Assembly: GCA_903905455.1 (NCBI GenBank)
Contig: CAIVGN010000192.1
Coordinates: 1-64,000, forward strand
Direction: 5' to 3'
Origin: an uncultured Archangium sp.
GTDB taxonomy: Bacteria > Myxococcota > Myxococcia > Myxococcales > Myxococcaceae
Length of the DNA stretch: 64,000 nucleotides
Both the position numbers and the translations under genes were made by a program. Positions 1 through 64,000 of this stretch are shown piece by piece. The first letter of the stretch is position 1; each line of letters starts with the position of its first letter. The notes beneath the pieces are model-generated. The model was given only the letters and a program-made list of their open reading frames with translations, ran no database searches and was not told the origin of the DNA.

Positions 1-1
1 G

Positions 2-1285
2 GCGCTCCCCCTGGCCACCGACCTCGTCGCGGCCGCGCGCGCCGTAGGCGACGTGGCGCTCGAGGCCGAGGCCCAGCGCGTGGTGGGCATGGCGGCCATC
101 GGCACCGGCGACCTGCCCTTGGCCGAGAAGGCCCTGCGCGCGGCCATCGCCGGCGCGATGCTCACCCACGCCGAGCGCCTCGAGGCCGAGTGCTGGACCG
201 AGCTGCTGGGCGTGGTGGGCGATCGCGCGCGACGCTACGACGAGGCGCAGCGCCTGGTGGCCATCGTGCGCGCGTCGGCGGCCCGCCTTCCCGAAGACGT
301 CGAGCTGCTGTCCCAGGAGCGCTTTGCCGAAGCGGTGCTGCTGGGTGACGTGGGCGATCTCGCCGCCGCCAGCCCGCTCGCCGCCGAGGCCGTCACGCTC
401 GCCGAGCAGCGCGTGCCCCGGGACCCGCGCCTCGTGAGCAAGACCCACAGCGCCTACGGCAACCTGCTGGCGAGCCTCGGGCAAGTCGACGCCGGCATCA
501 AGGAGCTGGAGGCCGCGCGCCGGGCGCTCGACGGGGCGCTGCCGCCGACCCACGTGTCCTTCGCGAGCGTGGAGAACAACATCGGGCTGCTCTACCAGCG
601 CAAGGGTGACCGGGCCGCCGCGCGCCGCGCCTTCGAGGCCTCGGTGAAGATCTTCGAGGCCAGCGGGAAGAACCCCGTGGTCGGCGTGCCTCTCGACAAC
701 CTTGCCACGCTGGCCCGTGAAGAGGGTCGCACCGCCGACGCCCGCGCGCTGTACGAGCGGGCCGGGCAGATCTTCCTCGAGCGCTTCGGCCCCAACCACG
801 AACGCACCGTCAACACCCGGCTCGGCCTGGGCCTCGTGCTCCAGGACGAGGGGCACTTCGCCGAGGCCGCCCCGCTGATCAGCCAGGCCGTCGAGACGCT
901 CGTCGCCCAGAACCCCAACACCCGGCCCACCCTGGAGGCCCTGCTCGCGCGCGCGACGCTGGCCTTCGAAGCGGGGGCGCCCACCGCCGAGCTCAGCGCC
1001 GCCATCGCTGCGGTGTACGCGCACCTGGTGATCAACGACGACTTGAAGGGCCCGCGCGCCGAGCTCGCGCTCCTCGAGGCGGCGAAGGCCATCGAGGCGA
1101 AGGATCTCCCCACCGCACGTACCGCGTTGGCGACGGCGCGCGCCGGGGCGGCGTCCGTGCGCTGGTATGGCTTCGACTCGGTGGTCGACGGCTGGGCCCT
1201 GCTGGCCGACGGTCGCGCGCCGGCGTGTGCCTCCCTGGTCAGCGGGGTCCCGCTCTCGCGCAAGCTGCGCCCCCGCTGTCACTGA
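2..1285 (+). CDS. TPR-repeat protein, 5' end outside the window
   Basis: The frame is open from base 2, so the gene starts left of the window; a GTG at 53 is only an internal candidate. About 425 residues are visible. They are almost entirely helical pairs with the A/G/Y/L/A spacing of tetratricopeptide repeats, for example around 130-290, where units of about 42 residues carry LG, YG, A..Y and ALY patterns typical of TPR_12-type repeats. No membrane segment or catalytic motif is visible. Such arrays are protein-binding scaffolds. In myxobacteria they often form the C-terminal half of Ser/Thr kinases or AAA-type regulators, so a catalytic N-terminus outside the window is possible. The stop is followed 40 bases later by ctaA in the same direction. 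Confidence 0.75.
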   Translation, partial: ALPLATDLVAAARAVGDVALEAEAQRVVGMAAIGTGDLPLAEKALRAAIAGAMLTHAERLEAECWTELLGVVGDRARRYDEAQRLVAIVRASAARLPEDVELLSQERFAEAVLLGDVGDLAAASPLAAEAVTLAEQRVPRDPRLVSKTHSAYGNLLASLGQVDAGIKELEAARRALDGALPPTHVSFASVENNIGLLYQRKGDRAAARRAFEASVKIFEASGKNPVVGVPLDNLATLAREEGRTADARALYERAGQIFLERFGPNHERTVNTRLGLGLVLQDEGHFAEAAPLISQAVETLVAQNPNTRPTLEALLARATLAFEAGAPTAELSAAIAAVYAHLVINDDLKGPRAELALLEAAKAIEAKDLPTARTALATARAGAASVRWYGFDSVVDGWALLADGRAPACASLVSGVPLSRKLRPRCH

Positions 1286-1325
1286 GCCGGGCAGCGCCCC
1301 GCGAAGGTCGTGCTAGAGGCCGGCC

Positions 1326-2402
1326 ATGGCGACGAAGCAGCGCGCGATCGGCATGTGGTTGCTGTTCATGGCGGCGGCGGTGTTGGTGCAGGTGGGCATC
1401 GGAGGCATCACCCGGCTCACCGATTCCGGGCTGAGCATCACCGAGTGGAAGCCGCTGCTGGGCGTGGTGCCGCCGCTCGACGAGGCGGCCTGGGCCGAGT
1501 CCTTCGACAAGTACAAGCAGCTGCCCCAGTACGTGCAGCTCAAGTCGCACCTCACGCTCGAGGAGTTCAAGGGCATCTACTTCTGGGAGTGGTTCCACCG
1601 CCTGTGGGGCCGGATGCTGGGCGTCTTCTTCGCCCTGCCCTTCCTCTACTTCTGGCGTACCCGGGCGCTGACGGGCCTCGGCCCGAAGCTGGTGCTGCTC
1701 TTCGTGCTGGGCGGGCTGCAGGGCGTGCTCGGTTGGTTCATGGTGATGAGCGGCCTCGCGCAGCTGGTCTACGTGAGCCACCTGCGGCTCGCGGCGCACT
1801 ACCTGCTCGCGCTGCTGCTCTTCTCGGCCCTGTTGTGGATCGCCGCCCCGCTGGTCTGGCCCACGCGGCAGGTGCAGGCGCCAGCGCTGCGTCGCGCGAC
1901 GTGGGTGCTGCTGGGGGGGCTGGTGGTGCAGCTGGCCTGGGGCGCGTTCATGGCCGGCCTCAAGGCCGCGCTCATGGCGCCCACCTGGCCCACCATCAAC
2001 GGGGCGTGGGTGCCGGTGTCACTGTGGTCGGAGTCACCGTGGAACCACCCGCTGTCGGTGCACTTCATTCACCGCACGCTGGCCCTGGTGCTGCTGGGCG
2101 CCGTCGGCGCGTGGTGGTGGGCGACGCGCGCGAAGCTGGGCCTCGAGCGGCACCTCGTGCTGGGCCTTTCGTGGGCGCAGGTGCTGCTGGGCATCTTCAC
2201 GCTGCTCAACGCGCCCTACGCCGGGCGGCTGCTGTGGTTCGGCCTTTTGCACCAGCTGGTGGGCTCGATGCTGGTGGGCGCGGTGGTGGTGGCGCTGGTG
2301 AACCTGAAGCCTCAGTTACAGAGCGAGAACTCGCGCCCGTCGGCGTTGATGAGGGGCGAGCCGTTGGAGTTGCGCGTCACCGAGAAGCCGCCCACGGGCT
2401 GA
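1326..2402 (+). CDS. ctaA: Heme A synthase (COX15/CtaA family)
   Basis: This 358-residue integral membrane protein has about eight hydrophobic helices. CtaA/COX15 converts heme O to heme A for aa3-type cytochrome oxidases in the cytoplasmic membrane. Visible signatures are the N-terminal GGITRLTDSGLSI block, FHRLWGR (His91), SHLRLAAHY (His152 and His159), TWPTINGAW with the following VHFIHR (His249) and a C-terminal LHQL (His309). Four His at this spacing are the heme ligands of the family. The protein is of the alphaproteobacterial/mitochondrial type (PxWPxxNG loop) rather than the short Bacillus type. The last 25 or so residues are hydrophilic and not family-like; that stretch of DNA is antisense to a gene remnant (see 2312-2569). 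The other oxidase genes are not in the window. Confidence 0.93.
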   Translation: MATKQRAIGMWLLFMAAAVLVQVGIGGITRLTDSGLSITEWKPLLGVVPPLDEAAWAESFDKYKQLPQYVQLKSHLTLEEFKGIYFWEWFHRLWGRMLGVFFALPFLYFWRTRALTGLGPKLVLLFVLGGLQGVLGWFMVMSGLAQLVYVSHLRLAAHYLLALLLFSALLWIAAPLVWPTRQVQAPALRRATWVLLGGLVVQLAWGAFMAGLKAALMAPTWPTINGAWVPVSLWSESPWNHPLSVHFIHRTLALVLLGAVGAWWWATRAKLGLERHLVLGLSWAQVLLGIFTLLNAPYAGRLLWFGLLHQLVGSMLVGAVVVALVNLKPQLQSENSRPSALMRGEPLELRVTEKPPTG

Positions 2403-2569
2403 AGCGTCGGGCTGTCGGGGATGGCCATGAACAACTGGCCGCCGCGCGACTCCCAGCGGCCGCGGTTGCTCGAGTCGTACTGGCCGGCCACGGTGCCCGC
2501 GGCGCCCGAGTTGTAGGTCTCGGTGCGGCCGTCCGTGCTCCCGTGGTGTCGCTCCGGCGGGAAGGGGCT
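2312..2569 (-). pseudogene. 5'-truncated remnant of a secreted-protein gene
   Basis: On the minus strand an 85-codon frame ends at a TGA (2314-2312). It is bounded upstream by an in-frame TGA (2572-2570) with no usable start codon near the beginning. The translation has a natural composition unlike its shadow frames: it contains STDGRTETYNSGAAG, GRWESRGGQLFM and a Cys-Asn C-terminus. I read it as the C-terminal part of a secreted beta-rich protein whose front half is gone. It lies directly after the gene ending at 2613, in the same direction, and its last 91 bases are antisense to the ctaA 3' end. Family not identified. A missed frameshift joining it to something upstream looks unlikely, because the upstream DNA belongs to the 2613-3638 gene. 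Confidence 0.5.
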
Positions 2570-2612
2570 TCACGACCTGACGCGCAAGCGCTGACGAAAC
2601 AGGCTCAGGAAA

Positions 2613-3638
2613 CTACTCCACGGCGCGCAAGGTGGGGATGGCGTCGAGGGCGGTGACGAGCTGCGCGGCCTGCTCGAAGCCCCGCTCGCCGAGGCGGCCC
2701 CAGTCGGCCACGAGGCGCTGCGCGAGCGCGTAGCCGTCGTCGATGAAGCGCACCGCGCGGTGCTGCTGGTCCCACGCGCGCAGGGTTCCCAGCGCGCGCA
2801 GCACGGCGGCCGAGCGGCGCCGGGCCTCGGTGCGCTCCCGCAGCGGGGCGTCGGTGGCCATGGCGCGGGTGAACTCGTCGGCGCTGCGTTCCGGGGTGAG
2901 CCAGCTCGCGCCCACGTCGACGAGGAAGGTCGCCAACTCGTGCCGTTCGGCCGCGTGGATCGCCGCGAGGAACGCCTCCAGCACGTCGCCCTGGGCGCGG
3001 CCCATGCGGGTCAACAGGTCGGGCGCGGACACGTCACGCTTGGCGCGCTCGGCCGACAGCCAGGTGCGGGCGAAGAGCGAGCGCAGCCCCTCGACCCACG
3101 GCGCGATCGCGGCGACGTCGAAGGTGGGCACCTCGTCGAAGCCCACTTCCCGGGCCATGGCCGCCGCGTGGGCCAACGTGGTCAACGGCAGTCGCCGCAA
3201 CGCGAGCTGCTGGGCCAGCGCGCCTTCGCACCCGGTGCCCCGCAGGCGCTCGATGAGCAGCGCCACCAGCGCGTCTTCGGCCAGGGTGAGCTCGCCCTTG
3301 AAGACGAGCGGGCTGTAGTCGAGCTCGGACAGCGGCGTGGAGAGCACCCACGAGAGCAGGCGCACGGTGTTGCCGGTGAAGGCCAGCCGCGGCGCGGGGG
3401 AGCGTTCCCACAGGCGTTGCTTGCCCTCGGCGAGCCAGCCGCCCTGCCTGGCGAGCGCGAGCACCGAGCCCTGGGCCAGCGTCTCTGACAGGAGAGCGCG
3501 CGCGGTCGGCCCCAGCGTCTGCGGCGGGGCGACCGACGTGACCAGCAGGCGCATGGCGTCCATCGGGGGCACCGCGCCCACCGCGACGCGCGCGACGGTG
3601 AGCAGGTTCGCTTCGGCGCGCGTGACGGCGAGGGTCAT
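2613..3638 (-). CDS. Uncharacterised helical protein, partner of the activase
   Basis: This 341-residue soluble protein has no family I can name. The ATG (3638-3636) overlaps the stop of the upstream radical-SAM-type gene as ATGA, so the two are translationally coupled. It is rich in Ala, Leu and Arg with amphipathic helices throughout, and has no signal peptide, membrane segment, Cys pair or nucleotide-binding motif. The coupling makes it a likely partner or substrate adaptor for the activase at 3635-4216. It is not a glycyl-radical enzyme: it lacks a C-terminal RVxGY-type glycyl loop and is far too short. Function unknown. Confidence 0.7.
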   Translation of the reverse strand: MTLAVTRAEANLLTVARVAVGAVPPMDAMRLLVTSVAPPQTLGPTARALLSETLAQGSVLALARQGGWLAEGKQRLWERSPAPRLAFTGNTVRLLSWVLSTPLSELDYSPLVFKGELTLAEDALVALLIERLRGTGCEGALAQQLALRRLPLTTLAHAAAMAREVGFDEVPTFDVAAIAPWVEGLRSLFARTWLSAERAKRDVSAPDLLTRMGRAQGDVLEAFLAAIHAAERHELATFLVDVGASWLTPERSADEFTRAMATDAPLRERTEARRRSAAVLRALGTLRAWDQQHRAVRFIDDGYALAQRLVADWGRLGERGFEQAAQLVTALDAIPTLRAVE

Positions 3639-4216
3639 CGGCCGCGCACCGCGTCGGCCGCCTGGGGCCACCCGTTGATGGTGAGCTGGCCGTTCTCGAA
3701 GCGCAGCTCGACGGTGTTCGACGCCCAGAAGCGCGGCTCGGTGCGGGCGTAGCGCGGGCTGAAGAAGTGCATCACCTGGTTGCGCGAGCCCACCCACCGG
3801 CGAGACGTCTCGGGCTGGCCCTGCTCGTAGCGGCCGTCGACGAGGAGATCGACCGTGGCCAGCAACGCGTCGACGTGCGGCGACGACAGGGCCTTCAGCT
3901 CGGCCAGCGTGTAGCCCGTGTAGATCATCACCGAGCGCCCACCGGCTTGCACCAGGCGGCACAGCTCGGCCAGCGCCTCGGGTTGCTGGAAGGGCTCGCC
4001 GCCCAGCACCGAGATTCCCTCGATGCCCGGCGTCGCGAGGATGCGCGCGGCGAGCTCAGCGGGCTCGCTCAAGGCGCCGCCCTTGTCGGGGGCGAACATC
4101 TCGGGGTTGCAACAGCCAGGACAGCGCAGCGAGCAGCCCTGCACCCACAACGCGAAGCGCTTGCCCGGCCCCTCGGCCTCGGTGTCGGCGATGGTCTGGG
4201 CGACGCGCAGCAGCAC
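3635..4216 (-). CDS. NrdG-like radical SAM activating protein (4Fe-4S single cluster)
   Basis: This 193-residue protein with a GTG start lies 3 bases after the calpain gene. It carries the radical-SAM cluster motif Cys28-x3-Cys32-x2-Cys35 in WVQGCSLRCPGC, followed by LGGEPFQQ (about 71-78), the GGEP SAM-binding loop. Length and motif order match NrdG/PflA-type glycyl-radical-enzyme activases, which use a [4Fe-4S] cluster and S-adenosylmethionine to make a 5'-deoxyadenosyl radical. No NrdD or other glycyl-radical enzyme is nearby, so the target is unknown; the coupled gene downstream and the calpain upstream are the only clues. Start choice: the GTG gives the usual short N-terminus before the cluster motif. 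Confidence 0.82.
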   Translation of the reverse strand: MLLRVAQTIADTEAEGPGKRFALWVQGCSLRCPGCCNPEMFAPDKGGALSEPAELAARILATPGIEGISVLGGEPFQQPEALAELCRLVQAGGRSVMIYTGYTLAELKALSSPHVDALLATVDLLVDGRYEQGQPETSRRWVGSRNQVMHFFSPRYARTEPRFWASNTVELRFENGQLTINGWPQAADAVRGR

Positions 4217-4219
4217 GGG

Positions 4220-5269
4220 TCAGGGCTTCGCGAACTCGACGGTGGCGAAGGAGGTCATGAACTTCTCGATGGGCATGGAGAACAGCCCGTCATCGCGGCC
4301 GTCGTGGCCCGGCTCGCGCTCGCCCCAGGGGTTGCGCAACTGCACCAGCTTCTGGCCGTTGACCTCTTCGACGCCCAGCAGCGAGTACGCGTGGTCGGCG
4401 ACGACGCCCTGCTCGGCGGGATCCCACGGCTTGCTCAGCGCGACCACGCAGCCCTTGCCGGCGACGGCCTGCTTCAACTGCGCGAAGAGCGCGTCGGGCT
4501 TCGACTCGGAGGTGACGGGGAAGAAGCCGGGCTTCGCGCCGGTCAGCGCCTCGAGCGCGGTGGCGGACATGCCGCCTTCGATGGCGCCGAAGCCGCCCTT
4601 CCACGAGGCGTAGGCCTTCTCGAAGATCATCGGCCACAGCTCCTTCGTCTCGCGCGCGGCGGCGTACTCGAGGCGGCCGTGGCGGTTGGCGAAGGAGCCG
4701 TCGATGGTGACGCTGACGGGCGAGAGCTGCGCGCTGCCGGTCTTCTGCTCGAAGAAGGTGACGGTGTACGTGCCGTCCCGGTTGGCCTTGACCGCGTTGG
4801 CCAGCAGCTCGGGGTGGCTCTTGGCCACCGAGGCCAGGGCCGAGATGAAGTAGCAGTCCCCGACCTGGCCCTGCATGGGGTCATCGAAGCCGATGCCGTT
4901 GACCGCGAGCTCGCCTGGCCGCGCGTCCCAGGTCACCAGGCCCGTCTTCGCCGAGTCCTCGGTCAGCACGGGCTGCTTCACCGGCGACTTGAGCCCCGAG
5001 TCGTGGGCGATCTTCGCCAGCGACTGCATCTCGCCGCCCACGAAGGCCACCAGCTTGGCGCGGGCCGCGGGGTCGAACTTCGACTTCGAGCGATCGACGA
5101 AGCCCGAGAGGTAGTGCGCCTCGACCTCGGTGAACTTGCCCGCCTTCGCGTCCTTGATGAGCGCGTCGGCCTCGGTGGTGGTCACCTTGTTGTCGGTGAG
5201 CGTCTTGTCCAGGCGGAGGCGGTAGCGGTCGGCTTCGCGTTCGATTTTCGAGGGCATCGGAGGGCGCAT
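4220..5269 (-). CDS. Calpain-type (C2 family) cysteine protease
   Basis: This 349-residue protein has the C2 papain-like catalytic triad. Counted from the ATG at 5269 these are Cys139 in QGQVGDCYFISALAS, His293 in DHAYSLLG and Asn313 in QLRNPWG. The oxyanion Gln also lies in the QGQVGDC block. Residues 1-110 form a helical N-terminal region; there is no signal peptide and no penta-EF-hand domain, so it is a minimal bacterial calpain. An alternative ATG lies 12 bases downstream at 5257; neither start has a strong ribosome-binding site. It is the first gene of a tight three-gene cluster with the NrdG-like activase and an unknown protein, and is divergent from the GNAT gene. Confidence 0.88.
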   Translation of the reverse strand: MRPPMPSKIEREADRYRLRLDKTLTDNKVTTTEADALIKDAKAGKFTEVEAHYLSGFVDRSKSKFDPAARAKLVAFVGGEMQSLAKIAHDSGLKSPVKQPVLTEDSAKTGLVTWDARPGELAVNGIGFDDPMQGQVGDCYFISALASVAKSHPELLANAVKANRDGTYTVTFFEQKTGSAQLSPVSVTIDGSFANRHGRLEYAAARETKELWPMIFEKAYASWKGGFGAIEGGMSATALEALTGAKPGFFPVTSESKPDALFAQLKQAVAGKGCVVALSKPWDPAEQGVVADHAYSLLGVEEVNGQKLVQLRNPWGEREPGHDGRDDGLFSMPIEKFMTSFATVEFAKP

Positions 5270-5362
5270 TCTCGCCGGATCAGCCCCCTCGGCGCCAGCA
5301 CCCCGAGGTCCCGCCCGGGGAAGACAGCGCCAGCCAATCGCAGCAGGCTGCGTCCCGGCCCC

Positions 5363-6160
5363 ATGTCCCTCTCCATCCGCCCTGCGACCGACGACGATTT
5401 TGAGCTCTACGTGAGGCTCCTGCCGGAGCTCGGCGTCGACGACCCGCCCGCCGTGCTCGAGAAGTGGAGGCGCACGCAGCGCGACGACACGCTCGTCGCC
5501 GAGAACGACGGCCAGCCGCTGGGCCTCGTGTGGTGGCAGCGCCTCGAGGGGAGCGGGTACGTGCGGCAGCTCATCACCTCGCCCGGGGCGCGCCAGCAGG
5601 GCGTCGGTCGCGCGCTGATGGAGGCCGTCGCGTGGCGGCTCGCTGCAGCGGGCTGCAACACGTGGCAGCTCAACGTGAAGCCCACCAACATCGCGGCGAT
5701 CGCGCTGTACCGCTCGCTGGGGCTCCACCGCGACTACGGCTCGGCGTCGTTCAAGGTCGAGTGGCCGTTGCTCGAGCGACTCCCCTCCGGAGAGACGGCG
5801 CGGCTCGTCACCGAGGCCGAAGAGGCAGAGGTCGAACGCATGCTGGGGCTGCCCCCGGGACAGGTGACGAACGATCGACGCCTCGGGCGCGTGCTGCTCA
5901 CCGTCGGGCCACCGTTCACCGGCCTGGCGGCATTCAACCCGGACTACCCCGGCGCGTTCCCCTTCCGGGCGAAGTCACCCGCGGTGGCCCGCGCGCTCCT
6001 CGAGGCCATGCGCGCGCACTCGAAGCCCGGCGCGACCTTCGCGGGCGTGGTGCTGGAGAACGACGACGCGCTGGCCGTGGCGCTCGAGCGCGCCGGTGCG
6101 TTCCTGCGCATGAAGTTCGACCACTACTCGGGCTCCGTGAAGGCTCCCCACGCGCCCTGA
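5363..6160 (+). CDS. GNAT family N-acetyltransferase with a second GNAT-like half
   Basis: The protein is 265 residues from ATG 5363. Residues 1-135 are a canonical GCN5-related acetyltransferase: the acetyl-CoA pyrophosphate loop R77-x-x-G80-x-G82 in SPGARQQGVGRALM, then NVKPTNIAAIALYRSLG, the usual motif B. Residues 145-265 look like a second copy of the fold, with an LENDDALAVALERAGAF stretch, but without the CoA-binding loop, so it is probably structural. The substrate cannot be read from sequence. It is transcribed divergently from the calpain gene with 93 bases between the starts. Confidence 0.85.
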   Translation: MSLSIRPATDDDFELYVRLLPELGVDDPPAVLEKWRRTQRDDTLVAENDGQPLGLVWWQRLEGSGYVRQLITSPGARQQGVGRALMEAVAWRLAAAGCNTWQLNVKPTNIAAIALYRSLGLHRDYGSASFKVEWPLLERLPSGETARLVTEAEEAEVERMLGLPPGQVTNDRRLGRVLLTVGPPFTGLAAFNPDYPGAFPFRAKSPAVARALLEAMRAHSKPGATFAGVVLENDDALAVALERAGAFLRMKFDHYSGSVKAPHAP

Positions 6161-6175
6161 ACGGCTTCTCGGCCT

Positions 6176-6204
6176 TTGACCTTCGCGGCGCATCTCGTTA
6201 AACA
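6176..6204 (+). promoter_or_regulatory. Predicted sigma-70 type promoter of tetR gene
   Basis: TTGACC (6176-6181), a 17-base spacer and TAAACA (6199-6204) form a recognisable -35/-10 pair. The predicted transcription start, about 7 bases further, falls on the ATG at 6211, so the transcript would be leaderless. The -10 lies inside the 29-base palindrome described next. Confidence 0.5.
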
Positions 6205-6225
6205 TGTTCAATGAACGTGTTCAAC
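6197..6225. promoter_or_regulatory. TetR operator, 29-bp palindrome over -10 and start codon
   Basis: Positions 6197-6225 form an inverted repeat centred on base 6211, with 12 of 14 pairs complementary (mismatches 6200/6222 and 6205/6217). It covers the predicted -10 and the first five codons of the tetR-type gene. Autoregulation by TetR proteins through palindromes of this size next to their own start is the common arrangement in the family, so this is very likely the operator. Confidence 0.75.
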
Positions 6226-6828
6226 GCACCTTCGCGACAGGCCCGTAAGGAGGAGACCGCCACGGCGGTGCTCGAGGCCGCGCGCGACGAGTTCGAGCGG
6301 GTCGGGTTCGAAAAGGCCAACCTGCGCGCCATCGCGGCGAGGGCCGGCGTCTCGGCCGGCACGGTGCTCCACCACTTCGGCGACAAGCGCGAGTTGCTCC
6401 ACGCGGCGCTCTTCGACGAGCTCGACCGCACGATCCAGGAGGCGCTCGCGTCACCGGGCGCGGGGCCGTTGGAGGCGCAACTCGACCGCCTCGCGCACGC
6501 AGTCCTCGGCAGCTACGAGGCCCGGCCGAAGCTCTCGCGCACGCTCCTCGCCGAGTCGCTCTTCGCGGCCCCGCCGTGGGCCGAGCGCTTCGCCGCGCAG
6601 ACCGGCGCGGTGCACGCCGCCATCACCGTGCTGGTGAAGCAAGCCGTGCAGCGCAAGGAAGTCCGCCCCACCCTCGACGCGCCGCTCTTCGCCGTGGCGT
6701 GGCTCTCGTTCTTCTACTTCGCGCTCATCTCCTGGGCCCAGGGCGCGCACCCCAGGCCGCTCGCGCTGGTCGAGAAGCTCACCGCGCAACACCTCGCAGG
6801 CCACGCCCCCCTCCGGAGATCCCGATGA
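6211..6828 (+). CDS. TetR family transcriptional regulator
   Basis: This 205-residue protein has a TetR N-terminal helix-turn-helix at about 12-60, with the signature GVSAGTVLHHFGDKRELLHAA. The C-terminal ligand domain (65-200) is alpha-helical and not informative about the ligand. Its stop overlaps the ATG of an alpha/beta-hydrolase gene as ATGA, so the pair is an operon, and the hydrolase or its product may be linked to the inducer. The start at 6211 lies in the middle of the operator palindrome and at the predicted transcription start, so translation would be from a leaderless mRNA. A downstream start is not obvious, because the next residues lead straight into the HTH. Confidence 0.9.
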   Translation: MNVFNAPSRQARKEETATAVLEAARDEFERVGFEKANLRAIAARAGVSAGTVLHHFGDKRELLHAALFDELDRTIQEALASPGAGPLEAQLDRLAHAVLGSYEARPKLSRTLLAESLFAAPPWAERFAAQTGAVHAAITVLVKQAVQRKEVRPTLDAPLFAVAWLSFFYFALISWAQGAHPRPLALVEKLTAQHLAGHAPLRRSR

Positions 6829-7697
6829 GCGAACTCTTCAAGAGCGACACCGCGAAGTCGAAGGTGCACGCGTGGCACGACCGCTTTCGCGCGCGGGTGA
6901 AGGCGCCCACCACCAACCGCGAGGTGATGACCCGCTTCGGGAGGACGCACGTGTTGATCGCCGGCCCCGAGGGGGCTCCCGCGGTGGTGGCACTCCACGG
7001 CGCCATGGCCAGCTCGGCACACCTCCTCGTCGAGCTCGAGCACCTCGTCTCGAAATACCGCGTCTACGCGGTGGACGTCCTCGGCCAGTCGGTGATGAGC
7101 GAAGACACGCGGCTCTCGGTGAAGAACGACGACTACGGCGCGTGGCTCGGCGAGACGCTCGACGGGCTGGGCCTCGACGCCGTCAACCTGCTGGGCATCA
7201 GCTGGGGTGGCTTCGCGGCGCAGCGCCTGGCCGCCACCGCGCCGCACCGCATCTCCCGGCTCGCGCTCCTCGTCCCCGCAGGCATGGTCAGCGGCTCGAC
7301 CTGGGACGGCCTCGTGAAGATGGGGCTGCCGATGACGATGTTCCTCCTCGCGCCCAACCAGCAGCGGCTGCGGAAGTTCGTCTCGCAGTTGATGACCACT
7401 CAGGACGACGAGTGGATGGCTTCGCTCGGAGACGCCTTCAGCTCGTACGAGATGAGGAAGATGGTCGTGCCGAAGCTCTCGAGCCTCGGCGAGTTCGCGA
7501 GCTTGAAGGCGCCGGTGTTGGTGCTGGGCGCCGAGCACGACATCAGCTTCCCCGGCGCGAAGCTCGTCGCGCGCGCGAAGGAGCTGTTCCCCACGCTCAC
7601 CGACAGCGAGGTGCTGCTGGGCAGCAAGCACTCCCCGCCCACCACGGACGCCTTTCGCGCGTGGCTCGGCGCCAGGCTCGCCGCGTTCTTCGGCTGA
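6825..7697 (+). CDS. Alpha/beta-hydrolase
   Basis: This 290-residue cytoplasmic hydrolase of the alpha/beta fold has a complete triad: nucleophile Ser126 in GISWGG, Asp239 in GAEHDIS and His269 in GSKHS. His58-Gly59 in VALHGA is the oxyanion-hole HG. The ATG is preceded by a GGAG ribosome-binding site and overlaps the tetR stop. There is no signal peptide. It resembles esterases and carboxylesterase BioH-like or haloalkane-type enzymes in layout, but the substrate is unknown. It is probably repressed together with tetR through the 6197-6225 operator. Confidence 0.87.
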   Translation: MSELFKSDTAKSKVHAWHDRFRARVKAPTTNREVMTRFGRTHVLIAGPEGAPAVVALHGAMASSAHLLVELEHLVSKYRVYAVDVLGQSVMSEDTRLSVKNDDYGAWLGETLDGLGLDAVNLLGISWGGFAAQRLAATAPHRISRLALLVPAGMVSGSTWDGLVKMGLPMTMFLLAPNQQRLRKFVSQLMTTQDDEWMASLGDAFSSYEMRKMVVPKLSSLGEFASLKAPVLVLGAEHDISFPGAKLVARAKELFPTLTDSEVLLGSKHSPPTTDAFRAWLGARLAAFFG

Positions 7698-7711
7698 TCA
7701 GGGCGCCGCGA

Positions 7712-9028
7712 TCACGCGCACCAGGTGCGCACGGCGTCGAGCAGCGCGCCCAGGCCCCGCTCGAAACCCTCGACGGGAATGCGCTCGTCGTCGCCGTGAA
7801 ACAACTCCGAGAACGCGACCTTCGGGGTGGGCGGAAAGACGATGGGCGCGAAGCCGTAATAGGTGGTGCCGAGGCGCGCGAAGGCGGCCGCGTCGGTGAA
7901 GCCGGGGATCAGGTAGGGCACGGGCACACCCGCGGGGTCCATGCGGCGGATCGCGTCGCACAGCACCTGGAACATCGGCGTCGCGTGGGACGCTTCGACC
8001 GGCTCGAGCGAGCGCAGCACCTCGAGGGTCACCTTCGGGCCCAGCACCTCCTGCACCTCGCGCAGCACGTCCTCCACCCGTTGCCCGGGCAGCGAGCGGC
8101 CGTCGATCTCCGCCTCGGCGTGCGAGGGGATGACGTTGGTCTTGCTGCCGGCGCGCAGCACCGTGGGCGTCGCCGTGTTGCGCAGCACCGCGCTCATGGC
8201 CCGCGCCGTGCTGCGATCCGGGAAGAGCCCCAGCACCCGGTCGGCGAGCTTCGGCTGGAGCAACAGCGGCAAGAGCGTGCGCGTGAGGAACGGCTGGGTG
8301 GCGGCCATGCCCTCGAGGAACGAGGCGAGGGCCGGCGTGGGGTGCACCGGCAAGGCGTCGGGGACCAACTTCGCGAGCGCGGCGGCGAGGCCCACCACCG
8401 CGTTGTCTTCGCGGGGCATGCTCCCGTGACCCGGCGTGCCTTCGACGCGGGCCTTCATCCACACCATGCCCTTCTGCGCGACCTGGATGGGGTACAGCCG
8501 CGCGCTGCCCATCTGCAGCGTGAAGCCGCCGATCTCCCCCAGCGCGTACTCGGCGCGCACTTCTTCGGGGTGATGGTCGACGAGGTACTGGCTCCCCAGG
8601 GCGCAGCCGGCCTCCTCGTCGGCCACGGCGGCGAAGATGACGTCGCGCTCGAGCAGCTTCCCTTCGCGCTTGAGCACGCGCAGCACCGTGGCGCTCATGG
8701 CGGCCATGTTCTTCATGTCGACGGTGCCGCGGCCGTAGAGCCAGCCGTCGTCGATGACTGCGCCGAAGGGCGGGTGCTTCCACCGGCTCGGCTCCGCGGG
8801 CACCACGTCGAGGTGGGCGGTCAGCAGCAGCGGCGGCTTCTTCCCCGTGCCCTTGAGCCGCACCACGAGGTTCGTGCGCCGCGGGCCGGCGTCGATGAGC
8901 TTGGGCTCGAAGCCGTCGGCCGCCAGGGTGTCGGCCAGCAACACCGCCGCGTCGTACTCGTTGCCCGGGGGGTTGGTGGTGTCGATGCGCAGCAGCGCGC
9001 GGAAGAGCTCGAGGGCTTCCTTCTGCAT
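7712..9028 (-). CDS. M20 family metallopeptidase (ArgE/DapE/CPG2-like)
   Basis: This 438-residue zinc peptidase of the M20 family has metal ligands and catalytic residues in their usual order: His72 and Asp74 in TAHLDVVP, Asp104 in YGRGTVDMK, the Glu pair 138-139 in VADEEAG, and a C-terminal FHGDDERI His. The lid/dimerisation domain lies between about 190 and 320, with TPGHGSMP. There is no signal peptide. Members hydrolyse dipeptides or remove acyl groups from amino acids; annotation as Gly-X carboxypeptidase or aminoacylase is possible. It faces the TMEM175-type gene divergently with 53 bases between starts. Confidence 0.9.
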   Translation of the reverse strand: MQKEALELFRALLRIDTTNPPGNEYDAAVLLADTLAADGFEPKLIDAGPRRTNLVVRLKGTGKKPPLLLTAHLDVVPAEPSRWKHPPFGAVIDDGWLYGRGTVDMKNMAAMSATVLRVLKREGKLLERDVIFAAVADEEAGCALGSQYLVDHHPEEVRAEYALGEIGGFTLQMGSARLYPIQVAQKGMVWMKARVEGTPGHGSMPREDNAVVGLAAALAKLVPDALPVHPTPALASFLEGMAATQPFLTRTLLPLLLQPKLADRVLGLFPDRSTARAMSAVLRNTATPTVLRAGSKTNVIPSHAEAEIDGRSLPGQRVEDVLREVQEVLGPKVTLEVLRSLEPVEASHATPMFQVLCDAIRRMDPAGVPVPYLIPGFTDAAAFARLGTTYYGFAPIVFPPTPKVAFSELFHGDDERIPVEGFERGLGALLDAVRTWCA

Positions 9029-9081
9029 GCGCGCGACGGTACGCGCACCGGGCAGGGGCAGCTGCTATTTCTCGCGCCTCC

Positions 9082-9657
9082 ATGCACAAGGGACGACTCG
9101 AGGCCTTCAGCGACGGCGTGTTCGCCATCATCATCACCATCATGGTGCTCGAGCTGAAGGCCCCCCACGAGGCGACCTTCGCGGCGCTGGCTGCGCTCGG
9201 GTCCAAGTTCTCGAGCTACCTCCTGAGCTTCGTCTTCGTGGGCATCTACTGGAACAACCACCACCACCTGCTGCAGGCCACCCGGCACGTCGATGGCCGC
9301 GCGCTGTGGGCCAACATGCACCTGCTGTTCTGGCTCTCGCTGGTGCCCTTCGTCACCGACTTCATGGGCGAGAATCACTTCGCCCCGCTCGCGGTCGCGC
9401 TCTACGCGGCGGTGTTGCTGGTCTCGGGTGGGGCGTACTGGCTGTTGGCGCAGGCCCTCATCTCGACCAACGGCGCCGACTCCCCGCTCGCCGTGGCCCT
9501 CGGAAAGGACCGCAAGGGCTTCATCTCCATGGGCTGCTACGTGGCCGCGGTCGCCCTGGCGTGGGTCTCGGTGTGGGTCTCGGGGGCCCTGTTGATCTTC
9601 GTGGCGCTGATGTGGCTGGTGCCCGACCCGCGCATCGAGAAGACGCTGGGTCGCTGA
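9082..9657 (+). CDS. TMEM175/DUF1211 family potassium channel-like membrane protein
   Basis: This 191-residue protein has about six hydrophobic helices and begins with RLEAFSDGVFAIIITI, the RxxxFSDxxxA signature of TM1 in the TMEM175 family. Bacterial members form tetramers with one six-helix repeat per chain and conduct potassium. The second helix block carries IYWNNHHHLL. Length and topology are typical of prokaryotic members. It is convergent with the alginate-lyase-like gene, with 7 bases between stops. Confidence 0.85.
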   Translation: MHKGRLEAFSDGVFAIIITIMVLELKAPHEATFAALAALGSKFSSYLLSFVFVGIYWNNHHHLLQATRHVDGRALWANMHLLFWLSLVPFVTDFMGENHFAPLAVALYAAVLLVSGGAYWLLAQALISTNGADSPLAVALGKDRKGFISMGCYVAAVALAWVSVWVSGALLIFVALMWLVPDPRIEKTLGR

Positions 9658-9664
9658 GCAAGCG

Positions 9665-10828
9665 TCAGGCCGCGCGCGCGGGCCAGCGCAACGACGCGCC
9701 GAGTTCATTGCGCACGCCTGCATTCCTCGCCTCGGAGCCGCCGGACCACGCGCGCACCGCAGGAAAAAACGCCCGGGCCCGCTGGAGCAGCGCGTCGGCC
9801 TCGTGGGGATCCCACTGGTGGGGGGCGTACTTCGTCTCGCCGTTCGCGGCGCGGTAGCGGTCGAAGGCCACCTGCGTGTTCTTGAACTCGAGGTGCTTCT
9901 TCTGGCCGAGGTAGTACGGCTTCACGAAGGCGAAGGTCTTCTCGATGCGCGCCTTCGAGGTGTCGCTCACCGCGCCCGGCGCGTACATCGCGAGGTCGAG
10001 CAGGGCCTCGGAGTTGTACAGGTGGTAGTGGAACGAGTCGCGGTGGTGGAAGTCGAGCGACGAGCCATCGCTGCGGATGGTCTCCTTGAGCAGCGTGTCG
10101 AGCTCGTGGCGCACCTTGCCCAGCGCCGCCTGGTCACCGACCGCCGTGGCCGCCGCCCCGCGGATCTGCAGGCTGAAGGTCTTCCAGTTGTTGATCTTGC
10201 ACATGCCCTGGAGCGGAAAGTGCTCGGCCGCGGGCACGAAGGAGTGGATCCACTTGCGCACCGTCTGCTGCTGCGCCGCCGACATCAGGGGCATCACCAG
10301 GTCGGCCGCCTGGAACATCGAGAGGAACTTCTGCTCGTTGATGGGGTTCCCGTTGGGCTTGTACTTCGTGGCCCAGCTCATCAGCGTCGAGATGGCGGCC
10401 TTCTGCGCCGCGGGCTGCAGCGCGGGCGGGCCCATGCGCGCCGCCACGGCCCAGGCGTAGACGTCGTCGAAGCGGCGGGTGACTGCGCCGGTCTTCTGCT
10501 TGCGCGGGTCGCTGGCCAGCAGGCCCTCGCTGTACAGGTGGGCGAGCGTCGGCAGCGGCGTGCCCACGGTGTCCTTCGCCTTCTTCATCACCACGCGGAG
10601 ATCGTGGGCCAGGGCCGGGCTCGTCGTGGCGGCCTGCGCGAGGGCGGCGGGCGTCCAGGGCTTGCGCGTCGTCGGGTCGAGGCCCCACGAGAAGTGACCC
10701 AGGGCCTGCTGGTACCCCCGCGGCATCGCGGCCGGTGCCGTCGGAGCCGCCACCACCGGAGCAGCAGGGGCAGGAGTCACGGCGGCAGCGGGCTTCGATC
10801 GACCTGGGCCGACGAGGGGGGCGGGCAT
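9665..10828 (-). CDS. Alginate lyase-like (alpha/alpha toroid) protein
   Basis: This 387-residue protein has a Pro/Ala-rich N-terminal 35 residues followed by a helical domain with NNWKTFSLQIRGAAATAVGD and HHRDSFHYHLYNSEALLDLA. The paired Asn-Asn and the His/Tyr cluster resemble the catalytic arrangement of alginate-lyase-family alpha/alpha toroids, where Asn, His, Arg and Tyr act in beta-elimination. No convincing signal peptide is visible from this ATG, which is odd for a polysaccharide lyase. A start further in or export by another route would change that. The assignment is by motif resemblance only and the polysaccharide is unknown. Confidence 0.55.
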   Translation of the reverse strand: MPAPLVGPGRSKPAAAVTPAPAAPVVAAPTAPAAMPRGYQQALGHFSWGLDPTTRKPWTPAALAQAATTSPALAHDLRVVMKKAKDTVGTPLPTLAHLYSEGLLASDPRKQKTGAVTRRFDDVYAWAVAARMGPPALQPAAQKAAISTLMSWATKYKPNGNPINEQKFLSMFQAADLVMPLMSAAQQQTVRKWIHSFVPAAEHFPLQGMCKINNWKTFSLQIRGAAATAVGDQAALGKVRHELDTLLKETIRSDGSSLDFHHRDSFHYHLYNSEALLDLAMYAPGAVSDTSKARIEKTFAFVKPYYLGQKKHLEFKNTQVAFDRYRAANGETKYAPHQWDPHEADALLQRARAFFPAVRAWSGGSEARNAGVRNELGASLRWPARAA

Positions 10829-10911
10829 GAAGCAGTATCGTACCGAAGCCCGCTCGGTCCCTGGAAGCGTCTGTCAGCGCCGCTGACGTTTCGGCCGGAT
10901 TTCGGGGCGAA

Positions 10912-11997
10912 TTACAGCGAAAGCACGCCCGAGGCGGTGGTCATCAGGGCCACGCGGCGCTTGGTCACGGGGCTGCTGCCGTCGATGAGCGCCCGGGTCT
11001 CGTCGAGCACGCGGGTCAGCGGGAAGCGCATCACCGAGCTGTCGGCGGTGGCGATGCCGCCGGGCACCGGGGGCATCCAGCCGACCATCTCGTCGCTCGC
11101 GCCCTCGAGCAGCGAGTTGAGCGCGCCGAAGCCCAAGCGGCCGGCGACCGCGCGATCGGCGTAGCTGGGGTTGCCGCCGCGCACCACGTGGCCCAGCACG
11201 GTGGCGCGGATCTCGAGGGTGGGGAGCTCGACCTTCATGCGCTCTTCGGTCATGCGCACCAGCCGGGTACAGGGCACGGTCACGCCCTCGGCCTTGATGA
11301 TCAGGATGCGCCGCTTGCCGCGCGCGAAGCCGGTGTTGATCACCTGCCGGATGTCGTCGATGAGCTGGTCTTCGGTCTTGCCGGACTCGCGGATCAACAC
11401 CGCGTCGGCGGCCATGGCGACCGCGGAGGCCATCGCCAGGTAGCCGCAGTCGCGCCCCATCACTTCGACCACGAAGGCCCGGCGGTGGGCGCGGGCGGTG
11501 TCGCTGATGCGATCGCACGCCTCGACGATGGTGTTGAGCGCGGTGTCCACGCCCAGCGAGGTGGCCGTGCACCCGATGTCGTTGTCGATGGAGCCGGGGA
11601 TGCCCATCACCTTGATGCCCGACTCGGTGGCGAAGGCGTGCGCGCCGGTGAGGCTGCCGTTCCCGCCGATGACGATGAGCCCGTCGGCGCCCAGCTTGCG
11701 CAGCTCGGACGCCGACTTCGCGCGACCCTCGACTTCGCGAAACCGCGCGCTGCGGGCCGAGCCGATGAGCGTGCCACCCTGCCCGCCCGCCGCGTCGACC
11801 TCGATGTCCACGGTCAGCGTGCCGTCGCTGAGCACCTTCGTCAGCTCGCGGAACTGGCCGTCGATCAGCCCGTCGTAGCCCTCGAGGCTGCCGAAGACCT
11901 GCAGGCCCTGCGCGGCGCCCAGCTTGGCGACGGCGCGCAACGCGGCGTTCATACCCGGGGAGTCACCACCTGAGGTCAAGACGACGATGCGCTTCAT
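10912..11997 (-). CDS. pfkA: 6-phosphofructokinase
   Basis: This 361-residue enzyme is of the PfkA family (fructose-6-phosphate to fructose-1,6-bisphosphate, glycolysis, cytoplasm). Visible are TSGGDSPGMNAA at 8-19, IGGNGSLTGA at 110-119, the catalytic PGSIDNDI (Asp138 as base), MGRDCGY and GHVVRGGNP. The phosphate-donor loop has Gly114 where pyrophosphate-dependent enzymes carry Asp, consistent with ATP use, but Asn113 replaces the common Asp of GGDGS. The ATG at 11997 has a GAGGGGAA ribosome-binding site upstream. It is slightly longer than the classic 320-residue E. coli enzyme. Confidence 0.93.
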   Translation of the reverse strand: MKRIVVLTSGGDSPGMNAALRAVAKLGAAQGLQVFGSLEGYDGLIDGQFRELTKVLSDGTLTVDIEVDAAGGQGGTLIGSARSARFREVEGRAKSASELRKLGADGLIVIGGNGSLTGAHAFATESGIKVMGIPGSIDNDIGCTATSLGVDTALNTIVEACDRISDTARAHRRAFVVEVMGRDCGYLAMASAVAMAADAVLIRESGKTEDQLIDDIRQVINTGFARGKRRILIIKAEGVTVPCTRLVRMTEERMKVELPTLEIRATVLGHVVRGGNPSYADRAVAGRLGFGALNSLLEGASDEMVGWMPPVPGGIATADSSVMRFPLTRVLDETRALIDGSSPVTKRRVALMTTASGVLSL

Positions 11998-12055
11998 GCG
12001 TTCCCCTCCCGGGACGAGCAGCGGGGGGGAGGCTACAACGAGTCGAGCCCAGCGC

Positions 12056-12481
12056 TCAGCTCGCCTTGCGCTCGAGATCATCGAGGCGGTCTTCAATCGA
12101 CTCGAAGCGGCTACGGCTGCCGTCGGCGAAGGACGCCAACAAGCGCGCGACCTGGCCCAGCTGTTGCTCCATGACTCTCGACAGCTTCGCGCTCGCGAGC
12201 AGTTGCTCGGCCTGCTGCTTCAGGTCCTCGTCGAGTTCGTCGACGCGCGTCGAGACCCCACCCAAGCGGGTCGAGATGACATCCACCCGATGCGAGAGCT
12301 CGCGAAACCCGTGCGCAAGATCCGCCATCTGCAGCGACAGCCCGTGCACCCTGGTGCTCGTGCCCATCGCCAGCGTCGCGATGGCCTCGATCTTCTCGGC
12401 GTGTGCGCTCGTCGTCCGCTCGAGCTTCGCCACCGCGTCCAGCAACGCCACCACCACTTCCCGCCCCTTGACCCTCGCCAT
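12056..12481 (-). CDS. Small coiled-coil protein of unknown function
   Basis: This 141-residue soluble protein is almost entirely heptad-patterned helix (for example 35-135, with repeated L/V-x3-L and THRV..L motifs), so it is predicted to form an elongated coiled coil. There is no signal peptide or membrane anchor. Composition and codon use match real genes here, and it has an ATG. It lies 58 bases upstream of the pfkA start on the same strand and downstream of the BASS transporter. Function not recognised. Confidence 0.65.
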   Translation of the reverse strand: MARVKGREVVVALLDAVAKLERTTSAHAEKIEAIATLAMGTSTRVHGLSLQMADLAHGFRELSHRVDVISTRLGGVSTRVDELDEDLKQQAEQLLASAKLSRVMEQQLGQVARLLASFADGSRSRFESIEDRLDDLERKAS

Positions 12482-12556
12482 CCTGCGCCTCCGTGCGTGT
12501 TGAACGGGCGTGAGTCGAGCGGCGGGGTCCGACAGGCGGCGGGGCGTGGCTCGAAG

Positions 12557-13459
12557 CTAATTGATCTCCGCGGCCGCCGAGAAGCCGGCCTGGGCCGTCT
12601 TGAGGCGCCGGCTGACCACCGCCCCGAAGGCCGCCGCGGTGAAGAACATGATCAGGCTGTAGATCGCCGGGGGCACGGCCATGGTCGAGTTGTTCAGCAG
12701 CAACGGGCTCGAGGCGATGGCGATGGCCAGGGTGCCGTTGTGGATGCCGATCTCCATGCCGATGGCCACGGCCTGCTTCTCCGGCAGGCGCGCGAGCAGG
12801 GGCACGAGGTACCCGACGGCCAGGCTCGCGAGGTTGAAGGCCAGCGCCGGCAGGCCCACGAGCTGGAGGTACTCGACGAGGTGGGCCCGCTCCTTGAGCA
12901 CGGTGGCGAGCACCACCACGAGCAACAGCACCGCCGACATGATGCGCACCGGGCTGTTGAGCCGCGCGGCGACCTTCGGCGCCCGGGCGTGCACCACCAT
13001 GCCCAGGGCCACCGGCACCAGCACGATGGCGAAGACCTGCAGCACCTTGTCGAGTTGCAGCGGGATGGTCTTGCCCCCGCCCAGGAAGGCCTCGAGCGAG
13101 AACTGGATGATCAACGGCAGCGTCAGCAACGAGAGCACGCTGTTGACCGCGGTCAGCGTGATGTTGAGCGCCACGTCGCCGCGCGCCAGGTGGCTGAAGA
13201 GGTTGGCCGTCGCCCCGCCAGGTGACGCCGCGAGCAACATCAGGCCCACCGCCAGCTCGGGCGGCAGGGCAAAGGCGCGGGCGATGCCGAAACACACCGC
13301 GGGCAACAACACCATCTGGCACGCGAGCCCGACCAGGACCGCCTTCGGGTAGCGCACCACGCGCTGAAAGTCGGCGACCTTCAGCGACAGGCCGAGGCCG
13401 AGCATGATCACGCCCAGCGAGATCGGCAGGAACACCACGGTCAGGACACTGGACTGCAT
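12557..13459 (-). CDS. Bile acid:sodium symporter (BASS) family transporter
   Basis: This 300-residue membrane protein has about nine or ten hydrophobic helices. It carries the BASS-family LMLLAASPGGATANLFSHLA block (about 91-110, first discontinuous helix) and the second crossover EIGIHNGTLAIA (about 227-238), where sodium and substrate bind. The family imports bile acids, pantoate, pyruvate or other organic anions with sodium; the substrate here is unknown. ATG 13459 is preceded by a GAGGGGGC ribosome-binding site. Confidence 0.88.
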   Translation of the reverse strand: MQSSVLTVVFLPISLGVIMLGLGLSLKVADFQRVVRYPKAVLVGLACQMVLLPAVCFGIARAFALPPELAVGLMLLAASPGGATANLFSHLARGDVALNITLTAVNSVLSLLTLPLIIQFSLEAFLGGGKTIPLQLDKVLQVFAIVLVPVALGMVVHARAPKVAARLNSPVRIMSAVLLLVVVLATVLKERAHLVEYLQLVGLPALAFNLASLAVGYLVPLLARLPEKQAVAIGMEIGIHNGTLAIAIASSPLLLNNSTMAVPPAIYSLIMFFTAAAFGAVVSRRLKTAQAGFSAAAEIN

Positions 13460-13520
13460 GGGAAGCCCCCTCGGGCGCAAGACGAAGGGGCCACTCCTAC
13501 CCCACGACACCGGCTCAGGG

Positions 13521-14297
13521 CTACGGGGCCGGCTGCGCCACGACGTTGCCGTCGAGGTTCACGGCGGTCTGGGCGAGCAGCCGGCCGTTGACCGACGCCC
13601 CGGTACCCAGGGTGATCGCCGTCTGCGAGAGGACGACACCTTCGAGGTGCGAGGTCGTGCCCAGCTCCACGCGACCTTCGACCTGCCAGAAGACGTTCTT
13701 CGGCAACGCCCCGCCCTGGAGCAGCACGCTCACCCCGTTGCGCACCGTCAGGTCCTGCGCGACCTGGAAGACCCACACGTCGCTCGCGCTGCCCCGCAGG
13801 GTCACGTTGGTCGGCACGAGCAGGCCGGTGCCCCACTTGTAGACGCCCGGGGTCAACGTCATGCCTCCGATGTTGCCCGCGCCCAGCTCGGTGACGCTCG
13901 GCGCCCGCCCGGCCGCGGCGGTGAACGCGAGCTCCATGTCCCCGACCGCGGTGGTCAGGCGCGCCGCGGTGGGCGGCGTGGAGTCGGCCGCGTAGAGCTT
14001 GCCGGTCACCTGGGTCGACGTGGCGAAGGTGTTGGTCGCGTCGGCCACCATCGAGAAGCCCGTGAGGAAGGTCGCGGCCGCGGGGCTGACGCCGACGTCG
14101 CCGGTCACCGCCGAAATGGGCACGGTCGACACCCCGCTCTTGGCCAGCACCACGAAGCTGCCCGCGACGCCGAGGGGGACCGCGCTCGTGGTGGGGTCGC
14201 CACCGTCGGCCAACTTGCCCGCGTCGAGTGTCTCCTCCACGGGGCGACAACCGACGAGGGCGACCAGACAGCTGACCCAGAGAAGGGATTGGTTCAT
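13521..14297 (-). CDS. DUF3494 (ice-binding-like) lipoprotein
   Basis: This 258-residue protein begins with a lipoprotein signal ending in LVALVGC (Cys17) and a short acidic linker. The DUF3494 beta-solenoid domain follows (about 42-258). The domain shows the family hallmarks VTGDVGVSP, NIGGMTLTPGVYKW, VFWQVEG, LGTTSHLEGVVLSQTAITLGTGASVNGRLLAQTAVNLDGN. DUF3494 proteins bind ice or act as surface adhesins; the role in myxobacteria is not known. The ATG must be the true start, because no other start precedes the lipobox. It sits 2 bases after the predicted sigma-54 start site, so the mRNA would be leaderless. One of four DUF3494 genes in this window. Confidence 0.88.
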   Translation of the reverse strand: MNQSLLWVSCLVALVGCRPVEETLDAGKLADGGDPTTSAVPLGVAGSFVVLAKSGVSTVPISAVTGDVGVSPAAATFLTGFSMVADATNTFATSTQVTGKLYAADSTPPTAARLTTAVGDMELAFTAAAGRAPSVTELGAGNIGGMTLTPGVYKWGTGLLVPTNVTLRGSASDVWVFQVAQDLTVRNGVSVLLQGGALPKNVFWQVEGRVELGTTSHLEGVVLSQTAITLGTGASVNGRLLAQTAVNLDGNVVAQPAP

Positions 14298-14309
14298 GCG
14301 GCCGCCCTG

Positions 14310-14325
14310 AGCACCATCGGTGCCA
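14310..14325 (-). promoter_or_regulatory. Sigma-54 promoter of the DUF3494 lipoprotein gene
   Basis: On the minus strand 14325-14310 reads TGGCACCGATGGTGCT: a perfect TGGCAC -24 element, GG-N10-GC spacing and GTGCT at -12. The predicted start is 14299, 2 bases before the ATG at 14297. The shared palindrome centred at 14406 lies 107 bp upstream. Confidence 0.7.
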
Positions 14326-14398
14326 CCAGCGGGGCCGACTCGTTGCCTGCGCTTACCTGTGTCAGCGAGCCGGCCTTCATCAGGAATGAAATCGACCT

Positions 14399-14413
14399 CC
14401 ATCACCTTGATGG
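14399..14413. promoter_or_regulatory. Enhancer (UAS) palindrome shared by two divergent sigma-54 promoters
   Basis: CCATCA-CCT-TGATGG is a perfect 6+6 inverted repeat with a 3-base centre. It lies between the divergent genes at 13521-14297 and 14495-15061. Its centre (14406) is 87 bp from the rightward and 107 bp from the leftward predicted start. Related palindromes lie at 23236, 26209 and 28244. Confidence 0.65.
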
Positions 14414-14466
14414 ACCGACGGGAGGACCGTGGCGGCAAGCCACCTCAATTGCTGGGGAGGTGCCGG

Positions 14467-14482
14467 TGGCCCGAATGGTGCT
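14467..14482 (+). promoter_or_regulatory. Sigma-54 promoter of the beta-barrel/kinase/cyclase operon
   Basis: TGGCCCGAATGGTGCT has GG-N10-GC spacing. The spacer bases CGAAT are shared with the promoters at 23184 and 26156. The predicted start is 14493, 2 bases before the first ATG (14495). Confidence 0.7.
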
Positions 14483-14494
14483 CAGTGACCGCGC

Positions 14495-15061
14495 ATGATG
14501 CCGTCAAACGAAACCAGGGCAGGCGCGGGGCGCACCACCTTCGGGCAGATCGCCAGGCGCTGTGCCGTCGCACTGGCCGCCGTCGCCGTCATGGGATCGA
14601 GCCCGGTGCAGGCCCACCCGGAGCGCCCCAACCTCCTGCTGCTCAACGTGGGGGATCTCCTCGGCGGCGTGGTGTCGGTCGAGTACGAGCGCGCGTTGGC
14701 CTCGTGGTTCGGGCTGACCGCGGGCGTCTCGGTGTGGACCTTTCGCGGCCTCTACACCCCGCTGGGTGAGCCGGCCTACACCGGCATCAGCCCCGAGCTG
14801 GGCGCCCGCTTTCACTTCATTCGCGACGCCCCGGGAGGGCTGTGGTTCGGCCCGACGCTGAGCGCGGGCTACCTCTTCTCGAGCTCCACGGGGACGTTGA
14901 ACCGGGTCTGGTCCTGGGGCGTGGGCGCCGCGGTCGGCTACAACTTCATCTTCGGCAGGCACTTCACCTTCCAGCTCGGCGTGGGTGGTGGCTTCACCGA
15001 CTACGGAGATCGCATCGTCTGGTCGCCCCGGCTCCGGCTGGGCCTGGGCGTGGCCTTTTGA
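14495..15061 (+). CDS. Outer-membrane beta-barrel protein
   Basis: The protein is 188 residues. An N-terminal signal peptide, RRCAVALAAVAVMGSSPVQA, starts near residue 20, so translation must begin upstream at ATG 14495 or 14498. The mature part has alternating strands with aromatic girdles (VSVEYERALASWFGL, LGARFHFI, GPTLSAGYLF, AVGYNFIFGRHFTFQLGVGGG) and ends in GLGVAF, with the C-terminal Phe typical of outer-membrane barrels inserted by BamA. It is probably an eight-stranded barrel, similar in style to DUF3575 or OmpW-like proteins. It is first in an operon with a hybrid kinase whose start overlaps its stop. Confidence 0.75.
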   Translation: MMPSNETRAGAGRTTFGQIARRCAVALAAVAVMGSSPVQAHPERPNLLLLNVGDLLGGVVSVEYERALASWFGLTAGVSVWTFRGLYTPLGEPAYTGISPELGARFHFIRDAPGGLWFGPTLSAGYLFSSSTGTLNRVWSWGVGAAVGYNFIFGRHFTFQLGVGGGFTDYGDRIVWSPRLRLGLGVAF

Positions 15062-17154
15062 GCTCGCCCCGGGAGACCACCGGCGAGCTCGCCGCCCGGG
15101 CCGCGGAAGGCCTGACCGAGACGCGCCGCCAGGAGGCGCTGCTCAAGACGGGCGCGCTGCAGAACGCCATCTTCAACAGCGCCAACTTCTCGTGCATCGC
15201 CACCGACGAGATGGGCGTCATCCAACTCTTCAACGTGGGCGCCGAGCGCATGCTCGGGTACACGGCGGCCGACGTCCTCAACAAGATCACCCCGGCGGCG
15301 ATCTCCGACTCGGGTGAGATCGTCGCCCGCGCCACCGCCCTGAGCCTCGAACTGAGCACCACCATTCGCCCCGGCTTCGAGGCGCTGGTGTTCAAGGCGT
15401 CGCGCGGCATCGAAGACATCTACGAGCTGACCTACATCCGCAAGGACGGGAGCCGCTTCCCCGCGGTGGTCTCGGTCACGGCGCTGCGCGACGACCAGGA
15501 CGCGATCATCGGGTACTTGTTGATCGGCACCGACAACTCGGCCCGGCGCCAGGTCGAGGCCGAGCAGAAGAAGCTCGACCAGCGGCTGCGCGACCACCAG
15601 TTCTACACGCGCTCGCTCATCGAATCGAACGTCGACGCGCTGATGACCACCGACTCGTCGAGCATCATCACCGACGTCAACAAGCAGATGGAGGCGCTCA
15701 CCGGCTGCACCCGCGACGAGCTGATCGGCGCGCCCTTCAAGAACTACTTCACGGACCCGGAGCGGGCCGCCGCGGGCATCAAGCTGGTGCTCGCCGAGAA
15801 GAAGATGACCGACTTCGAGCTCACGGCGCGGTCCCGCAGCGGCCGGGAGACCGTGGTCTCGCTCAACGCCACCACCTTCTACGACCGCGATCGCAAGCTG
15901 CAGGGCGTGTGCGCCGTGGCCCGCGACGTCACCGACCGCAACCGCCTCAACCAGGCCCTGCAGGACAAGAACGTCGAACTCGAGGCCGCCCGCCTGGTCG
16001 CCGAGAAGGCCAACCTCGCCAAGTCGGACTTCCTCTCGAGCATGAGCCACGAACTGCGCAGCCCGCTCAACGCCATCCTCGGCTTCGCGCAGTTGATGGA
16101 GTCGGACGCGACGCAAGCGCCCCAAAGCCAGAAGGAGAGCATCGCGCAGATCCTCCAGGCCGGCTGGCACCTGCTCAAGCTGATCAACGAGATCCTCGAC
16201 CTGGCGAAGGTCGAGTCCGGCCAGGTTCCCCTGTCGTCCGAGCCGGTGTCGCTGGCCGAGGTGCTCGAGGATTGCCACGGCATGATCGACCCGCAGGCCC
16301 AGCAGCGCGGGCTCACCATGAAGTTCCCGCGCTTCGAGACCGCGGTCTTCGTGCAGGCCGACCGCACGCGGCTCAAGCAGGTGCTGATCAACCTGCTGTC
16401 GAACGCGGTGAAGTACAACTTGAGGAATGGCACGGTGGAGGTCTCGTGCACCGAGGTCTCGCCCGAGCGGGTGCGCCTGAGCATCCGGGATACCGGGGTG
16501 GGGCTGCACCCCGAACAGCGGGCCCAGCTCTTCCAGGCCTTCAACCGCCTGGGCCAGGAAGCGGGCGGCGAAGAAGGCACCGGCATCGGACTCGTGGTGG
16601 CCAAGCGGCTGGTGGAGTTGATGCACGGCACCATCGGGGTCGAGAGCACCATCGACGAGGGGTCGACGTTCTGGTTCGAGCTGGTGAGGGTGCCTGAGCC
16701 CATGCTCGGGGCGCCCGACCGGCCGTCGCATGCCCTGCCCCACGCGGTCGCGCCCGGCGAACCCGGGCGTCACACGGTGCTCTACGTCGAGGACAACCCG
16801 GCAAACTTGAAGCTGGTGGAGCAGATCATCGCCCGCCACGGCCACGTCAGCCTCATCTCGGCCATCAACGGCGATCTCGGCGTGCAGCTCGCCCGGGCCG
16901 CGCTGCCCGACCTGATCTTGATGGACATCAACCTGCCGGGCATCAACGGCTTCGAGGCCCTGCGCCTGCTGCGCGCCGACCCTGCCACCGCGGGCATCCC
17001 CGTCGTCGCGGTGAGCGCCAACGCCATGCCCCTGGACGTCGAGCGGGGCCTGCGGGCCGGCTTCTTGCGCTACATCACCAAGCCCATTCGCGTCGCCGAG
17101 TTCATGGAGGCCGTGAACGTGGCCCTCGCCTCGGCCGGCGCGCGGAGCCCGTGA
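15058..17154 (+). CDS. Soluble PAS-PAS hybrid histidine kinase with receiver domain
   Basis: The protein is 698 residues from TTG 15058, which overlaps the preceding stop (TTGA); no ATG or GTG fits the N-terminus. Domains in order: PAS about 35-155 (NVGAERMLGY), PAS about 185-305 (NKQMEALTGC), HisKA with phospho-acceptor His331 in SMSHELRSPLNAILG, HATPase with N-box INLLSNAVKYN, G1 DTGVGL and G2 GTGIGL, then a receiver with Asp623 in LILMDINLPG. There is no membrane segment, so it senses an intracellular or co-factor-bound signal. It sits between an outer-membrane protein and a cyclase response regulator, all in one predicted sigma-54 operon. The phosphorelay partner is probably the downstream regulator. 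Confidence 0.92.
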   Translation: MSSPRETTGELAARAAEGLTETRRQEALLKTGALQNAIFNSANFSCIATDEMGVIQLFNVGAERMLGYTAADVLNKITPAAISDSGEIVARATALSLELSTTIRPGFEALVFKASRGIEDIYELTYIRKDGSRFPAVVSVTALRDDQDAIIGYLLIGTDNSARRQVEAEQKKLDQRLRDHQFYTRSLIESNVDALMTTDSSSIITDVNKQMEALTGCTRDELIGAPFKNYFTDPERAAAGIKLVLAEKKMTDFELTARSRSGRETVVSLNATTFYDRDRKLQGVCAVARDVTDRNRLNQALQDKNVELEAARLVAEKANLAKSDFLSSMSHELRSPLNAILGFAQLMESDATQAPQSQKESIAQILQAGWHLLKLINEILDLAKVESGQVPLSSEPVSLAEVLEDCHGMIDPQAQQRGLTMKFPRFETAVFVQADRTRLKQVLINLLSNAVKYNLRNGTVEVSCTEVSPERVRLSIRDTGVGLHPEQRAQLFQAFNRLGQEAGGEEGTGIGLVVAKRLVELMHGTIGVESTIDEGSTFWFELVRVPEPMLGAPDRPSHALPHAVAPGEPGRHTVLYVEDNPANLKLVEQIIARHGHVSLISAINGDLGVQLARAALPDLILMDINLPGINGFEALRLLRADPATAGIPVVAVSANAMPLDVERGLRAGFLRYITKPIRVAEFMEAVNVALASAGARSP

Positions 17155-18287
17155 TGATCAGCGAGCGTGACATCCTGGCGGCGAAGGTGCTCGTCGTCGA
17201 TGACTCGAAGGCCAACGTGCTGCTGCTCGAGCAGATCCTCCGCCGGCGCGGCTACAGCGACGTCACCTCGACCGTCGACCCCATGCAGGTCTGCGAGTTG
17301 CACCGCCACAACAGCTACGATCTGATCATCCTCGATCTCCAGATGCCGCTCATGGACGGGTTCGAGGTGATGGAGGGCCTCAAGGCCGTCGAGGCCGGCG
17401 GCTATCTCCCGGTGCTGGTGATCACCGCCGACCCGGCCCAGAAGGTGAAGGCGCTGCAGGCCGGCGCGCGCGACTTCCTGAGCAAGCCCCTCGAACTGGC
17501 CGAGGTGACCATCCGGGTGCGCAACATGATCGAGGTGCGGCTGCTCAACCAGGAGTCGAACCGGCACTGCGCGCAGATCGCCGCCGAACAGCGGGTCTCC
17601 GACCAACTGCTGCGCAACGTGTTGCCCCAGGCCATCGCGGAGCGCCTCAAGAACCGCTCGGCCGACAGCTTCACCGACCTCATCGCCGACAACTTCGACG
17701 ACGTGACGGTGCTCTTCGCAGACCTCGTGGGCTTCACCCGCTTCTCCGAGGGCGTGAGCCCGCGCGTGCTGGTCGACGTGCTCAACGACATCTTCACCCG
17801 CTTCGACGCCATCGCCGAGGAGCGGGGGCTCGAGAAGATCAAGACCATCGGCGACGCGTACATGGCCGTCGCCGGGCTGCCCATGCCCGTGGCGGATCAC
17901 GGGGAGCGCGCGGCGAACATGGCCCTCGACATGCTCGACGCCATCGCTCGCTACAACGTCGGCACCCAGCACCCGCTCATGCTGCGCATCGGCCTGAGCA
18001 CCGGCGCCGTCGTCGCCGGCGTCATCGGCCGGCGCAAGTTCCTCTACGACGTGTGGGGCGACACGGTGAACACCGCCAGCCGCATGGAATCGCACGGGGT
18101 CTCGGGCCGCATCCAGCTGACCGACGCCACGCGCGCGCAGCTCCCCGACCGGTTCACCCTCGAGGCGCGCGGAGCGATCGAGATCAAGGGCAAGGGCGAG
18201 ATGCACACCTGGTTCCTCAACGGCCGGCTCGAGGTCGCCCGGGGCGTCGCGCGGCTCGTCGAAACGACGGAGCACGCGTCGCTTTGA
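17154..18287 (+). CDS. Response regulator with class III adenylate cyclase output
   Basis: The protein is 377 residues. The start at 17154 is chosen because the paralogue at 28466 begins with the same MIS-x-x-DIL; a GTG lies 3 bases upstream. Residues 8-125 are a receiver (Asp61 in LIILDLQMP, Lys in LSKPLEL). Residues 180-345 are a class III nucleotidyl cyclase with both metal Asp (190 in FADLVGF, 234 in TIGDAYM), purine-selecting Lys230 and Asp303 (Lys/Asp pair indicates ATP), and transition-state Asn306 and Arg310 in TVNTASR. All catalytic residues are present, so phosphorylation-controlled cAMP synthesis is predicted. It overlaps the kinase stop and closes the operon. Confidence 0.92.
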   Translation: MISERDILAAKVLVVDDSKANVLLLEQILRRRGYSDVTSTVDPMQVCELHRHNSYDLIILDLQMPLMDGFEVMEGLKAVEAGGYLPVLVITADPAQKVKALQAGARDFLSKPLELAEVTIRVRNMIEVRLLNQESNRHCAQIAAEQRVSDQLLRNVLPQAIAERLKNRSADSFTDLIADNFDDVTVLFADLVGFTRFSEGVSPRVLVDVLNDIFTRFDAIAEERGLEKIKTIGDAYMAVAGLPMPVADHGERAANMALDMLDAIARYNVGTQHPLMLRIGLSTGAVVAGVIGRRKFLYDVWGDTVNTASRMESHGVSGRIQLTDATRAQLPDRFTLEARGAIEIKGKGEMHTWFLNGRLEVARGVARLVETTEHASL

Positions 18288-18346
18288 CGGGGCGGTGAGG
18301 CGCCCGCGCCCACTTCCCCCCCCAGCGCCCCGGGGGTGATGGGTCA

Positions 18347-18362
18347 TGGCGCATGCGGTGCA
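18347..18362 (+). promoter_or_regulatory. Sigma-54 promoter of the DUF3494-vWD gene
   Basis: TGGCGCATGCGGTGCA keeps GG-N10-GC with good -24 and -12 elements. The predicted start is 18373, again 2 bases before the ATG (18375). The upstream palindrome here is weak: CGTC and GACG arms separated by 5 bases, centred at 18283 and overlapping the previous stop codon. Confidence 0.55.
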
Positions 18363-18374
18363 CCAGCGCCCCGA

Positions 18375-20390
18375 ATGACCAAGCAACGGGCGGCGCTGAA
18401 TGTCTCATCTGTGGCGATGACTGTCTGTCTTTCACTCTCGGGCGCTGCATGGGCCGCCACCGCGCCTTCACTGGGGCAGGCCGCCAGCTTCTCGGTGCTC
18501 GGCGGCTCCGACGTCAACAACACCGGGTCCTCGCGGCTCTACGGAGACCTGGGGGTGAGCCCCGGCTCGGTGATCTCCGGCTTTCCTCCGGGCCAGGTGA
18601 TCGGCGGCGGCACGCACACCGCCGACGCGGTGGCGGCGCAGGCCCGCGCGGACACCACCGCCGCGTACCTGCAGCTCGCTGGGCAGGTGGCGACGAGCGA
18701 CCTGTCGGGCATCGATCTCGCGGGCCTGACCCTCACCGCCGGCGTCTACCGCTACACCTCGGCGGCGCTGCTCTCGGGCACCCTGACGCTGGACGCGCAG
18801 GGCGACCCCAACGCCGTCTTCGTCTTTCAGACCGGGAGCACCCTCACCACCGCGAGCGGCTCGCGCGTGCAGGTGATCAACGCAGGCTCGAACTGCAACG
18901 TCTTCTGGCAGGTGGGGAGCTCCGCGACGCTGGGCACCACCACCACGTTCGTGGGCAACCTCCTCGCCTTGACCTCCATCACCCTGAGGACGGGCGCCAC
19001 GGTCTCGGGCCGCGTTCTCGTGCGAAACGGCTCGGCCACGCTCGACGCCAACGACGTCACGGCGTGCTCCGCGGTGTGCGGCGCGGTGACCGTCACCCCC
19101 GCGACGCTCGCCGCGGGCACGGCCGGCTCGTCCTACACCCAGGCCTTCACCGCCACCGGCGGCACGGGCCCCTGGGCCTGGTCCGTCACCGCCGGGGCGC
19201 TCCCCGCGGGCCTCACGCTCACGGCCGCTGGCGGACTGTCGGGCACGCCCACCCTCGCGGGCAGCTCGAGCTTCACGGTCACCGCCTCTGACGCCAACGC
19301 CTGCGCGGGCAGCCAGGGTCTGTCCCTGGTGATCAACCCCACCGGCGGCGCGGCCGGAGACCCCCACCTGCGCACGCTCGACGGCCTGGCCTACGAGTTC
19401 CAGGCCTGCGGCGACTTCGTGCTGCTGCGCGCGGGGCCGGCCGCCCTCGAAGTGCAGGTGCACCAGGAGCGCTGGCACGACACCCAGACGTCGGTGAACA
19501 CCGAGGTGGCCCTGCAGGTCAACGGTCACCGGGTGCAGCTCACGCCGTTCGCGGCCACCTGTGCTCCCAACGCCACCTCCACCACGGGCTGCGTCGAGGT
19601 CGACGGCCACGAGATCACCTTCAGCTGTGAGGGGACCGACCAGGCGCCCGGCTGCCTGCAGACGGCGACGCTGCCCAACGGGGGCCGCCTCGAACACCGC
19701 GTGGCCGGCCACAGCGGAGATCGGCACGCGAAGAAGCTGGCGACCCCCTGCGACCCGGCGCTCGAGCCTGCCTGCCGCCCGAGCGCCGCGCCCTGCGCGA
19801 CGAGCTTCACCCTGCAGCTGGGCACCGGGGAGCGGGTCGAGACCTGCGTGGGCGCCGGCTACCTGAACCTCGACGTCGAGGTGCCCTACGCCTCGCGCGG
19901 GCTCACCTCGGGCCTGCTGGGCGACGCCGACGGAGACCCGGCCAACGATCTGCAGGGCGCACGCGGAGAACGGCTCCCGCTGAACCTCGGCTTCGAGGAC
20001 TTCTACCTGCGCTTCGGCGAACACTGGCGCGTCGCGCCCCAGGCGTCGCTCTTTGCGCCCCGGGCGTCAGCCGACCGCTGCCCCAGCCGCCCCTTTCGCC
20101 TCGACGAGCTCTCGCCCCAGGTTCGCGACGCCTCGGCGCAGACGTGCCGCACGCTGGGCATCGGCGAAGCCAACCTCGAGGCCTGCACCATGGACGTGGC
20201 GCTGCTGGGTGACGCCGCGGCCTTCTCCTTCGTCGGCCTCGCCGCGCCCCGGGCGGTGGTGACGCTCACCGATCCCGCCGGCCCGGGCTGCGAGGGCTGT
20301 GGCGCCACCGGGAGCAGCCCGATGACGCTCGCGCTGATGCTGGCGGGCCTCGCCGTGTGGGCCCACCGCCGCCGTCACCCCGCGCCCTGA
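18375..20390 (+). CDS. Secreted DUF3494 protein with Ig-like and von Willebrand D domains, MYXO-CTERM
   Basis: The protein is 671 residues with a signal peptide ending near GAAWA (about 28). Domains: DUF3494 at about 32-235 (GDLGVSPGSVI, LTAGVYRY, NCNVFWQVGSSATLGTTTTFVGN), a putative-Ig/He_PIG domain at about 240-332 (ATGGTGPWAWSVTAGALPAGL), then a von Willebrand factor D-like domain starting GDPHLRTLDGLAYEFQACGDF (about 337) with many Cys. It ends with GCEGCGATGSS, a hydrophobic segment and RRR, a MYXO-CTERM-type sorting signal for rhombosortase-like processing. It is probably a cell-surface or matrix adhesin. It follows the cyclase gene by 87 bases with its own sigma-54 promoter. Confidence 0.88.
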   Translation: MTKQRAALNVSSVAMTVCLSLSGAAWAATAPSLGQAASFSVLGGSDVNNTGSSRLYGDLGVSPGSVISGFPPGQVIGGGTHTADAVAAQARADTTAAYLQLAGQVATSDLSGIDLAGLTLTAGVYRYTSAALLSGTLTLDAQGDPNAVFVFQTGSTLTTASGSRVQVINAGSNCNVFWQVGSSATLGTTTTFVGNLLALTSITLRTGATVSGRVLVRNGSATLDANDVTACSAVCGAVTVTPATLAAGTAGSSYTQAFTATGGTGPWAWSVTAGALPAGLTLTAAGGLSGTPTLAGSSSFTVTASDANACAGSQGLSLVINPTGGAAGDPHLRTLDGLAYEFQACGDFVLLRAGPAALEVQVHQERWHDTQTSVNTEVALQVNGHRVQLTPFAATCAPNATSTTGCVEVDGHEITFSCEGTDQAPGCLQTATLPNGGRLEHRVAGHSGDRHAKKLATPCDPALEPACRPSAAPCATSFTLQLGTGERVETCVGAGYLNLDVEVPYASRGLTSGLLGDADGDPANDLQGARGERLPLNLGFEDFYLRFGEHWRVAPQASLFAPRASADRCPSRPFRLDELSPQVRDASAQTCRTLGIGEANLEACTMDVALLGDAAAFSFVGLAAPRAVVTLTDPAGPGCEGCGATGSSPMTLALMLAGLAVWAHRRRHPAP

Positions 20391-20411
20391 CCCCGCCGGG
20401 CGGCCCACGCA

Positions 20412-20439
20412 CCGGCGAGTCGCACCGCGCGCTCGCCGG
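20412..20439 (+). terminator. Possible hairpin after the DUF3494-vWD gene
   Basis: An 8-bp perfect stem (CCGGCGAG at 20412-20419 with CTCGCCGG at 20432-20439) and a 12-base loop lie 21 bases after the stop. No T-run follows, so termination strength is uncertain. Confidence 0.4.
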
Positions 20440-20456
20440 CTTGCCATGCGGGCCCC

Positions 20457-21260
20457 ATGCCCGTCCGCACGAGCACCGCCTCGCGAGCACCGACGCCGCC
20501 CGAAGACGTGGCGGCGGTCCGCCTGCGCAGCGAGGGGCAGCTGGAGCGCCTCGAGGCCTCCACCGCGCTCTACGCGGCGTTCACCCAGCGGCTCCGCGGC
20601 CGCTCGACGCGTACGCCCGACGCTGACCTCGCGCTGGTCGAGACCCAGGCCCGCGAGGCGGAGCTCGTGCTCCAGCGCCTGCAGGAGCGCGAGCCTTCGG
20701 CGCTCCTCGACGGCGCGCTGGTCGCCTGGAATGCCGCGCGCAAGGCGCTGGCCGAGGCCGCAGCGGAACGCCTCGACGGTCTTCACCTGCCTCACCCCGA
20801 GGGTTTCGCGCAGCTGGTCGGCAATGCCTGCACGACCCTCGACCTCGAATTCGACCGACCGGTGAGCGACTGGGGCTCGATGCTGGTGAGCGTGTCCCCC
20901 CCCCTGGTCGCCGTCGTCCTGGGCATCTGGGAGCTGGGGCGCTTCGCCGACGCATCGTGGCGCTGGTTCCCCCAGGCCGAGCTCATCGCGCTCGCGTTCG
21001 CCCTCGCCTGGTACGCGCGGGCACGCTGGCGTCGGGCCCGGCACGCCCAGAAGCGCGTGCGGCTCACGACCTTCGGCGTCCACGCCCACGACACGTTCTT
21101 CCCTTTCGCAGACATCGCCGCCGCGTGGCTCGGGCCCGGCGGCGCGGTGATGCTCGAGACGAAGCAGCGCCAGCGCCTGCGGCTCGAGACCTGGCACTCG
21201 GTCGAGTTGCAGCAGGCGCTCCAGCACCACGGCGTCGAGCTCGTTCGCCGCCCACGCTGA
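20457..21260 (+). CDS. Uncharacterised membrane protein
   Basis: The protein is 267 residues. The N-terminal 130 residues are soluble and helical with coiled-coil-like Glu/Arg/Leu runs. Two hydrophobic helices at about 145-160 and 175-190 form a hairpin anchor (VSPPLVAVVLGIWELG and LIALAFALAWYARA). The C-terminal 70 residues are cytoplasmic and PH-like or beta-rich (RLTTFGVHAHDTFFPFADIAAAWL), as often seen in small bacterial membrane proteins with a YcxB-type tail. No function recognised. It is convergent with the small Cys-rich lipoprotein gene, and a strong hairpin separates them. Confidence 0.6.
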   Translation: MPVRTSTASRAPTPPEDVAAVRLRSEGQLERLEASTALYAAFTQRLRGRSTRTPDADLALVETQAREAELVLQRLQEREPSALLDGALVAWNAARKALAEAAAERLDGLHLPHPEGFAQLVGNACTTLDLEFDRPVSDWGSMLVSVSPPLVAVVLGIWELGRFADASWRWFPQAELIALAFALAWYARARWRRARHAQKRVRLTTFGVHAHDTFFPFADIAAAWLGPGGAVMLETKQRQRLRLETWHSVELQQALQHHGVELVRRPR

Positions 21261-21277
21261 GCTGGCGCACAGCAGAA

Positions 21278-21308
21278 GGGCTCCCCGGGTCGTCGACCTG
21301 GGGAGCCC
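21278..21308. terminator. Bidirectional terminator hairpin
   Basis: A 14-bp stem (13 Watson-Crick pairs plus one G-T) with a 3-base loop (21292-21294) lies between the convergent genes ending at 21260 and 21335. It has outer arms GGGCTCCCC and GGGGAGCCC. There is no clear T-run on either side. Confidence 0.7.
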
Positions 21309-21334
21309 GCGCCCTCGACCGACTCGCGTCGGGT

Positions 21335-21613
21335 TCAGGGCACGACGGTCAGACACTCCGTCGGACAACTGAAGGTCGCCGAAGCGCACGAGCGGTCGTC
21401 GATGCAGGCGCTGCACATGTCTGCCTTGTGCCGGTAGTCGGTGTCGTTCGCGGAGTTCGAGCGACAGCGCGACTCGCAGGCGCCGACGTCATACTGGGCG
21501 TCGAAGCACGCCTGGTAGCGCAGGCAGATGGCGTGACAATCAATGGCCGCGTCAATGGGACCGCAACCCAACAAGCCGACGGAAAGACAGACACTGGTGA
21601 TGAGCTTCTTCAT
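21335..21613 (-). CDS. Small Cys-rich lipoprotein
   Basis: This 92-residue protein has a lipoprotein signal ending SVGLLGC (Cys17) followed by about ten Cys (AIDCHAICLRYQACFDAQYDVGACESRC and three further pairs) that would form disulphides outside the cytoplasm. The spacing resembles small Cys-rich myxobacterial surface proteins; no family recognised. It lies 56 bases downstream of the DUF3494 gene at 21670-23088 on the same strand with no promoter motif between them, so co-transcription from the 23184 promoter is likely. Confidence 0.65.
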   Translation of the reverse strand: MKKLITSVCLSVGLLGCGPIDAAIDCHAICLRYQACFDAQYDVGACESRCRSNSANDTDYRHKADMCSACIDDRSCASATFSCPTECLTVVP

Positions 21614-21669
21614 GGTGCTCCCTGGTGAGGTGATGGTGGAGGTGAAGGGTTGCTGGAGAGGCCGCCCGC

Positions 21670-23088
21670 TCAGGGCGACGGCTTCACGATGGTGTTCGAG
21701 TCGAGCGACACCGCGGCGATGCGCGCCAGGGCCCGGCCGGTGAGCGTCGCGCCGGTGTTCAGGGTGATCGACTGGTCGGCCATGATCGTGCCCTGGAAGG
21801 ACGTGGTCGACCCCAGCGTGGCCGACGAGCCCACCTGCCAGAAGACGTTGGTCGCCTTCGCCCCGCCGGTGAGCACGACCTGCCGCCCCGCGGTGGTGGT
21901 CAACGTGGAGGCGGCCTGGAAGATGAACATGCCGTCAGGGTCGCCCTGGGCGTCGAGCGTGAGATCCCCCGAGGTGACCGCGAGCGACGACGTCGACTTG
22001 TAGAGCCCCGGGGTGAGTGTCTGCCCACCGATGTTGCCGGAGACGGTGACCGGGCACAGCGAGCGGCCGGCGGCCTCGGCGTAGGCCGTGGCCAGGTCGG
22101 CGATGCCCTGCGCCGCGGTCGGGTCGCCGATGTGCAGCGTGCCCGAGACATTGCCCGGAGGAAGGCCGACCACCGCGGTGCCCGGGCTGACGCCGAGGTC
22201 ACCCGTCACGAGGCTCGCCCCGGTGGTCGTGACGGCCGAGCCGGCGAGCACCGCGAAGTTCGCCGCCGAGCCCAGCGCGATCGGCGCCTGCCCGCAGGCG
22301 TTGGTGGTGAAGCTCCAGGTGAAGTCCTGGGCGAGCGCGTTGCCCACCACGTCGCGAATGCCGGTGGTGAGCGTGGCGGTGTAGGTGGTGTTCGCGTCGA
22401 GCGCGACGAGCGGCACGAAGGTGGCCGTCACCCGGGCGGACTCGAAGGTCACCGTGCCCGGGAGCAGCGTCAGCCCGCGGGCGAGGGTGAAGGTCGAGGC
22501 GTCGAGCGTGGTGGCGTTGAGCGGTTCGCTGAAGGTCGCCGTCAAGGGGGTGGTGAGGGACACCGAGATCGCGAGATTCCGCGGGCGGTTCATGATCACC
22601 GCGGGCGGCGTGGAGTCGACCAGCATCGCCGTGGTGAAGGCCCACGTGGAGCTCACGGCCAGTGGGTTGCCCGCGAGATCAGTGACCGCGGTGGTGAGCG
22701 TCGCCTGGTAGAGCAGGCCGGCCGACAGCGGACTGGTGGGGGTGAAGGTGGCGAGCGCGCCGACCACGGCCACGCCGCCTCCGACCGGGAGGCCGCCCTG
22801 GGTGACGGTGAAGCTCGCCTGGTCGACCGTCGAAGCGCGCATCGGCTCGCTGAACGTGGCGGTGACGGTGGTGCCCAGGCCGACGTTGGTGGTGCCGGAG
22901 AGCGGCGTCAGGCCGATCACGACAGGCGCCGTGAGATCGACGATCCCGGAGTCGGTGAGCCCCGCGTCGGTGAGCCCCGCGTCGGTGAGCCCCGCGTCGG
23001 AGTCCCCACCATCGGGATCGACCTGCATCAACTGGGGCCCGCACGCGGGCAACAGTGCCATGAGCAAGACCAACGCACTGCGCTTCAT
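21670..23088 (-). CDS. Lipoprotein with two Big_5/SbsA Ig-like domains and a DUF3494 domain
   Basis: The protein is 472 residues from ATG 23088; two further in-frame ATGs lie at 23094 and 23097. The lipoprotein signal ends MALLPAC. An Asp-rich linker of 5-residue LTDAG repeats follows. Then come two SbsA-type Ig-like domains (VVIGLTPLSGTTNVGLGTTVTATFSEPM... and a second at about 150-245, each ending WAFTT or WSFTT) and a C-terminal DUF3494 domain (about 255-472) with VTGDLGVSPGTAV, NIGGQTLTPGLYKS and VFWQVGSSATLGSTTSFQG. It would be membrane-anchored with the solenoid displayed on Ig-like stalks. It is close to the gene at 23349 (same architecture), so a tandem duplication is likely. Confidence 0.87.
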   Translation of the reverse strand: MKRSALVLLMALLPACGPQLMQVDPDGGDSDAGLTDAGLTDAGLTDSGIVDLTAPVVIGLTPLSGTTNVGLGTTVTATFSEPMRASTVDQASFTVTQGGLPVGGGVAVVGALATFTPTSPLSAGLLYQATLTTAVTDLAGNPLAVSSTWAFTTAMLVDSTPPAVIMNRPRNLAISVSLTTPLTATFSEPLNATTLDASTFTLARGLTLLPGTVTFESARVTATFVPLVALDANTTYTATLTTGIRDVVGNALAQDFTWSFTTNACGQAPIALGSAANFAVLAGSAVTTTGASLVTGDLGVSPGTAVVGLPPGNVSGTLHIGDPTAAQGIADLATAYAEAAGRSLCPVTVSGNIGGQTLTPGLYKSTSSLAVTSGDLTLDAQGDPDGMFIFQAASTLTTTAGRQVVLTGGAKATNVFWQVGSSATLGSTTSFQGTIMADQSITLNTGATLTGRALARIAAVSLDSNTIVKPSP

Positions 23089-23168
23089 CGTCATCATTCG
23101 GGACCGGGGGTGGCGGGGTGAGTGGGGCGTGTCGAACGAGGGTGAGAACTCGCGACGACGGAACACTC

Positions 23169-23184
23169 AGCAGCATTCGGGCCA
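23169..23184 (-). promoter_or_regulatory. Sigma-54 promoter of the DUF3494 lipoprotein gene at 23088
   Basis: Minus strand 23184-23169 reads TGGCCCGAATGCTGCT, GG-N10-GC. The predicted start is 23158, giving a leader of about 70 bases. The palindrome centre at 23243 is 85 bp upstream. Confidence 0.72.
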
Positions 23185-23235
23185 CCCACCGCGCTCCGTC
23201 TTTCCGGCGACCTGGCGACGCGGTGCCCGCAGCGT

Positions 23236-23250
23236 CCATCATCTTGATGA
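23236..23250. promoter_or_regulatory. Enhancer palindrome of the 23184 promoter
   Basis: CATCA-TCT-TGATG (23237-23249) within CCATCATCTTGATGA is the same half-site as at 14399 and 28244. It is centred 85 bp upstream of the predicted start. Confidence 0.62.
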
Positions 23251-23348
23251 GGCGCCCGCTCCCTGCGTCGCCCGCCCCAACGCAAACGCGCGCGTCACCC
23301 CGGGGGGGATGCCGCGCGCGCCTCCATCACGTCATCACGGAGGCCCGA

Positions 23349-24914
23349 TTACGGGGTCGGCTTGACGATGGTGCTGGAGTCGAGGTTGACGGCGCCGATG
23401 CGCGCGAGCGCCCGACCATTGAGCGTCGCGCCGGTGTTCAGGGTGATGGCCTGGTCAGCCATGATCGTCCCCTGGAAGGCGGTGGTCGTCCCCAGGGTGG
23501 CCGCGGTGCCGACCTGCCAGAACACGTTGGCGGACTTGGCGCCGCCCGCGAGGATCACCTGGCGACCCGAGGTCGTGGTCAGCGTCGAGGCCATCTGGAA
23601 GATGAACACCGCGCTGCTGTCACCCTGGGCGTCGAGCGTGAGGTCGCCGGCGCTGATGGAGAGCGAACCGGTCGACTTGTAGAGGCCCGGAGCGAGCGTC
23701 TGCCCGCCGAGGTTGCCGGCCACCGAGACCGGGCACAGCGTGCGCCCAGCGGCGTCGTTGTAGGCGACGGTCAGGTCGAACTCGGCCGCGGCGGCCGTGG
23801 GGTCGGTCACGTGCTGCGTGCCCACCACGGTGCCCGGGGGGAAGCCGGTCACCGAAGAGCCCGGGCTCACGCCGAGGTCACCGGTCAACGAGGTCGGGCC
23901 GGTGTTGGTCACCGTCGAGCCAGCGAGGGCCACGAAGGCACCTGCCGCCCCGAGGACCACCGGCGCCTGGCCACAGGCCCCCGTGGTGAAGGTCCACACG
24001 TAGTTGCTGACCATGGGGTTGAGCGCCAGGTCGCGGGCCACGGTGGTGATGGTCGCGGTGTAGGTGCTGCTGACGTCGAGCGGGTTGGTGGGCTTGAAGC
24101 TCGCGGTGGCGAGCACCTGGTCGTAGGTCACCAGGCCGGCGATGGGGGTCAGCCCCTTGGCGAGCGTGAAGCTCGTCTGGCTGATGCTCAGCGCGTCCAT
24201 CGGCTCGCTGAAGGTGGCCGTCAGCGTCCTGAGAATCGAGACGTTCATCGCCAGGTTGAGCGGGCTGGTGAGGATGACCGTGGGAGGCGTCGAGTCGGGG
24301 ATGGTGCCCGTGGTGAAGCTCCACACGTAGGGCGTGGCGAGCGGGTTGCCCGCGAGGTCCGTGGCGCCCGTGCCGATGGTCGCCGTGTACGTGGTGCTGC
24401 CCATGAGGCTCGCCGGGGTGAAGGTGGCAGTGACCCCTGCGTAGCTCACGAGGCCGGAGATGGACGTGACGCCCTGCTTGAGGGTGAACGTCGTCATGTC
24501 CAGCGTGGAGACCTTCATCGCCTCGCTGAAGGTCGCGTTGACCGTCGTGCCCGCCGAGACGCCCATGGCCCCGGTGATGGGAATCGTGGAGATCACGGTC
24601 GGCGCGGTGCGATCACCCGCGTCGGGAATGCCGGAGTCAGGAATGCCGGAGTCAGGAATGCCGGAGTCAGGAATGCCGGAGTCGGGAATGCCGGAGTCGG
24701 GAATGCCGGAGTCGGGAATGCCGGAGTCGATGATGCCGGAGTCGATGACCCCCGAGTCGCGGTAGCCGGCGTCACTGACGACGCTACCCGCGTCGGGAAG
24801 ACCGCCGTCTCCACCAATTGCGCCCGAGTCGATCTCGAACTCCACCAATTGCTGTCCACAGGCAGAGATGAAGACCAGCGAGAAGAGCAGCACTGCGTTG
24901 AAATGGGTCTTCAT
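23349..24914 (-). CDS. Lipoprotein with two Ig-like domains and a DUF3494 domain
   Basis: The protein is 521 residues. The lipoprotein signal ends VFISAC (Cys19). A linker of PDSGI 5-residue repeats (about 50-100) leads to two SbsA-type Ig-like domains (about 105-310) and a DUF3494 solenoid (about 312-521) with LTGDLGVSPGSSV, NLGGQTLAPGLYKS, VFWQVGTAATLGTTTAFQG and LNGRALARIGAVNLDSST. Its ATG lies 3 bases after the stop of the OmpA-type gene, so it is the second gene of that operon. It is a paralogue of 21670-23088. Probable role: a surface-displayed adhesin-like protein linked to a peptidoglycan-binding OmpA partner. Confidence 0.87.
   Translation of the reverse strand: MKTHFNAVLLFSLVFISACGQQLVEFEIDSGAIGGDGGLPDAGSVVSDAGYRDSGVIDSGIIDSGIPDSGIPDSGIPDSGIPDSGIPDSGIPDSGIPDAGDRTAPTVISTIPITGAMGVSAGTTVNATFSEAMKVSTLDMTTFTLKQGVTSISGLVSYAGVTATFTPASLMGSTTYTATIGTGATDLAGNPLATPYVWSFTTGTIPDSTPPTVILTSPLNLAMNVSILRTLTATFSEPMDALSISQTSFTLAKGLTPIAGLVTYDQVLATASFKPTNPLDVSSTYTATITTVARDLALNPMVSNYVWTFTTGACGQAPVVLGAAGAFVALAGSTVTNTGPTSLTGDLGVSPGSSVTGFPPGTVVGTQHVTDPTAAAAEFDLTVAYNDAAGRTLCPVSVAGNLGGQTLAPGLYKSTGSLSISAGDLTLDAQGDSSAVFIFQMASTLTTTSGRQVILAGGAKSANVFWQVGTAATLGTTTAFQGTIMADQAITLNTGATLNGRALARIGAVNLDSSTIVKPTP
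24620..24765 (-). repeat. 15-bp coding tandem repeat (PDSGI linker)
   Basis: At least eight near-identical 15-base units encode six IPDSG units, flanked by IPDAG and IIDSG/VIDSG variants. Third-position differences are few (GTCA or GTCG on the + strand), so expansion or contraction by slippage would keep the frame and only change the spacer length between lipid anchor and Ig-like domains. Confidence 0.85.
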
Positions 24915-24917
24915 TGG

Positions 24918-26084
24918 TTACCTGGAGCCATCGTTGATGATGATGAAATTGACGACGAATTCGACGCGACGGTTGTTTTCACGACCCTCGGGCGTCTTGT
25001 TGGTGTCGAGCGGAACGGTCGAGGCGAAGCCCTTCGAGACGAGCCGGTCCTTCGAGACGCCGTGGGCGACGAGGTAGTCGAGGACGGCCTGTGCCCGGTT
25101 CTCCGAGAGCGTCTGGTTGTAGTCGTCGGTGCCCTCGGAAGAGGTGTGCCCTTCGACCTGCACGCGGAAGTTCTTGTTGTCCTGGAGCGCCTGCACGACC
25201 TCGTCGAGCGTCGGCTTCGATTCGTCCTGCAGGGTCGCCGCGTTCCAGGCGAAGTAGAGCTTCTCTTTGAGCTCCAGCTTGTCCTTCTTGACGATGATCT
25301 TCTGGTAGGCGGGGCAACCGTAGAAGTCGACCGGTCCCGAGACCTCGGGGCAGTGGTCGACGTCATCCAGGAGGCCATCGGCGTCGCGGTCGGGACACGA
25401 GACGCGCTCGGTGGTGATGGTGCGCAGCTCGGCGGGGGCGGACTCCACGAGCGCCACGCGCTCCCGATCGATGCCAGCGCCGATCTCCAGGCTCAGGCCA
25501 AGGGTGACCAACTTCGCGTCGTGGTTGTCGTAGCCCGGGCGATCCAACTGGATCAGCTGGGTGTAGCGGGCGAACGGGCCAATCCAGAACACGCGGTTGT
25601 GCCCGATGGGAATCGAGGCGCCGATGGCAGCGGCGAAGCCCGGGCGGTTCAGCGGCCCGGTGCGCACGTAGAGCGCGTCGACGTCGAGCCACGGCGAGAT
25701 GCCGAAGAACTTGTCGTCGTCAGGCGCGTGGTGGGGGCGCTTGAGCTGCAAGCTGGCGCCGAAGTTCCACGCCGTGCCCGGGTTGCTCTGGGTGTCCTGG
25801 CTGGGCAACGCCATGAAGGTCACGCTGGGGCCGAGGTCGAGGTACGGCGTCAGCGCAAACAGCGCCTTCACCGTCTGCCCACCACCCACCATGAAGCGCT
25901 GCGACTGCGGCGTGGTGAGGGGGATGACGACACCCGTCTCGATCTTCAGCGAGAACGAGCCAGGCTCCGCAGGCAGCGGCTTGCCGAGCACCGGCTCGTC
26001 CGCGGCGGACGCCAGCGGCGCCAGCAACAAGCCCGCGGCGAGCGCCGCCTTCGTGAGAATCTTCGGCGATCGTGTCTTCGACAT
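24918..26084 (-). CDS. OmpA-family outer-membrane protein
   Basis: The protein is 388 residues. ATG 26084 has a GGGGAA ribosome-binding site, and the signal peptide is MSKTRSPKILTKAALAAGLL to about ASA (27). Residues 30-230 are a beta-barrel with aromatic-ended strands. A calcium-binding-like DRDADGLLDDVDHCP stretch (about 235-250) precedes the C-terminal OmpA domain (about 270-385) with RVQVEGHTSSEGTDDYNQ, LSENRAQAVLDYL and NNRRVEF, which binds diaminopimelate in peptidoglycan. It is first in an operon with the DUF3494 lipoprotein and is driven by the sigma-54 promoter at 26156. It links the outer membrane to the wall. Confidence 0.9.
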   Translation of the reverse strand: MSKTRSPKILTKAALAAGLLLAPLASAADEPVLGKPLPAEPGSFSLKIETGVVIPLTTPQSQRFMVGGGQTVKALFALTPYLDLGPSVTFMALPSQDTQSNPGTAWNFGASLQLKRPHHAPDDDKFFGISPWLDVDALYVRTGPLNRPGFAAAIGASIPIGHNRVFWIGPFARYTQLIQLDRPGYDNHDAKLVTLGLSLEIGAGIDRERVALVESAPAELRTITTERVSCPDRDADGLLDDVDHCPEVSGPVDFYGCPAYQKIIVKKDKLELKEKLYFAWNAATLQDESKPTLDEVVQALQDNKNFRVQVEGHTSSEGTDDYNQTLSENRAQAVLDYLVAHGVSKDRLVSKGFASTVPLDTNKTPEGRENNRRVEFVVNFIIINDGSR

Positions 26085-26140
26085 GTGGGTTCCCCGGTCG
26101 TTGGCAGGGTTGATCCCCGCCAGCTTCACCAGGAACCCAG

Positions 26141-26156
26141 AGCAGCATTCGAGCCA
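26141..26156 (-). promoter_or_regulatory. Sigma-54 promoter of the OmpA-DUF3494 operon
   Basis: Minus strand 26156-26141 reads TGGCTCGAATGCTGCT, GG-N10-GC and one base different from the 23184 promoter. The predicted start is 26130, with a leader of about 46 bases to the ATG at 26084. A palindrome is centred 86 bp upstream at 26216. Confidence 0.72.
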
Positions 26157-26208
26157 CGCCGGCCCCACAGAAAAGACAACCACCTGCGTCCACCCCCGCC
26201 TCGCGGCC

Positions 26209-26223
26209 CCTTCAGTTTGAAGG
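26209..26223. promoter_or_regulatory. Enhancer palindrome variant of the 26156 promoter
   Basis: CCTTCA-GTT-TGAAGG is a perfect 6+6 inverted repeat with a 3-base centre. It differs from the CCATCA/TGATGG type by the same symmetrical change in both arms. The centre at 26216 is 86 bp from the predicted start. Confidence 0.58.
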
Positions 26224-26263
26224 CGGCATCCCCAAATCGATTGCACCGAACTCAAACGAACAA

Positions 26264-26293
26264 GGGGCCGGAGCACCTGAGCGCTCCGGCCCC
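26264..26293 (-). terminator. Intrinsic terminator of the CsbD-OmpA operon
   Basis: An 11-bp perfect GC stem (GGGGCCGGAGC with GCTCCGGCCCC) and an 8-base loop are followed on the minus strand by a T-rich tract. It lies 21 bases after the stop at 26314, so it ends the four-gene operon that starts at 28113. Confidence 0.8.
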
Positions 26294-26313
26294 CTGCTGT
26301 GACGACGGTGACT

Positions 26314-27264
26314 TCAGCGCGCGGTAACGGGCGCCGGGGCGATGACGATCTCCACGCGGCGGTTGTTGGCGCGATTCTCGGGCGTCTTGTTGTCGGTGAT
26401 CGGCTTGCTCGAGCCCATGCCGATGGCCGAGATGCGGTCCATCGCTACGCCGCGAGACACGAGGTGGTTGCGCACCGCGGTGGCGCGGTTGAAGGACAAG
26501 GGCTGGTTGGTGGCGTCAGAGCCCTGGCTGTCGGTGTGGCCCTCGACGACCATGCGCTTGTCGTCGTCTTGTGCCTTGAGCGCCTCGGCGACCTGGTCGA
26601 GCTTGGTCATCGCGGTGTTCAACAGCGCGTACTTGCCCGAGGCGAAGAGCACGCTGCCCGAGAGGGTGATCACCACACCGCGGGGTTCCTGCTTCACCGC
26701 GGCGATGGTCGCGAGGTCCTTCATCGCGCCCGCGAGCTTGGCCTCGACCGACGCCCGAGCCTGTCGCTCCGCCTCGAGCTCGGCGGTGGTGGCCTGCAGC
26801 GCCCGGCCCTGCGCATCACGCGCGGCCAGCAACTGGGTGGTCGAGGCGGCGTTGTCGCGGCGCTCGGAGTCGAGTTGCTGACGCGTGGAGGCGAGCGCGG
26901 CCTGGCCCGTCTTCACCTGGTCATCGCGCACCACCACGCCAGCCCTCACCGCGGCGGCGATCGACTGGCGGTCCTTCTCGGTGCGGGCCTTGACGTCGGC
27001 CAGCTCGACCTTGCGCTGGGCGACGTAGGCCAGGTCGCGACACTCCGCGGTGTCGCCGTGGTCCTCGAACTCGCGGTTGGCCTCGTCGAGCACCTTGCGC
27101 GCGTCGTACAGCTCGGTGGGGCTCAGCGTCGCCGCCAGGCCCCGGGTGGAGATGGCGTACGCCTCGCGCGCGTCGGTCAGCAGTTGAGGGGCCACGCTGA
27201 CGCAGCTGGTGAGCAGACCGGTGAGGCTGAGGGCGGCGAGCGAAAATCGGGTTCGGGTGTTCAT
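26314..27264 (-). CDS. OmpA-family lipoprotein (Pal-like)
   Basis: The protein is 316 residues. The lipoprotein signal ends GLLTSC (Cys21). Residues 30-190 are helical with long coiled-coil character (ARDAQGRALQATTAELEAERQARASV). The C-terminal OmpA domain (about 195-310) has MVVEGHTDSQGSDATNQPLS, NRATAVRNHLVSRGV and ANNRRVEIVIAP. The helical part resembles the DUF4398 protein encoded just upstream, and DUF4398-OmpA gene pairs are common in Gram-negatives. It is the last gene of the sigma-54 operon, with a terminator 21 bases downstream. It tethers the outer membrane to peptidoglycan. Confidence 0.88.
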   Translation of the reverse strand: MNTRTRFSLAALSLTGLLTSCVSVAPQLLTDAREAYAISTRGLAATLSPTELYDARKVLDEANREFEDHGDTAECRDLAYVAQRKVELADVKARTEKDRQSIAAAVRAGVVVRDDQVKTGQAALASTRQQLDSERRDNAASTTQLLAARDAQGRALQATTAELEAERQARASVEAKLAGAMKDLATIAAVKQEPRGVVITLSGSVLFASGKYALLNTAMTKLDQVAEALKAQDDDKRMVVEGHTDSQGSDATNQPLSFNRATAVRNHLVSRGVAMDRISAIGMGSSKPITDNKTPENRANNRRVEIVIAPAPVTAR

Positions 27265-27300
27265 GGCGAAGTGCTCCTCGTGGGGCGTGAAGGGGGGGAA

Positions 27301-27651
27301 TCAGGGGGTGCGCACACGGACGGCCTCGAGGTCTTCCGCGGCACGAAGCGCCTCGCCGTGCACCGAGACCTCGCGGGCGAGCCCCAGCGCCAGCTCCGCG
27401 TCGGCCTGCGCGCGCCCGAGCACCAGCACCGCGCGCGGGTCACCGTCCTTGGCCATCTTGCGGGCCTGCTCCGCCTGGTCCGTGGCGAGCTGCATGTGCA
27501 GCTTCGCGGCAGGCACGCTGGCCGCGCCAAGCTCCGCGGCGCCGCGCAGGCTGGCCTCGGTGCCTTCGAGTCGATCAGGGGGAATCTGCACGGTCGCGCA
27601 ACCCGCCGTCAGTCCAACGACGGCGAGCGAGCACATCAGTCTCTTGTTCAT
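27301..27651 (-). CDS. DUF4398-type lipoprotein
   Basis: The protein is 116 residues. The lipoprotein signal ends VGLTAGC (Cys18) and a two-helix domain follows (AAELGAASVPAAKLHMQLATDQAEQARKM), matching DUF4398, with the conserved A..AP.....A..K...A pattern. Its ATG overlaps the stop of the upstream small membrane-protein gene as ATGA. DUF4398 proteins are usually encoded beside OmpA-type proteins, as here (the OmpA start lies 36 bases further). Probable periplasmic structural partner of the OmpA lipoprotein. Confidence 0.75.
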   Translation of the reverse strand: MNKRLMCSLAVVGLTAGCATVQIPPDRLEGTEASLRGAAELGAASVPAAKLHMQLATDQAEQARKMAKDGDPRAVLVLGRAQADAELALGLAREVSVHGEALRAAEDLEAVRVRTP

Positions 27652-27866
27652 GGGTGTGTCCTGGTGATGGGTGGAGGTGCTGCGGAAATGCGGGGCGTGC
27701 CGAGCACGACGCTGACGAGCACCATCACCGCGCCCAGGATGAGGAGCGCGTCGACGGAGCCGTCCATGCCGTCGCCCGTGAGTGCCCCGAAGACCCACGC
27801 GAGAAGCAGGACGGCGGTGACGACCCAGGCGATGCGCGACCAGGTCCGCTGAGCGAAGTGCGGCAC
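27648..27866 (-). CDS. Small two-helix membrane protein (lmo0937/DUF5670-like)
   Basis: This 72-residue protein starts at GTG 27866, 4 bases after the CsbD-like stop. Two hydrophobic helices at about 11-28 (IAWVVTAVLLLAWVFGAL) and 40-58 (ALLILGAVMVLVSVVL) form a hairpin. The pattern is that of small stress-associated membrane proteins often found next to CsbD genes. Function unknown. Both flanking genes are coupled to it. Confidence 0.65.
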   Translation of the reverse strand: MPHFAQRTWSRIAWVVTAVLLLAWVFGALTGDGMDGSVDALLILGAVMVLVSVVLGTPRISAAPPPITRTHP

Positions 27867-27870
27867 GGCT

Positions 27871-28113
27871 TCAGCTCGCGTTCAGGTGAATGACGCCGTG
27901 GTGGGTGCGATCGAGGTCGAGGTTCTCGACCAGCGCGTCGAACTGCAGGGAGGCCTCGGCCGCGGTCAGGCCCGTGCGCTCCTGGAGCCGGCTGATGAAG
28001 CCCTCCTTGGTGCCATCGAGCAGCAGGAAGTCTTCGTCCGTCAGCCGCGACCACTTCTGCTGCAGCCGCCCACGAACTTCCTTCGCCTCGTTCCGCACGC
28101 GATCCCAGTCCAT
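27871..28113 (-). CDS. CsbD-like stress protein
   Basis: The protein is 80 residues. MDWDRVRNEAKEVRGRLQQK followed by WSRLTDEDFLLLDG matches the CsbD family (M-N-W-D-x-I-x-G-x-W-x-Q-x-K-G-x-V-K-x-x-W-x-x-L-T-D-D-D). CsbD proteins are small, helical and induced by general stress in many bacteria; their molecular role is not established. It starts at ATG 28113 with a GGGAGCT ribosome-binding site. It is the first gene of the four-gene operon behind the sigma-54 promoter at 28179. Confidence 0.82.
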   Translation of the reverse strand: MDWDRVRNEAKEVRGRLQQKWSRLTDEDFLLLDGTKEGFISRLQERTGLTAAEASLQFDALVENLDLDRTHHGVIHLNAS

Positions 28114-28163
28114 GAGTCCAGCTCCCGGCAGGGGCGAGAGAGATTCACGCCGCCCCCACGTTC

Positions 28164-28179
28164 AGCAGGCGCCGCGCCA
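28164..28179 (-). promoter_or_regulatory. Sigma-54 promoter of the CsbD-DUF4398-OmpA operon
   Basis: Minus strand 28179-28164 reads TGGCGCGGCGCCTGCT with GG-N10-GC spacing. The predicted start is 28153, with a 40-base leader to ATG 28113. The palindrome centre at 28251 is 98 bp upstream, one helical turn further than in most other copies. Confidence 0.62.
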
Positions 28180-28243
28180 GCCGGGGACCATCGTGAACTG
28201 GCGGCCTTGCGGTCTCGCGCGCCCCGGGTCGCCGGTGCGTGGT

Positions 28244-28258
28244 CCATCAACTTGATGC
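28244..28258. promoter_or_regulatory. Enhancer palindrome upstream of the CsbD operon
   Basis: CATCA-ACT-TGATG (28245-28257) is a perfect 5+5 repeat within GTCCATCAACTTGATG. The first bases TCCATCA are identical to those at 14398 and 23235. Confidence 0.62.
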
Positions 28259-28465
28259 GATCACCGTCATTACGACCGGGACGAATTTCGACCGCCATTT
28301 GGCCGGGGGAATCCGAGCGCGCTTTCGCGAAGAGGGTATAAGGAATGCGAGGCGCGACTGCGCCTCCGGCCTCGCGCCCCGCTTCAGTCCTTCGCGAACT
28401 TCTCAAAGGCCGCCCATGCGTACCCTCCCCCTGATCTCGAAGCCGAGCCTGCACGCGGTCGTCTC

Positions 28466-29341
28466 ATGATCAGCGCCACGGACATTCTCCGCGGCAAGAT
28501 CCTCATCGTCGACGACCAGGACACCAACGTGCGGCTGCTCGAGCGCGTGCTGCGCGGCGCGGGCTACCTCTCGGTGGACTCCACGACCGACTCCAGCAAG
28601 GTCAGCGAGCTCCACCTCGTCAACCGCTACGACCTGATCCTCCTCGACCTGCACATGCCGGGCATGGACGGTTTCCAGGTGATGGAGAACCTCAAGCAGA
28701 TCGAGACCGAGGGCTACCTGCCGGTGCTCGTGGTCACCGCGCAGAGCGAGCACAAGGTGCGCGCGCTCAAGGCCGGCGCGCGAGACTTCGTGAGCAAGCC
28801 CTTCGATCTCGCCGAGGTGCTGGCGCGGGTGCACAACATGGTCGAGGTGCGCCTGCTGCACCGCGAGGCGAAGCTGCTCCACGGCCGCGTGCTCGCCGAG
28901 CACCGCCTCTCGGAGCGCCTGGTCACCGAGGTGCCCGTCGCCATCGGCGAGCACTTCAAGGCGAACCCCGAGGGCGCGACCCCGCAAGGCGTCGGCCGCA
29001 TCAACGAGGGCACCGCCGAGTTCATGGTGCTCTTCGCCGACGTGCTGGAGTTCACCCGCTACGCGGAGGGCGCGAGCGGCGCGGTGCTCCAGGGCGTGCT
29101 CACCGCCATCTCGTCGCGCTTCGACGCGAACCCCGAGCGCGGCGCCTTCAAGCGGACCACGGCCGTCAGCGACGCCTACCTCGCCGCGGTGGGCCTGCCC
29201 GAGCCCGTGGCGATTCACTCGATTCGTGCGGCCAACAAGGCCCTCGACCTGGGCGAGGCGATGGACCGCTTCAATGGCCACAGCCTGTGCAAGCTGAAGC
29301 TGCGCCTGGTGCTCGACGCTGCGCCCGCCGTCGTGGTGTAG
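28466..29341 (+). CDS. Response regulator with truncated, probably inactive cyclase domain
   Basis: The protein is 291 residues and paralogous to the regulator at 17154 over its whole length (MIS-x-x-DIL start, receiver with Asp61 in LILLDLHMPG, same linker). The cyclase domain begins normally and keeps both metal Asp (192 in LFADVLEFT, 236 in SDAYLAA). The purine-selecting Lys is replaced by Thr232, and the chain stops at a TAG just where the paralogue continues into the VWGD-TVN-AS-R block, so the second substrate residue and the Asn/Arg pair are absent. Catalysis is therefore unlikely. It may be a phosphorylation-controlled dimerisation partner or decoy of the intact regulator, or a decaying copy. 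Confidence 0.85.
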   Translation: MISATDILRGKILIVDDQDTNVRLLERVLRGAGYLSVDSTTDSSKVSELHLVNRYDLILLDLHMPGMDGFQVMENLKQIETEGYLPVLVVTAQSEHKVRALKAGARDFVSKPFDLAEVLARVHNMVEVRLLHREAKLLHGRVLAEHRLSERLVTEVPVAIGEHFKANPEGATPQGVGRINEGTAEFMVLFADVLEFTRYAEGASGAVLQGVLTAISSRFDANPERGAFKRTTAVSDAYLAAVGLPEPVAIHSIRAANKALDLGEAMDRFNGHSLCKLKLRLVLDAAPAVVV

Positions 29342-29354
29342 GGCGCGCCGGTCG

Positions 29355-29834
29355 TCAGCCGCTGAGCAGGTCTCCGGCGGACGACCAGTTGAAGCCCCCG
29401 TGCCCCTCGAGCTCGAGCCACACCTCGTGGCGACTCCACTCGCGCTCGAGGCGCGACCGCTCGTCGAACAACGAGGCCAGCGCCGCGGCCACCACGTCCA
29501 TCGGGGAGCTGCCCTGCACCGGCCAGCTCGCCGACGCCACCACCGCCTGGTCCCACCCCGTCTTGCTGAGCTGCCGTCGCAGCCGCTCGACGAGTAGCCA
29601 CGTCTCGGCCGGGCCCGCGTGGCGCACCACGATGACGAACAGCGTCTCTCCCGCGAGGTGCACCGCGCCGCCGGGAATGAACGACGCCAGCTGTCGCTCG
29701 AGCCAGCGCACCCGCGGCGACGGCAGGCCCTGCGCTTCCACCACCAGCACCGCGCCCTGCCCCGCTCGGGAAAACCCCTCCCCGACCACCTCTTCGAACG
29801 TCGCTGCCTGCTCGAACTCCCTCGCCGCGCTCAT
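29355..29834 (-). CDS. Uncharacterised 159-residue soluble protein
   Basis: ATG 29834 has a strong GGGGAGG ribosome-binding site. The alternating beta and helix pattern, with LFVIVVRHAGPAETWLLVERLRRQL and ADVVAAALASLFDE-like segments, faintly resembles a degenerate GGDEF or nucleotidyl-cyclase fold, but no GGDEF motif or metal ligand is present. No signal peptide. It is convergent with the truncated response regulator, 13 bases between stops. Function unknown; the fold resemblance is weak. Confidence 0.6.
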   Translation of the reverse strand: MSAAREFEQAATFEEVVGEGFSRAGQGAVLVVEAQGLPSPRVRWLERQLASFIPGGAVHLAGETLFVIVVRHAGPAETWLLVERLRRQLSKTGWDQAVVASASWPVQGSSPMDVVAAALASLFDERSRLEREWSRHEVWLELEGHGGFNWSSAGDLLSG

Positions 29835-29914
29835 GAAGCCTCCCCGTTGAGGCATCGGCACGTTTTGCGCGGCCGTTCACTCCCGCAGCCCATGACGCGA
29901 ATCGTGTCGTTTCA

Positions 29915-29927
29915 AACGCAGTGCGTT
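29915..29927. promoter_or_regulatory. Palindrome upstream of the TonB-dependent receptor gene
   Basis: AACGCA-G-TGCGTT is a perfect 13-base inverted repeat ending 14 bases before the GTG start at 29942. It is a possible operator or it overlaps the core promoter. No regulator is identified. Confidence 0.35.
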
Positions 29928-29941
29928 AAGCCTCCGCGCCC

Positions 29942-32530
29942 GTGGTCCGCGCTGCGCTGCTGCTCACCCTCCTCTCTACCGTGGCGTTCGCCCAGGCCGA
30001 CGCGGGCACCGGTGTGCTCACCCGGGCTCCCACGCTGGTGCGCCAGGTCGACCCGGTCTTTCCCCCCGAGCTGGTGGATGCGGGCATCGGCGGCGCCGTC
30101 ACCCTGGCGATCGACATCGGCGCCGACGGCGCGGTGCTCGAGGCGCGCGTGGCGCAGAGCGCAGGTGAGGCCTTCGACCAGGCCGCGCTGACCGCGGTGC
30201 GCCAGTTCGCCTTCACGCCCGCGGAGATCGACGGCGCGCCGGCCGCGGTGCGCATCGCCTTCACCTTGAACTTCGTCTACCGCGCCCCGCCCCCGGAGGA
30301 AGCGCAGGTCGATGCGGGCACGAAGGTGAACTTCAGCGGCCGGGTGGTGGAGCGCGGAACCAGAGACGCGGTGGGCGGCGCGCAGCTGGTGGTCGAGGGC
30401 CACGAGACCATCACCGCCGAAGACGGCACCTTCGAGTTCACCGACGTGCCCGAGGGCACCTGGCCGGTGGTGGTCGTCTCCAGCGACTACAACAAGTACG
30501 AGGTCACCGAGACCTTCAGCGCGGGCAAGCGCACGGTGGTCACCTACTTCATCCGCAAGAAGCTCTACGGCGCCTACGAGACGGTGGTGCGCGCGCCCAA
30601 GGAGCGCAAGGAGGTGGCGCAGGTCACCATCACCCAGGAGGAGATCAAGCTCATCCCCGGCACGGCGGGTGACGCCTTTCGCGTGGTGCAGAACCTGCCC
30701 GGCGTGGCCCGCGCGCCCTTCGGCATCGGGCTCCTCATCGTCCGCGGCGGCAAGGCGTGGGACACCAAGACCTACGTCGACGAGGTGCCGGTGCCGCAGC
30801 TCTTCCACTTCGGCGGACTCTTCTCGACCTACAACGCGAACCTCCTGGAGACGATCAACTTCCAGGCCGGCAACTTCAACGCCGACTACGGCCGCAGCAT
30901 CGGTGGCCTCATCACCGCCGAGGCGCGCACGCCGTCCAAGAAGGGCTTCCACGGCTACGTCGACGTGAACGTGGTGGACACCTCGGCGATGCTCGAGGGG
31001 CCGATCTCCGAGAGCTGGAGCTTCGCGGTCAGCGGGCGCCGCAGCTACATCGACGTGGTCTTGCCGGCGGTGCTCAAGCTCATCCCCAGGGCCGAAGACA
31101 CGGTGAGCTTCACGCTGGCGCCGCGCTACTACGACTACCAGGCGCGCCTCGAGTACCGGCCGAAGCACAGCAAGACGCGCTTCTTCGTCTCGTTCTTCGG
31201 CTCGTCGGACGCGCTGGTGCTCGCGCTGCCCAACCCCACCATCGACCCCGAAGGCCGCGGCACCTTCGGCACCTCGATTCTCTACAACCGGCTGATGGTG
31301 GGCCTCGACCTCAAGCTCTCGGAGCGCATCGACTTCCGCTCGCGCACCAGCATCGGCCTCGACGAGCTGAACTTCTCGCTGGGCGAAGACCTGTACGCCA
31401 AGGGCAAGCAATACCCGCTGCGCACGCGCGACCAGGTGATCATCGCCCTGCCGGAGATCCACGCCGAGCTGAGCACCGGCATCGACCTGGGGGTGATGCC
31501 CTACTCGGTCGAGGTGCAGTCACCGCCGCTGCCCAAGCTCAACCAGGTGCCCGACCCGTTCCAGTCGAAGTCGTTGGTGCTCACCAAGGAGTTCACGGTG
31601 CAGGCCGAGCCGGGGATCTTCGCGCAGCTGTTGTGGAAGCCGCTCGACACCCTGCGCGTCGTGGGCGGCGTGCGCGCCGACTACAACTCGCAGATGAACA
31701 AGGTATGGGCCGACCCGCGGCTCTCGGCCTTCTGGCAGCTGCACCCGAAGGTGGCGATCAAGGGGGGCGTGGGCATCTACCACCAGCCCCCCGACTACCG
31801 CACCGGCCAGCTCTCCCCGAAGCTCGGCAACCCCAACCTCGAGCCCGAGGGCGCGCGCCAGTTCATGCTCGGCGGCGAGGCCAACATCACCGACGCCATC
31901 AGCGTCGACCTGCAGCTCTATTACAAAGACCTCTTCAACCAGGCGCGGCAGACGCTCGGCGAGACCAGCGGCAACGTGAACCTGGACCAGGTCGACCTGC
32001 GTTACACGAGCGTCGGCCACGGGCGCAGCTACGGCGCGGAAGTGCTCCTGCGGCACAAGCTGACGAAGAACTTCTTCGGGTGGATCTCGTATTCGCTCTC
32101 GCGCGTGGAGCGCGACTTCTTCGCGGGCACCGTCTTCGGGCTCTCGCAGTTCGACCAGCCGCACAACCTGGTGGTGGTCGCCAGCTACAAGCTGCCCTTC
32201 GACTTCATCGTGGGCGCGAAGATCCGCTACACGTCGGGGCCGCTGACCCGCCCGGTCAACGCGGCGATCTACGACGCCAACGCCGACTACTTCTTTCCCA
32301 TCCAGAGCCAGCAGTACTCGCGGCGGCTGCCCGACTTCTTCCAGCTCGACGTGCGCATCGACAAGCGCTTCGTCTTCCGCGACTTCATGCTCGCCGCCTA
32401 CGTCGACATCCAGAACGTCACGTACCAAAAGAACGTCGAGGCGGTGCTCAACAACTACGACTACACGCAGGAGGCCTGGTTGACCGGTCTCCCCATTCTC
32501 CCGGTGCTCGGGCTGCGGGCGGAGTTCTGA
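29942..32530 (+). CDS. TonB-dependent receptor with N-terminal TonB-C-like domain
   Basis: The protein is 862 residues from GTG 29942. The signal peptide ends at about FAQA (19). Residues 35-115 match a TonB C-terminal domain (PVFPPELVDAGIGGAVTLAIDIGADG, FDQAALTAVRQFAFTPA). Residues 128-205 are a carboxypeptidase-regulatory-like beta-sandwich (FSGRVVERGTRDAVGGAQLVV). Residues 215-330 are the plug (IPGTAGDAFRVVQNLPGVAR, IVRGGKAWDTKTYVDEVPVP). The remainder is a 22-strand barrel with SNV-x-LDQVDLRYTSVGHGRSYGAEV and DFMLAAYVDIQNVT. It is an outer-membrane importer of an unknown ligand. The unusual part is the TonB-like domain on the receptor itself. A lipoprotein gene overlaps its stop. Confidence 0.9.
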   Translation: MVRAALLLTLLSTVAFAQADAGTGVLTRAPTLVRQVDPVFPPELVDAGIGGAVTLAIDIGADGAVLEARVAQSAGEAFDQAALTAVRQFAFTPAEIDGAPAAVRIAFTLNFVYRAPPPEEAQVDAGTKVNFSGRVVERGTRDAVGGAQLVVEGHETITAEDGTFEFTDVPEGTWPVVVVSSDYNKYEVTETFSAGKRTVVTYFIRKKLYGAYETVVRAPKERKEVAQVTITQEEIKLIPGTAGDAFRVVQNLPGVARAPFGIGLLIVRGGKAWDTKTYVDEVPVPQLFHFGGLFSTYNANLLETINFQAGNFNADYGRSIGGLITAEARTPSKKGFHGYVDVNVVDTSAMLEGPISESWSFAVSGRRSYIDVVLPAVLKLIPRAEDTVSFTLAPRYYDYQARLEYRPKHSKTRFFVSFFGSSDALVLALPNPTIDPEGRGTFGTSILYNRLMVGLDLKLSERIDFRSRTSIGLDELNFSLGEDLYAKGKQYPLRTRDQVIIALPEIHAELSTGIDLGVMPYSVEVQSPPLPKLNQVPDPFQSKSLVLTKEFTVQAEPGIFAQLLWKPLDTLRVVGGVRADYNSQMNKVWADPRLSAFWQLHPKVAIKGGVGIYHQPPDYRTGQLSPKLGNPNLEPEGARQFMLGGEANITDAISVDLQLYYKDLFNQARQTLGETSGNVNLDQVDLRYTSVGHGRSYGAEVLLRHKLTKNFFGWISYSLSRVERDFFAGTVFGLSQFDQPHNLVVVASYKLPFDFIVGAKIRYTSGPLTRPVNAAIYDANADYFFPIQSQQYSRRLPDFFQLDVRIDKRFVFRDFMLAAYVDIQNVTYQKNVEAVLNNYDYTQEAWLTGLPILPVLGLRAEF

Positions 32531-33711
32531 TGTCTTCACGCGCGCCCTTGCTCCTGTTGCTGGTGCTGACCGCCTGCGATCCCGGCTTCAAGCCCGAGTC
32601 CCTCGTCAGCGACCTGCGGCTCATCGGCATCAGCGCCGAACCCGCGAACGTGCGCCCCGGGGAGTCGACGCGGCTCACCCCGTTGGTGCTCGACCCTTCG
32701 CGGACCCTGCCCAGCACCGTGCTCTGGCTGGGCTGCGAGGCGGACCCGTTCAACCTGAACCGCAGCCCCTGCGCCAACCCGGCCGTGCTGCAGGACCCGT
32801 CGAGCCTCACCGGCGGCACCGGCACCCTGCCGCCCGGGGTGAGCGTCATCGGCTTCAATGATCGCGCGGCCTACTCCGTGCCCGCCGGGCTCTTCGACGT
32901 GCTCCCGGCTGACGACGCGCGCCGACAGACCGGCACCGTGGGCCAGGTCATCGCCTTCGCCGTCGCCGAGACCATCAACCCGCAGGCGCCCATGGAGGAG
33001 CTCACCGCCCTCTTCGAGCGCGTGCAGCGCAAGGAGGTGAAGTCGATCATCGCCCTCTTTCGCATCAACGTGTCCGAGTCGATGGTGCGCAACCAGAACC
33101 CCGCCGTCGACGCGCTGGTGGTCGCAGGCGAGCGCTGGCCCGCGGGCGCGAAGGTGCTGCTGCGCGAGAAGGAGCCGGTGACGCTGGACCTCATTGCGCC
33201 GGACTCGAGCTTCGAGACCTACGAGGCGACGACGCCGACCGGCCCGCAGACCAAGACCGAGCGCATCTTGTCCTCGTGGTACTCGACCGGCGGCCGCTTC
33301 AGCGTCATCGCCACCGCGCTCACCGAGGGCGTGAAGACCATCTTCACCGCGCCCGGCAGCGCCAGTGACCCGGTCAGCGAGAAGCGCACCGGCCTCATCT
33401 ACACCGTGCTGCGCGACACCCGTGGTGGCCAGGCGTGGCGGCAGTGGCCGTTCTTCGTGTGCGACGACGCGGCGGCGGCGCCGGTGGTGAGCAGCGTCGA
33501 CTGGCCTGCGAGCGCCAGCGATCCAGTGGTGGTGCATGGCAGTGAGCTCGCCTCGGTGGTCGACCTCGTCGTCGATGGCGCGGCGCTCGAGAACGGAGCC
33601 TTCAGCCCTTCGACCAACACCTGGCGCGGGTTTCTGCCGGCGGGCATCGCGGTCGGGGTGAAGCGCGGCGTGGTGCACACCAGCGCGTGCACCCGCGTGG
33701 CGTTGCCGTAG
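32530..33711 (+). CDS. Lipoprotein coupled to the TonB-dependent receptor
   Basis: The protein is 393 residues. Its ATG overlaps the receptor stop (TGATG), so the two are translationally coupled. The lipoprotein signal ends LLVLTAC (Cys17). The rest is beta-rich, with Ig-like stretches such as RLIGISAEPANVRPGESTRL near the N-terminus and an IPT/TIG-like DPVVVHGSELASVVDLVVDG near the C-terminus. I do not recognise a named family. By context it is a surface or periplasmic accessory of the importer, in the manner of SusD-like partners but not homologous to them by anything I can see. Confidence 0.72.
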   Translation: MSSRAPLLLLLVLTACDPGFKPESLVSDLRLIGISAEPANVRPGESTRLTPLVLDPSRTLPSTVLWLGCEADPFNLNRSPCANPAVLQDPSSLTGGTGTLPPGVSVIGFNDRAAYSVPAGLFDVLPADDARRQTGTVGQVIAFAVAETINPQAPMEELTALFERVQRKEVKSIIALFRINVSESMVRNQNPAVDALVVAGERWPAGAKVLLREKEPVTLDLIAPDSSFETYEATTPTGPQTKTERILSSWYSTGGRFSVIATALTEGVKTIFTAPGSASDPVSEKRTGLIYTVLRDTRGGQAWRQWPFFVCDDAAAAPVVSSVDWPASASDPVVVHGSELASVVDLVVDGAALENGAFSPSTNTWRGFLPAGIAVGVKRGVVHTSACTRVALP

Positions 33712-33717
33712 ACGGCG

Positions 33718-33927
33718 TCAGAGTTCGCGCGACGCGGATCGAAACGACAGCCACAGCGCGAAGCAGACCGCCGCCATCGACAGGCCCCCGCACGTGCCGA
33801 GGTAGAAGAAGATCGCCCCCGGGCCATCGCTCTTGCCACCGGTGACTACGAGCAGCCCCACGCTGCCCAGCCCCACCACCAGGAAGAACAGCATCGCCAG
33901 CAGGGCCAGGATTCGCAGCACGATCAT
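33718..33927 (-). CDS. Small membrane protein, two helices
   Basis: The protein is 69 residues with two hydrophobic helices (IVLRILALLAMLFFLVVGLG and GAIFFYLGTCGGLSMAAVCFALWL), separated by a short Lys/Ser/Asp loop, and a basic C-terminus (RSASREL). No homologue recognised. It starts at ATG 33927 and is convergent with the lipoprotein gene (6 bases between stops). It is clearly coding by composition but small. Confidence 0.55.
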   Translation of the reverse strand: MIVLRILALLAMLFFLVVGLGSVGLLVVTGGKSDGPGAIFFYLGTCGGLSMAAVCFALWLSFRSASREL

Positions 33928-34001
33928 CTCAGGCGGTCCCCGGTGAGTTCATGCGCGAGAGCATCGCCTGCCCTCGCCATGAAACAAGCACGGCGTCGCC
34001 C

Positions 34002-36110
34002 TCAGGGCATCGGCTCGAGCAGCATCAGCACCTGCCCGCGCTGCGCACCGAATGCGTTCGCGCCGCAGTCGGTGCGCCCCCGAATCGTGAAGGCGTGCGC
34101 ACCCGGCTGCAGGGACCAGATCGACGTGTGGTTGATGCCGCGGTGGTGGTCCTGGAAGGTGTTGCTCCCGCCGAAGCGCATGCCGTTGGAGAGCTCCGCC
34201 GACGCGCCGTCGAAGTACACCGCGTAGAAGCCCGCCTGCCCGTTGCACCCCAGCGCCGAGCGGAACGTGTCCGAATAGGTGAGCTTGTAGTGGCCCGCGG
34301 TCGCGACGTTCACCGTCAGCGCACGGCCCGGCACCTGGGCATACGAGGTGTTGGTGAGGTCACCGGAACTCGACGGCGCATTGATGAAGGTGAAGTTCGC
34401 CGGGTCGCGCTCTTCGATGAGCAACATCGAGTGCTCGGTCGTTCCCCCCAGGGACGCCTGGCCTCCGAGGGCCGAGAGCCACACCGTGAAGACATGTGGC
34501 CCCACGGGTACGCCCGCGAGCACGCAGGTCATCACGAAGGGAGCGCTGTATTCGTTGAGGTCGCCGCCCTGCGCGTCGGACGTCATCAGCGAGCAACTGG
34601 TGTCGACGCCGTCCATCCGCACCCGCACGTGCCCTTCACCGCCGAGGCCATTGGTGGCCCGCAACGAATCGGACAGCGTCACCTTGAGCAGCGTGGCCGC
34701 GCCTTGCTTCACATAGGTCACGGTGCGCATCGCCGCCTGCGCGGGCGTGGGGCTGGCCACCAGCGTCTCGTCGCTCGTGGCGGTGTAGGCGAAGCGTCCG
34801 TCGTTGAGTTCCTCGACGACGGTCTGCGCGTCGAGCGAGTTCCAGCCCACGTAGGCCGTGCCCATGTTCCCCACCACGAAGGTCTCGAACTCGTACAACC
34901 CCGCCCTCAGGCCGGGCAACACGCAGACCATGGCCAGCGGGTAGTAGATCTCGTTGGCCGTGTTGCTGCCGTTGCGGGAGGACACGCCGGTCGCGCAATT
35001 GAGCCAAGCGCCGTTCACCAGCACCGAATAGGTGCCCGAGGTGGCGCCCGTCGCGCCGTGCCCGAAGCGCACGTTGTCGGTGACGGTGATCTTCAAATAG
35101 GTCTCGTTGCGCTGCTTGAAGAGCGTCGCCTTGCGCCGCGCCGACTGCCACGTGCCCGGCGCCACCTCGCCGCTGTCGAGCTGCTTGAGGAAGGACGCCG
35201 TCCACCCGGTGTCGAAGTAGTGCGGTGGGTCGCAGAGATAGTTCGTCGCCGTCACCTCGTTGGCGTCGAGCAGGCCGTCGCGATCGAGGTCGAGGCCCGT
35301 GCGCAGCAGCACCCCACCGAAGGCGCAGTTCACTCCCACCGGCTCGGGCACCTGGCTCACCAGGCTCTGCTCTCCGGCGGCGCCATCGCAGACGTAGGCC
35401 GTCTGTTGCACCTCGGCCGCGCCGAGCTGGCCATCTCCGTCCGAGTCCACGCCCGAGCGCACCATCCGCCCCCCGGCGCGGCAGTTGGTGCCCGCCGGCT
35501 CGACGTCGACACGCACCACGGAGACCGTGCCCATCGGTCCCGAGAGCCCCGTGCTACCGCTCTGCCCGTTGCACAGGTACCGCGTGGAGGTCACCTCGGT
35601 CGGCGCGAGTTCCCCGTCGGAGTTCAAGTCGAGGCCCAGCTGGAGCATCAGGCCACCGGCGGTGCAGTTGGTGCCCGAAGGCTCGGGGACGGTGGTGCTG
35701 AGCATCGCGACCCCCACGCCGGCGTCTCCCGCGAGCCCATCGCAGAGGTGGGCCGTCGAGGCGACTTCGTCGGCGTCGAGCGCGCCGTTGCCGTTGGCGT
35801 CGAGCCCGCTGCGGATGATCAGCCCGCTCACCGTGCACGGCGCGCCCATGACGGGAGTCGAGGTGACCAGCGCCCGGCTCGTCGTGCCTCCGCAGACGTA
35901 GTCGGCCTGCTTGATCTCGGCCGGGTCGAGGACTCCATTGTGGTTGGCGTCGGGGCCCGTTTCGATGCGCGTCCCGCCCGTGGGGCAGTGCGCTCCGGCG
36001 GCCTCCGGGGTCAGCGCCACCAGGGGGCTCACGCCGTCCTCGCCCTTCGTCCCCGCACAACCCATCGAGACCACGACGATCCACATCCACGCCCGCGTCG
36101 TTCCGCACAT
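34002..36110 (-). CDS. Lipoprotein with five DUF7151-like EF-hand-type repeats
   Basis: The protein is 702 residues. ATG 36110 has GGAGG at 6 bases. The lipoprotein signal ends VSMGC (Cys18). Residues about 38-290 contain five repeats of about 45 residues, each with a Cys, GG, then (G)(L/P)DxNxxGxLDxxE(V/I)xxTxYxC. Each repeat has the Asp-x-Asn-x-Asn/Asp-Gly calcium-loop look of dockerin or EF-hand motifs plus a disulphide pair. The C-terminal 400 residues are beta-rich with three similar segments (YVGWNSLDAQTVVEELNDG, SLGGTTEHSMLLIEERDPA). Probably a calcium-binding surface protein. A sigma-54-like site lies at 36183. Confidence 0.78.
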   Translation of the reverse strand: MCGTTRAWMWIVVVSMGCAGTKGEDGVSPLVALTPEAAGAHCPTGGTRIETGPDANHNGVLDPAEIKQADYVCGGTTSRALVTSTPVMGAPCTVSGLIIRSGLDANGNGALDADEVASTAHLCDGLAGDAGVGVAMLSTTVPEPSGTNCTAGGLMLQLGLDLNSDGELAPTEVTSTRYLCNGQSGSTGLSGPMGTVSVVRVDVEPAGTNCRAGGRMVRSGVDSDGDGQLGAAEVQQTAYVCDGAAGEQSLVSQVPEPVGVNCAFGGVLLRTGLDLDRDGLLDANEVTATNYLCDPPHYFDTGWTASFLKQLDSGEVAPGTWQSARRKATLFKQRNETYLKITVTDNVRFGHGATGATSGTYSVLVNGAWLNCATGVSSRNGSNTANEIYYPLAMVCVLPGLRAGLYEFETFVVGNMGTAYVGWNSLDAQTVVEELNDGRFAYTATSDETLVASPTPAQAAMRTVTYVKQGAATLLKVTLSDSLRATNGLGGEGHVRVRMDGVDTSCSLMTSDAQGGDLNEYSAPFVMTCVLAGVPVGPHVFTVWLSALGGQASLGGTTEHSMLLIEERDPANFTFINAPSSSGDLTNTSYAQVPGRALTVNVATAGHYKLTYSDTFRSALGCNGQAGFYAVYFDGASAELSNGMRFGGSNTFQDHHRGINHTSIWSLQPGAHAFTIRGRTDCGANAFGAQRGQVLMLLEPMP

Positions 36111-36167
36111 ACCGACCTCCCCCAACTCAAGCGCCACTGGCCCACTCCGACCCCGGCCCAGATTGCT

Positions 36168-36183
36168 TGCAAGGCGGGCTCCA
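36168..36183 (-). promoter_or_regulatory. Candidate sigma-54 promoter of the DUF7151 lipoprotein gene
   Basis: Minus strand 36183-36168 reads TGGAGCCCGCCTTGCA: correct GG-N10-GC and a perfect TTGCA -12, but a weaker -24. The predicted start is 36157, giving a 47-base leader. The nearby inverted repeat TGGTTC-C-GAGCCA (36235-36247, one mismatch) is centred 84 bp upstream but is a different sequence from the island palindrome. Confidence 0.4.
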
Positions 36184-36373
36184 ACCCGACGGGAATGGTG
36201 GCACCGCTGCGAGGGAGCTGAATCTGCGCCCGGCTGGTTCCGAGCCACTACGTGGGTGGACGCAGAGATCGCGCGCCTGGGGTCCTCCCGGTTCTTCACG
36301 GGGGTGGCGTCGCTGGTGGGCGCGAGACTTCGTCGCGGTAGTCGAACCAAACGCGGCGTGGCATGAGTCGTTC

Positions 36374-37315
36374 GTGCTCGGTCGGTCGGTCGGAGTGTTC
36401 GGCGTTCTGGTCCTGCTCGCGCTCGCGAGTCCCGCGTGGGCCGTGTGCAACGGCGCCGCGTGTTGCCTCCCGAACACCGACTGCAGCTGCAGCCCTTCGA
36501 GTTGCTCGTGCTCCGGCCTCGGAACCTGCGCCCTGACCTGCGACGGGGCCTGCACCACGACCTGCGACTCGGACTGCACCATCGACGCGGGCACCGCCGC
36601 GGTCACCTTCTCGTGCCCGACCCAGGGGCTGTGCGTCGGCTCGCTCGGCCCCGCCTCGACTGCCGTCTGCGATGGACAGGCGGACTGCCACCTCTCGCTG
36701 GGCGCGGGCGCGTCGGCGACGTGCCTCGCACAGTCAATCTGCGCGCTCTCGCTCGCGGACGGAGCTTCGGTCTCTTGCACCGGCCTCGCTGACTGCAGCA
36801 TCAACTGCTCCGGCCGCTGCGCGATGACCTGCAGCGGAGGGCTGACGACGTGCGGCCTGACCTGCGGCTCGCTCGCACGCACCACCTGTGGCGGCGGACG
36901 CACCGTGTGCGGTGCATGCGACGGGGGGACCGGGCTCAGCGACGGCGGCACCATCAGCGACGGTGGCACCATCAGCGACGGCGGCACCATCAGCGACGGT
37001 GGCACCATCAGCGACGGTGGCACCATCAGCGACGGCGGCACCATCAGCGACGGTGGCACCACCAGCGACGGCGGCACCACCAGCGACGGTGGCACCTCCA
37101 GCGACGGCGGCACCTCCAGCGACGCGGGCACCACCCGCGACGGCGGCATGGAAGACGGGGGCTCACCGGGTGACCAACCCGAGCTCCGCGATCTCACCGT
37201 GGGGTGCGGTTGCGCCAGCGCTTCGCCCCTCCCGTGGTGGGCGTTCGCTGCGGTCGCGCTGCGGCGCAGCACACGTCGTCGTGGCGATTGCCTCGCCCCG
37301 CGCCGCGGTGTGTAA
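36374..37315 (+). CDS. Secreted Cys-rich MYXO-CTERM protein
   Basis: The protein is 313 residues. GTG 36374 is chosen because it gives a compact signal peptide ending PAWA; the frame is open further upstream but without a signal-like start. Residues 25-185 hold about 40 Cys in short disulphide-like spacing (TCDGACTTTCDSDCTID). A Ser/Asp/Gly/Gly/Thr tandem repeat follows (about 188-258). The C-terminus has GCGCASASPLPWWAFAAVA and RRSTRRR, a MYXO-CTERM sorting signal (Cys-containing motif, hydrophobic helix, Arg cluster). It is a surface protein of unknown function. Confidence 0.75.
   Translation: MLGRSVGVFGVLVLLALASPAWAVCNGAACCLPNTDCSCSPSSCSCSGLGTCALTCDGACTTTCDSDCTIDAGTAAVTFSCPTQGLCVGSLGPASTAVCDGQADCHLSLGAGASATCLAQSICALSLADGASVSCTGLADCSINCSGRCAMTCSGGLTTCGLTCGSLARTTCGGGRTVCGACDGGTGLSDGGTISDGGTISDGGTISDGGTISDGGTISDGGTISDGGTTSDGGTTSDGGTSSDGGTSSDAGTTRDGGMEDGGSPGDQPELRDLTVGCGCASASPLPWWAFAAVALRRSTRRRGDCLAPRRGV
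36935..37147 (+). repeat. 18-bp coding tandem repeat (TISDGG)
   Basis: One partial and eleven full 18-base units encode SDGG, six TISDGG, two TTSDGG, one TSSDGG, TSSDAG and TTRDGG. It forms a flexible stalk between the Cys-rich domain and the C-terminal anchor. Unit divergence increases toward the 3' end, as expected from slippage-driven growth at the 5' side. Confidence 0.88.
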
Positions 37316-37349
37316 CCCGCTCCGACTTCTTCCCCTTCTGGAGAACCCC

Positions 37350-38492
37350 ATGAAGCGCCTGATCCGCGTCACCTCGATGCTCGCCTTCGCCGGTTGCGCC
37401 ACCACCGCCAGCACCACCGCGGTGCCCGCCAAGAAGGCCGCCGAGCCGCAGAAGCTCGCCATCACCAACGTCATCCCCTTCGACCTCGCCGCCTGTGGCC
37501 CGCGCACCCTGGCGCTCGCGCCGCTCACCGGTGACGCGCTCAGCGGCGCCATGTTGTCGCTCAACCCCGCGCTCCAGGAGTGCTTCGTCGACACCACCGC
37601 GCGCGAGGGCCAGGCCTTCGACCTCCAGGCGAAGCTCACCGTCGCCGAGACCGGGTTGAGCATCGAGCTCATCGGCACCGGCGCCAGCGCGAAGGGCAAG
37701 GCGTGCGTCGAGGCGACCTTCAAGAAGCTTGCGTTGCCCACGCTCCCCGCCGGCAGCAAGCCCGTCGTCGCCCAGACCCCGGTGCCGCTCGGCGCGCAGA
37801 CGGTGAAGTTCGGCGACAACGCCGCCAACGACATCGCCGGCACGCTGCGCCTCGCCCAGCCCTCATGGTGTCCCTGCTACGCGCCGCTCGCCGCCAAGGC
37901 CCCCCCGGCGCTCGCCGTGGACGTCGAGGTCGCCGAGGGCGGCGCCGTCAAGGTCGCCTTCGCCACCAGCGACACGCTGACTGCGTGCCTGACGGAGCAC
38001 ATGCAGGCGCTCGAGTTGGGCACCACGGCGACGAAGCTCGGGTGGCCGCTGCTGCTCGACAACAGCTACGCCACCGAGGTCGACGCCTCGGCCCCGGCGG
38101 CGCTGCGCTTTCAACAGCTCGAGGGCATGCGCGCCCAGCGCACCGCCGACGTGCTCATCGCCGCGGGCCAGCGCACGGCGGCGGCCCTCGCGTTCGACGA
38201 CCTCGCCGGCAAGTACAAGAAGAAGCCGGCCAAGGGCCTGCTCGAGGAGCTACAGAAGAAGTGCGCCGACGTCGCCGCCGGTGACGACGCCCAGGCCGCC
38301 GCGGTGAAGGGCCTCGTGGCGGTGCTCGAAGACGCGCAGAAGCTGGTGCTCGCCGAGAAGACGAAGGACCCCCAGTGGGCCGCCGTCGAGCCGCAGCTCG
38401 CCCAGCAGCTGACCTCGTCCACCGCCGAGGTGGTGCGCGTCGAGGGGCAGAAGAAGAACGACCTCAACGCCTGCCCCAAGGCCAAGTACTGA
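37350..38492 (+). CDS. Uncharacterised lipoprotein
   Basis: The protein is 380 residues. ATG 37350 follows a GGAGA ribosome-binding site. The lipoprotein signal ends LAFAGC (Cys16). The mature part has two mixed alpha/beta segments (about 55-110 and 155-205), each beginning with ACGPR or WCPCY and covering similar PxxLAVDVEVAEGG-type strands, then a helical C-terminal region. The internal similarity suggests a duplicated energy-transducer-like or AgmX/PglI C-terminal-like fold, but this is only pattern resemblance. It precedes the XdhC-type gene by one base, so the two are co-transcribed. Confidence 0.65.
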   Translation: MKRLIRVTSMLAFAGCATTASTTAVPAKKAAEPQKLAITNVIPFDLAACGPRTLALAPLTGDALSGAMLSLNPALQECFVDTTAREGQAFDLQAKLTVAETGLSIELIGTGASAKGKACVEATFKKLALPTLPAGSKPVVAQTPVPLGAQTVKFGDNAANDIAGTLRLAQPSWCPCYAPLAAKAPPALAVDVEVAEGGAVKVAFATSDTLTACLTEHMQALELGTTATKLGWPLLLDNSYATEVDASAPAALRFQQLEGMRAQRTADVLIAAGQRTAAALAFDDLAGKYKKKPAKGLLEELQKKCADVAAGDDAQAAAVKGLVAVLEDAQKLVLAEKTKDPQWAAVEPQLAQQLTSSTAEVVRVEGQKKNDLNACPKAKY

Positions 38493-38493
38493 C

Positions 38494-39258
38494 ATGCCGC
38501 GCTTCACCGACATCGCGCAGCTCGAGGCCGAGGGCCGGCCCTTCGTGCTGTGCACGGTGACGGCGTCGCACGGCAGCACGCCGCAGAAGCCCGGCTCGCG
38601 GCTGGTGGTGCTCGCCGATGGCGGCCTGCGCGGCACCATCGGCGGCGGGGCCATCGAGAAGCAGGTGGTCGACGCGGCGCTGGCGCTGCTGGGCGACGCG
38701 CAAGCCGAGACCCGCACCCTCGAGACCCACCTCACCCACGACCTGGGCATGTGCTGCGGCGGGAAGATGACCGTCTTCCTGCAGAAGCACGGCGCGCCCG
38801 CCTCGCTCTTCGTCTTCGGCGCCGGGCACGTGGCGAAGGAGCTGGCCGCGCTGGCGCACCACGTGGGCTTCCACGTCACCGTCGTCGACGAGCGCGCCGA
38901 GTGGCTCAACGTGGAGCGCTTCCCGAACGCCACGCGCCGCCTCGAGCCACCCGACGTGGTGGCGAAGGCGCTGACCGGCGGGCCACACGTCTCGTGTTGC
39001 GTGAGCACCCACGATCACCCGCTCGACCAGGCCTGCGTGGAAGCGCTGGCCCGTACCCCGCTCGCCTACCTCGGCGTCATCGGCAGCGAGCGCAAGGCCC
39101 TGCGCTTTCGCCAGCGCATGGAGGCCGCCGGCTTCTCGCGTGACGAAGTCGCGCGCTTCGAGAGCCCCATGGGCATCGACATCGACGCGCTGACGCCCGC
39201 GGAGATCGCGGTGTCCATCGTGGCGCGGTTGATCTCAGTGCGACGGAAGAAGACGTGA
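38494..39258 (+). CDS. XdhC family protein
   Basis: This 254-residue protein of the XdhC/CoxI family prepares molybdenum cofactor for xanthine-dehydrogenase-type enzymes. The N-terminal domain has RPFVLCTVTASHGSTPQKPG and LRGTIGGGAIE, the Cys pair is in DLGMCCGGKM (about 86-95), and the C-terminal Rossmann part has FVFGAGHVAKELA (about 106-118) and YLGVIGSERK. It is complete for the family. No molybdenum hydroxylase gene is in the window, so its client is elsewhere. It is coupled to the upstream lipoprotein gene by a single intervening base. Confidence 0.9.
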   Translation: MPRFTDIAQLEAEGRPFVLCTVTASHGSTPQKPGSRLVVLADGGLRGTIGGGAIEKQVVDAALALLGDAQAETRTLETHLTHDLGMCCGGKMTVFLQKHGAPASLFVFGAGHVAKELAALAHHVGFHVTVVDERAEWLNVERFPNATRRLEPPDVVAKALTGGPHVSCCVSTHDHPLDQACVEALARTPLAYLGVIGSERKALRFRQRMEAAGFSRDEVARFESPMGIDIDALTPAEIAVSIVARLISVRRKKT

Positions 39259-39269
39259 GCCCGCGGGCC

Positions 39270-40676
39270 TCAGCAGCCTGACGGCCACGCGGTGTTGCAG
39301 AAGGTCGCGTCGCGGAGGATCTGCCGCGTCACTTCGCGCTTCCACACCCGTCCGTCGGTGGAGAAGCGGAACCCGTAGTCGAAGGTCTGCCACTTCGGCC
39401 CGTAGTACAGCGCGCTCTTCGGCACCTCGTAGTGGAAGCGGTAGTTGTTGCCGAAGCGGCCCATGAACACCAGGTCGCTGACCGGCTGGATGACCCCGTC
39501 GAGCTTGGCTTCGGCCTGCGCGAAGATGGCGCCGGCCTGGGTGTCACCCGAATCCGTCAGCCCGGGCACGTACACGTCCACCTCGACGAAGGCGCAGGTG
39601 CGGGTCCAGATGTACGAGTCCATGGTCTCCACGGCGGGCGCGCCGTCCTGGCGGCCACAGGCGCGCGTGAAGCTCGAGCCGGGGTTGCCCACCCACTCGA
39701 CCCGCGCGGGCGAAGCGGCCGACACGGGGAAGCGGTAGTTCGCGCCGAGGTTCGAGTCCCACGCCTCGCACTGGCTGCCGGCGCCGCTGCTGTTCTGGAA
39801 CCAGACCTCCATGGAGGTGGTGCCCCGGGGGATGTTCACGTCCAGGGGCACGCTCTTCGCGCCCGAGGCCGAAGGCACGCCGTTGGGCGCGTCGAAGCCG
39901 CGCACCGAGCCGTCGACGATGGTGCCCGACGGGTTGAAGCGCACGAAGGCCCGCAGGTCCCACGCGGGGAAGCCGTTGTGCGTGGCGCGGCAGTTGGGGA
40001 GGCGCTCGAGGCCGTAGGTGATGGTCACCGGCTGGCCCGCGACCATGGCGCCGCGCTGCTGGGTGCGGAACCCGTTCTGGAAGTCGAGCGAGCGGCCCAC
40101 CACCGCGTCACCGCCGCAGATGGCCGCGTCGTCGCCGATGCGCCAGCCGCCCGCGTTGTCGAGGACGTAGGCGTCGAGGTCGACAGGCACGCGGTTGTGA
40201 TCGAACAGCCGGGCCCCGGTGCTGGTGAGGAGGAACGGGGCGACCTGCACGTTGGCCCGCGTGTACGCCGTGGCCGACATGCCATCGCGCAGCGTGTCCT
40301 TGGCGAGCTTGAAGCGGTAGCGCACGTAGCCCGCGGGCGCGCCCGTCGTCTTGGTGCCCGACACGCTCGACCACCGCGCGGCGTCGAGGTTCTTGAACAG
40401 CGCGCGCGGGCGGGCCCCTTCGGCCACGGCCTGCGACGAGACGTCCATCAGGCCGGTCCACGACCACCAGCAGACCCCCGCGGAGCACACCGCCGGGCCT
40501 CGCTCGAGGCTGCGCAGCACCACCTGGCACCCGCGCTCCGCGGCGTCCTTGCCGTCGGCGCCCAGCAGCGGGGCGTCGGCCACCGCCTGCACGTCGCTGA
40601 GCTCACCCTCGTCGAGCACTGCTTCCTGGACACCGCACCCAACGCAGAACACCGCCAGCCAGAGCACGTTCTTCAT
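39270..40676 (-). CDS. DUF6209-like secreted lipoprotein
   Basis: The protein is 468 residues with a lipoprotein signal ending VFCVGC (Cys14). A Cys-containing first segment (about 45-75) is followed by a long beta-rich region with DLRAFVRFNPSGTIVDGSVR, SMEVWFQNSSGAGSQCEAWDS and NYRFPV, which resembles the carbohydrate-binding-like DUF6209 domain described for myxobacterial secreted proteins. The final part (MGRFGNNYRFHYEVPKSALYYG) is again beta-rich. I name the family with limited certainty. It is divergent from the Cys-rich lipoprotein gene with 167 bases between. Confidence 0.6.
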   Translation of the reverse strand: MKNVLWLAVFCVGCGVQEAVLDEGELSDVQAVADAPLLGADGKDAAERGCQVVLRSLERGPAVCSAGVCWWSWTGLMDVSSQAVAEGARPRALFKNLDAARWSSVSGTKTTGAPAGYVRYRFKLAKDTLRDGMSATAYTRANVQVAPFLLTSTGARLFDHNRVPVDLDAYVLDNAGGWRIGDDAAICGGDAVVGRSLDFQNGFRTQQRGAMVAGQPVTITYGLERLPNCRATHNGFPAWDLRAFVRFNPSGTIVDGSVRGFDAPNGVPSASGAKSVPLDVNIPRGTTSMEVWFQNSSGAGSQCEAWDSNLGANYRFPVSAASPARVEWVGNPGSSFTRACGRQDGAPAVETMDSYIWTRTCAFVEVDVYVPGLTDSGDTQAGAIFAQAEAKLDGVIQPVSDLVFMGRFGNNYRFHYEVPKSALYYGPKWQTFDYGFRFSTDGRVWKREVTRQILRDATFCNTAWPSGC

Positions 40677-40843
40677 GGTGTGGAGGCGCTATCACACCTT
40701 ATCCCACACACGCCAGCCGGGCGGACCCTTTCGTCACCTGCCTGCGACAGCGCCCCACCTTGCGGGCACATCACTTCGGTGGCACATGATTGTGCAGCGG
40801 CGCGCGCCCCCCGGCCGAACTCGCGCGCCTCGAAGAACGTGAC

Positions 40844-42199
40844 GTGAAGCTCATCTCCTCTCCATTCCCTCTCGTGGTGGCGCTGGCCTGCCTGGGAGCA
40901 GCCTGCAGCTTCGCGCCGTCGGTGCCGGCCCAGGCTGACGCCGGCCGTGTCGATGGCGGCGCGCAGCCGGCCGACGACGGGGGCACCGCGCTCGACGGCG
41001 GGCTCGCGGCGACCGACGCCTGCCGGGTGCTCAACCTGAGCCGCTGCGAGTACCTCTCGCGCTGCGGGCTCATCGAGCCGTCGGCCGTAGGCCTCGAGGC
41101 CTGTACCCGGGCCGCCGAGGCGACCTGGTGCGGGCCGATGACGTGGCCCAGTCACGTGGCGGCGGGCGCGCTGCGCTACGACCCGGTCAAGGCGCAGAGC
41201 TGCGCGCAGGCGTTCACCACGCAGGTGTGCGCCGAGTGGGTGACGCTCCCCGACTCGTGCACCAACTTCCTCAAGCCCCGCGTGCAGCTGGGCCAGCCTT
41301 GCTACGACGGCTACCTCGAGTGCGCCGACGGCGTGTGCCGCGGCAACTCGTGCCCGCGCACCTGCCAGCCCCGCGCGCTCCTCGACGAGGCCTGCGTGTC
41401 CGACGGGGACTGCCGCACCGGCCTGTACTGCCGCTTCGCCACCTTCATGTCGTCGGTGGGCACCTGCGCCGCCTTCAACGGCCCCGGCGGGAGCTGCGAC
41501 ACCAACATCAAGTGCCTCGACGGCCTGCGCTGCGTCAACCAGCAGTGCCGCGCGCTGCCCATCGTCGGCCAGGCGTGCCTCGACGGCTTCTGCAGCGACC
41601 AGGCGTACTGCGACGCCCAGGCCACCGACGGCGGGCTGTGCCTGACGCGCAAGACCACGGCCGCGGCGTGCGACGGCAACCAGTGCCTCTCGACGCTGGT
41701 GTGCGACCCCACGAGCCAGTCGTGCCAGCCGGTGAAGCTCTCGTCGGGCGAGCCCTGCACGCCGCTCCAGCAGTGCCCCGGAGGCCAGGTGTGCGTGGCC
41801 AGCGATCGCACCGGCGCCGGTACCTGCAGCCCCCCGCACGCCGACGGCGAGCCGTGCCTGGGCGCCGCCGACTGCCAGCGCCACCTCTCGTGCCGCGGCG
41901 GCGACGGCGGCACCACCTGTCAGCCCCGCGCCACCATGGGCGCCGCCTGCGTCACCTCGCTCGACTGCCTCACCAGCGCGGTGTGCCACCAGGGCGCCTG
42001 CGTCGAGCTGCCCCTGCCCGGCGAGAGCTGCGCCGAGACCCGGGTGTGCCGCTGGGGCCTGTGCCGCGAGGTGACCAACACCGACGGCGGGGCCATCTGC
42101 GGGGCGTTGCTCAGCGCGGGCCAGACCTGCGTGCGCGGCGAGCAGTGCGCCTCGGGCGCGTGCGACAAGGGCACCTGCCTCGCGCGCTGCGTGCCCTGA
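40844..42199 (+). CDS. Cys-rich repeat lipoprotein
   Basis: The protein is 451 residues. GTG 40844 gives a lipoprotein signal ending ACLGAAC (Cys18); the frame is open upstream but has no better start. After an Asp/Gly-rich linker, about fifty Cys are arranged in recurring blocks of roughly 25-30 residues of the form G-x-x-C-x-x-x-x-x-C-x-x-x-x-x-C, for example LGQPCYDGYLECADGVCRGNSC and TMGAACVTSLDCLTSAVC. These look like EB-module or dickkopf-type knots. Myxobacterial genomes carry many such proteins of unknown role. It is convergent with the monooxygenase gene, 9 bases apart. Confidence 0.72.
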   Translation: MKLISSPFPLVVALACLGAACSFAPSVPAQADAGRVDGGAQPADDGGTALDGGLAATDACRVLNLSRCEYLSRCGLIEPSAVGLEACTRAAEATWCGPMTWPSHVAAGALRYDPVKAQSCAQAFTTQVCAEWVTLPDSCTNFLKPRVQLGQPCYDGYLECADGVCRGNSCPRTCQPRALLDEACVSDGDCRTGLYCRFATFMSSVGTCAAFNGPGGSCDTNIKCLDGLRCVNQQCRALPIVGQACLDGFCSDQAYCDAQATDGGLCLTRKTTAAACDGNQCLSTLVCDPTSQSCQPVKLSSGEPCTPLQQCPGGQVCVASDRTGAGTCSPPHADGEPCLGAADCQRHLSCRGGDGGTTCQPRATMGAACVTSLDCLTSAVCHQGACVELPLPGESCAETRVCRWGLCREVTNTDGGAICGALLSAGQTCVRGEQCASGACDKGTCLARCVP

Positions 42200-42208
42200 A
42201 GCACCGCC

Positions 42209-43423
42209 TCACGGCAAGCGCAGCAGCTCGAGAAACGGCCCGCGCGACACGCCGGCCATCGCGGCCACCATCTGCTTGCGCACCCACGGCACCCGCGTCA
42301 CCTGCGCCATGCCCACGTCGCGCAGCGGCCGCAGCCAGGTGTGATCCGACTGGAAGAAGGGCGTCAGCCAGCGGGTGATGAACTGGTACCAGTCCAGGTG
42401 CCAGCGCCGGTTCCGAGAGTAGGTGAACAGCGCGTCGGGCACCGACTCGGCGCCGCGCATCGCCTCGGCGAGGTACCACGCGTCGAGCAGCGCGAGGTTG
42501 CAGCCCTGGCCCAGCTGGGGGCTCATGGCGTGCGCCGCGTCGCCCAGGTACACCACGCGCTCGGTGTTCCACGGCCACATCACCACGTCGTGGTAGTGGC
42601 TGAAGAGCAGGTCGGACGGCCCCTGCAGTTGGTCGAGCACCGGCGCCGCCTCGGGCACATCGGCCAGCACGCCCGCCTTCCACTGCGCGAAGTCACCGCC
42701 CCGGAAGGCGTCGACCGCGTCGCCCCGCAACGAGAAGAAGAAGCTCACCTGCCGCGGCCCTCCGTCGGGCCCCACCCCGGTGGGCATCAGCCCCATCAGG
42801 CGCTGCGTGCCGTTGACCACCTGGAAGAGGCGCCGGGTGTAGCGGTGCTCGAGATCCGGAACGATGGCCCACAGCGCGCCCCACGGATAGCGCTCGACGC
42901 TCTTGACGAACGAGGTGTCGTCGCGAAGCGAGCTCCGCGCGCCGTTGGCCACCACCACCAGGTCGTGCAGCCCGTGGCGCTTGCGGTGCTCGCGCTCGAC
43001 GATGGACAGGCGCCCGTCGCGGTGGGTGTGGAGATCCTCCACGTCGAGGCCGGTGCACACCGTCACCCCGTGCTCCGCGAGCGCGGCGCGGTACAGCGCC
43101 CCGAAGAGCACCCCGCGGTGCAACCCCACCCCGAAGAGGTCCGGCGAGAGCTGCGCGTACTGCAGGTCCATCACCTTCTGGCCGCCGGCCGTCTGGATCC
43201 ACAACGACTCGATGCGCTCGCCGTGGGGCACCACCTGCTGCTCGAGGCCCAGCTGCCGCAGCACCGCCATGCCCGAGGGCTGCAGCATGATGCCCGCGCC
43301 CACCGTCTCGGGCTCGGCCACGCGCTCGTAAAGGGTGACCCGGTGCCCCTGCCTCGCCAGGAAGAGCGCGCTGGCGCTGCCCACCGTTCCCGTGCCCACC
43401 ACTGCCACGTCGCGACGCTGCAT
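42209..43423 (-). CDS. FAD-dependent monooxygenase (PHBH/UbiH type)
   Basis: The protein is 404 residues. The N-terminal Rossmann motif is VVGTGTVGSASALFLARQGH with the following Glu in TLYER (FAD ribose). VVVANGARSSLR is the DG-type motif (about 156-168), and YLGDAAHAMSPQLGQGCNLALLDA (about 287-310) is the GD motif contacting FAD ribityl and phosphate. Class A flavoprotein hydroxylases use NAD(P)H and oxygen on aromatic or polyketide substrates; the substrate here is unknown. It is divergent from the Hsp70 gene, with only 26 bases between starts. Confidence 0.88.
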   Translation of the reverse strand: MQRRDVAVVGTGTVGSASALFLARQGHRVTLYERVAEPETVGAGIMLQPSGMAVLRQLGLEQQVVPHGERIESLWIQTAGGQKVMDLQYAQLSPDLFGVGLHRGVLFGALYRAALAEHGVTVCTGLDVEDLHTHRDGRLSIVEREHRKRHGLHDLVVVANGARSSLRDDTSFVKSVERYPWGALWAIVPDLEHRYTRRLFQVVNGTQRLMGLMPTGVGPDGGPRQVSFFFSLRGDAVDAFRGGDFAQWKAGVLADVPEAAPVLDQLQGPSDLLFSHYHDVVMWPWNTERVVYLGDAAHAMSPQLGQGCNLALLDAWYLAEAMRGAESVPDALFTYSRNRRWHLDWYQFITRWLTPFFQSDHTWLRPLRDVGMAQVTRVPWVRKQMVAAMAGVSRGPFLELLRLP

Positions 43424-43449
43424 CGGGGGATGCTACATCTGCGCCTTCC

Positions 43450-45900
43450 ATGAGCGAGAAGAGCCTGTTTCTCGGAATCGACCTCGGCACCACCAACTCG
43501 GCGGCCGCGGTGTTCGACGGCACGCAGGTGCACCTCGTACGCACCCCGCAAGGCACCACGCTCACCCCGTCCATCGTGCGCCTCGACGCCAAGGGCTCGG
43601 TCACCGTGGGCGCCAAGGCCCGGCGCCTGCTCGACCTCGACCCCGACAACACGCGCGGCGAGTTCAAGCGGTTGATGGGCACCGGCCAGGCCCTCGACTT
43701 CCCCGCGGCCAAGCGCCAGCTCAAGCCCGAGCAGCTCGCAGCCGAGGTGCTCAAGTCGCTGCGCGCCGACGTGCAGGAGCAGTTCGGCCTCGCGCCGGCC
43801 CGCGCGGTCATCTCCGTGCCCGCCCTCTTCGAGCTGCCCCAGTCTTCGGCCACCAGCGAGGCCGCGCGGCTCGCGGGCTTCGAGCGGGTGGAGCTCATCC
43901 AGGAGCCCATCGCCTCGGCCCTCGCCGCGGGGTGGACCACGCACAACGCCGCGGGCTCGTGGATGGTCTTCGACCTCGGCGGTGGCACCTTCGACGCCTC
44001 GCTGCTCGAGACCCGCGACGGGCTGTTGCGCGTCATCGGCCACGACGGCGACAACTTCCTGGGCGGCCGCGACTTCGACCACGTGCTGGTCGACTTCGTG
44101 CTCGAGACGCTCTCGGCGACCCAGGGCGTCCGCCTCGCGCGCGCCGACCCCGCCCTCGCCGCCGGCCTGCGCAAGCTCAAGCTGGCGGTGGAGGACGCGA
44201 AGATCGAGCTGACCCGCGAGAAGGCCACCAGCGTGCTGGTGCCCGCGCTCCAGCTGGGCGCCCACGTGCTCGACGTCGACGTCACCCTCACCCGCGACGA
44301 CGTGACCCGGCTGTGCACGCCGCTGGTCGATCGCAGCATCGCGGTGTGCGTGCGGCTGCTGCGCCACCACGGCCTCGACCCGGGCCAGTTGAGCCGGCTG
44401 GTGCTCGTCGGCGGGCCCACGGTGATGCCCGTGCTGCGCCAGCGACTGCAGGACCTGCTGGGCGTCACGCTCGCCGACGGCCTCGACCCCATGACGCTCG
44501 TGGCCCAGGGCGCGGCGCTCTACGCGGCCTCCGCCGGCCTCGACGCGCGCCCGGCGCCGAAGCTCGAAGAACAGGGCCGCCGCATCTGGCTGCAATACCC
44601 GGCGATGACCAGCGACCTCTCGCCCCACGTCGTCGGCCGCCTCGTGGAAGAGCCGGGTCCGAAGCCGGTGAGCATCCAGCTCGAGCGCCACGACGGGTGG
44701 AAGAGCGCCGAAGCGCCGTTCAACGAAGAGGGCGCCTTCGTGCTCGCCGTCGACGTCGAGCCCCGCAAGCCCAACGAGTTCACGCTGCGCGGCAAGACCG
44801 CCGACGGCAAGGCCATCGCCCTCAAGCCCTCGAAGTTCAGCATCGTGCAGGGGCTCACCCTCAACGACCCGCCGCTCTCGCGCACCCTGGGCGTGGCCAT
44901 GGCCAACGACCGGGTGAACACCTACTTCGAGCGCGGGGCCCCCCTGCCCGCCCGCCGCACCTTCCGCCACGAGACCGTCGAGGCGCTGGTGAAGGGCCAG
45001 CAAGAGAGCGTGCTGCGCATCCCCATCGTGCAGGGCGAGTACGACCACGCGCACCTCTGCCGCCTGGTGGGCGCGCTCGAGGTCCGCGGCGACCAACTCG
45101 ACGCCACGCTCCCCGCGGGCAGCCAGGTCGAGCTGACCCTGGAGCTCGATCGCGGTGGCCGGCTCTCGGCGCGCGCGATGATCGTCTCCACCACCCAGGT
45201 CTTCGAGGAGATCGCCCAGTTGCTGGTGCCCGAGGCGACGCCCGAGGCGCTGCACGGCGGGCTCCAGGCCACGCGCGATCGGGTGACGCAGCTGCGCACC
45301 GCCGCCTTCCGCCACGGCCTGACGCGCCACATCGAGCAACTCGGACAGGTCGAGCAGACCCTGGGGGAAGTGGAGCGCGACATCGGCGCCGCGCGCGGGG
45401 GAGACACCGACGCCGCGCAGAAGGCGAAGCGCGGCCTGCTGGAGATCGACGCCACCCTCGATCAACTCGACGGGGACTCGAAGTTCCCCGAGCTCGAGGA
45501 GGAGGCCGTCAGCGCCGTGTCGTGGGCCTCGAGCCTCGTCTCGCGCTTCGCCTCGCCGCAGGAGCAACGGCTCTTCGACGAGGCCGTGGCCGGCGTGGAG
45601 AAGGCGCGCCGCGCGCGGCAGGTGCACGAGCTGCAACGCCGCCTGCGCCAGGTGCGCCAGCTGGGCAACGCCGCCTACTACCGGCACCCGGACGCGTGGC
45701 CCGAGCAGTTCGAGCACGCCGCGTCGAACCTCTCGTCGATGACCGATCTCCCGAAGGCCGAGAAGCTCGTCGCCGATGGGCGCGCCGCGATGGCGCGTGG
45801 AGACACCACCACCATCAAGCGCGTCACCGAGCAGCTCTGGCGGCTGGCCCCGGCCGACGCGCGCGAACGGCAGCAGGGCCACAACTCGAGCCTGCGGTGA
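43450..45900 (+). CDS. Hsp70 (DnaK) family protein, divergent
   Basis: The protein is 816 residues. The N-terminal actin-like ATPase is complete: phosphate-1 FLGIDLGTTNSAAAVFDG, connect-1 VISVPALFELPQSSAT, phosphate-2 VFDLGGGTFDASLLE (about 175-190), the adenosine motif LVLVGGPTVMPVL, and connect-2 near TLVAQGAALYA. After about 390 the sequence departs from DnaK: the substrate-binding domain is long and atypical, and it ends in coiled-coil helices with no EEVD-like tail. It is first in an operon with a J-like protein (GTGA overlap) and a membrane protein, which suggests a specialised chaperone rather than the housekeeping DnaK. Confidence 0.9.
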   Translation: MSEKSLFLGIDLGTTNSAAAVFDGTQVHLVRTPQGTTLTPSIVRLDAKGSVTVGAKARRLLDLDPDNTRGEFKRLMGTGQALDFPAAKRQLKPEQLAAEVLKSLRADVQEQFGLAPARAVISVPALFELPQSSATSEAARLAGFERVELIQEPIASALAAGWTTHNAAGSWMVFDLGGGTFDASLLETRDGLLRVIGHDGDNFLGGRDFDHVLVDFVLETLSATQGVRLARADPALAAGLRKLKLAVEDAKIELTREKATSVLVPALQLGAHVLDVDVTLTRDDVTRLCTPLVDRSIAVCVRLLRHHGLDPGQLSRLVLVGGPTVMPVLRQRLQDLLGVTLADGLDPMTLVAQGAALYAASAGLDARPAPKLEEQGRRIWLQYPAMTSDLSPHVVGRLVEEPGPKPVSIQLERHDGWKSAEAPFNEEGAFVLAVDVEPRKPNEFTLRGKTADGKAIALKPSKFSIVQGLTLNDPPLSRTLGVAMANDRVNTYFERGAPLPARRTFRHETVEALVKGQQESVLRIPIVQGEYDHAHLCRLVGALEVRGDQLDATLPAGSQVELTLELDRGGRLSARAMIVSTTQVFEEIAQLLVPEATPEALHGGLQATRDRVTQLRTAAFRHGLTRHIEQLGQVEQTLGEVERDIGAARGGDTDAAQKAKRGLLEIDATLDQLDGDSKFPELEEEAVSAVSWASSLVSRFASPQEQRLFDEAVAGVEKARRARQVHELQRRLRQVRQLGNAAYYRHPDAWPEQFEHAASNLSSMTDLPKAEKLVADGRAAMARGDTTTIKRVTEQLWRLAPADARERQQGHNSSLR

Positions 45901-46265
45901 GCGGCCCCATGGTCCCCGGACTCTTCGAGCGCATCGCCCAGAACCCGTTCTACGTGCTGGGCCTCGCGCCCACGGCGAGCCGCACCGAGCTCGAGCGCGA
46001 AGGCAGCAAGCTGCTCTCGATGTTGCAGCTGGGGTTCAAAGACGCGCTGACCTACCGCTCGCCGCTCGGGGAACACCCGCGCACCGAGGAGGCCGTGCGC
46101 GCCGCCATGGCGGAGCTGCGGGACCCGAAGCGCAGGTTGGTGCACGAGCTGCTCGCGGCCCTGCCGGCCTCGCAGACCGTGCCCGCCGCACCCCAGGCCG
46201 CGCCCGAGCTGAAGTGGCCGCGGGCGCCGCGCGTCTTCGGCTACGGCCCCAAGCGGGAGGGCTGA
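45897..46265 (+). CDS. J-domain-like co-chaperone without HPD
   Basis: The protein is 122 residues from GTG 45897 (overlaps the Hsp70 stop); ATG 45909 is an alternative. Residues 8-80 follow the J-domain plan: NPFYVLGLAPTASRTELERE as helix I, then a loop with SPLGEHPRTEE, and AVRAAMAELRDPKRRLVHEL as helix III with the usual ..L.DP.KR... pattern. The invariant His-Pro-Asp is not present; HPR in the loop is the nearest. It therefore probably binds the neighbouring Hsp70 without classical ATPase stimulation, or stimulates it in a different way. The C-terminal 35 residues are Pro/Ala-rich. Confidence 0.68.
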   Translation: MSGPMVPGLFERIAQNPFYVLGLAPTASRTELEREGSKLLSMLQLGFKDALTYRSPLGEHPRTEEAVRAAMAELRDPKRRLVHELLAALPASQTVPAAPQAAPELKWPRAPRVFGYGPKREG

Positions 46266-46266
46266 G

Positions 46267-47796
46267 GTGGTGTTCCCCGTCGGCGCGGTGGTCGCGGTGG
46301 TGGTCATCGCCCTGCGCGCGGCGTCCGCGGCGTCGAAGAACAAGGACGGTACGCCCACCCCGGCAGCCGCCCCGGTGCCCGTCTCGCGCGGCAGTTCGAG
46401 CTTCGCGCAAGACACCGGGGCCGCGGGCACCCTCCTCTACCAACTGCTGCTCCTGGGCGGCGTGTCGGCCGGCCTGGGCCTGGGCGTCGCCCTCGGGAAC
46501 CCGCTCGCCTTCGGCCCGGGCGCGCTCGCGCTGTACCTGCTCTTCCCCGCGTGGACGGGGCGCGTGGTCTTCGTGCCGCTGGGCCTCGCGCGGTTGGCGT
46601 ACCTCAGCGGCTGGCTCTCGCGCGTCGCGTGGCGGCGAGACAAGCCCGGCGGGCCCGCGCTGCTCGCCGCCTGGGCGCTGGTCCACCAGGCCCGCCCTTC
46701 CGCCGCGTCCATCGCCTGGGTCGAGGGGAAGCTGACCTCGTCGAAGCGCGCGGTGCAGGGCTCGGGGGTGGTGGCCTTCGGGCTGCTCGAGGCGGCGAAG
46801 GGCAACCTCGAGGGGGCGCGCGCGTGGCTGCAGAGCGTGGCGCTGTTCGACCCGCGCGTGGCGCCGACGCAGGTGCGCCGGGTGGCCGCCGAGTGGCTCG
46901 CCACCGACGCCGCGGCGACCGGTGACTGGCCGCGCGTGAAGGCCCTCACCCGCGATCGCGCCTGGCCCCCGAGCGCCACGTTGACGCTGCTGGGCGCGCT
47001 CGCGGATCGACTCAACGGAGAGCCGCTGCCCACCAACGCGGGCCTCACGCTGTGGTGGCTCTTCGCGCCGCGCCGGCTGTGGTCGCGACGCTTCGTCAAC
47101 GAGGTCTCCGCGCGCGCCCCCCAGAAGCGCGCCCGCGAGCAGGGGCTCCCGTCACCGCCGCAAGGCCTCGACGGCCCAGCCCGCGCGACGTTCCTCACCC
47201 TGGCGCTCCAGGCGCGACCACGGCCCACGGCCAGCGCGGTGGTCGCCGTCGCCCGCACCTGGGAAGCGGCGCTCGGCGACGACCTGCGCGCGCAACTGCA
47301 CGCCCGGGCCCAGCTCAATGGAGGGGGCGAGCCCGAGGACGCGATGCACGAGGTGCGCACCCTGCTCGAGCAGGCGCTGGGGCCGCTGCTGCCGGCGAAG
47401 CTCGAGGGCGTCAGCGGCGAACTGCCCCCGCTCGTCGAGGCCGCCGTCGTCGCCCGCAAGGACGCGCTCTTCGCCGACCTGGAAGAGCGCATGAACCGCA
47501 TGGACGCGCGCAAGCTCGACCAGCGGGAGTTGCCCGCCTTCGAGGAGTGGCGCGAGGTGATGACGCTGCGCCGCGTGTACCTCGAGAGCTGCGCGCTCGG
47601 CTCCGAGGGAGATCGCTCGCTCGCCTTCTCCATCCTCCGCGACAAGCTCGTGAACTACGGCGCGTGGCTCTACAACCAGCGCCTCGAGCGGCCCATCGCC
47701 AACGCCGTGTTCCGCCTGCTCGAGGCCGAGGCCGTGGCGCTGGGCGACGACGAGTCGGCACGCCTCAACAAGAAGAACGCGGGCTGCGACCTGTGA
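46267..47796 (+). CDS. Membrane protein of the Hsp70 operon
   Basis: The protein is 509 residues from GTG 46267, 1 base after the preceding stop. It has a hydrophobic N-terminus (GAVVAVVVIALRAASAA), then two further helices at about 56-80 and 85-105, so it is membrane-anchored with the rest cytoplasmic. The remaining 400 residues are helical, TPR- or HEAT-like in look (RAWLQSVALFDPRVAPTQVRRVAAEWL), without a recognised family. As third gene of the Hsp70/J-like operon it may recruit the chaperone to the membrane. Confidence 0.65.
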   Translation: MVFPVGAVVAVVVIALRAASAASKNKDGTPTPAAAPVPVSRGSSSFAQDTGAAGTLLYQLLLLGGVSAGLGLGVALGNPLAFGPGALALYLLFPAWTGRVVFVPLGLARLAYLSGWLSRVAWRRDKPGGPALLAAWALVHQARPSAASIAWVEGKLTSSKRAVQGSGVVAFGLLEAAKGNLEGARAWLQSVALFDPRVAPTQVRRVAAEWLATDAAATGDWPRVKALTRDRAWPPSATLTLLGALADRLNGEPLPTNAGLTLWWLFAPRRLWSRRFVNEVSARAPQKRAREQGLPSPPQGLDGPARATFLTLALQARPRPTASAVVAVARTWEAALGDDLRAQLHARAQLNGGGEPEDAMHEVRTLLEQALGPLLPAKLEGVSGELPPLVEAAVVARKDALFADLEERMNRMDARKLDQRELPAFEEWREVMTLRRVYLESCALGSEGDRSLAFSILRDKLVNYGAWLYNQRLERPIANAVFRLLEAEAVALGDDESARLNKKNAGCDL

Positions 47797-47808
47797 GGCG
47801 CTGACCCG

Positions 47809-50800
47809 TCAACGCCGGGGCAGCACGCGCACCGACTGTCGCGACACGAAGCGGACGAAGAGCGGCAACAACTCCGGGCGGAAGCGCTGGTTGACCTTCT
47901 GGGTCATCACCTCCAGCGCCTGCTCGAGCGTCATCGCCGCGCGGAAGGACCGCCGCGACGTGAGCGCGTCGAAGGTCTTGGCCAGCGACACCAGGCTCCC
48001 CAGCAGCCCGACCTCGTGCACCTGCGCCATCGCCCCTTCCCGGTTCTTGGCGCCCCAGTCGAGGCCGTGCTCCACCACCACGCAGGCCCACGCTGCCGCG
48101 GACGGCGCGTCGCCCCGCCGGGTGAAGGGCAAGCGCGCCGAGGCCCGGCGCGCGGCGAGCAGCTCCTGCTTGTCTTCCGCCGTGAGCTCCCCGGCGCGCA
48201 GCAGGGCCTGGTCGCTGAGCTCGTACATGCCCACGTCGCTGAAGAAGGCGTACTCGGCCAGCTCGACCATCCGGTGGAGCGGCAGCCCCAGCTCGGCGGC
48301 GAAGCTCAGCGCCAGCACCGCCACGTTGGCGTGGTGGAAGATGACCGCGTCGTGACCCGCGCTGTTCGGCGTCAGCCCGTGGAAACGCACCGCGCGGCTC
48401 TGCATCAGCGCCGCAAACTCGTGGAGGGTGATCCGCACGTCGGGCAAGGCCAGCGTGGGGTCGTCGCGCCGCCCCAGGAGGTACGCGCGCAGGGCGAAGA
48501 CCAGGTCGACGTAGCGCACCATCGCGTCTCGTGACGGGTCGCTCATCGGGGGCGCGGGGACCGGCGCCGGTGCGGGGCGCTCGACGTCTTCCGGCGACGA
48601 GAGCCGCGCGATGTTCGGGGTGTGCACGCCCTCGGCAGCCGGCCCCTCGGCGAGCCACCGCACCAGGTGCTGCAGCTCGACCGGGGCGACGGTGGGCCCA
48701 GCGAAGGCGAAGCTCTTGATGCCGCGGCTGGAGAAGGCCGCGGCCACACCCTCGAGCGCGGCGTCGGCGTCGCTCGCGGGCTGCACCTCGGCGCCGTTGA
48801 AGGTCACGCCGGCGCCCCGGAGCGAGACCATCGCCCGGTGCTCACGGCGCAGCAGCCCCTCGAGGCGCGCACGGAGCCGGGTGAAGGCGGTGTCGAGCAG
48901 CGGGCTCTTCACGTCGAGCAGCCGCGCCGCCTGCGACAAGGCGAGGAGGTCGAGCAGCACGTCGCGCGGGGTGCTCGGGGTACGCTCCCAGCGGCGCAGC
49001 TCGACCGCTGACGAGCGGGGCAGTTCCCGGGCGAACGAGGCGCGGGTGATGAAACGTTTGGCCGCGGCCAGCACCACGTCGGACTGCGTGCGATCGCCAG
49101 CCACCGCCTTGAGAAGCTCGGCGCCTTGCGTGCCCTTCATCGCCGCGAGGCCCTCGAGCGCGTCGAGCTTGAGGGCGTCGACCCGGCTCTTCTGCAGGAG
49201 CGAGGGCCGCTGCTTCAGCACGTCGACGATGGCGTAGTAGGCCTCTGGCTGGCTCGACGCCCCGATGGCCTTCCACAAGGCGACGCGCTCCGCCGCGCTG
49301 CGCGCCTGGTACCCGGTGGGCTCGAGCAGGGGCTCCAGCGCGCGAAACGCCCGCTCGGGGAAATGCTGGGCGAGCAGCTCGATGGCCTGCAGGCGCGTGG
49401 GCTCGGCGCGGTCACCCAGGGCCTGGACGAGGAGGTGGTGGGCCTCGTCGGTCCCGGCGCGGGCCACGCCGACCAGCACCTCGCGCACCTGCGTGAGATC
49501 GCGGCGGCCCAGCACCTGGCGGAACGCGCGCTGGCGGTCGGCCACCCGGCCCTTCTCGAGCACGTAGACGAAGTCCGCGAGGCGGCGCGCGCGGGGGTCG
49601 AGCGCGCGCTCCAGGAAGGGCTGGGGGTCGAGGTTCGCCAGCCCGGCCAGGCCCAGCAGCAGCACCTCGCGGCTGCCCGCCACGTCCATGGTGTCGCTGA
49701 CCGCGATCCACGCCGCGGAGAACTCGGCGCCGAAGCAGCGCAAGAGGCGGCCGAGCCCCTCGGCGTCAGCGGGCGCCCCTTCGCGCAGGCGGGACGCAAG
49801 GCGCTGCACCTGGTCGGTGGTGGCCAGCGCGGCACGCACCGTCTCGTACACCCAGGCGCTGTCTTCACCCTGGCTGGCGACGGACTCCAGGCGCTCGAGC
49901 AGGCGCGCCAGGGGCGCGTAGGCCTCACACAGCAAGAGCCCCTCCACGGCGCCGCGCAGCCGCTCCGAGAGCCCCTCGCGGCCCTCGGGGTGGGCGGGGA
50001 CGAGCCGCGCGCAGTGCAGGGGGAAGCGCACCAGCAGGTTGAGGGTCTCGTCTCGCTCCAGCTCGGCGCGCACCGCCGCGAGCTCTGCGGCGGGCGCCAA
50101 CATCGGGCCGGCCTCGTAGGTGCGCATCACCTCGGCGTCGGCCAACACCGCGTGCGCGCGGGCCTCGTCGGCGCCGCGAGTCGAGGCCTGCCCTGGCGCT
50201 CGGGGCCCGGGAATCGGGGGCCGGATCAGCGGCGAGGTGGCGTCGTCAGGCGCGTCGTCGCGCAGGCTCGCCATGACCGGGAAGCTGCCGCTGACCGGTC
50301 TGGACATCGACGGAAGCACCACGGGAAAGGTCCCGCTGACCGGTCGCGCGGTCACCGGCGCCAGCTCCAGCTCCAGCGCCGTGAAGCTCCCGCTGGTCGA
50401 CCGCGACGCCGCGGGGGCCACCACCGGGAAGGTCCCGCTCACCGGCCTCGAGCCCACCGGGGCGAGCGCGGGGAAGCTCCCGCTGGTCTGCCTCGACGTC
50501 GCCGGCGCCACCGAGGGGAAGCTCCCACTGACCGGCCTCGACGTCGCCGGCGCCACGGCCGGGAAGCTGCCGCTGACCGCCCGCGGCGCCGTGCCGGAAG
50601 GATAGCTCCCGCTCGTCGGGGTGGCCTTCGAGCCAGAGCCGCCATGGGAACCGACCCCAGAGCCCACGCCGGGGCTCGACCCGCCCACCGCGCGCAGGCC
50701 CGTGGCGCTGGTGGAGTTCGCCGCGATGCCCCCGACGAGCTGCGCCAGTTGCACGGTGCCCACGCGCTCCCCCGTGCCCACGATGAAGTCGTCGAGCGCC

Positions 50801-51636
50801 GCCGCCAGCTCGCGACAGTCCTGGAAGCGCGCCTCGACCCGGCGAGCCAGGGCCTTGTCGACGATCATCGCGAAGTCGGGCGGCACGTCGGGTGCGCGGG
50901 CCAGCAGGGGCGTCGGATCGCGCTTGAGGATCGCGGTCATCAACTGCACGTCGGGCATCTGCTCGTACGGCCTCGTACCCGCCGCCAGCTCGTAGAGGAT
51001 GACCCCCAGCGCGTACACGTCGGACCGGAGATCCGCCTCGCCGAGGATCTGCTCCGGCGGCATGTACGCGATCTTCCCCTTCACCGTGCCCGCCAGGCTC
51101 GTCGACACCTGGCCCGCGACCTTGGCCACACCGAAGTCGACCACCTTCACCGCACCCGTCCGCGCGAGCAACAGGTTGTCGGAGCTGACGTCGCGGTGCA
51201 CCAGGCCATACGGCGCGCCCGTCACCGGGTCGGCGAACTCGTGCGCGTAGGCCAGCCCCTCACACGCGGCCGAGATGATGCGGGCGCCGAGGGTGACGGA
51301 GATCTGCCGGCCCGGCGACTTCCGCAAGATGGTGCGCAGGTTCGGCCCGTCGACGAACTCCATCGCCAGGTAGTAGGTGCCGTCGACCTCTCCGAAGTCG
51401 AAGATCTGCACCACGTTGGGGTGGTTCAGCTGCGCTGCCAGCCGCGCCTCATGCAGGAACATCTGCACGAACGACGGGTCCTCCGCGAGCTCCGGCAAGA
51501 TGCGCTTGACCACCAGCGTCTTCTCGAAGCCACCCGGCCCCATGGCCCTGGCGAGGAACACCTCGGCCATGCCGCCGGTCGCCAGCTTGCGCATCAACTC
51601 GTAGCGCCCCAGCATCGTGTGGTCGGAACTCGACAT
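47809..51636 (-). CDS. Soluble Ser/Thr protein kinase with repeat linker, HEAT-like and degenerate HD-GYP regions
   Basis: The protein is 1275 residues from ATG 51636 (GGTGAG upstream). The kinase domain is at 10-275: Gly loop [12 protein letters not shown], Lys44, Glu63, HRDVSSDN (Asp149), DFG 167-169, MPPEQ. Residues about 340-510 are a Ser/Pro-rich linker with seven imperfect 15-17-residue repeats around VSGSFP-x-VAPATSRP. Residues 560-930 look like HEAT or armadillo-type helical repeats. The C-terminal 200 residues resemble an HD-GYP phosphodiesterase fold ([18 protein letters not shown]..., SDVGMYEL) in which the HD pair reads Ser-Asp, so cyclic-di-GMP hydrolysis is doubtful. No membrane helix. 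Convergent with the Hsp70 operon. Confidence 0.88.
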
Positions 51637-51817
51637 ACTCACCTGCAACGAGGGTAACGAGCCCACGGGCCCGCCAACCATCCGAAACACGGGAGAATAT
51701 CGGGCGGTCGAGGTCGACTCCCCCTTCCGTGTCAGGCGAGAAAAAACCTCGGCCCTGGCGGCGAAGCGCGCGTGCGATCTCCACTGGTTGGCGCGCCCGC
51801 ACGAGGCTCGACCGCGC

Positions 51818-52183
51818 TCAGGCCGGCTGCACGAAGTTGAGCCGGTAGCCATCCGGGTCCGTCACGACCAGCTCGCGCGTGTGCCAGGGCTGCGTCTCGG
51901 GCCCCTGCGTGGGCGCGTTCAACGCCGCAGCGCGCTCGGCGATCACCGGGAGCTCGGTCTGCGAGGTGAAGCACTGGAGCACGCCCCACCCGCGCTTGCC
52001 GTCGACGCGCACCCCGGTCGGGGCCGAGACCAGCAGCACGTCGCCGCGCTCTTCCCAGCGCATGTGAATGAAGGTGCCGTCGGCGCCGACACGGGTGAAG
52101 CCAAGCGCCTCGTAGAACTTCGCGGACGCGGCCTGATCGAGGACGAGCAGCTTCGTGAAGAAGCCCAGGGCAGGGGTGGTCAT
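51818..52183 (-). CDS. VOC (glyoxalase/bleomycin-resistance-like) protein
   Basis: The protein is 121 residues, one vicinal-oxygen-chelate module pair: [20 protein letters not shown] at the start of the first beta-alpha-beta unit, and [18 protein letters not shown] at the end. The usual second metal Glu is replaced, as the final strand reads RLNFVQ; family members with this end are often binding proteins rather than enzymes. The ATG overlaps the stop of the AlkB-like gene (ATGA), so they are co-expressed. Confidence 0.82.
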
Positions 52184-53037
52184 GCGCCGCGTGTATCGGA
52201 GAGCGCGTCGGCGAAGAAGCGAGAGTGTTTCGCCAGCTCCGCCATGTACCCCTCGACGTCCCGCTTCGCCTCGGGTGACAGGGCCTTGAAGGGCCTCACG
52301 TGCTCGTCGGGCACGTAGCGGAAGGTGAAGTTGATGCGCCGCGCCTGGAAGTCGGGGACCTTGATGTCGAAGCGGTGGCCGCCCTTGGTGTCCACGCGCT
52401 GCACCCGGTGGAAGGTGCGGTTCTTCCACTGGTCGCCGCCGAAGATCTGCAGGCTCCCGTCATCGAGCCACTGCTGCTCGATCACCCCGTCGCGCTCCCC
52501 GGGCTTGCGGCTCTTGACGAACTGGATGAGCGCCTTCTCCCCCAGCGACAACGAGGCCACCGGGCCGGGCTCGAAGTCCTTGTGCTCGCCCACGCGCGCG
52601 GTGTCGACCCACTTCCCGTGCTCGAGGCAACTCCCGTAGAAGTTCACGAGGCAGGTGTTGAGGTGCCACTTGGGGGGCATGTCTTCGCCCTTGAACATGC
52701 GCCGCGCGCGCTGCTCCATCACCGCCACCAGCTTGGTGAACACCGCGGGGAACGGCTCGGCCTGCACCGCGCGGTTGAGCACCCCCAGCGGCGGCCGGTA
52801 GTAGTCGAGGCACGCGAACTGCCAGTTGCCCAGCCAGTACACCGGGCGCAGCAGGCGTCGCTGGGTCTCGTCTTCGGGCAGCGGACGGAAGTCGGAGAAC
52901 CGGTTCTCCCAGATGGGCTGCAGCGTCGAGAGGTACGAGAGGATGTGGGCCCGGTCGGCCATGGAGAGAAAACCGGCGTCGTAGTGGAGCCCCTGGACAC
53001 GCTGGGGCTTGGTGCGGAGTGGCCAGCGGGGATCCAT
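52180..53037 (-). CDS. AlkB-like Fe(II)/2-oxoglutarate dioxygenase
   Basis: The protein is 285 residues with a double-stranded beta-helix. Iron ligands are His152 and Asp154 in GEHKDFEP and His210 in NRTFHRVQR; the 2-oxoglutarate Arg lies in RRINFTFR (Arg234 and Arg240). VASLSLGEKALIQF and GSLQIFGGDQW are the AlkB-family strands around the active site. It is longer than E. coli AlkB (216) because of the N-terminal 90 residues. Likely repairs alkylated nucleic acid or modifies protein or tRNA; the precise substrate is unknown. It forms a two-gene operon with the VOC protein. Confidence 0.85.
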   Translation of the reverse strand: MDPRWPLRTKPQRVQGLHYDAGFLSMADRAHILSYLSTLQPIWENRFSDFRPLPEDETQRRLLRPVYWLGNWQFACLDYYRPPLGVLNRAVQAEPFPAVFTKLVAVMEQRARRMFKGEDMPPKWHLNTCLVNFYGSCLEHGKWVDTARVGEHKDFEPGPVASLSLGEKALIQFVKSRKPGERDGVIEQQWLDDGSLQIFGGDQWKNRTFHRVQRVDTKGGHRFDIKVPDFQARRINFTFRYVPDEHVRPFKALSPEAKRDVEGYMAELAKHSRFFADALSDTRGA

Positions 53038-53093
53038 GCCTGCGCACTACCACAGCGAGCGGGACCCGATGGCTTCGGGTAGACCGCGGGGCC

Positions 53094-54224
53094 ATGAATG
53101 AACGCAACCTGCTGATGATCCCCGGGCCCATCGAGTTCGAACCCGCGGTGCTCCGCGCGCTGGGCGAGAAGACGCGCAGCCACCTCGACCCCGTGTTCAT
53201 GAAGGCCTTCGCCCGCAGCTTGAAGCGCCTGCGCGAGGTCTTCGCCGCCCCCAGCGCGCAGCCCTTCGTGGTGGCCGGCAGCGGTACCCTGGCCATGGAG
53301 ATGGCCGTCGCCAACCTGGTGCAGCCCGGCGACAGGGCGCTGGTGGTGAACACCGGCTACTTCTCCGACCGCATTGCCACGATGCTCGAGCGGCACGGCG
53401 CGGCGGTGACCCACGTGCGCGCCGAGCCCGGCGCGGTGCCCTCGCTCGACGAGGTGGAGCGGGCGCTGTCGGGCGGCGGCTTCAAGGTGATGACCGTGAC
53501 CCACGTGGACACCTCGACGGCGGTGCTCGCCCCGGTGCAGGCGCTCGCGGCGCTGGGCCGCAAGCACGACGCCCTGGTGGTGGTCGACGGCGTGTGCAGC
53601 GTGGGCGGCGAGGCGCTGGAGATGGACGCCTGGGGCGTCGACGTGGCGTTCACCGCCTCGCAGAAGGCGCTGGGCGTGCCCCCCGGCCTCGCGGTGCTGC
53701 TCGCCGGCCCGCGCGCGATGGCGGCATGGAAGGCGCGCACCCGGCCCGTGGCGTCGATGTACCTCGACTTCGCCGAGTGGCTGCCGGTGCACGAGGCCTA
53801 CGAGGCCGAGAAGCCCGCGTACTTCGCCACCCCGCCGGTGAACCTGATCATGGCCCTCGACGTGAGCCTGGGGCAGCTCGTGGAAGAGGGCATGGCGGCG
53901 CGCGTGCAGCGCCACGTGAAGATCGCCGAGGTGGTGGGCCGCGCATGGAAGGCCCTGGGCCTCGAGCCGCTGCCGAAGAACGAGGCGCACCGCGCGCACA
54001 CGCTCTCGGCGCTCTATTACCCCGCCGGGGTCGACGCTTCGCTGGTCAAGGCCATCGCCCAGGAAGGGGTGGTGGTCGCCGGCGGGCTGCACCCGGCGCT
54101 CAAGACGAAGTACTTCCGCGTGGGACACATGGGCGCGGTCACCATGAACGACGTGAGCGCGACGCTCGGCGCCATCGAGCGCGCGCTCGAGGCGGTCACC
54201 GTCGCCACTTCGCCGGGTCGCTGA
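53094..54224 (+). CDS. Serine-pyruvate/alanine-glyoxylate type aminotransferase
   Basis: This 376-residue PLP enzyme is of fold type I, class V. It has IPGPIEFEP at the start, VAGSGTLAMEMAVANL (PLP phosphate, about 60-75), Asp165 in VVVDGVCS and the Schiff-base Lys191 in FTASQKALGVPPGLA. The C-terminal domain ends GHMGAVTMNDV. The family interconverts alanine or serine with glyoxylate or pyruvate in photorespiration-like or serine pathways. The 3' end overlaps the recD 3' end by 29 bases on the opposite strand. Confidence 0.9.
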   Translation: MNERNLLMIPGPIEFEPAVLRALGEKTRSHLDPVFMKAFARSLKRLREVFAAPSAQPFVVAGSGTLAMEMAVANLVQPGDRALVVNTGYFSDRIATMLERHGAAVTHVRAEPGAVPSLDEVERALSGGGFKVMTVTHVDTSTAVLAPVQALAALGRKHDALVVVDGVCSVGGEALEMDAWGVDVAFTASQKALGVPPGLAVLLAGPRAMAAWKARTRPVASMYLDFAEWLPVHEAYEAEKPAYFATPPVNLIMALDVSLGQLVEEGMAARVQRHVKIAEVVGRAWKALGLEPLPKNEAHRAHTLSALYYPAGVDASLVKAIAQEGVVVAGGLHPALKTKYFRVGHMGAVTMNDVSATLGAIERALEAVTVATSPGR

Positions 54225-56214
54225 GCGCCGACCAGCGCTCGAGGCTGCGGTGCACGGCATCCCCCAGGGCCTCGGGGGAGCCGAGCACCGTCACCGACTT
54301 CCGCGCGCGGGTCATGGCCGTGTAGACGACCTCGCGGCAGGCCAGCGAGGTGCTCTCGTCGGGCCGCTGGCGCTCGGCGTCGGAGGGCAGCACCAGGGCC
54401 ACGTGATCGAACTCCGAGCCCTGGGCCTTGTGCACCGTCATCGCCCAGCAGGCCTCGACCTGCGTGCCCAGCGCGCCGGGCTCGAACAGCTCGAAGGCTC
54501 CCTTCACGCGGAACACGTAGCGCAGGCGCGGCGCGTCTTCGCCCGGCCGCCGCACCCACAACACGAGGCCCTGGTCTCCGTTGAAGAGGCCGAGCTGGTA
54601 GTCGTTGTGGGTCATCATCACCGGGGTGCCAGCGAGCAGCGCGTCGCGGCGCCCTTCCCCACCCCAGGCCACGTCGCGCAGCAGGGTCGTGAGCCGCTCG
54701 TTGATCTGCTCGGTCTTGCGGCGCGTGAGGCACAGCACCCGGCCGCGCTGGTACTCGCGATCGAGGCGGGCGAGGCCCTGCTGCGCCTCCGCAGAGAAGC
54801 CCACTTCGCCCGCCGGCCACGTGCCCTGCAGCCCGGCCACGAAGCCCGGTGCCGCGGCGATCACCTCGAAGAACCAGCGCTCGAGAAAGGGCTTGAGCGT
54901 GTCGTCACCCGACAACAACTGCACGCCCGCGAGCGTGACGTCCTTCACCGAGGCGCGCGCGAGCAGGTGCGCGGTGGACTGCGGCGCCTCGACCACCGGG
55001 GGCACCTCACCGCCGCGCACCGCCTGGCTCACCAGGTAGATGCTGCGGCCCGCGGGGTCAGCCTCGTTCATGCGGTAGCTCTTGGTGAGCCGCACGGCGC
55101 TCTCGGCGCGGAGGTCGTCCCCCGCGGCGCCACCCTTCGTGCCCACCAGCGCGTCCCACGGGCGCTTCGGCGTGGCGAGGTCCAGCGGCACGAGATCGCG
55201 AAGCACCGCGCCCGCGTCCACCGAGGGCAACTGCTCGGCGTCGCCCAGCAGCACCAGCTTCGCCTCGGGCCCCACCGCGCGCAGCAGCTGGTCCATGAGC
55301 GCGAGGTCGATCATCGAGGCCTCGTCGACGATGACCACCGAGGGCGAGAGCGGGTTCTGCGCGTGGTGACGGAAGCGGTCTTGTGAAGGTGAGTACCCCA
55401 GCAGCCGGTGCAGCGTGGTGGGCACCGGGCGCTGGCTGAGCAGCAGCTCGTCTTCGGGCGAACGCTGGGCGATGCCCTCCAGGTACTTCACGACCGACTC
55501 TTCCATGCGGTTGGCGGCCTTGCCGGTCGGCGCTGCGAGCGCGATGGCGGCCACCGGAACCCCGAGCCGCAACAGCAGCCGGAGGATGGACACCACGATG
55601 GAGGTCTTGCCCGTGCCCGGCCCACCGGAGATGACGGTCAGCGACTGGTGCGCGGCGGCGACGATGGCGCGGCACTGCTCCTGCGAGAGCTCGATGGCCG
55701 TGCCCCCCAGCATGGGCGCGCGCGCGGTCACGTCGGCCAGCGCGGCCTTCACCTTCGGCCCGTCCCAGGCGTCGGGCTTCTTCTCGAGTCGCACCCGGAA
55801 GCGGGCACCGAGATCGAGCTCCTGGGCGAGCATGCGCTGCATGCACAGCGCGCCCGCATCCACGATCAACGGCCGGTAGTCCGCCACGCCGCCCACGATC
55901 TTCGCGTCGGAGAGCAACTCGAACGCCCGGGCGATGGTCTTCGCGGGCACGTCGAGGGCCTCGAGGGTCGTGGCCAGGGGCCCTTCCTCCGGCGTCCCGA
56001 CGGGAATGCGCGTGCTCCCCCCTTGCGAGGTCGAGAGGCACGCCGCGGCGAGCGCCAACACCGCGTCACGATCGGGCTTCGTCTGCGCCAGCGACTCCGC
56101 GAGCTCCCGGGCCACGACGTACGCGTCGTCGCCCATCGCCTCGCGCAGCTTCTCCCGCCACCCCTCGCCCCGCGGCGCGAGCACTCCCAACGGAGACAAC
56201 CTCGTGAGCCTCAT
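54196..56214 (-). CDS. recD: Exodeoxyribonuclease V alpha subunit
   Basis: This 672-residue SF1B helicase subunit of RecBCD is a 5'-3' helicase. Walker A is GGPGTGKTS (197-205), Walker B is VVIVDEASMID, followed by VLLGDAEQLPSVDAG and the C-terminal TVHKAQGSEFDHV and VYTAMTRARKSVTV helicase motifs. The N-terminal 170 residues are the RecB-contact region. Length compares with 608 in E. coli. It is the last gene of the recC-recB-recD operon; its ATG overlaps the recB stop as ATGA. Confidence 0.93.
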   Translation of the reverse strand: MRLTRLSPLGVLAPRGEGWREKLREAMGDDAYVVARELAESLAQTKPDRDAVLALAAACLSTSQGGSTRIPVGTPEEGPLATTLEALDVPAKTIARAFELLSDAKIVGGVADYRPLIVDAGALCMQRMLAQELDLGARFRVRLEKKPDAWDGPKVKAALADVTARAPMLGGTAIELSQEQCRAIVAAAHQSLTVISGGPGTGKTSIVVSILRLLLRLGVPVAAIALAAPTGKAANRMEESVVKYLEGIAQRSPEDELLLSQRPVPTTLHRLLGYSPSQDRFRHHAQNPLSPSVVIVDEASMIDLALMDQLLRAVGPEAKLVLLGDAEQLPSVDAGAVLRDLVPLDLATPKRPWDALVGTKGGAAGDDLRAESAVRLTKSYRMNEADPAGRSIYLVSQAVRGGEVPPVVEAPQSTAHLLARASVKDVTLAGVQLLSGDDTLKPFLERWFFEVIAAAPGFVAGLQGTWPAGEVGFSAEAQQGLARLDREYQRGRVLCLTRRKTEQINERLTTLLRDVAWGGEGRRDALLAGTPVMMTHNDYQLGLFNGDQGLVLWVRRPGEDAPRLRYVFRVKGAFELFEPGALGTQVEACWAMTVHKAQGSEFDHVALVLPSDAERQRPDESTSLACREVVYTAMTRARKSVTVLGSPEALGDAVHRSLERWSALSDPAKWRR

Positions 56215-59200
56215 GACCCGACCTCCCGGCGGCCGAAGTCGTGTTCGAGCAGCTCACGCTCCCAGGCCTGCACGGCGTCCCAGGTGGGACGCTCGAACCA
56301 CAACCCGCGCGTCGGCTCACCGGCCGGCGTCTTCTCCATCTCGCGCAGGAAGAAATAGAGGAACCCGCCGAAGCGCTTCTCGAAGGTCGCCTCGTCCCGA
56401 ATGCCCAGCAGCCGCAGCACCGCCACGCCGTACACCACGACCTGCCAGTGGAAGTGCGAGGTGACGTAGGCGTCGAGCGCTTCCGGAGACGCGTCGCGCA
56501 GCACCGAGCTCTTCCAGTCTCCGAAGTACAGCCGGCCGTCGTGCTCGAAGACGACGTCGATGAAGCCCTTCACCAGGCCGCGGTCGACGAAGAACGGCGC
56601 GTGCTCGTCCTTCGGCGTCTCGCCCAGCAACCGCTGCCCCTTCTCGGGGATGGGGAAGAGGAACTCGCTCTCGCGCAGCACCTTGGACAACGAAGCGATG
56701 CCGGGCACCACGCCCGCGCCGGCGAGGTCGAGGGGCCGGCGCACGGCGGCGAAGAGCAGCCGGTACGCGTGGGGGCGCTGATCTCCGGCGATGCCCGCGC
56801 GGTCGGCGAGCGCCTCGACGAGCGCGTGCACCTTCGCGTCCTTCATGAACACCTCCCAGGTGGGGAAGGCGTTGACCTTCGGCAGGTCGAGCTCCTCGAG
56901 CGCCTCGTGCAGGAAGTTACCGACGATGTTCGAGGTCACCAGCTCGTGGGCGTCGGTCTGCGCGTAGTTGGTCTCGCCGGTGGTCTCCTCGCGATCGACC
57001 TCGGTGGGTGCCTGCTTCGCGGTGTGCGTGGCCAGCTGGGTGTACGAGGTGACGAGCGCGCCGCGCCGGGTCCGCGCGAGCGAGCGGCGGGCGAAGTCGA
57101 GGCCGGGGTCGACGGTGAGCGATGCGGGCAGTGTCCACTTCGAGGGCGGGCTGGCCGGGGCCTGGGCCTTCGCGTCCGGGGATTGCGTCACGGGTACGAC
57201 GTTGAAGTGCTGGTCGTCGAGCGCGGTGCTCGCGAGGTGCCCGAGGCGCGCGTTGAGCACCCCGTACGGCCCCTTGAACTCGACGGACTCGGTGACGTTC
57301 GCCTCGTCGACGAACCACGGCAGGTACAGCCGCACCCGCGCGCGGGTCAGCGCCACGTAGAGCAACCGCTCGTCCTCGCCGCGCGACTCCCGCTGCACGC
57401 GTTCCTTGATGTCGGGGGGCATCGACCCCAGCCAGCCCATGCGCACGCCATCGCGATGAAACACGTGCAGCGAATCGTTCGGCGGGGTGCTCGTGCCACC
57501 GATGAGGAACACCACCGGCGCCTCGAGCCCCTTCGCGGCGTGCATGGTCATCAACTGCACCGCGGGCCGCTCGGTCTCCAGCGGCTGTACGTCGGCGTCT
57601 TGCTGCGAGGGCTGCGCGCGGCCGGCGTTCCACGAACGGAGCAGGTCGACCAACTCGCCCAGCGTGGCGTGGCGACGGCGTGACTCCTCGGCGAGGAGAT
57701 CGAGCACCCGCTGCACGTTGGTCAGGGGCCGCTCGCCGCCCGCGAGGAACGCCGCGCGCCGGGCAAACCCGCTGTCTTCGATGAGGGCGGAGAAGAGGCG
57801 CCGGTAGTCGCGGCGCTTCCCGAACTCGTGCCAGTCGCGCAGGCGCTGCACCAGGGGATGATCATCGGGGACCTCGAGCGCCGCTTCGACCTCGTCGGGG
57901 GTCAGCTCGAAGAACGGCGTCAGCCAGGCCTTGGCGCGACGCACGCGATCGAAGGGCTCGATGACCGCGCCGAGCACGTCGAGGAGATCCAGCACCTCGC
58001 CGGTCTGGAACAGGCCCGCGAGCTTGTAGAAGGAGAACGGCACCCCGAGCAGCCCCAGCTCCACCGACACGGCCTCGGCGTCGGTCTTGCTGCGCGAGAG
58101 CACGTAGATGTCCCGGGCGGTGAGCACCCGGCCCTCGGGGCTCGCCTTGTCGACCAGCTTCGGACCATCGGGTCCCAGCAGCCGCGCGACCTCGGCGGCG
58201 ATGAACTGGGCCACGGGCGCGACGGTGAGCGACTTGTTCTTCGCCTTCCCCAACGGCACCTGCACCAGCGTCACCGGAGCGAGCTCGGCGCCGGCGGCAT
58301 CGACCAGCCGCACCTTCGGCTCCCCGCACGTCACCTCGGAGCGCGGGCCATAGGCGATGCGCTTGTCGGCCTGGAAGAACGTCGCCTCCGCTTCCGTGGC
58401 CTGGCGCAGCACCAGGTTGTAGGCGGCGATCATCCGCTCGCTCGAACGGAAGTTCTGGGTGAGCCGCGCGATGCGCGCTTCGAACTTCACCGGGTCGGAC
58501 TCGTTGAGGAGCGTCTCGCGGGCGCCGAGGTACGTCTCCACGTCGGCCGCGCGGAACCCGTAGATCGCCTGCTTGGGATCTCCGATGACGGCGAGGCTGC
58601 TGGTGCTGCCGGCCTCTGCGAAGAGCTTGTGGAACACGCGCCACTGCACCGGGTCGGTGTCCTGGAACTCGTCGATGAGCACGAAGGAGAAGCGCTCGCG
58701 CAACGAGGCCTTCACCTCGTCGGCGGCCTCCCCTTCCAGGCTCGCGTCGACCACCTCGAGCATGTCGTCGTAGTCGAAGAGGCCCTGCTCTTCCTTGCGC
58801 GCCTTGAGCGCCTGGCGCAGCGGCTCGCGGTACAGGCGCGGGAGCAGCGAATCACCGTCAGGGATGCTCGGTTCGAGGGCGCGCAAGGCCGCGCTGAGCT
58901 GGGGGCCGGCGCCGAGCTTCGCGCCATCGAGCGCCTTGAGGGCGTAGTCGATCCGGCGGTCGGCGCGTCCCCCCTTTTCCAGCAACTCCCCGAGGGCCAG
59001 CCAGCGCTGGGCACCCTTCAAGTCCCTCGCACGGGAGAGGGCATCGAGCACCACCTGGAGCACCTCGGCGATGAGGGCGGGCTTCATGCGGCCCTTGTAG
59101 GCGTCGGCGACGTCCTGGCCCGAGGGCCACGGGGTCGGCAGCCCCGCGAGCACCTTGCGCACGGCGGCTTCGTCGATCACCGGCTCCAGCTCGCCGTGAA

Positions 59201-59795
59201 AGCGCACCACCTTGTAGAGGTACTTCTCGAGCTCGAGCATCGCGTCGTCTTCCTCGAGCCCGGTGCCGAGGTGCGGTCGCAGCAGCAGCGCGAAGTCGGC
59301 GTCGTCCTTGAGCGCGCGGCGCAGGAAGTCGCGGAAGACCGAGGAGAACAGCTCCTTCCCGTCGGTGAGTCGCTGCGAGAACAGCCGGCGATGCGCGAAG
59401 GCGTTCTCGGTCAGCAGCCGCTGGCAGAACGCGTGGATGGTGGAGATGGTCGCCGCGTCGATGCGCGACAACGCGTCGAGCAGCCGCTTCACCGCGACGT
59501 CGTCCAGGGTCCACGCGGGGTCGTTCACGGGCTTCGCCGGCTCGCGCGCGGCCACGACCAGGCGCCACAGCAGGGCGCGAATGCGGGTGCGCAGCTCGGC
59601 GGCGGCGCGCTCGGTGAAGGTGACCACGAGGATCTTCGTGAGGTCCACGCCCTGCAGCACGCGATCGACGACGAGGTGCTCGAGGGTGAAGGTCTTGCCG
59701 GTGCCAGCCGAGGCCTCGATGACGTGGTGGCCGTCAGACCCGAGCTGCTCGAGCACCAGCGGGCGCGCGTACCGCGGGAATTGGGGGGCGCTCAT
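56211..59795 (-). CDS. recB: Exodeoxyribonuclease V beta subunit
   Basis: This 1194-residue (E. coli 1180) SF1A helicase-nuclease has Walker A EASAGTGKTFTL (27-38), TFTERAAAELRTRIR, IDEFQDTDPVQWRVF (Walker B), VIGDPKQAIYGFR, LTMHAAKGLEAPVVF and YVALTRARVRLY. The C-terminal nuclease domain keeps NFLHEALEE, GFIDVVFEHDGRLYFGDWKSS (Asp and Asp-x-Lys metal and catalytic residues) and a final YGVAVLRLLG. All active-site elements are intact, so both helicase and nuclease should work. Its start overlaps the recC stop (ATGA). Repairs double-strand breaks and degrades foreign linear DNA. Confidence 0.95.
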   Translation of the reverse strand: MSAPQFPRYARPLVLEQLGSDGHHVIEASAGTGKTFTLEHLVVDRVLQGVDLTKILVVTFTERAAAELRTRIRALLWRLVVAAREPAKPVNDPAWTLDDVAVKRLLDALSRIDAATISTIHAFCQRLLTENAFAHRRLFSQRLTDGKELFSSVFRDFLRRALKDDADFALLLRPHLGTGLEEDDAMLELEKYLYKVVRFHGELEPVIDEAAVRKVLAGLPTPWPSGQDVADAYKGRMKPALIAEVLQVVLDALSRARDLKGAQRWLALGELLEKGGRADRRIDYALKALDGAKLGAGPQLSAALRALEPSIPDGDSLLPRLYREPLRQALKARKEEQGLFDYDDMLEVVDASLEGEAADEVKASLRERFSFVLIDEFQDTDPVQWRVFHKLFAEAGSTSSLAVIGDPKQAIYGFRAADVETYLGARETLLNESDPVKFEARIARLTQNFRSSERMIAAYNLVLRQATEAEATFFQADKRIAYGPRSEVTCGEPKVRLVDAAGAELAPVTLVQVPLGKAKNKSLTVAPVAQFIAAEVARLLGPDGPKLVDKASPEGRVLTARDIYVLSRSKTDAEAVSVELGLLGVPFSFYKLAGLFQTGEVLDLLDVLGAVIEPFDRVRRAKAWLTPFFELTPDEVEAALEVPDDHPLVQRLRDWHEFGKRRDYRRLFSALIEDSGFARRAAFLAGGERPLTNVQRVLDLLAEESRRRHATLGELVDLLRSWNAGRAQPSQQDADVQPLETERPAVQLMTMHAAKGLEAPVVFLIGGTSTPPNDSLHVFHRDGVRMGWLGSMPPDIKERVQRESRGEDERLLYVALTRARVRLYLPWFVDEANVTESVEFKGPYGVLNARLGHLASTALDDQHFNVVPVTQSPDAKAQAPASPPSKWTLPASLTVDPGLDFARRSLARTRRGALVTSYTQLATHTAKQAPTEVDREETTGETNYAQTDAHELVTSNIVGNFLHEALEELDLPKVNAFPTWEVFMKDAKVHALVEALADRAGIAGDQRPHAYRLLFAAVRRPLDLAGAGVVPGIASLSKVLRESEFLFPIPEKGQRLLGETPKDEHAPFFVDRGLVKGFIDVVFEHDGRLYFGDWKSSVLRDASPEALDAYVTSHFHWQVVVYGVAVLRLLGIRDEATFEKRFGGFLYFFLREMEKTPAGEPTRGLWFERPTWDAVQAWERELLEHDFGRREVGS

Positions 59796-62700
59796 GAGGC
59801 CTCTCCGTCCAGGGTGAGACGGGAAAAGAACGGGCTGAAGCGGCGCTCGATGAGCCGGCGGGCTTCGTCGTCGTCGGGAATGCGGAACCGCTCCGGGCGC
59901 CGCACCGGGCCGCTGCACGCCGGGCGATCTCCTCCCAGCGCAGCCGTCACCAGGGCCTCGAAGTGGATGGGCTCGGCAGACTGCAGGTCGACCTCGTCCA
60001 CCGCGGCCAGGGGCAATAACAGCTCGTTGTCCCCGCACAGGAGGTCCTCGAGGAGCGCCTGCAGGTGGGCGCGGGCGTCGTCCCGGGTGATGGGCGCCAG
60101 CGTCGCGCCGAGCTCCCGGTCCCGGTACGCGAGCAGCACGTGATGGGGCCGGGGCTCGACCACGCCGCTGGCGCTCAACACCACGTGATCCAACCAGGCG
60201 CGCAGCAGCTCGCGGGTGTGCTTCTCGCGCCCCTTCCCCGGGAACTTGCGGCGCAAGAGCAACAACGTGCGCTCGGTGCCGATGAGGGGCTGCGTCGCGC
60301 CGACCAACTGCACTCGCATCCCGGCATCGAACTCCAGCGCCTGTTCCACCCGCTCGATTCGCTCGTGCTCCTCGGCCGGCCCGAAGCGCACCACCTGCAA
60401 CCCCTTCCCGGCCCCCAACGCCGCGCGCCACGCCTGCATCACCTCCAGCGCGTCTTCCTTCTCGGCCTCGAGGAACACGCCCAGCGGCAACTGCCCCTGG
60501 GCCACCAGGCGCTCGGCCCGGTGTTGCCACGCCTGCTCGAGCGCCGCGTCGTCCTCTGGGAACGCCTGGCCTCCCGCGTCGCGCCACGCGTCGACGAACG
60601 AGTTCTTGAGCAGCGAGACCGCGACCAGCGCCGAGCTGTTGAACACCTCGTCGGTGCGATCGGAGCGCTCTTCCTCCTCGTCGCCCAGGCGCAACCGCAC
60701 GCGCGCCGAGCCCTGCAGCGGGCACTCGAGGTAGCTGCGCAACTGCGAGAGCGACACCCGCCGCACCTGGCCCTCGACGAGCGGGGCCTTCACCGGCGCG
60801 GCGAGGAACCCCAGCATCGCAGAGAGCACCCCGCGCGCAGCCTCGGGCAACGCGCCCAGCACCTCGCGCACCGGCGTGCCCGGAGACAGCACCCCGCTGG
60901 CCTGCGAGAGGGACTGCCCGGCCGACCGCAGCGCGCGCTCGGTCAGCCCCGAGACCGACGGCGCGATGAGCGGGTCCTGCTTCACGTCCGAGTCGGCACG
61001 CCACAACGGCACGTGGTGAATCAGCGGGTGCGCCGTCGGGTCGTCGACGCTCCGGCCGAGGTAGCCCTCGTCGAGCAACCGCAACAACTCCACCACCACC
61101 GGCGAAGGGCTGCGCTCATCACCCGTGCGCTCGTCGCGCGCGAGGTACGAGAGGACCAGCCGATCCTTCGTGCACAGCAGCGACTCGAGGAAGAGGTACT
61201 CGTCCTTCTCGCGCCCGCTGGCGTCCCCGGCCTGGGGCTTCGTGGGGCGCAGGTCGAGGGCCTCCGCGCGATCGCTCGCGGGGAAGGCGCCCTCCGACAA
61301 CCCGACGATGAAGGTGACGCGCGCGGGGATGCCGCGGGACGCGTTGAGCGTGGAGACCCGCACGCCACCGGTGACCGCGCCACCCGAGCTGGAGCCGGCG
61401 GCCGCGAGATCGTCGCGCACCAACTCCTTGGCGAGGAGAAAGGACACCTTGCGGTCGCCCAGTTGGCGATCGGCGAGGCCGCGCACGGTGCGCAACACGG
61501 CATCGAGCGCGCGACGCTGCGGCTCGTCCTGCGGCACGAGGTACGCACAGAGGAAGGTGTCGAGCGTGCGGGACCACTGCGCGACGGTGAGCTCCGCGTC
61601 TCTCAAGGTGCGCGTGTCGGCGAGCAACGAGCGCGTCAGCAGCAGCAACGCCCCTGCGCCGTCTTCGAGGTGCCGCCCGGCGGGGTCTGCGAGGTAGCGC
61701 TCGCCGTTCAACTCGACGAGGCGCTCGTCGTTCTCCGCGTGCGTCGAGACGAAGGCCCCGAGCGCGAGGCGCTTGAGCCCCTGGTCCCAGTTGAGGAGAT
61801 CGCGATCGACGTAGGTGTCCTCGTGATCGGCGTGGCTCTGCCCGTGCACGATGCCCAGCGCGTCGACCCAGCGCACCCAGGCGTCGACCTCGGCGCCGGG
61901 GAAGCGCCCCGCGATGACCGGGTGGGTGAGCACGCGGAGCATGTCGGCGCGGGTGAAGCGCGAGAGCGGCAACTCGAGCAGCAGCAGCGCGGCCTCGACC
62001 ACCGGGCTCGTCAGCGCGAAGGGCACGCCCACCAACTGCCAGGGGAGATCGTGGTTCTCGCGGAACGCCGAGAGCAGCGGCGCGACGTACGATTCGGCGT
62101 CCTTCGCGGAGATCTGCACCGCGATGTCGTCGAGGTGGAGGTCCTTCTCCTGGCGCAGCAGGGCCCAGATGCGGCCGGCGACGAACTCGCACTCGCGGCG
62201 CAGGCTCGGCGCGCGGGCGATCTCGATGCCGTCGAAGGGCGTCACCGCGCTGGCCTCCGCGGCGCGCTCCGTGGGCTTGCGCACCAGCATGTCGGCCTGC
62301 AGCCTGCGCAGCAGCGACGCGCTCTGCTTCGAGGGATCGATGAAGATCCCCTCAGTCTTTCCCCCGGTGGCCTGGTTGAGCAGGCGCACCGCCTCTCGAC
62401 CCGGGCGGCCCCACAGCGCCAACGGGCGGCACTCGTCGGCGCGCAGCGAGAACGGGTCTTCCTTCGCGAGTTCTTCGGGCGTCAGCGACGCGGTCTTGTG
62501 CAGGAAGCGCTTGTTGCGATCGCGCACCGACTCCACGTCCTCCCAGAACTCCATGCACGGCGTCAGGGTGAAGAGGAACACGTCGGTGGCGCGCGCCAGG
62601 TGCACCAACAGCTCGTGGTAGCTCGTGCCGAGGAACGAGAGGCCGAAGACGAAGAGCGGCTCTCCCGGGGTGAGCAACTTCTCCGGCGCCACCTCGAGCA

Positions 62701-63274
62701 CTTGAGTGGGCAGCACCAGCTTGCCCTTCGCGGAGCTGAGCACCTGTTGCCAGAGGTGACGCTGCCACCGCGCGAGCTCCGAACCCCCGTCATGGGGAGA
62801 AGCACGACCCCGGCCCCACGCGTCGAGCATCTCGCGGCGGCTGAAGACGTACTCCTCGAAGACGTGGCCCAGCTGCGTGGCGAGTTGCACGGCGCGCAGC
62901 TCGGCGCTCGCGCCCCCGCGGGGCCCCAGGTAGTGCCGCACCGGCCCGAGCTCCGGACCCGACACGTCGCCCTCGAGGAAGCGGGCGAGCAGCAGGTCGC
63001 GCAGCGCCTCGCCGTCGAGCACCTCGCGGTCGGGAAAGGCGCGGTCGACCAGCTCCGACGAGAAGCGCCGCAGCAGCCAGGTCTCGAAGTTCGCGACGAT
63101 GCCCGCGCGATGCACCAGCTGGTGCTTGAGCCACGTCTCGAGCGGCCGACTGGCGATGATCAGCTTCGTCGGTCGAAAGAGATCGCGGGGCGGCAGACCC
63201 ACCTGCGCCTCGAGGTGAACCTGGAACTGGGCGACGAGCGCCTCTGGCTTGTTCGAATGGAAGACCTTCAGCAC
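59792..63274 (-). CDS. recC: Exodeoxyribonuclease V gamma subunit
   Basis: The protein is 1160 residues (E. coli 1122) from GTG 63274, chosen because LKVFHSNKPEALVAQFQVHL is the normal RecC start; a TTG 42 bases upstream only adds non-family residues. The inactive helicase-like RecC scaffold is seen in PTKLIIASRPLETWLKHQL, VFGLSFLGTSYHELLVHLA, VRVSTLNASRGIPARVTFIVGLSEGAFP and the C-terminal nuclease-like part with RKFPGKGREKHTRELLRAWLDH. RecC reads Chi and directs the strands in the complex. First gene of the operon; 92 bases separate it from the divergent lipoprotein gene. Confidence 0.93.
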   Translation of the reverse strand: MLKVFHSNKPEALVAQFQVHLEAQVGLPPRDLFRPTKLIIASRPLETWLKHQLVHRAGIVANFETWLLRRFSSELVDRAFPDREVLDGEALRDLLLARFLEGDVSGPELGPVRHYLGPRGGASAELRAVQLATQLGHVFEEYVFSRREMLDAWGRGRASPHDGGSELARWQRHLWQQVLSSAKGKLVLPTQVLEVAPEKLLTPGEPLFVFGLSFLGTSYHELLVHLARATDVFLFTLTPCMEFWEDVESVRDRNKRFLHKTASLTPEELAKEDPFSLRADECRPLALWGRPGREAVRLLNQATGGKTEGIFIDPSKQSASLLRRLQADMLVRKPTERAAEASAVTPFDGIEIARAPSLRRECEFVAGRIWALLRQEKDLHLDDIAVQISAKDAESYVAPLLSAFRENHDLPWQLVGVPFALTSPVVEAALLLLELPLSRFTRADMLRVLTHPVIAGRFPGAEVDAWVRWVDALGIVHGQSHADHEDTYVDRDLLNWDQGLKRLALGAFVSTHAENDERLVELNGERYLADPAGRHLEDGAGALLLLTRSLLADTRTLRDAELTVAQWSRTLDTFLCAYLVPQDEPQRRALDAVLRTVRGLADRQLGDRKVSFLLAKELVRDDLAAAGSSSGGAVTGGVRVSTLNASRGIPARVTFIVGLSEGAFPASDRAEALDLRPTKPQAGDASGREKDEYLFLESLLCTKDRLVLSYLARDERTGDERSPSPVVVELLRLLDEGYLGRSVDDPTAHPLIHHVPLWRADSDVKQDPLIAPSVSGLTERALRSAGQSLSQASGVLSPGTPVREVLGALPEAARGVLSAMLGFLAAPVKAPLVEGQVRRVSLSQLRSYLECPLQGSARVRLRLGDEEEERSDRTDEVFNSSALVAVSLLKNSFVDAWRDAGGQAFPEDDAALEQAWQHRAERLVAQGQLPLGVFLEAEKEDALEVMQAWRAALGAGKGLQVVRFGPAEEHERIERVEQALEFDAGMRVQLVGATQPLIGTERTLLLLRRKFPGKGREKHTRELLRAWLDHVVLSASGVVEPRPHHVLLAYRDRELGATLAPITRDDARAHLQALLEDLLCGDNELLLPLAAVDEVDLQSAEPIHFEALVTAALGGDRPACSGPVRRPERFRIPDDDEARRLIERRFSPFFSRLTLDGEAS

Positions 63275-63366
63275 CTGGCCAGTGTCGCGTGGGGATCCGG
63301 AGACTGACAGCACCAAGTGGACGCGATGACCCGTGGTGTCACAGTGGCGCGCGGGAGTTCGCGCTG

Positions 63367-64000
63367 GTGAGCGGCCGCTTCATTGGTACCGTCGGCGCCT
63401 TGAACGGTTCAGCGTCGGCCGCAGCGGTGAGGTGCCTGGTGTTGGCAACCCTGGTGGGCGCGTGCAGCCCGCCGACCCCGAGCCGCACCTGCCAGCCGGG
63501 CGAATCGCGGGCGTGTGTCGGGGTCACCGGTTGTGCTGGGGCCTCGGTGTGCATCGCCGACGGCAGCGCCTTCGGTTCCTGCGTCTGCACTGCTGTCCTC
63601 GGTGGAGGCGCGGGGGGCAGCGGCGGAGGGAGCGCGGGCGGTGGCGCTGGCGGCGGTGGTGGCGCCGCGGTCACCGACGCGGGCTTCGATGCGGGAGTCC
63701 CTGACGCCGGCAGCAGATGCCGCGTCGACTTCGATTGCGGAGCCCACCAGATCTGCAACGCCACCACCGGCGCCTGCGTGACGGGCCCGACCTGCACCTC
63801 CGACTTCAACTGCCAATCGCTCGACCCTCAAGACCGCTGCTACCGCTACGGGCAACAGTGCACCTGCGACACCTCGGCCCAGGGTGGCGGCGTGTGCCGA
63901 CTTCGCAAGGGGCCGTGCGAAGAGTGCACCAGTGATTCTCAGTGCGGATCCGACGCGATCATCTTCGGGCCGCCGGACGGCGCCGGCGCCGGTCGCTGCC
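63367..64000 (+). CDS. Cys-rich lipoprotein, 3' end outside the window
   Basis: The frame is open to the right edge (211 codons seen). GTG 63367 has GGGAG at 9 bases; GTG 63427 and TTG 63400 are in-frame alternatives. The lipoprotein signal ends LATLVGAC. A first Cys cluster (TCQPGESRACVG...CVC) is followed by a Gly/Ser/Ala-rich spacer of about 30 residues, an Asp-Ala-Gly linker and a second Cys-rich part (FDCGAHQICNATTGACV, CTSDSQCGSD). The layout is the same as in the gene at 40844. Divergent from recC; function unknown. Confidence 0.68.
   Translation, partial: MSGRFIGTVGALNGSASAAAVRCLVLATLVGACSPPTPSRTCQPGESRACVGVTGCAGASVCIADGSAFGSCVCTAVLGGGAGGSGGGSAGGGAGGGGGAAVTDAGFDAGVPDAGSRCRVDFDCGAHQICNATTGACVTGPTCTSDFNCQSLDPQDRCYRYGQQCTCDTSAQGGGVCRLRKGPCEECTSDSQCGSDAIIFGPPDGAGAGRC

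Follow-up and report, generated by a model that had tools for sequence, protein, structure and literature searches.

Divergent sigma-54-dependent units that answer to one activator have an established example in enterobacteria, where a ZraR site is shared between zraP and zraSR. In this case zraP is placed on one side and zraSR (hydHG) on the other, with ZraR acting as activator of both units (PMC8743547, PMC3844500). The region considered here is a 197-bp gap at positions 14298-14494 of a 64,000-nucleotide stretch of DNA from an uncultured Archangium sp. (the whole stretch is referred to as the window), and it contains two -24/-12 (sigma-54) elements that face outward and enclose a perfect 6-3-6 palindrome. 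As in zraP/zraSR, two divergent sigma-54 units would be controlled by one enhancer-binding protein, with a small envelope protein encoded in one direction and signalling proteins in the other. Unlike in zraP/zraSR, the candidate activator is of the XylR_N-V4R type and encoded elsewhere, the targets are PF11999, barrel and cyclase genes, and on either side the start codon adjoins the -12 element. The candidate resembles XylR/DmpR-type activators in its domain order, XylR_N-V4R-AAA+-Fis HTH, and in the paired palindromic upstream sites, but its links are to ice-binding-like proteins and to stress genes, not to aromatic catabolism, and both its presumptive site, CCWTCRANTYGAWGG, and the pair spacing of 21-23 bp are different.

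Leaderless mRNAs occur in many bacteria. According to one report no specific promoters for leaderless genes have been described (PMC4842269), and a study on Deinococcus-Thermus presents promoter boxes abutting ORFs that give leaderless mRNAs (PMC12340547). The gap is similar to that case insofar as the start codon comes immediately after a promoter core element, and dissimilar insofar as the box is a sigma-54 -12 box here and a -10 box there (PMC12340547). Neither the regulation of PF11999/DUF3494 proteins in myxobacteria nor a leaderless sigma-54 class was reported in the literature searched, which lay mostly outside subscription journals, so that this absence is weak evidence on both points. 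A shared enhancer between divergent sigma-54 promoters is a known kind of arrangement; the regulon and the leaderless class are apparently undescribed. As far as the sequence goes, the control region in the gap is real and conserved; its shared-enhancer layout is of a general kind already known, and the placement of its start codons is unusual.

The two promoters and the genes they face

The leftward element TGGCACCGATGGTGCT occupies positions 14310-14325 on the minus strand and the rightward element TGGCCCGAATGGTGCT positions 14467-14482 on the plus strand. Both have the exact TGGC-N8-TGCW geometry, and elements orthologous to both are found at corresponding places in relatives (loci L114 and L122). 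Taking +1 as 12 nt past the C of the -12 box, transcription is predicted to start at 14299 leftward and at 14493 rightward. Sigma-54 itself is encoded in the genome by one PF04552 protein (rpoN, E 5.9e-64). The window has 17 matches to the pattern TGGCN8TGCW versus 5.6 expected, a count that was reached by none of 100 shuffles. Terminators were looked for and none were found, nor was there an Rfam match that would indicate an RNA element.

On the left side the gap is bordered by a lipoprotein gene (13521-14297, minus strand) with a MNQSLLWVSCLVALVGC signal, the start of which is set by orthologs. Its product matches PF11999 (DUF3494) with E 1.7e-71 over positions 1-207 of 208, and is ice-binding-like by sequence. 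On the right side the first gene of an operon (14495-15061, plus strand) encodes a protein without Pfam match, for which an OmpW/OmpA-like 8-strand beta-barrel is predicted: the AlphaFold model (pLDDT 66) has 8 long strands, and its best PDB match is OmpW (E 2.7e-5). By profile matches, the operon continues with a PAS-PAS-HisKA-HATPase-receiver hybrid kinase (ORF 14842-17154, plus strand, the true start lying past about 15061) and a receiver plus Guanylate_cyc (nucleotide cyclase) protein (17151-18287, plus strand), the start of which overlaps the kinase stop. A paralog of the receiver-cyclase is encoded at 28466-29341 (plus strand), with a short cyclase domain match (positions 8-104 of 183). 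In bins labelled Treponema and Rhodoferax (L147, L148) a PF11999 gene adjoins genes for a PAS kinase and a receiver-cyclase, reflecting gene transfer or mis-binning.

The arrangement is conserved. In two genomes of the same genus (G003 and G005) the ortholog of the lipoprotein gene faces away from a barrel/PAS-kinase operon and both outward elements are kept. In these relatives the right-hand side begins with a gene for a hydrophobic protein of 70-72 aa without Pfam match, placed ahead of the barrel gene (L114, 6512, plus strand; L122, minus strand); the window is without this gene, and its barrel protein has an extended N-terminus. The more distant myxobacterial bins L139, L140, L142 and L144 have the same layout, and in L144 two outward promoters with common sites are found again.

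Predicted enhancer palindromes, helical phasing and the wider set of promoters

The intact palindrome CCATCACCTTGATGG, the predicted enhancer, lies at 14399-14413. It has arms of 6 bp, or 7 bp counting the flanking T/A pair, and a loop of 3, and its centre at 14406 is 61 bp from the right and 81 bp from the left -24 box. An earlier note on this DNA had described a leftward and a rightward -24/-12 element around a single palindrome at 107 and 87 bp from the two starts. Sequence, geometry and joint statistics agree with these contents, and the distances are recovered when the centre at 14406 is set against the predicted +1 at 14299 and 14493. The palindrome is single only in the sense that one site is intact, since homology with two relatives reveals a second, decayed enhancer site TCATCAGGAATGAAA at 14377-14391. 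The decayed site retains the left half of what, in the alignment with G003 and G005, is a fuller palindrome; its centre at 14384 is 22 bp away from 14406, 83 bp from the right and 59 bp from the left -24 box. A register at 14374-14388, 25 bp from the main site, was dropped for the present one after this alignment. G003 and G005 have two palindromes each, 22 bp apart; three of the four promoters in these genomes have them at distances of 61-62 and 83-84 bp, the fourth at 50 and 72 bp. Judged by the comparison with these relatives, the lone palindrome is a local decay of an ancestral pair.

The symmetrised consensus of the sites is CCWTCRANTYGAWGG, in which TC and GA are invariant. A TGGCN8TGCW element together with a palindrome that matches at least 11 of 12 positions and is centred 48-95 bp upstream is found five times in the window, as compared to 0.003 expected (300 order-2 Markov resamplings, maximum 1), and the joint motif with spacers of 6, 7, 9 or 10 does not occur in the window. 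In 36 curated promoters the distances between palindrome and -24 box cluster near 50, 61, 72, 83 and 93 bp, which corresponds to helical-turn steps, with a vector strength of 0.765 at 10.75 bp that was equalled by none of 2000 random sets, the phasing counts being not fully independent as the promoters include orthologs. Paired sites in this set are mostly 21-23 bp apart. In sigma-54 systems helical phasing is a requirement for an enhancer-binding protein that acts via DNA looping. The sites in the gap lie 59-61 and 81-83 bp from the -24 boxes, at phased and conserved distances, and palindrome-promoter distances in steps of one helical turn fit what an enhancer would show.

Two of the five joint matches in the window are the gap promoters, and the other three, at 23184, 26156 and 28179, are on the minus strand. 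The element TGGCCCGAATGCTGCT (23169-23184), with the putative enhancer palindrome TCATCAAGATGATGG on the minus strand (23236-23250) 59 bp upstream, would be the promoter of a PF11999+Big_5 gene (ATG 23097). The element TGGCTCGAATGCTGCT (26141-26156), with the palindrome CCTTCAAACTGAAGG (minus strand, 26209-26223) 60 bp upstream, stands before an OmpA-family gene (ATG 26084), which is followed by a PF11999 gene (23349-24914). The third element TGGCGCGGCGCCTGCT (28164-28179), with the palindrome GCATCAAGTTGATGG on the minus strand (28244-28258) 72 bp upstream, is found before a CsbD-like ORF (28113-27871), the CsbD match of which (E 3.4e-5) is under the Pfam cut-off. In addition, a candidate element TGGCGCATGCGGTGCA (18347-18362, plus strand) precedes a PF11999+He_PIG+VWD gene (18375-20390) with the ATG (18375) 12 nt downstream; no good palindrome was found near this element, and in its ortholog promoter (L118) the ATG follows at 12 nt, with a palindrome present at 61. 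At 24490-24800 (minus strand) a PF11999 protein has tandem repeats of the PDSGI type, which separate its lipobox from its Big_5 domains.

Pattern searches underlie the genome-wide counts. Exact TGGCNCGAATGSTGCT has only four copies in the 8.6-Mb genome, three of them in the window cluster; the fourth stands before the gene of a Ser/Thr kinase that lies some 3 kb upstream of a further PF11999 gene. Promoters with palindromes are also found before a barrel paralog on contig C8, at a ferritin/PAS-kinase locus on C101 and, on C46, ahead of a glucose/sorbosone-dehydrogenase-like gene. A scan with TGATGG N30-60 YGGCN8TGCT gave matches that were mostly coding-looking.

The earlier note had further proposed that one shared site couples the lipoprotein to the operon. 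The conservation of the promoter pair, the palindromes and the distances in two genomes, and the recurrence of the arrangement at PF11999 loci, argue for this part of the proposal, and these comparisons give good support to one enhancer region that serves both promoters and ties the lipoprotein to the barrel/kinase/cyclase operon. The proposal has to be amended in two respects, as the enhancer would ancestrally have consisted of two sites and the regulon appears to be a wider set of ice-binding-like and envelope proteins, of which the gap pair is one piece without a private link.

The candidate activator and competing explanations

Which protein could act on these sites? An activator gene was looked for in the window cluster, and no PF00158 match was found on contig C192. 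In relatives the gene of a XylR_N-V4R-Sigma54_activat-HTH_8 protein adjoins a PF11999 gene (G003, G004, G005, L138 and L144; partial in G018). The full-length ortholog in the Archangium sp. genome is encoded on contig C8 (XylR_N E 4e-25, V4R 8e-9, Sigma54_activat 7.1e-70, HTH_8 3.7e-14), 2.4 kb from the barrel paralog, which has a -24/-12 element of the same kind with palindromes at 60 and 81 bp. Except at one residue, the putative recognition helix of the C8 protein agrees with that of the three orthologs from the same genus; it is nearly identical in L144, and in a paralog on contig C178 it is different. PF11999 is present in 5 of the 6 genomes with a close ortholog of this activator (identity of at least 66%) versus 8 of 53 others (Fisher p 0.0014; 60 relatives); G056 has a close ortholog, yet no PF11999 gene. 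Because its orthologs adjoin PF11999 genes in relatives and it is encoded near a promoter-bearing barrel paralog, has a conserved helix and co-occurs with PF11999, the C8 protein is the best candidate for the activator of both promoters. For PF11999 proteins in myxobacteria, a regulator, a binding site and a regulon can thereby be named as concrete candidates. The second XylR_N-V4R activator, on C178 (L218, L022), is encoded divergently from a pirin-like gene, at which TGGCACGTGGGATGCT is found with an ATG 13 nt downstream; a matching palindrome was not seen at this gene.

In the favoured model, sigma-54 RNA polymerase would sit closed at both -24/-12 elements, and an AAA+ enhancer-binding protein would occupy the palindrome or palindromes midway, on the same face of the helix relative to each promoter. 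From there the bound activator would loop to either promoter and bring about its opening, whereby the PF11999 lipoprotein gene and the barrel/PAS-kinase/receiver-cyclase operon would answer one signal. The C8 protein would most likely be this activator, probably under control of a small ligand, and the messages would begin at the start codon or no more than about 3 nt from it, and would be translated as leaderless or nearly leaderless mRNAs. The left promoter may respond weakly, because its nearest site is decayed and the intact one is 81 bp away. Taken as a whole, this model of a two-way sigma-54 region with a shared enhancer, the C8 activator, near-leaderless messages and an ice-binding-like/envelope regulon is in our judgement likely to be correct.

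Alternatively, the same architecture could be served by a different activator, for example the FHA-domain protein encoded on contig C10 or a response regulator that receives its phosphate from the PAS kinase of the operon. The genome encodes about 50 Sigma54_activat proteins, the gene of the candidate is located outside the window cluster, and the gene of the FHA-domain enhancer-binding protein (L048, 344-3738) is found directly downstream of another PF11999 gene. However, this PF11999 gene is without matching promoter and palindrome, for which reason the FHA-type protein was rejected, and it is the XylR_N-V4R protein that is the repeated neighbour of PF11999 genes in relatives; a different activator is rather unlikely, and the C8 protein is preferred. 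The palindrome might also serve one direction only, the other sigma-54 promoter being driven independently or silent. The decay of the second site in the window and the unequal distances (61 bp to the right, 81 bp to the left) would fit such a division, but distances of 61 and of 81-84 bp are both found at further promoters of the set, and G003 and G005 keep both outward elements with common sites, which renders control of one side improbable in comparison with shared control.

The protein that binds a short perfect palindrome cannot be told from the palindrome itself, and an unrelated repressor or activator might have its operator here, between the promoters by chance. Helical phasing and paired spacing are typical of looping activators, and this palindrome recurs only within the promoter-palindrome module, helically phased and with pairs 21-23 bp apart, so that we give an unrelated operator very little credence. 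Finally, single -24/-12 matches are not rare in the GC-rich DNA of the window (5.6 expected per window), but that the elements are chance matches and transcription begins elsewhere is hardly conceivable given the joint-motif statistics, the conservation in relatives and a search that found no sigma-70-like site, the latter being a weak test for this organism.

Start codons abutting the -12 element

In both directions an ATG (14297-14295 leftward, 14495-14497 rightward) is found 12 nt past the -12 TGCT, and the predicted +1 is thus 2 nt before the ATG. That both start codons lie about 2 nt past the predicted +1 was absent from the earlier note. The 12-nt spacing and the position of the predicted +1 relative to the ATG are kept in orthologs, and the left start codon is set independently by the signal peptide of the lipoprotein and by ortholog alignment; the predicted +1 may be off by 1-2 nt, which bears on leaders as short as these. 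In both elements ATGGTGCTCAG opens a 7-codon ORF overlapping the start codon (MVLRAAA-stop and MVLSDRA-stop). A reading of these mini-ORFs as leader peptides was rejected, since they are located 5' of the predicted +1, and some promoters of the regulon lack the spacer ATG.

In the curated set the spacing between -12 box and ATG is bimodal, with either 11-15 nt or at least 32 nt. When TGGCNCN6TGCT followed by an ATG was searched for, a peak was found at 12-13 nt, comprising 21 of 77 matches in this genome (G000) and 27 of 76 in G003; with a spacer one base longer there were 14 matches versus 77. In most of the 12-15 nt cases fetched, the ATG begins a reading frame that has coding-type GC3 and often encodes a signal peptide; the matches at other distances are mostly inside genes. 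In the order-level relative G045 no excess over the backward control was found. The ATG spacing leads us to propose a class of sigma-54 genes whose messages would have almost no leader. The chances appear about even that the Myxococcaceae have a genome-wide sigma-54 class in which the -12 box abuts the start codon and leaderless mRNAs result, the gap being a two-sided example with one XylR-type activator and an ice-binding-like regulon. If the starts are mapped accordingly, the combination of sigma-54 with near-leaderless starts would tie a tightly off/on class of promoters to a distinct mode of translation initiation. Another outward-facing -24/-12 pair with common palindromes of the same type is found in G003 (L085/L115, contig C36), where the start codons are 12 and 14 nt downstream, ahead of short ORFs.
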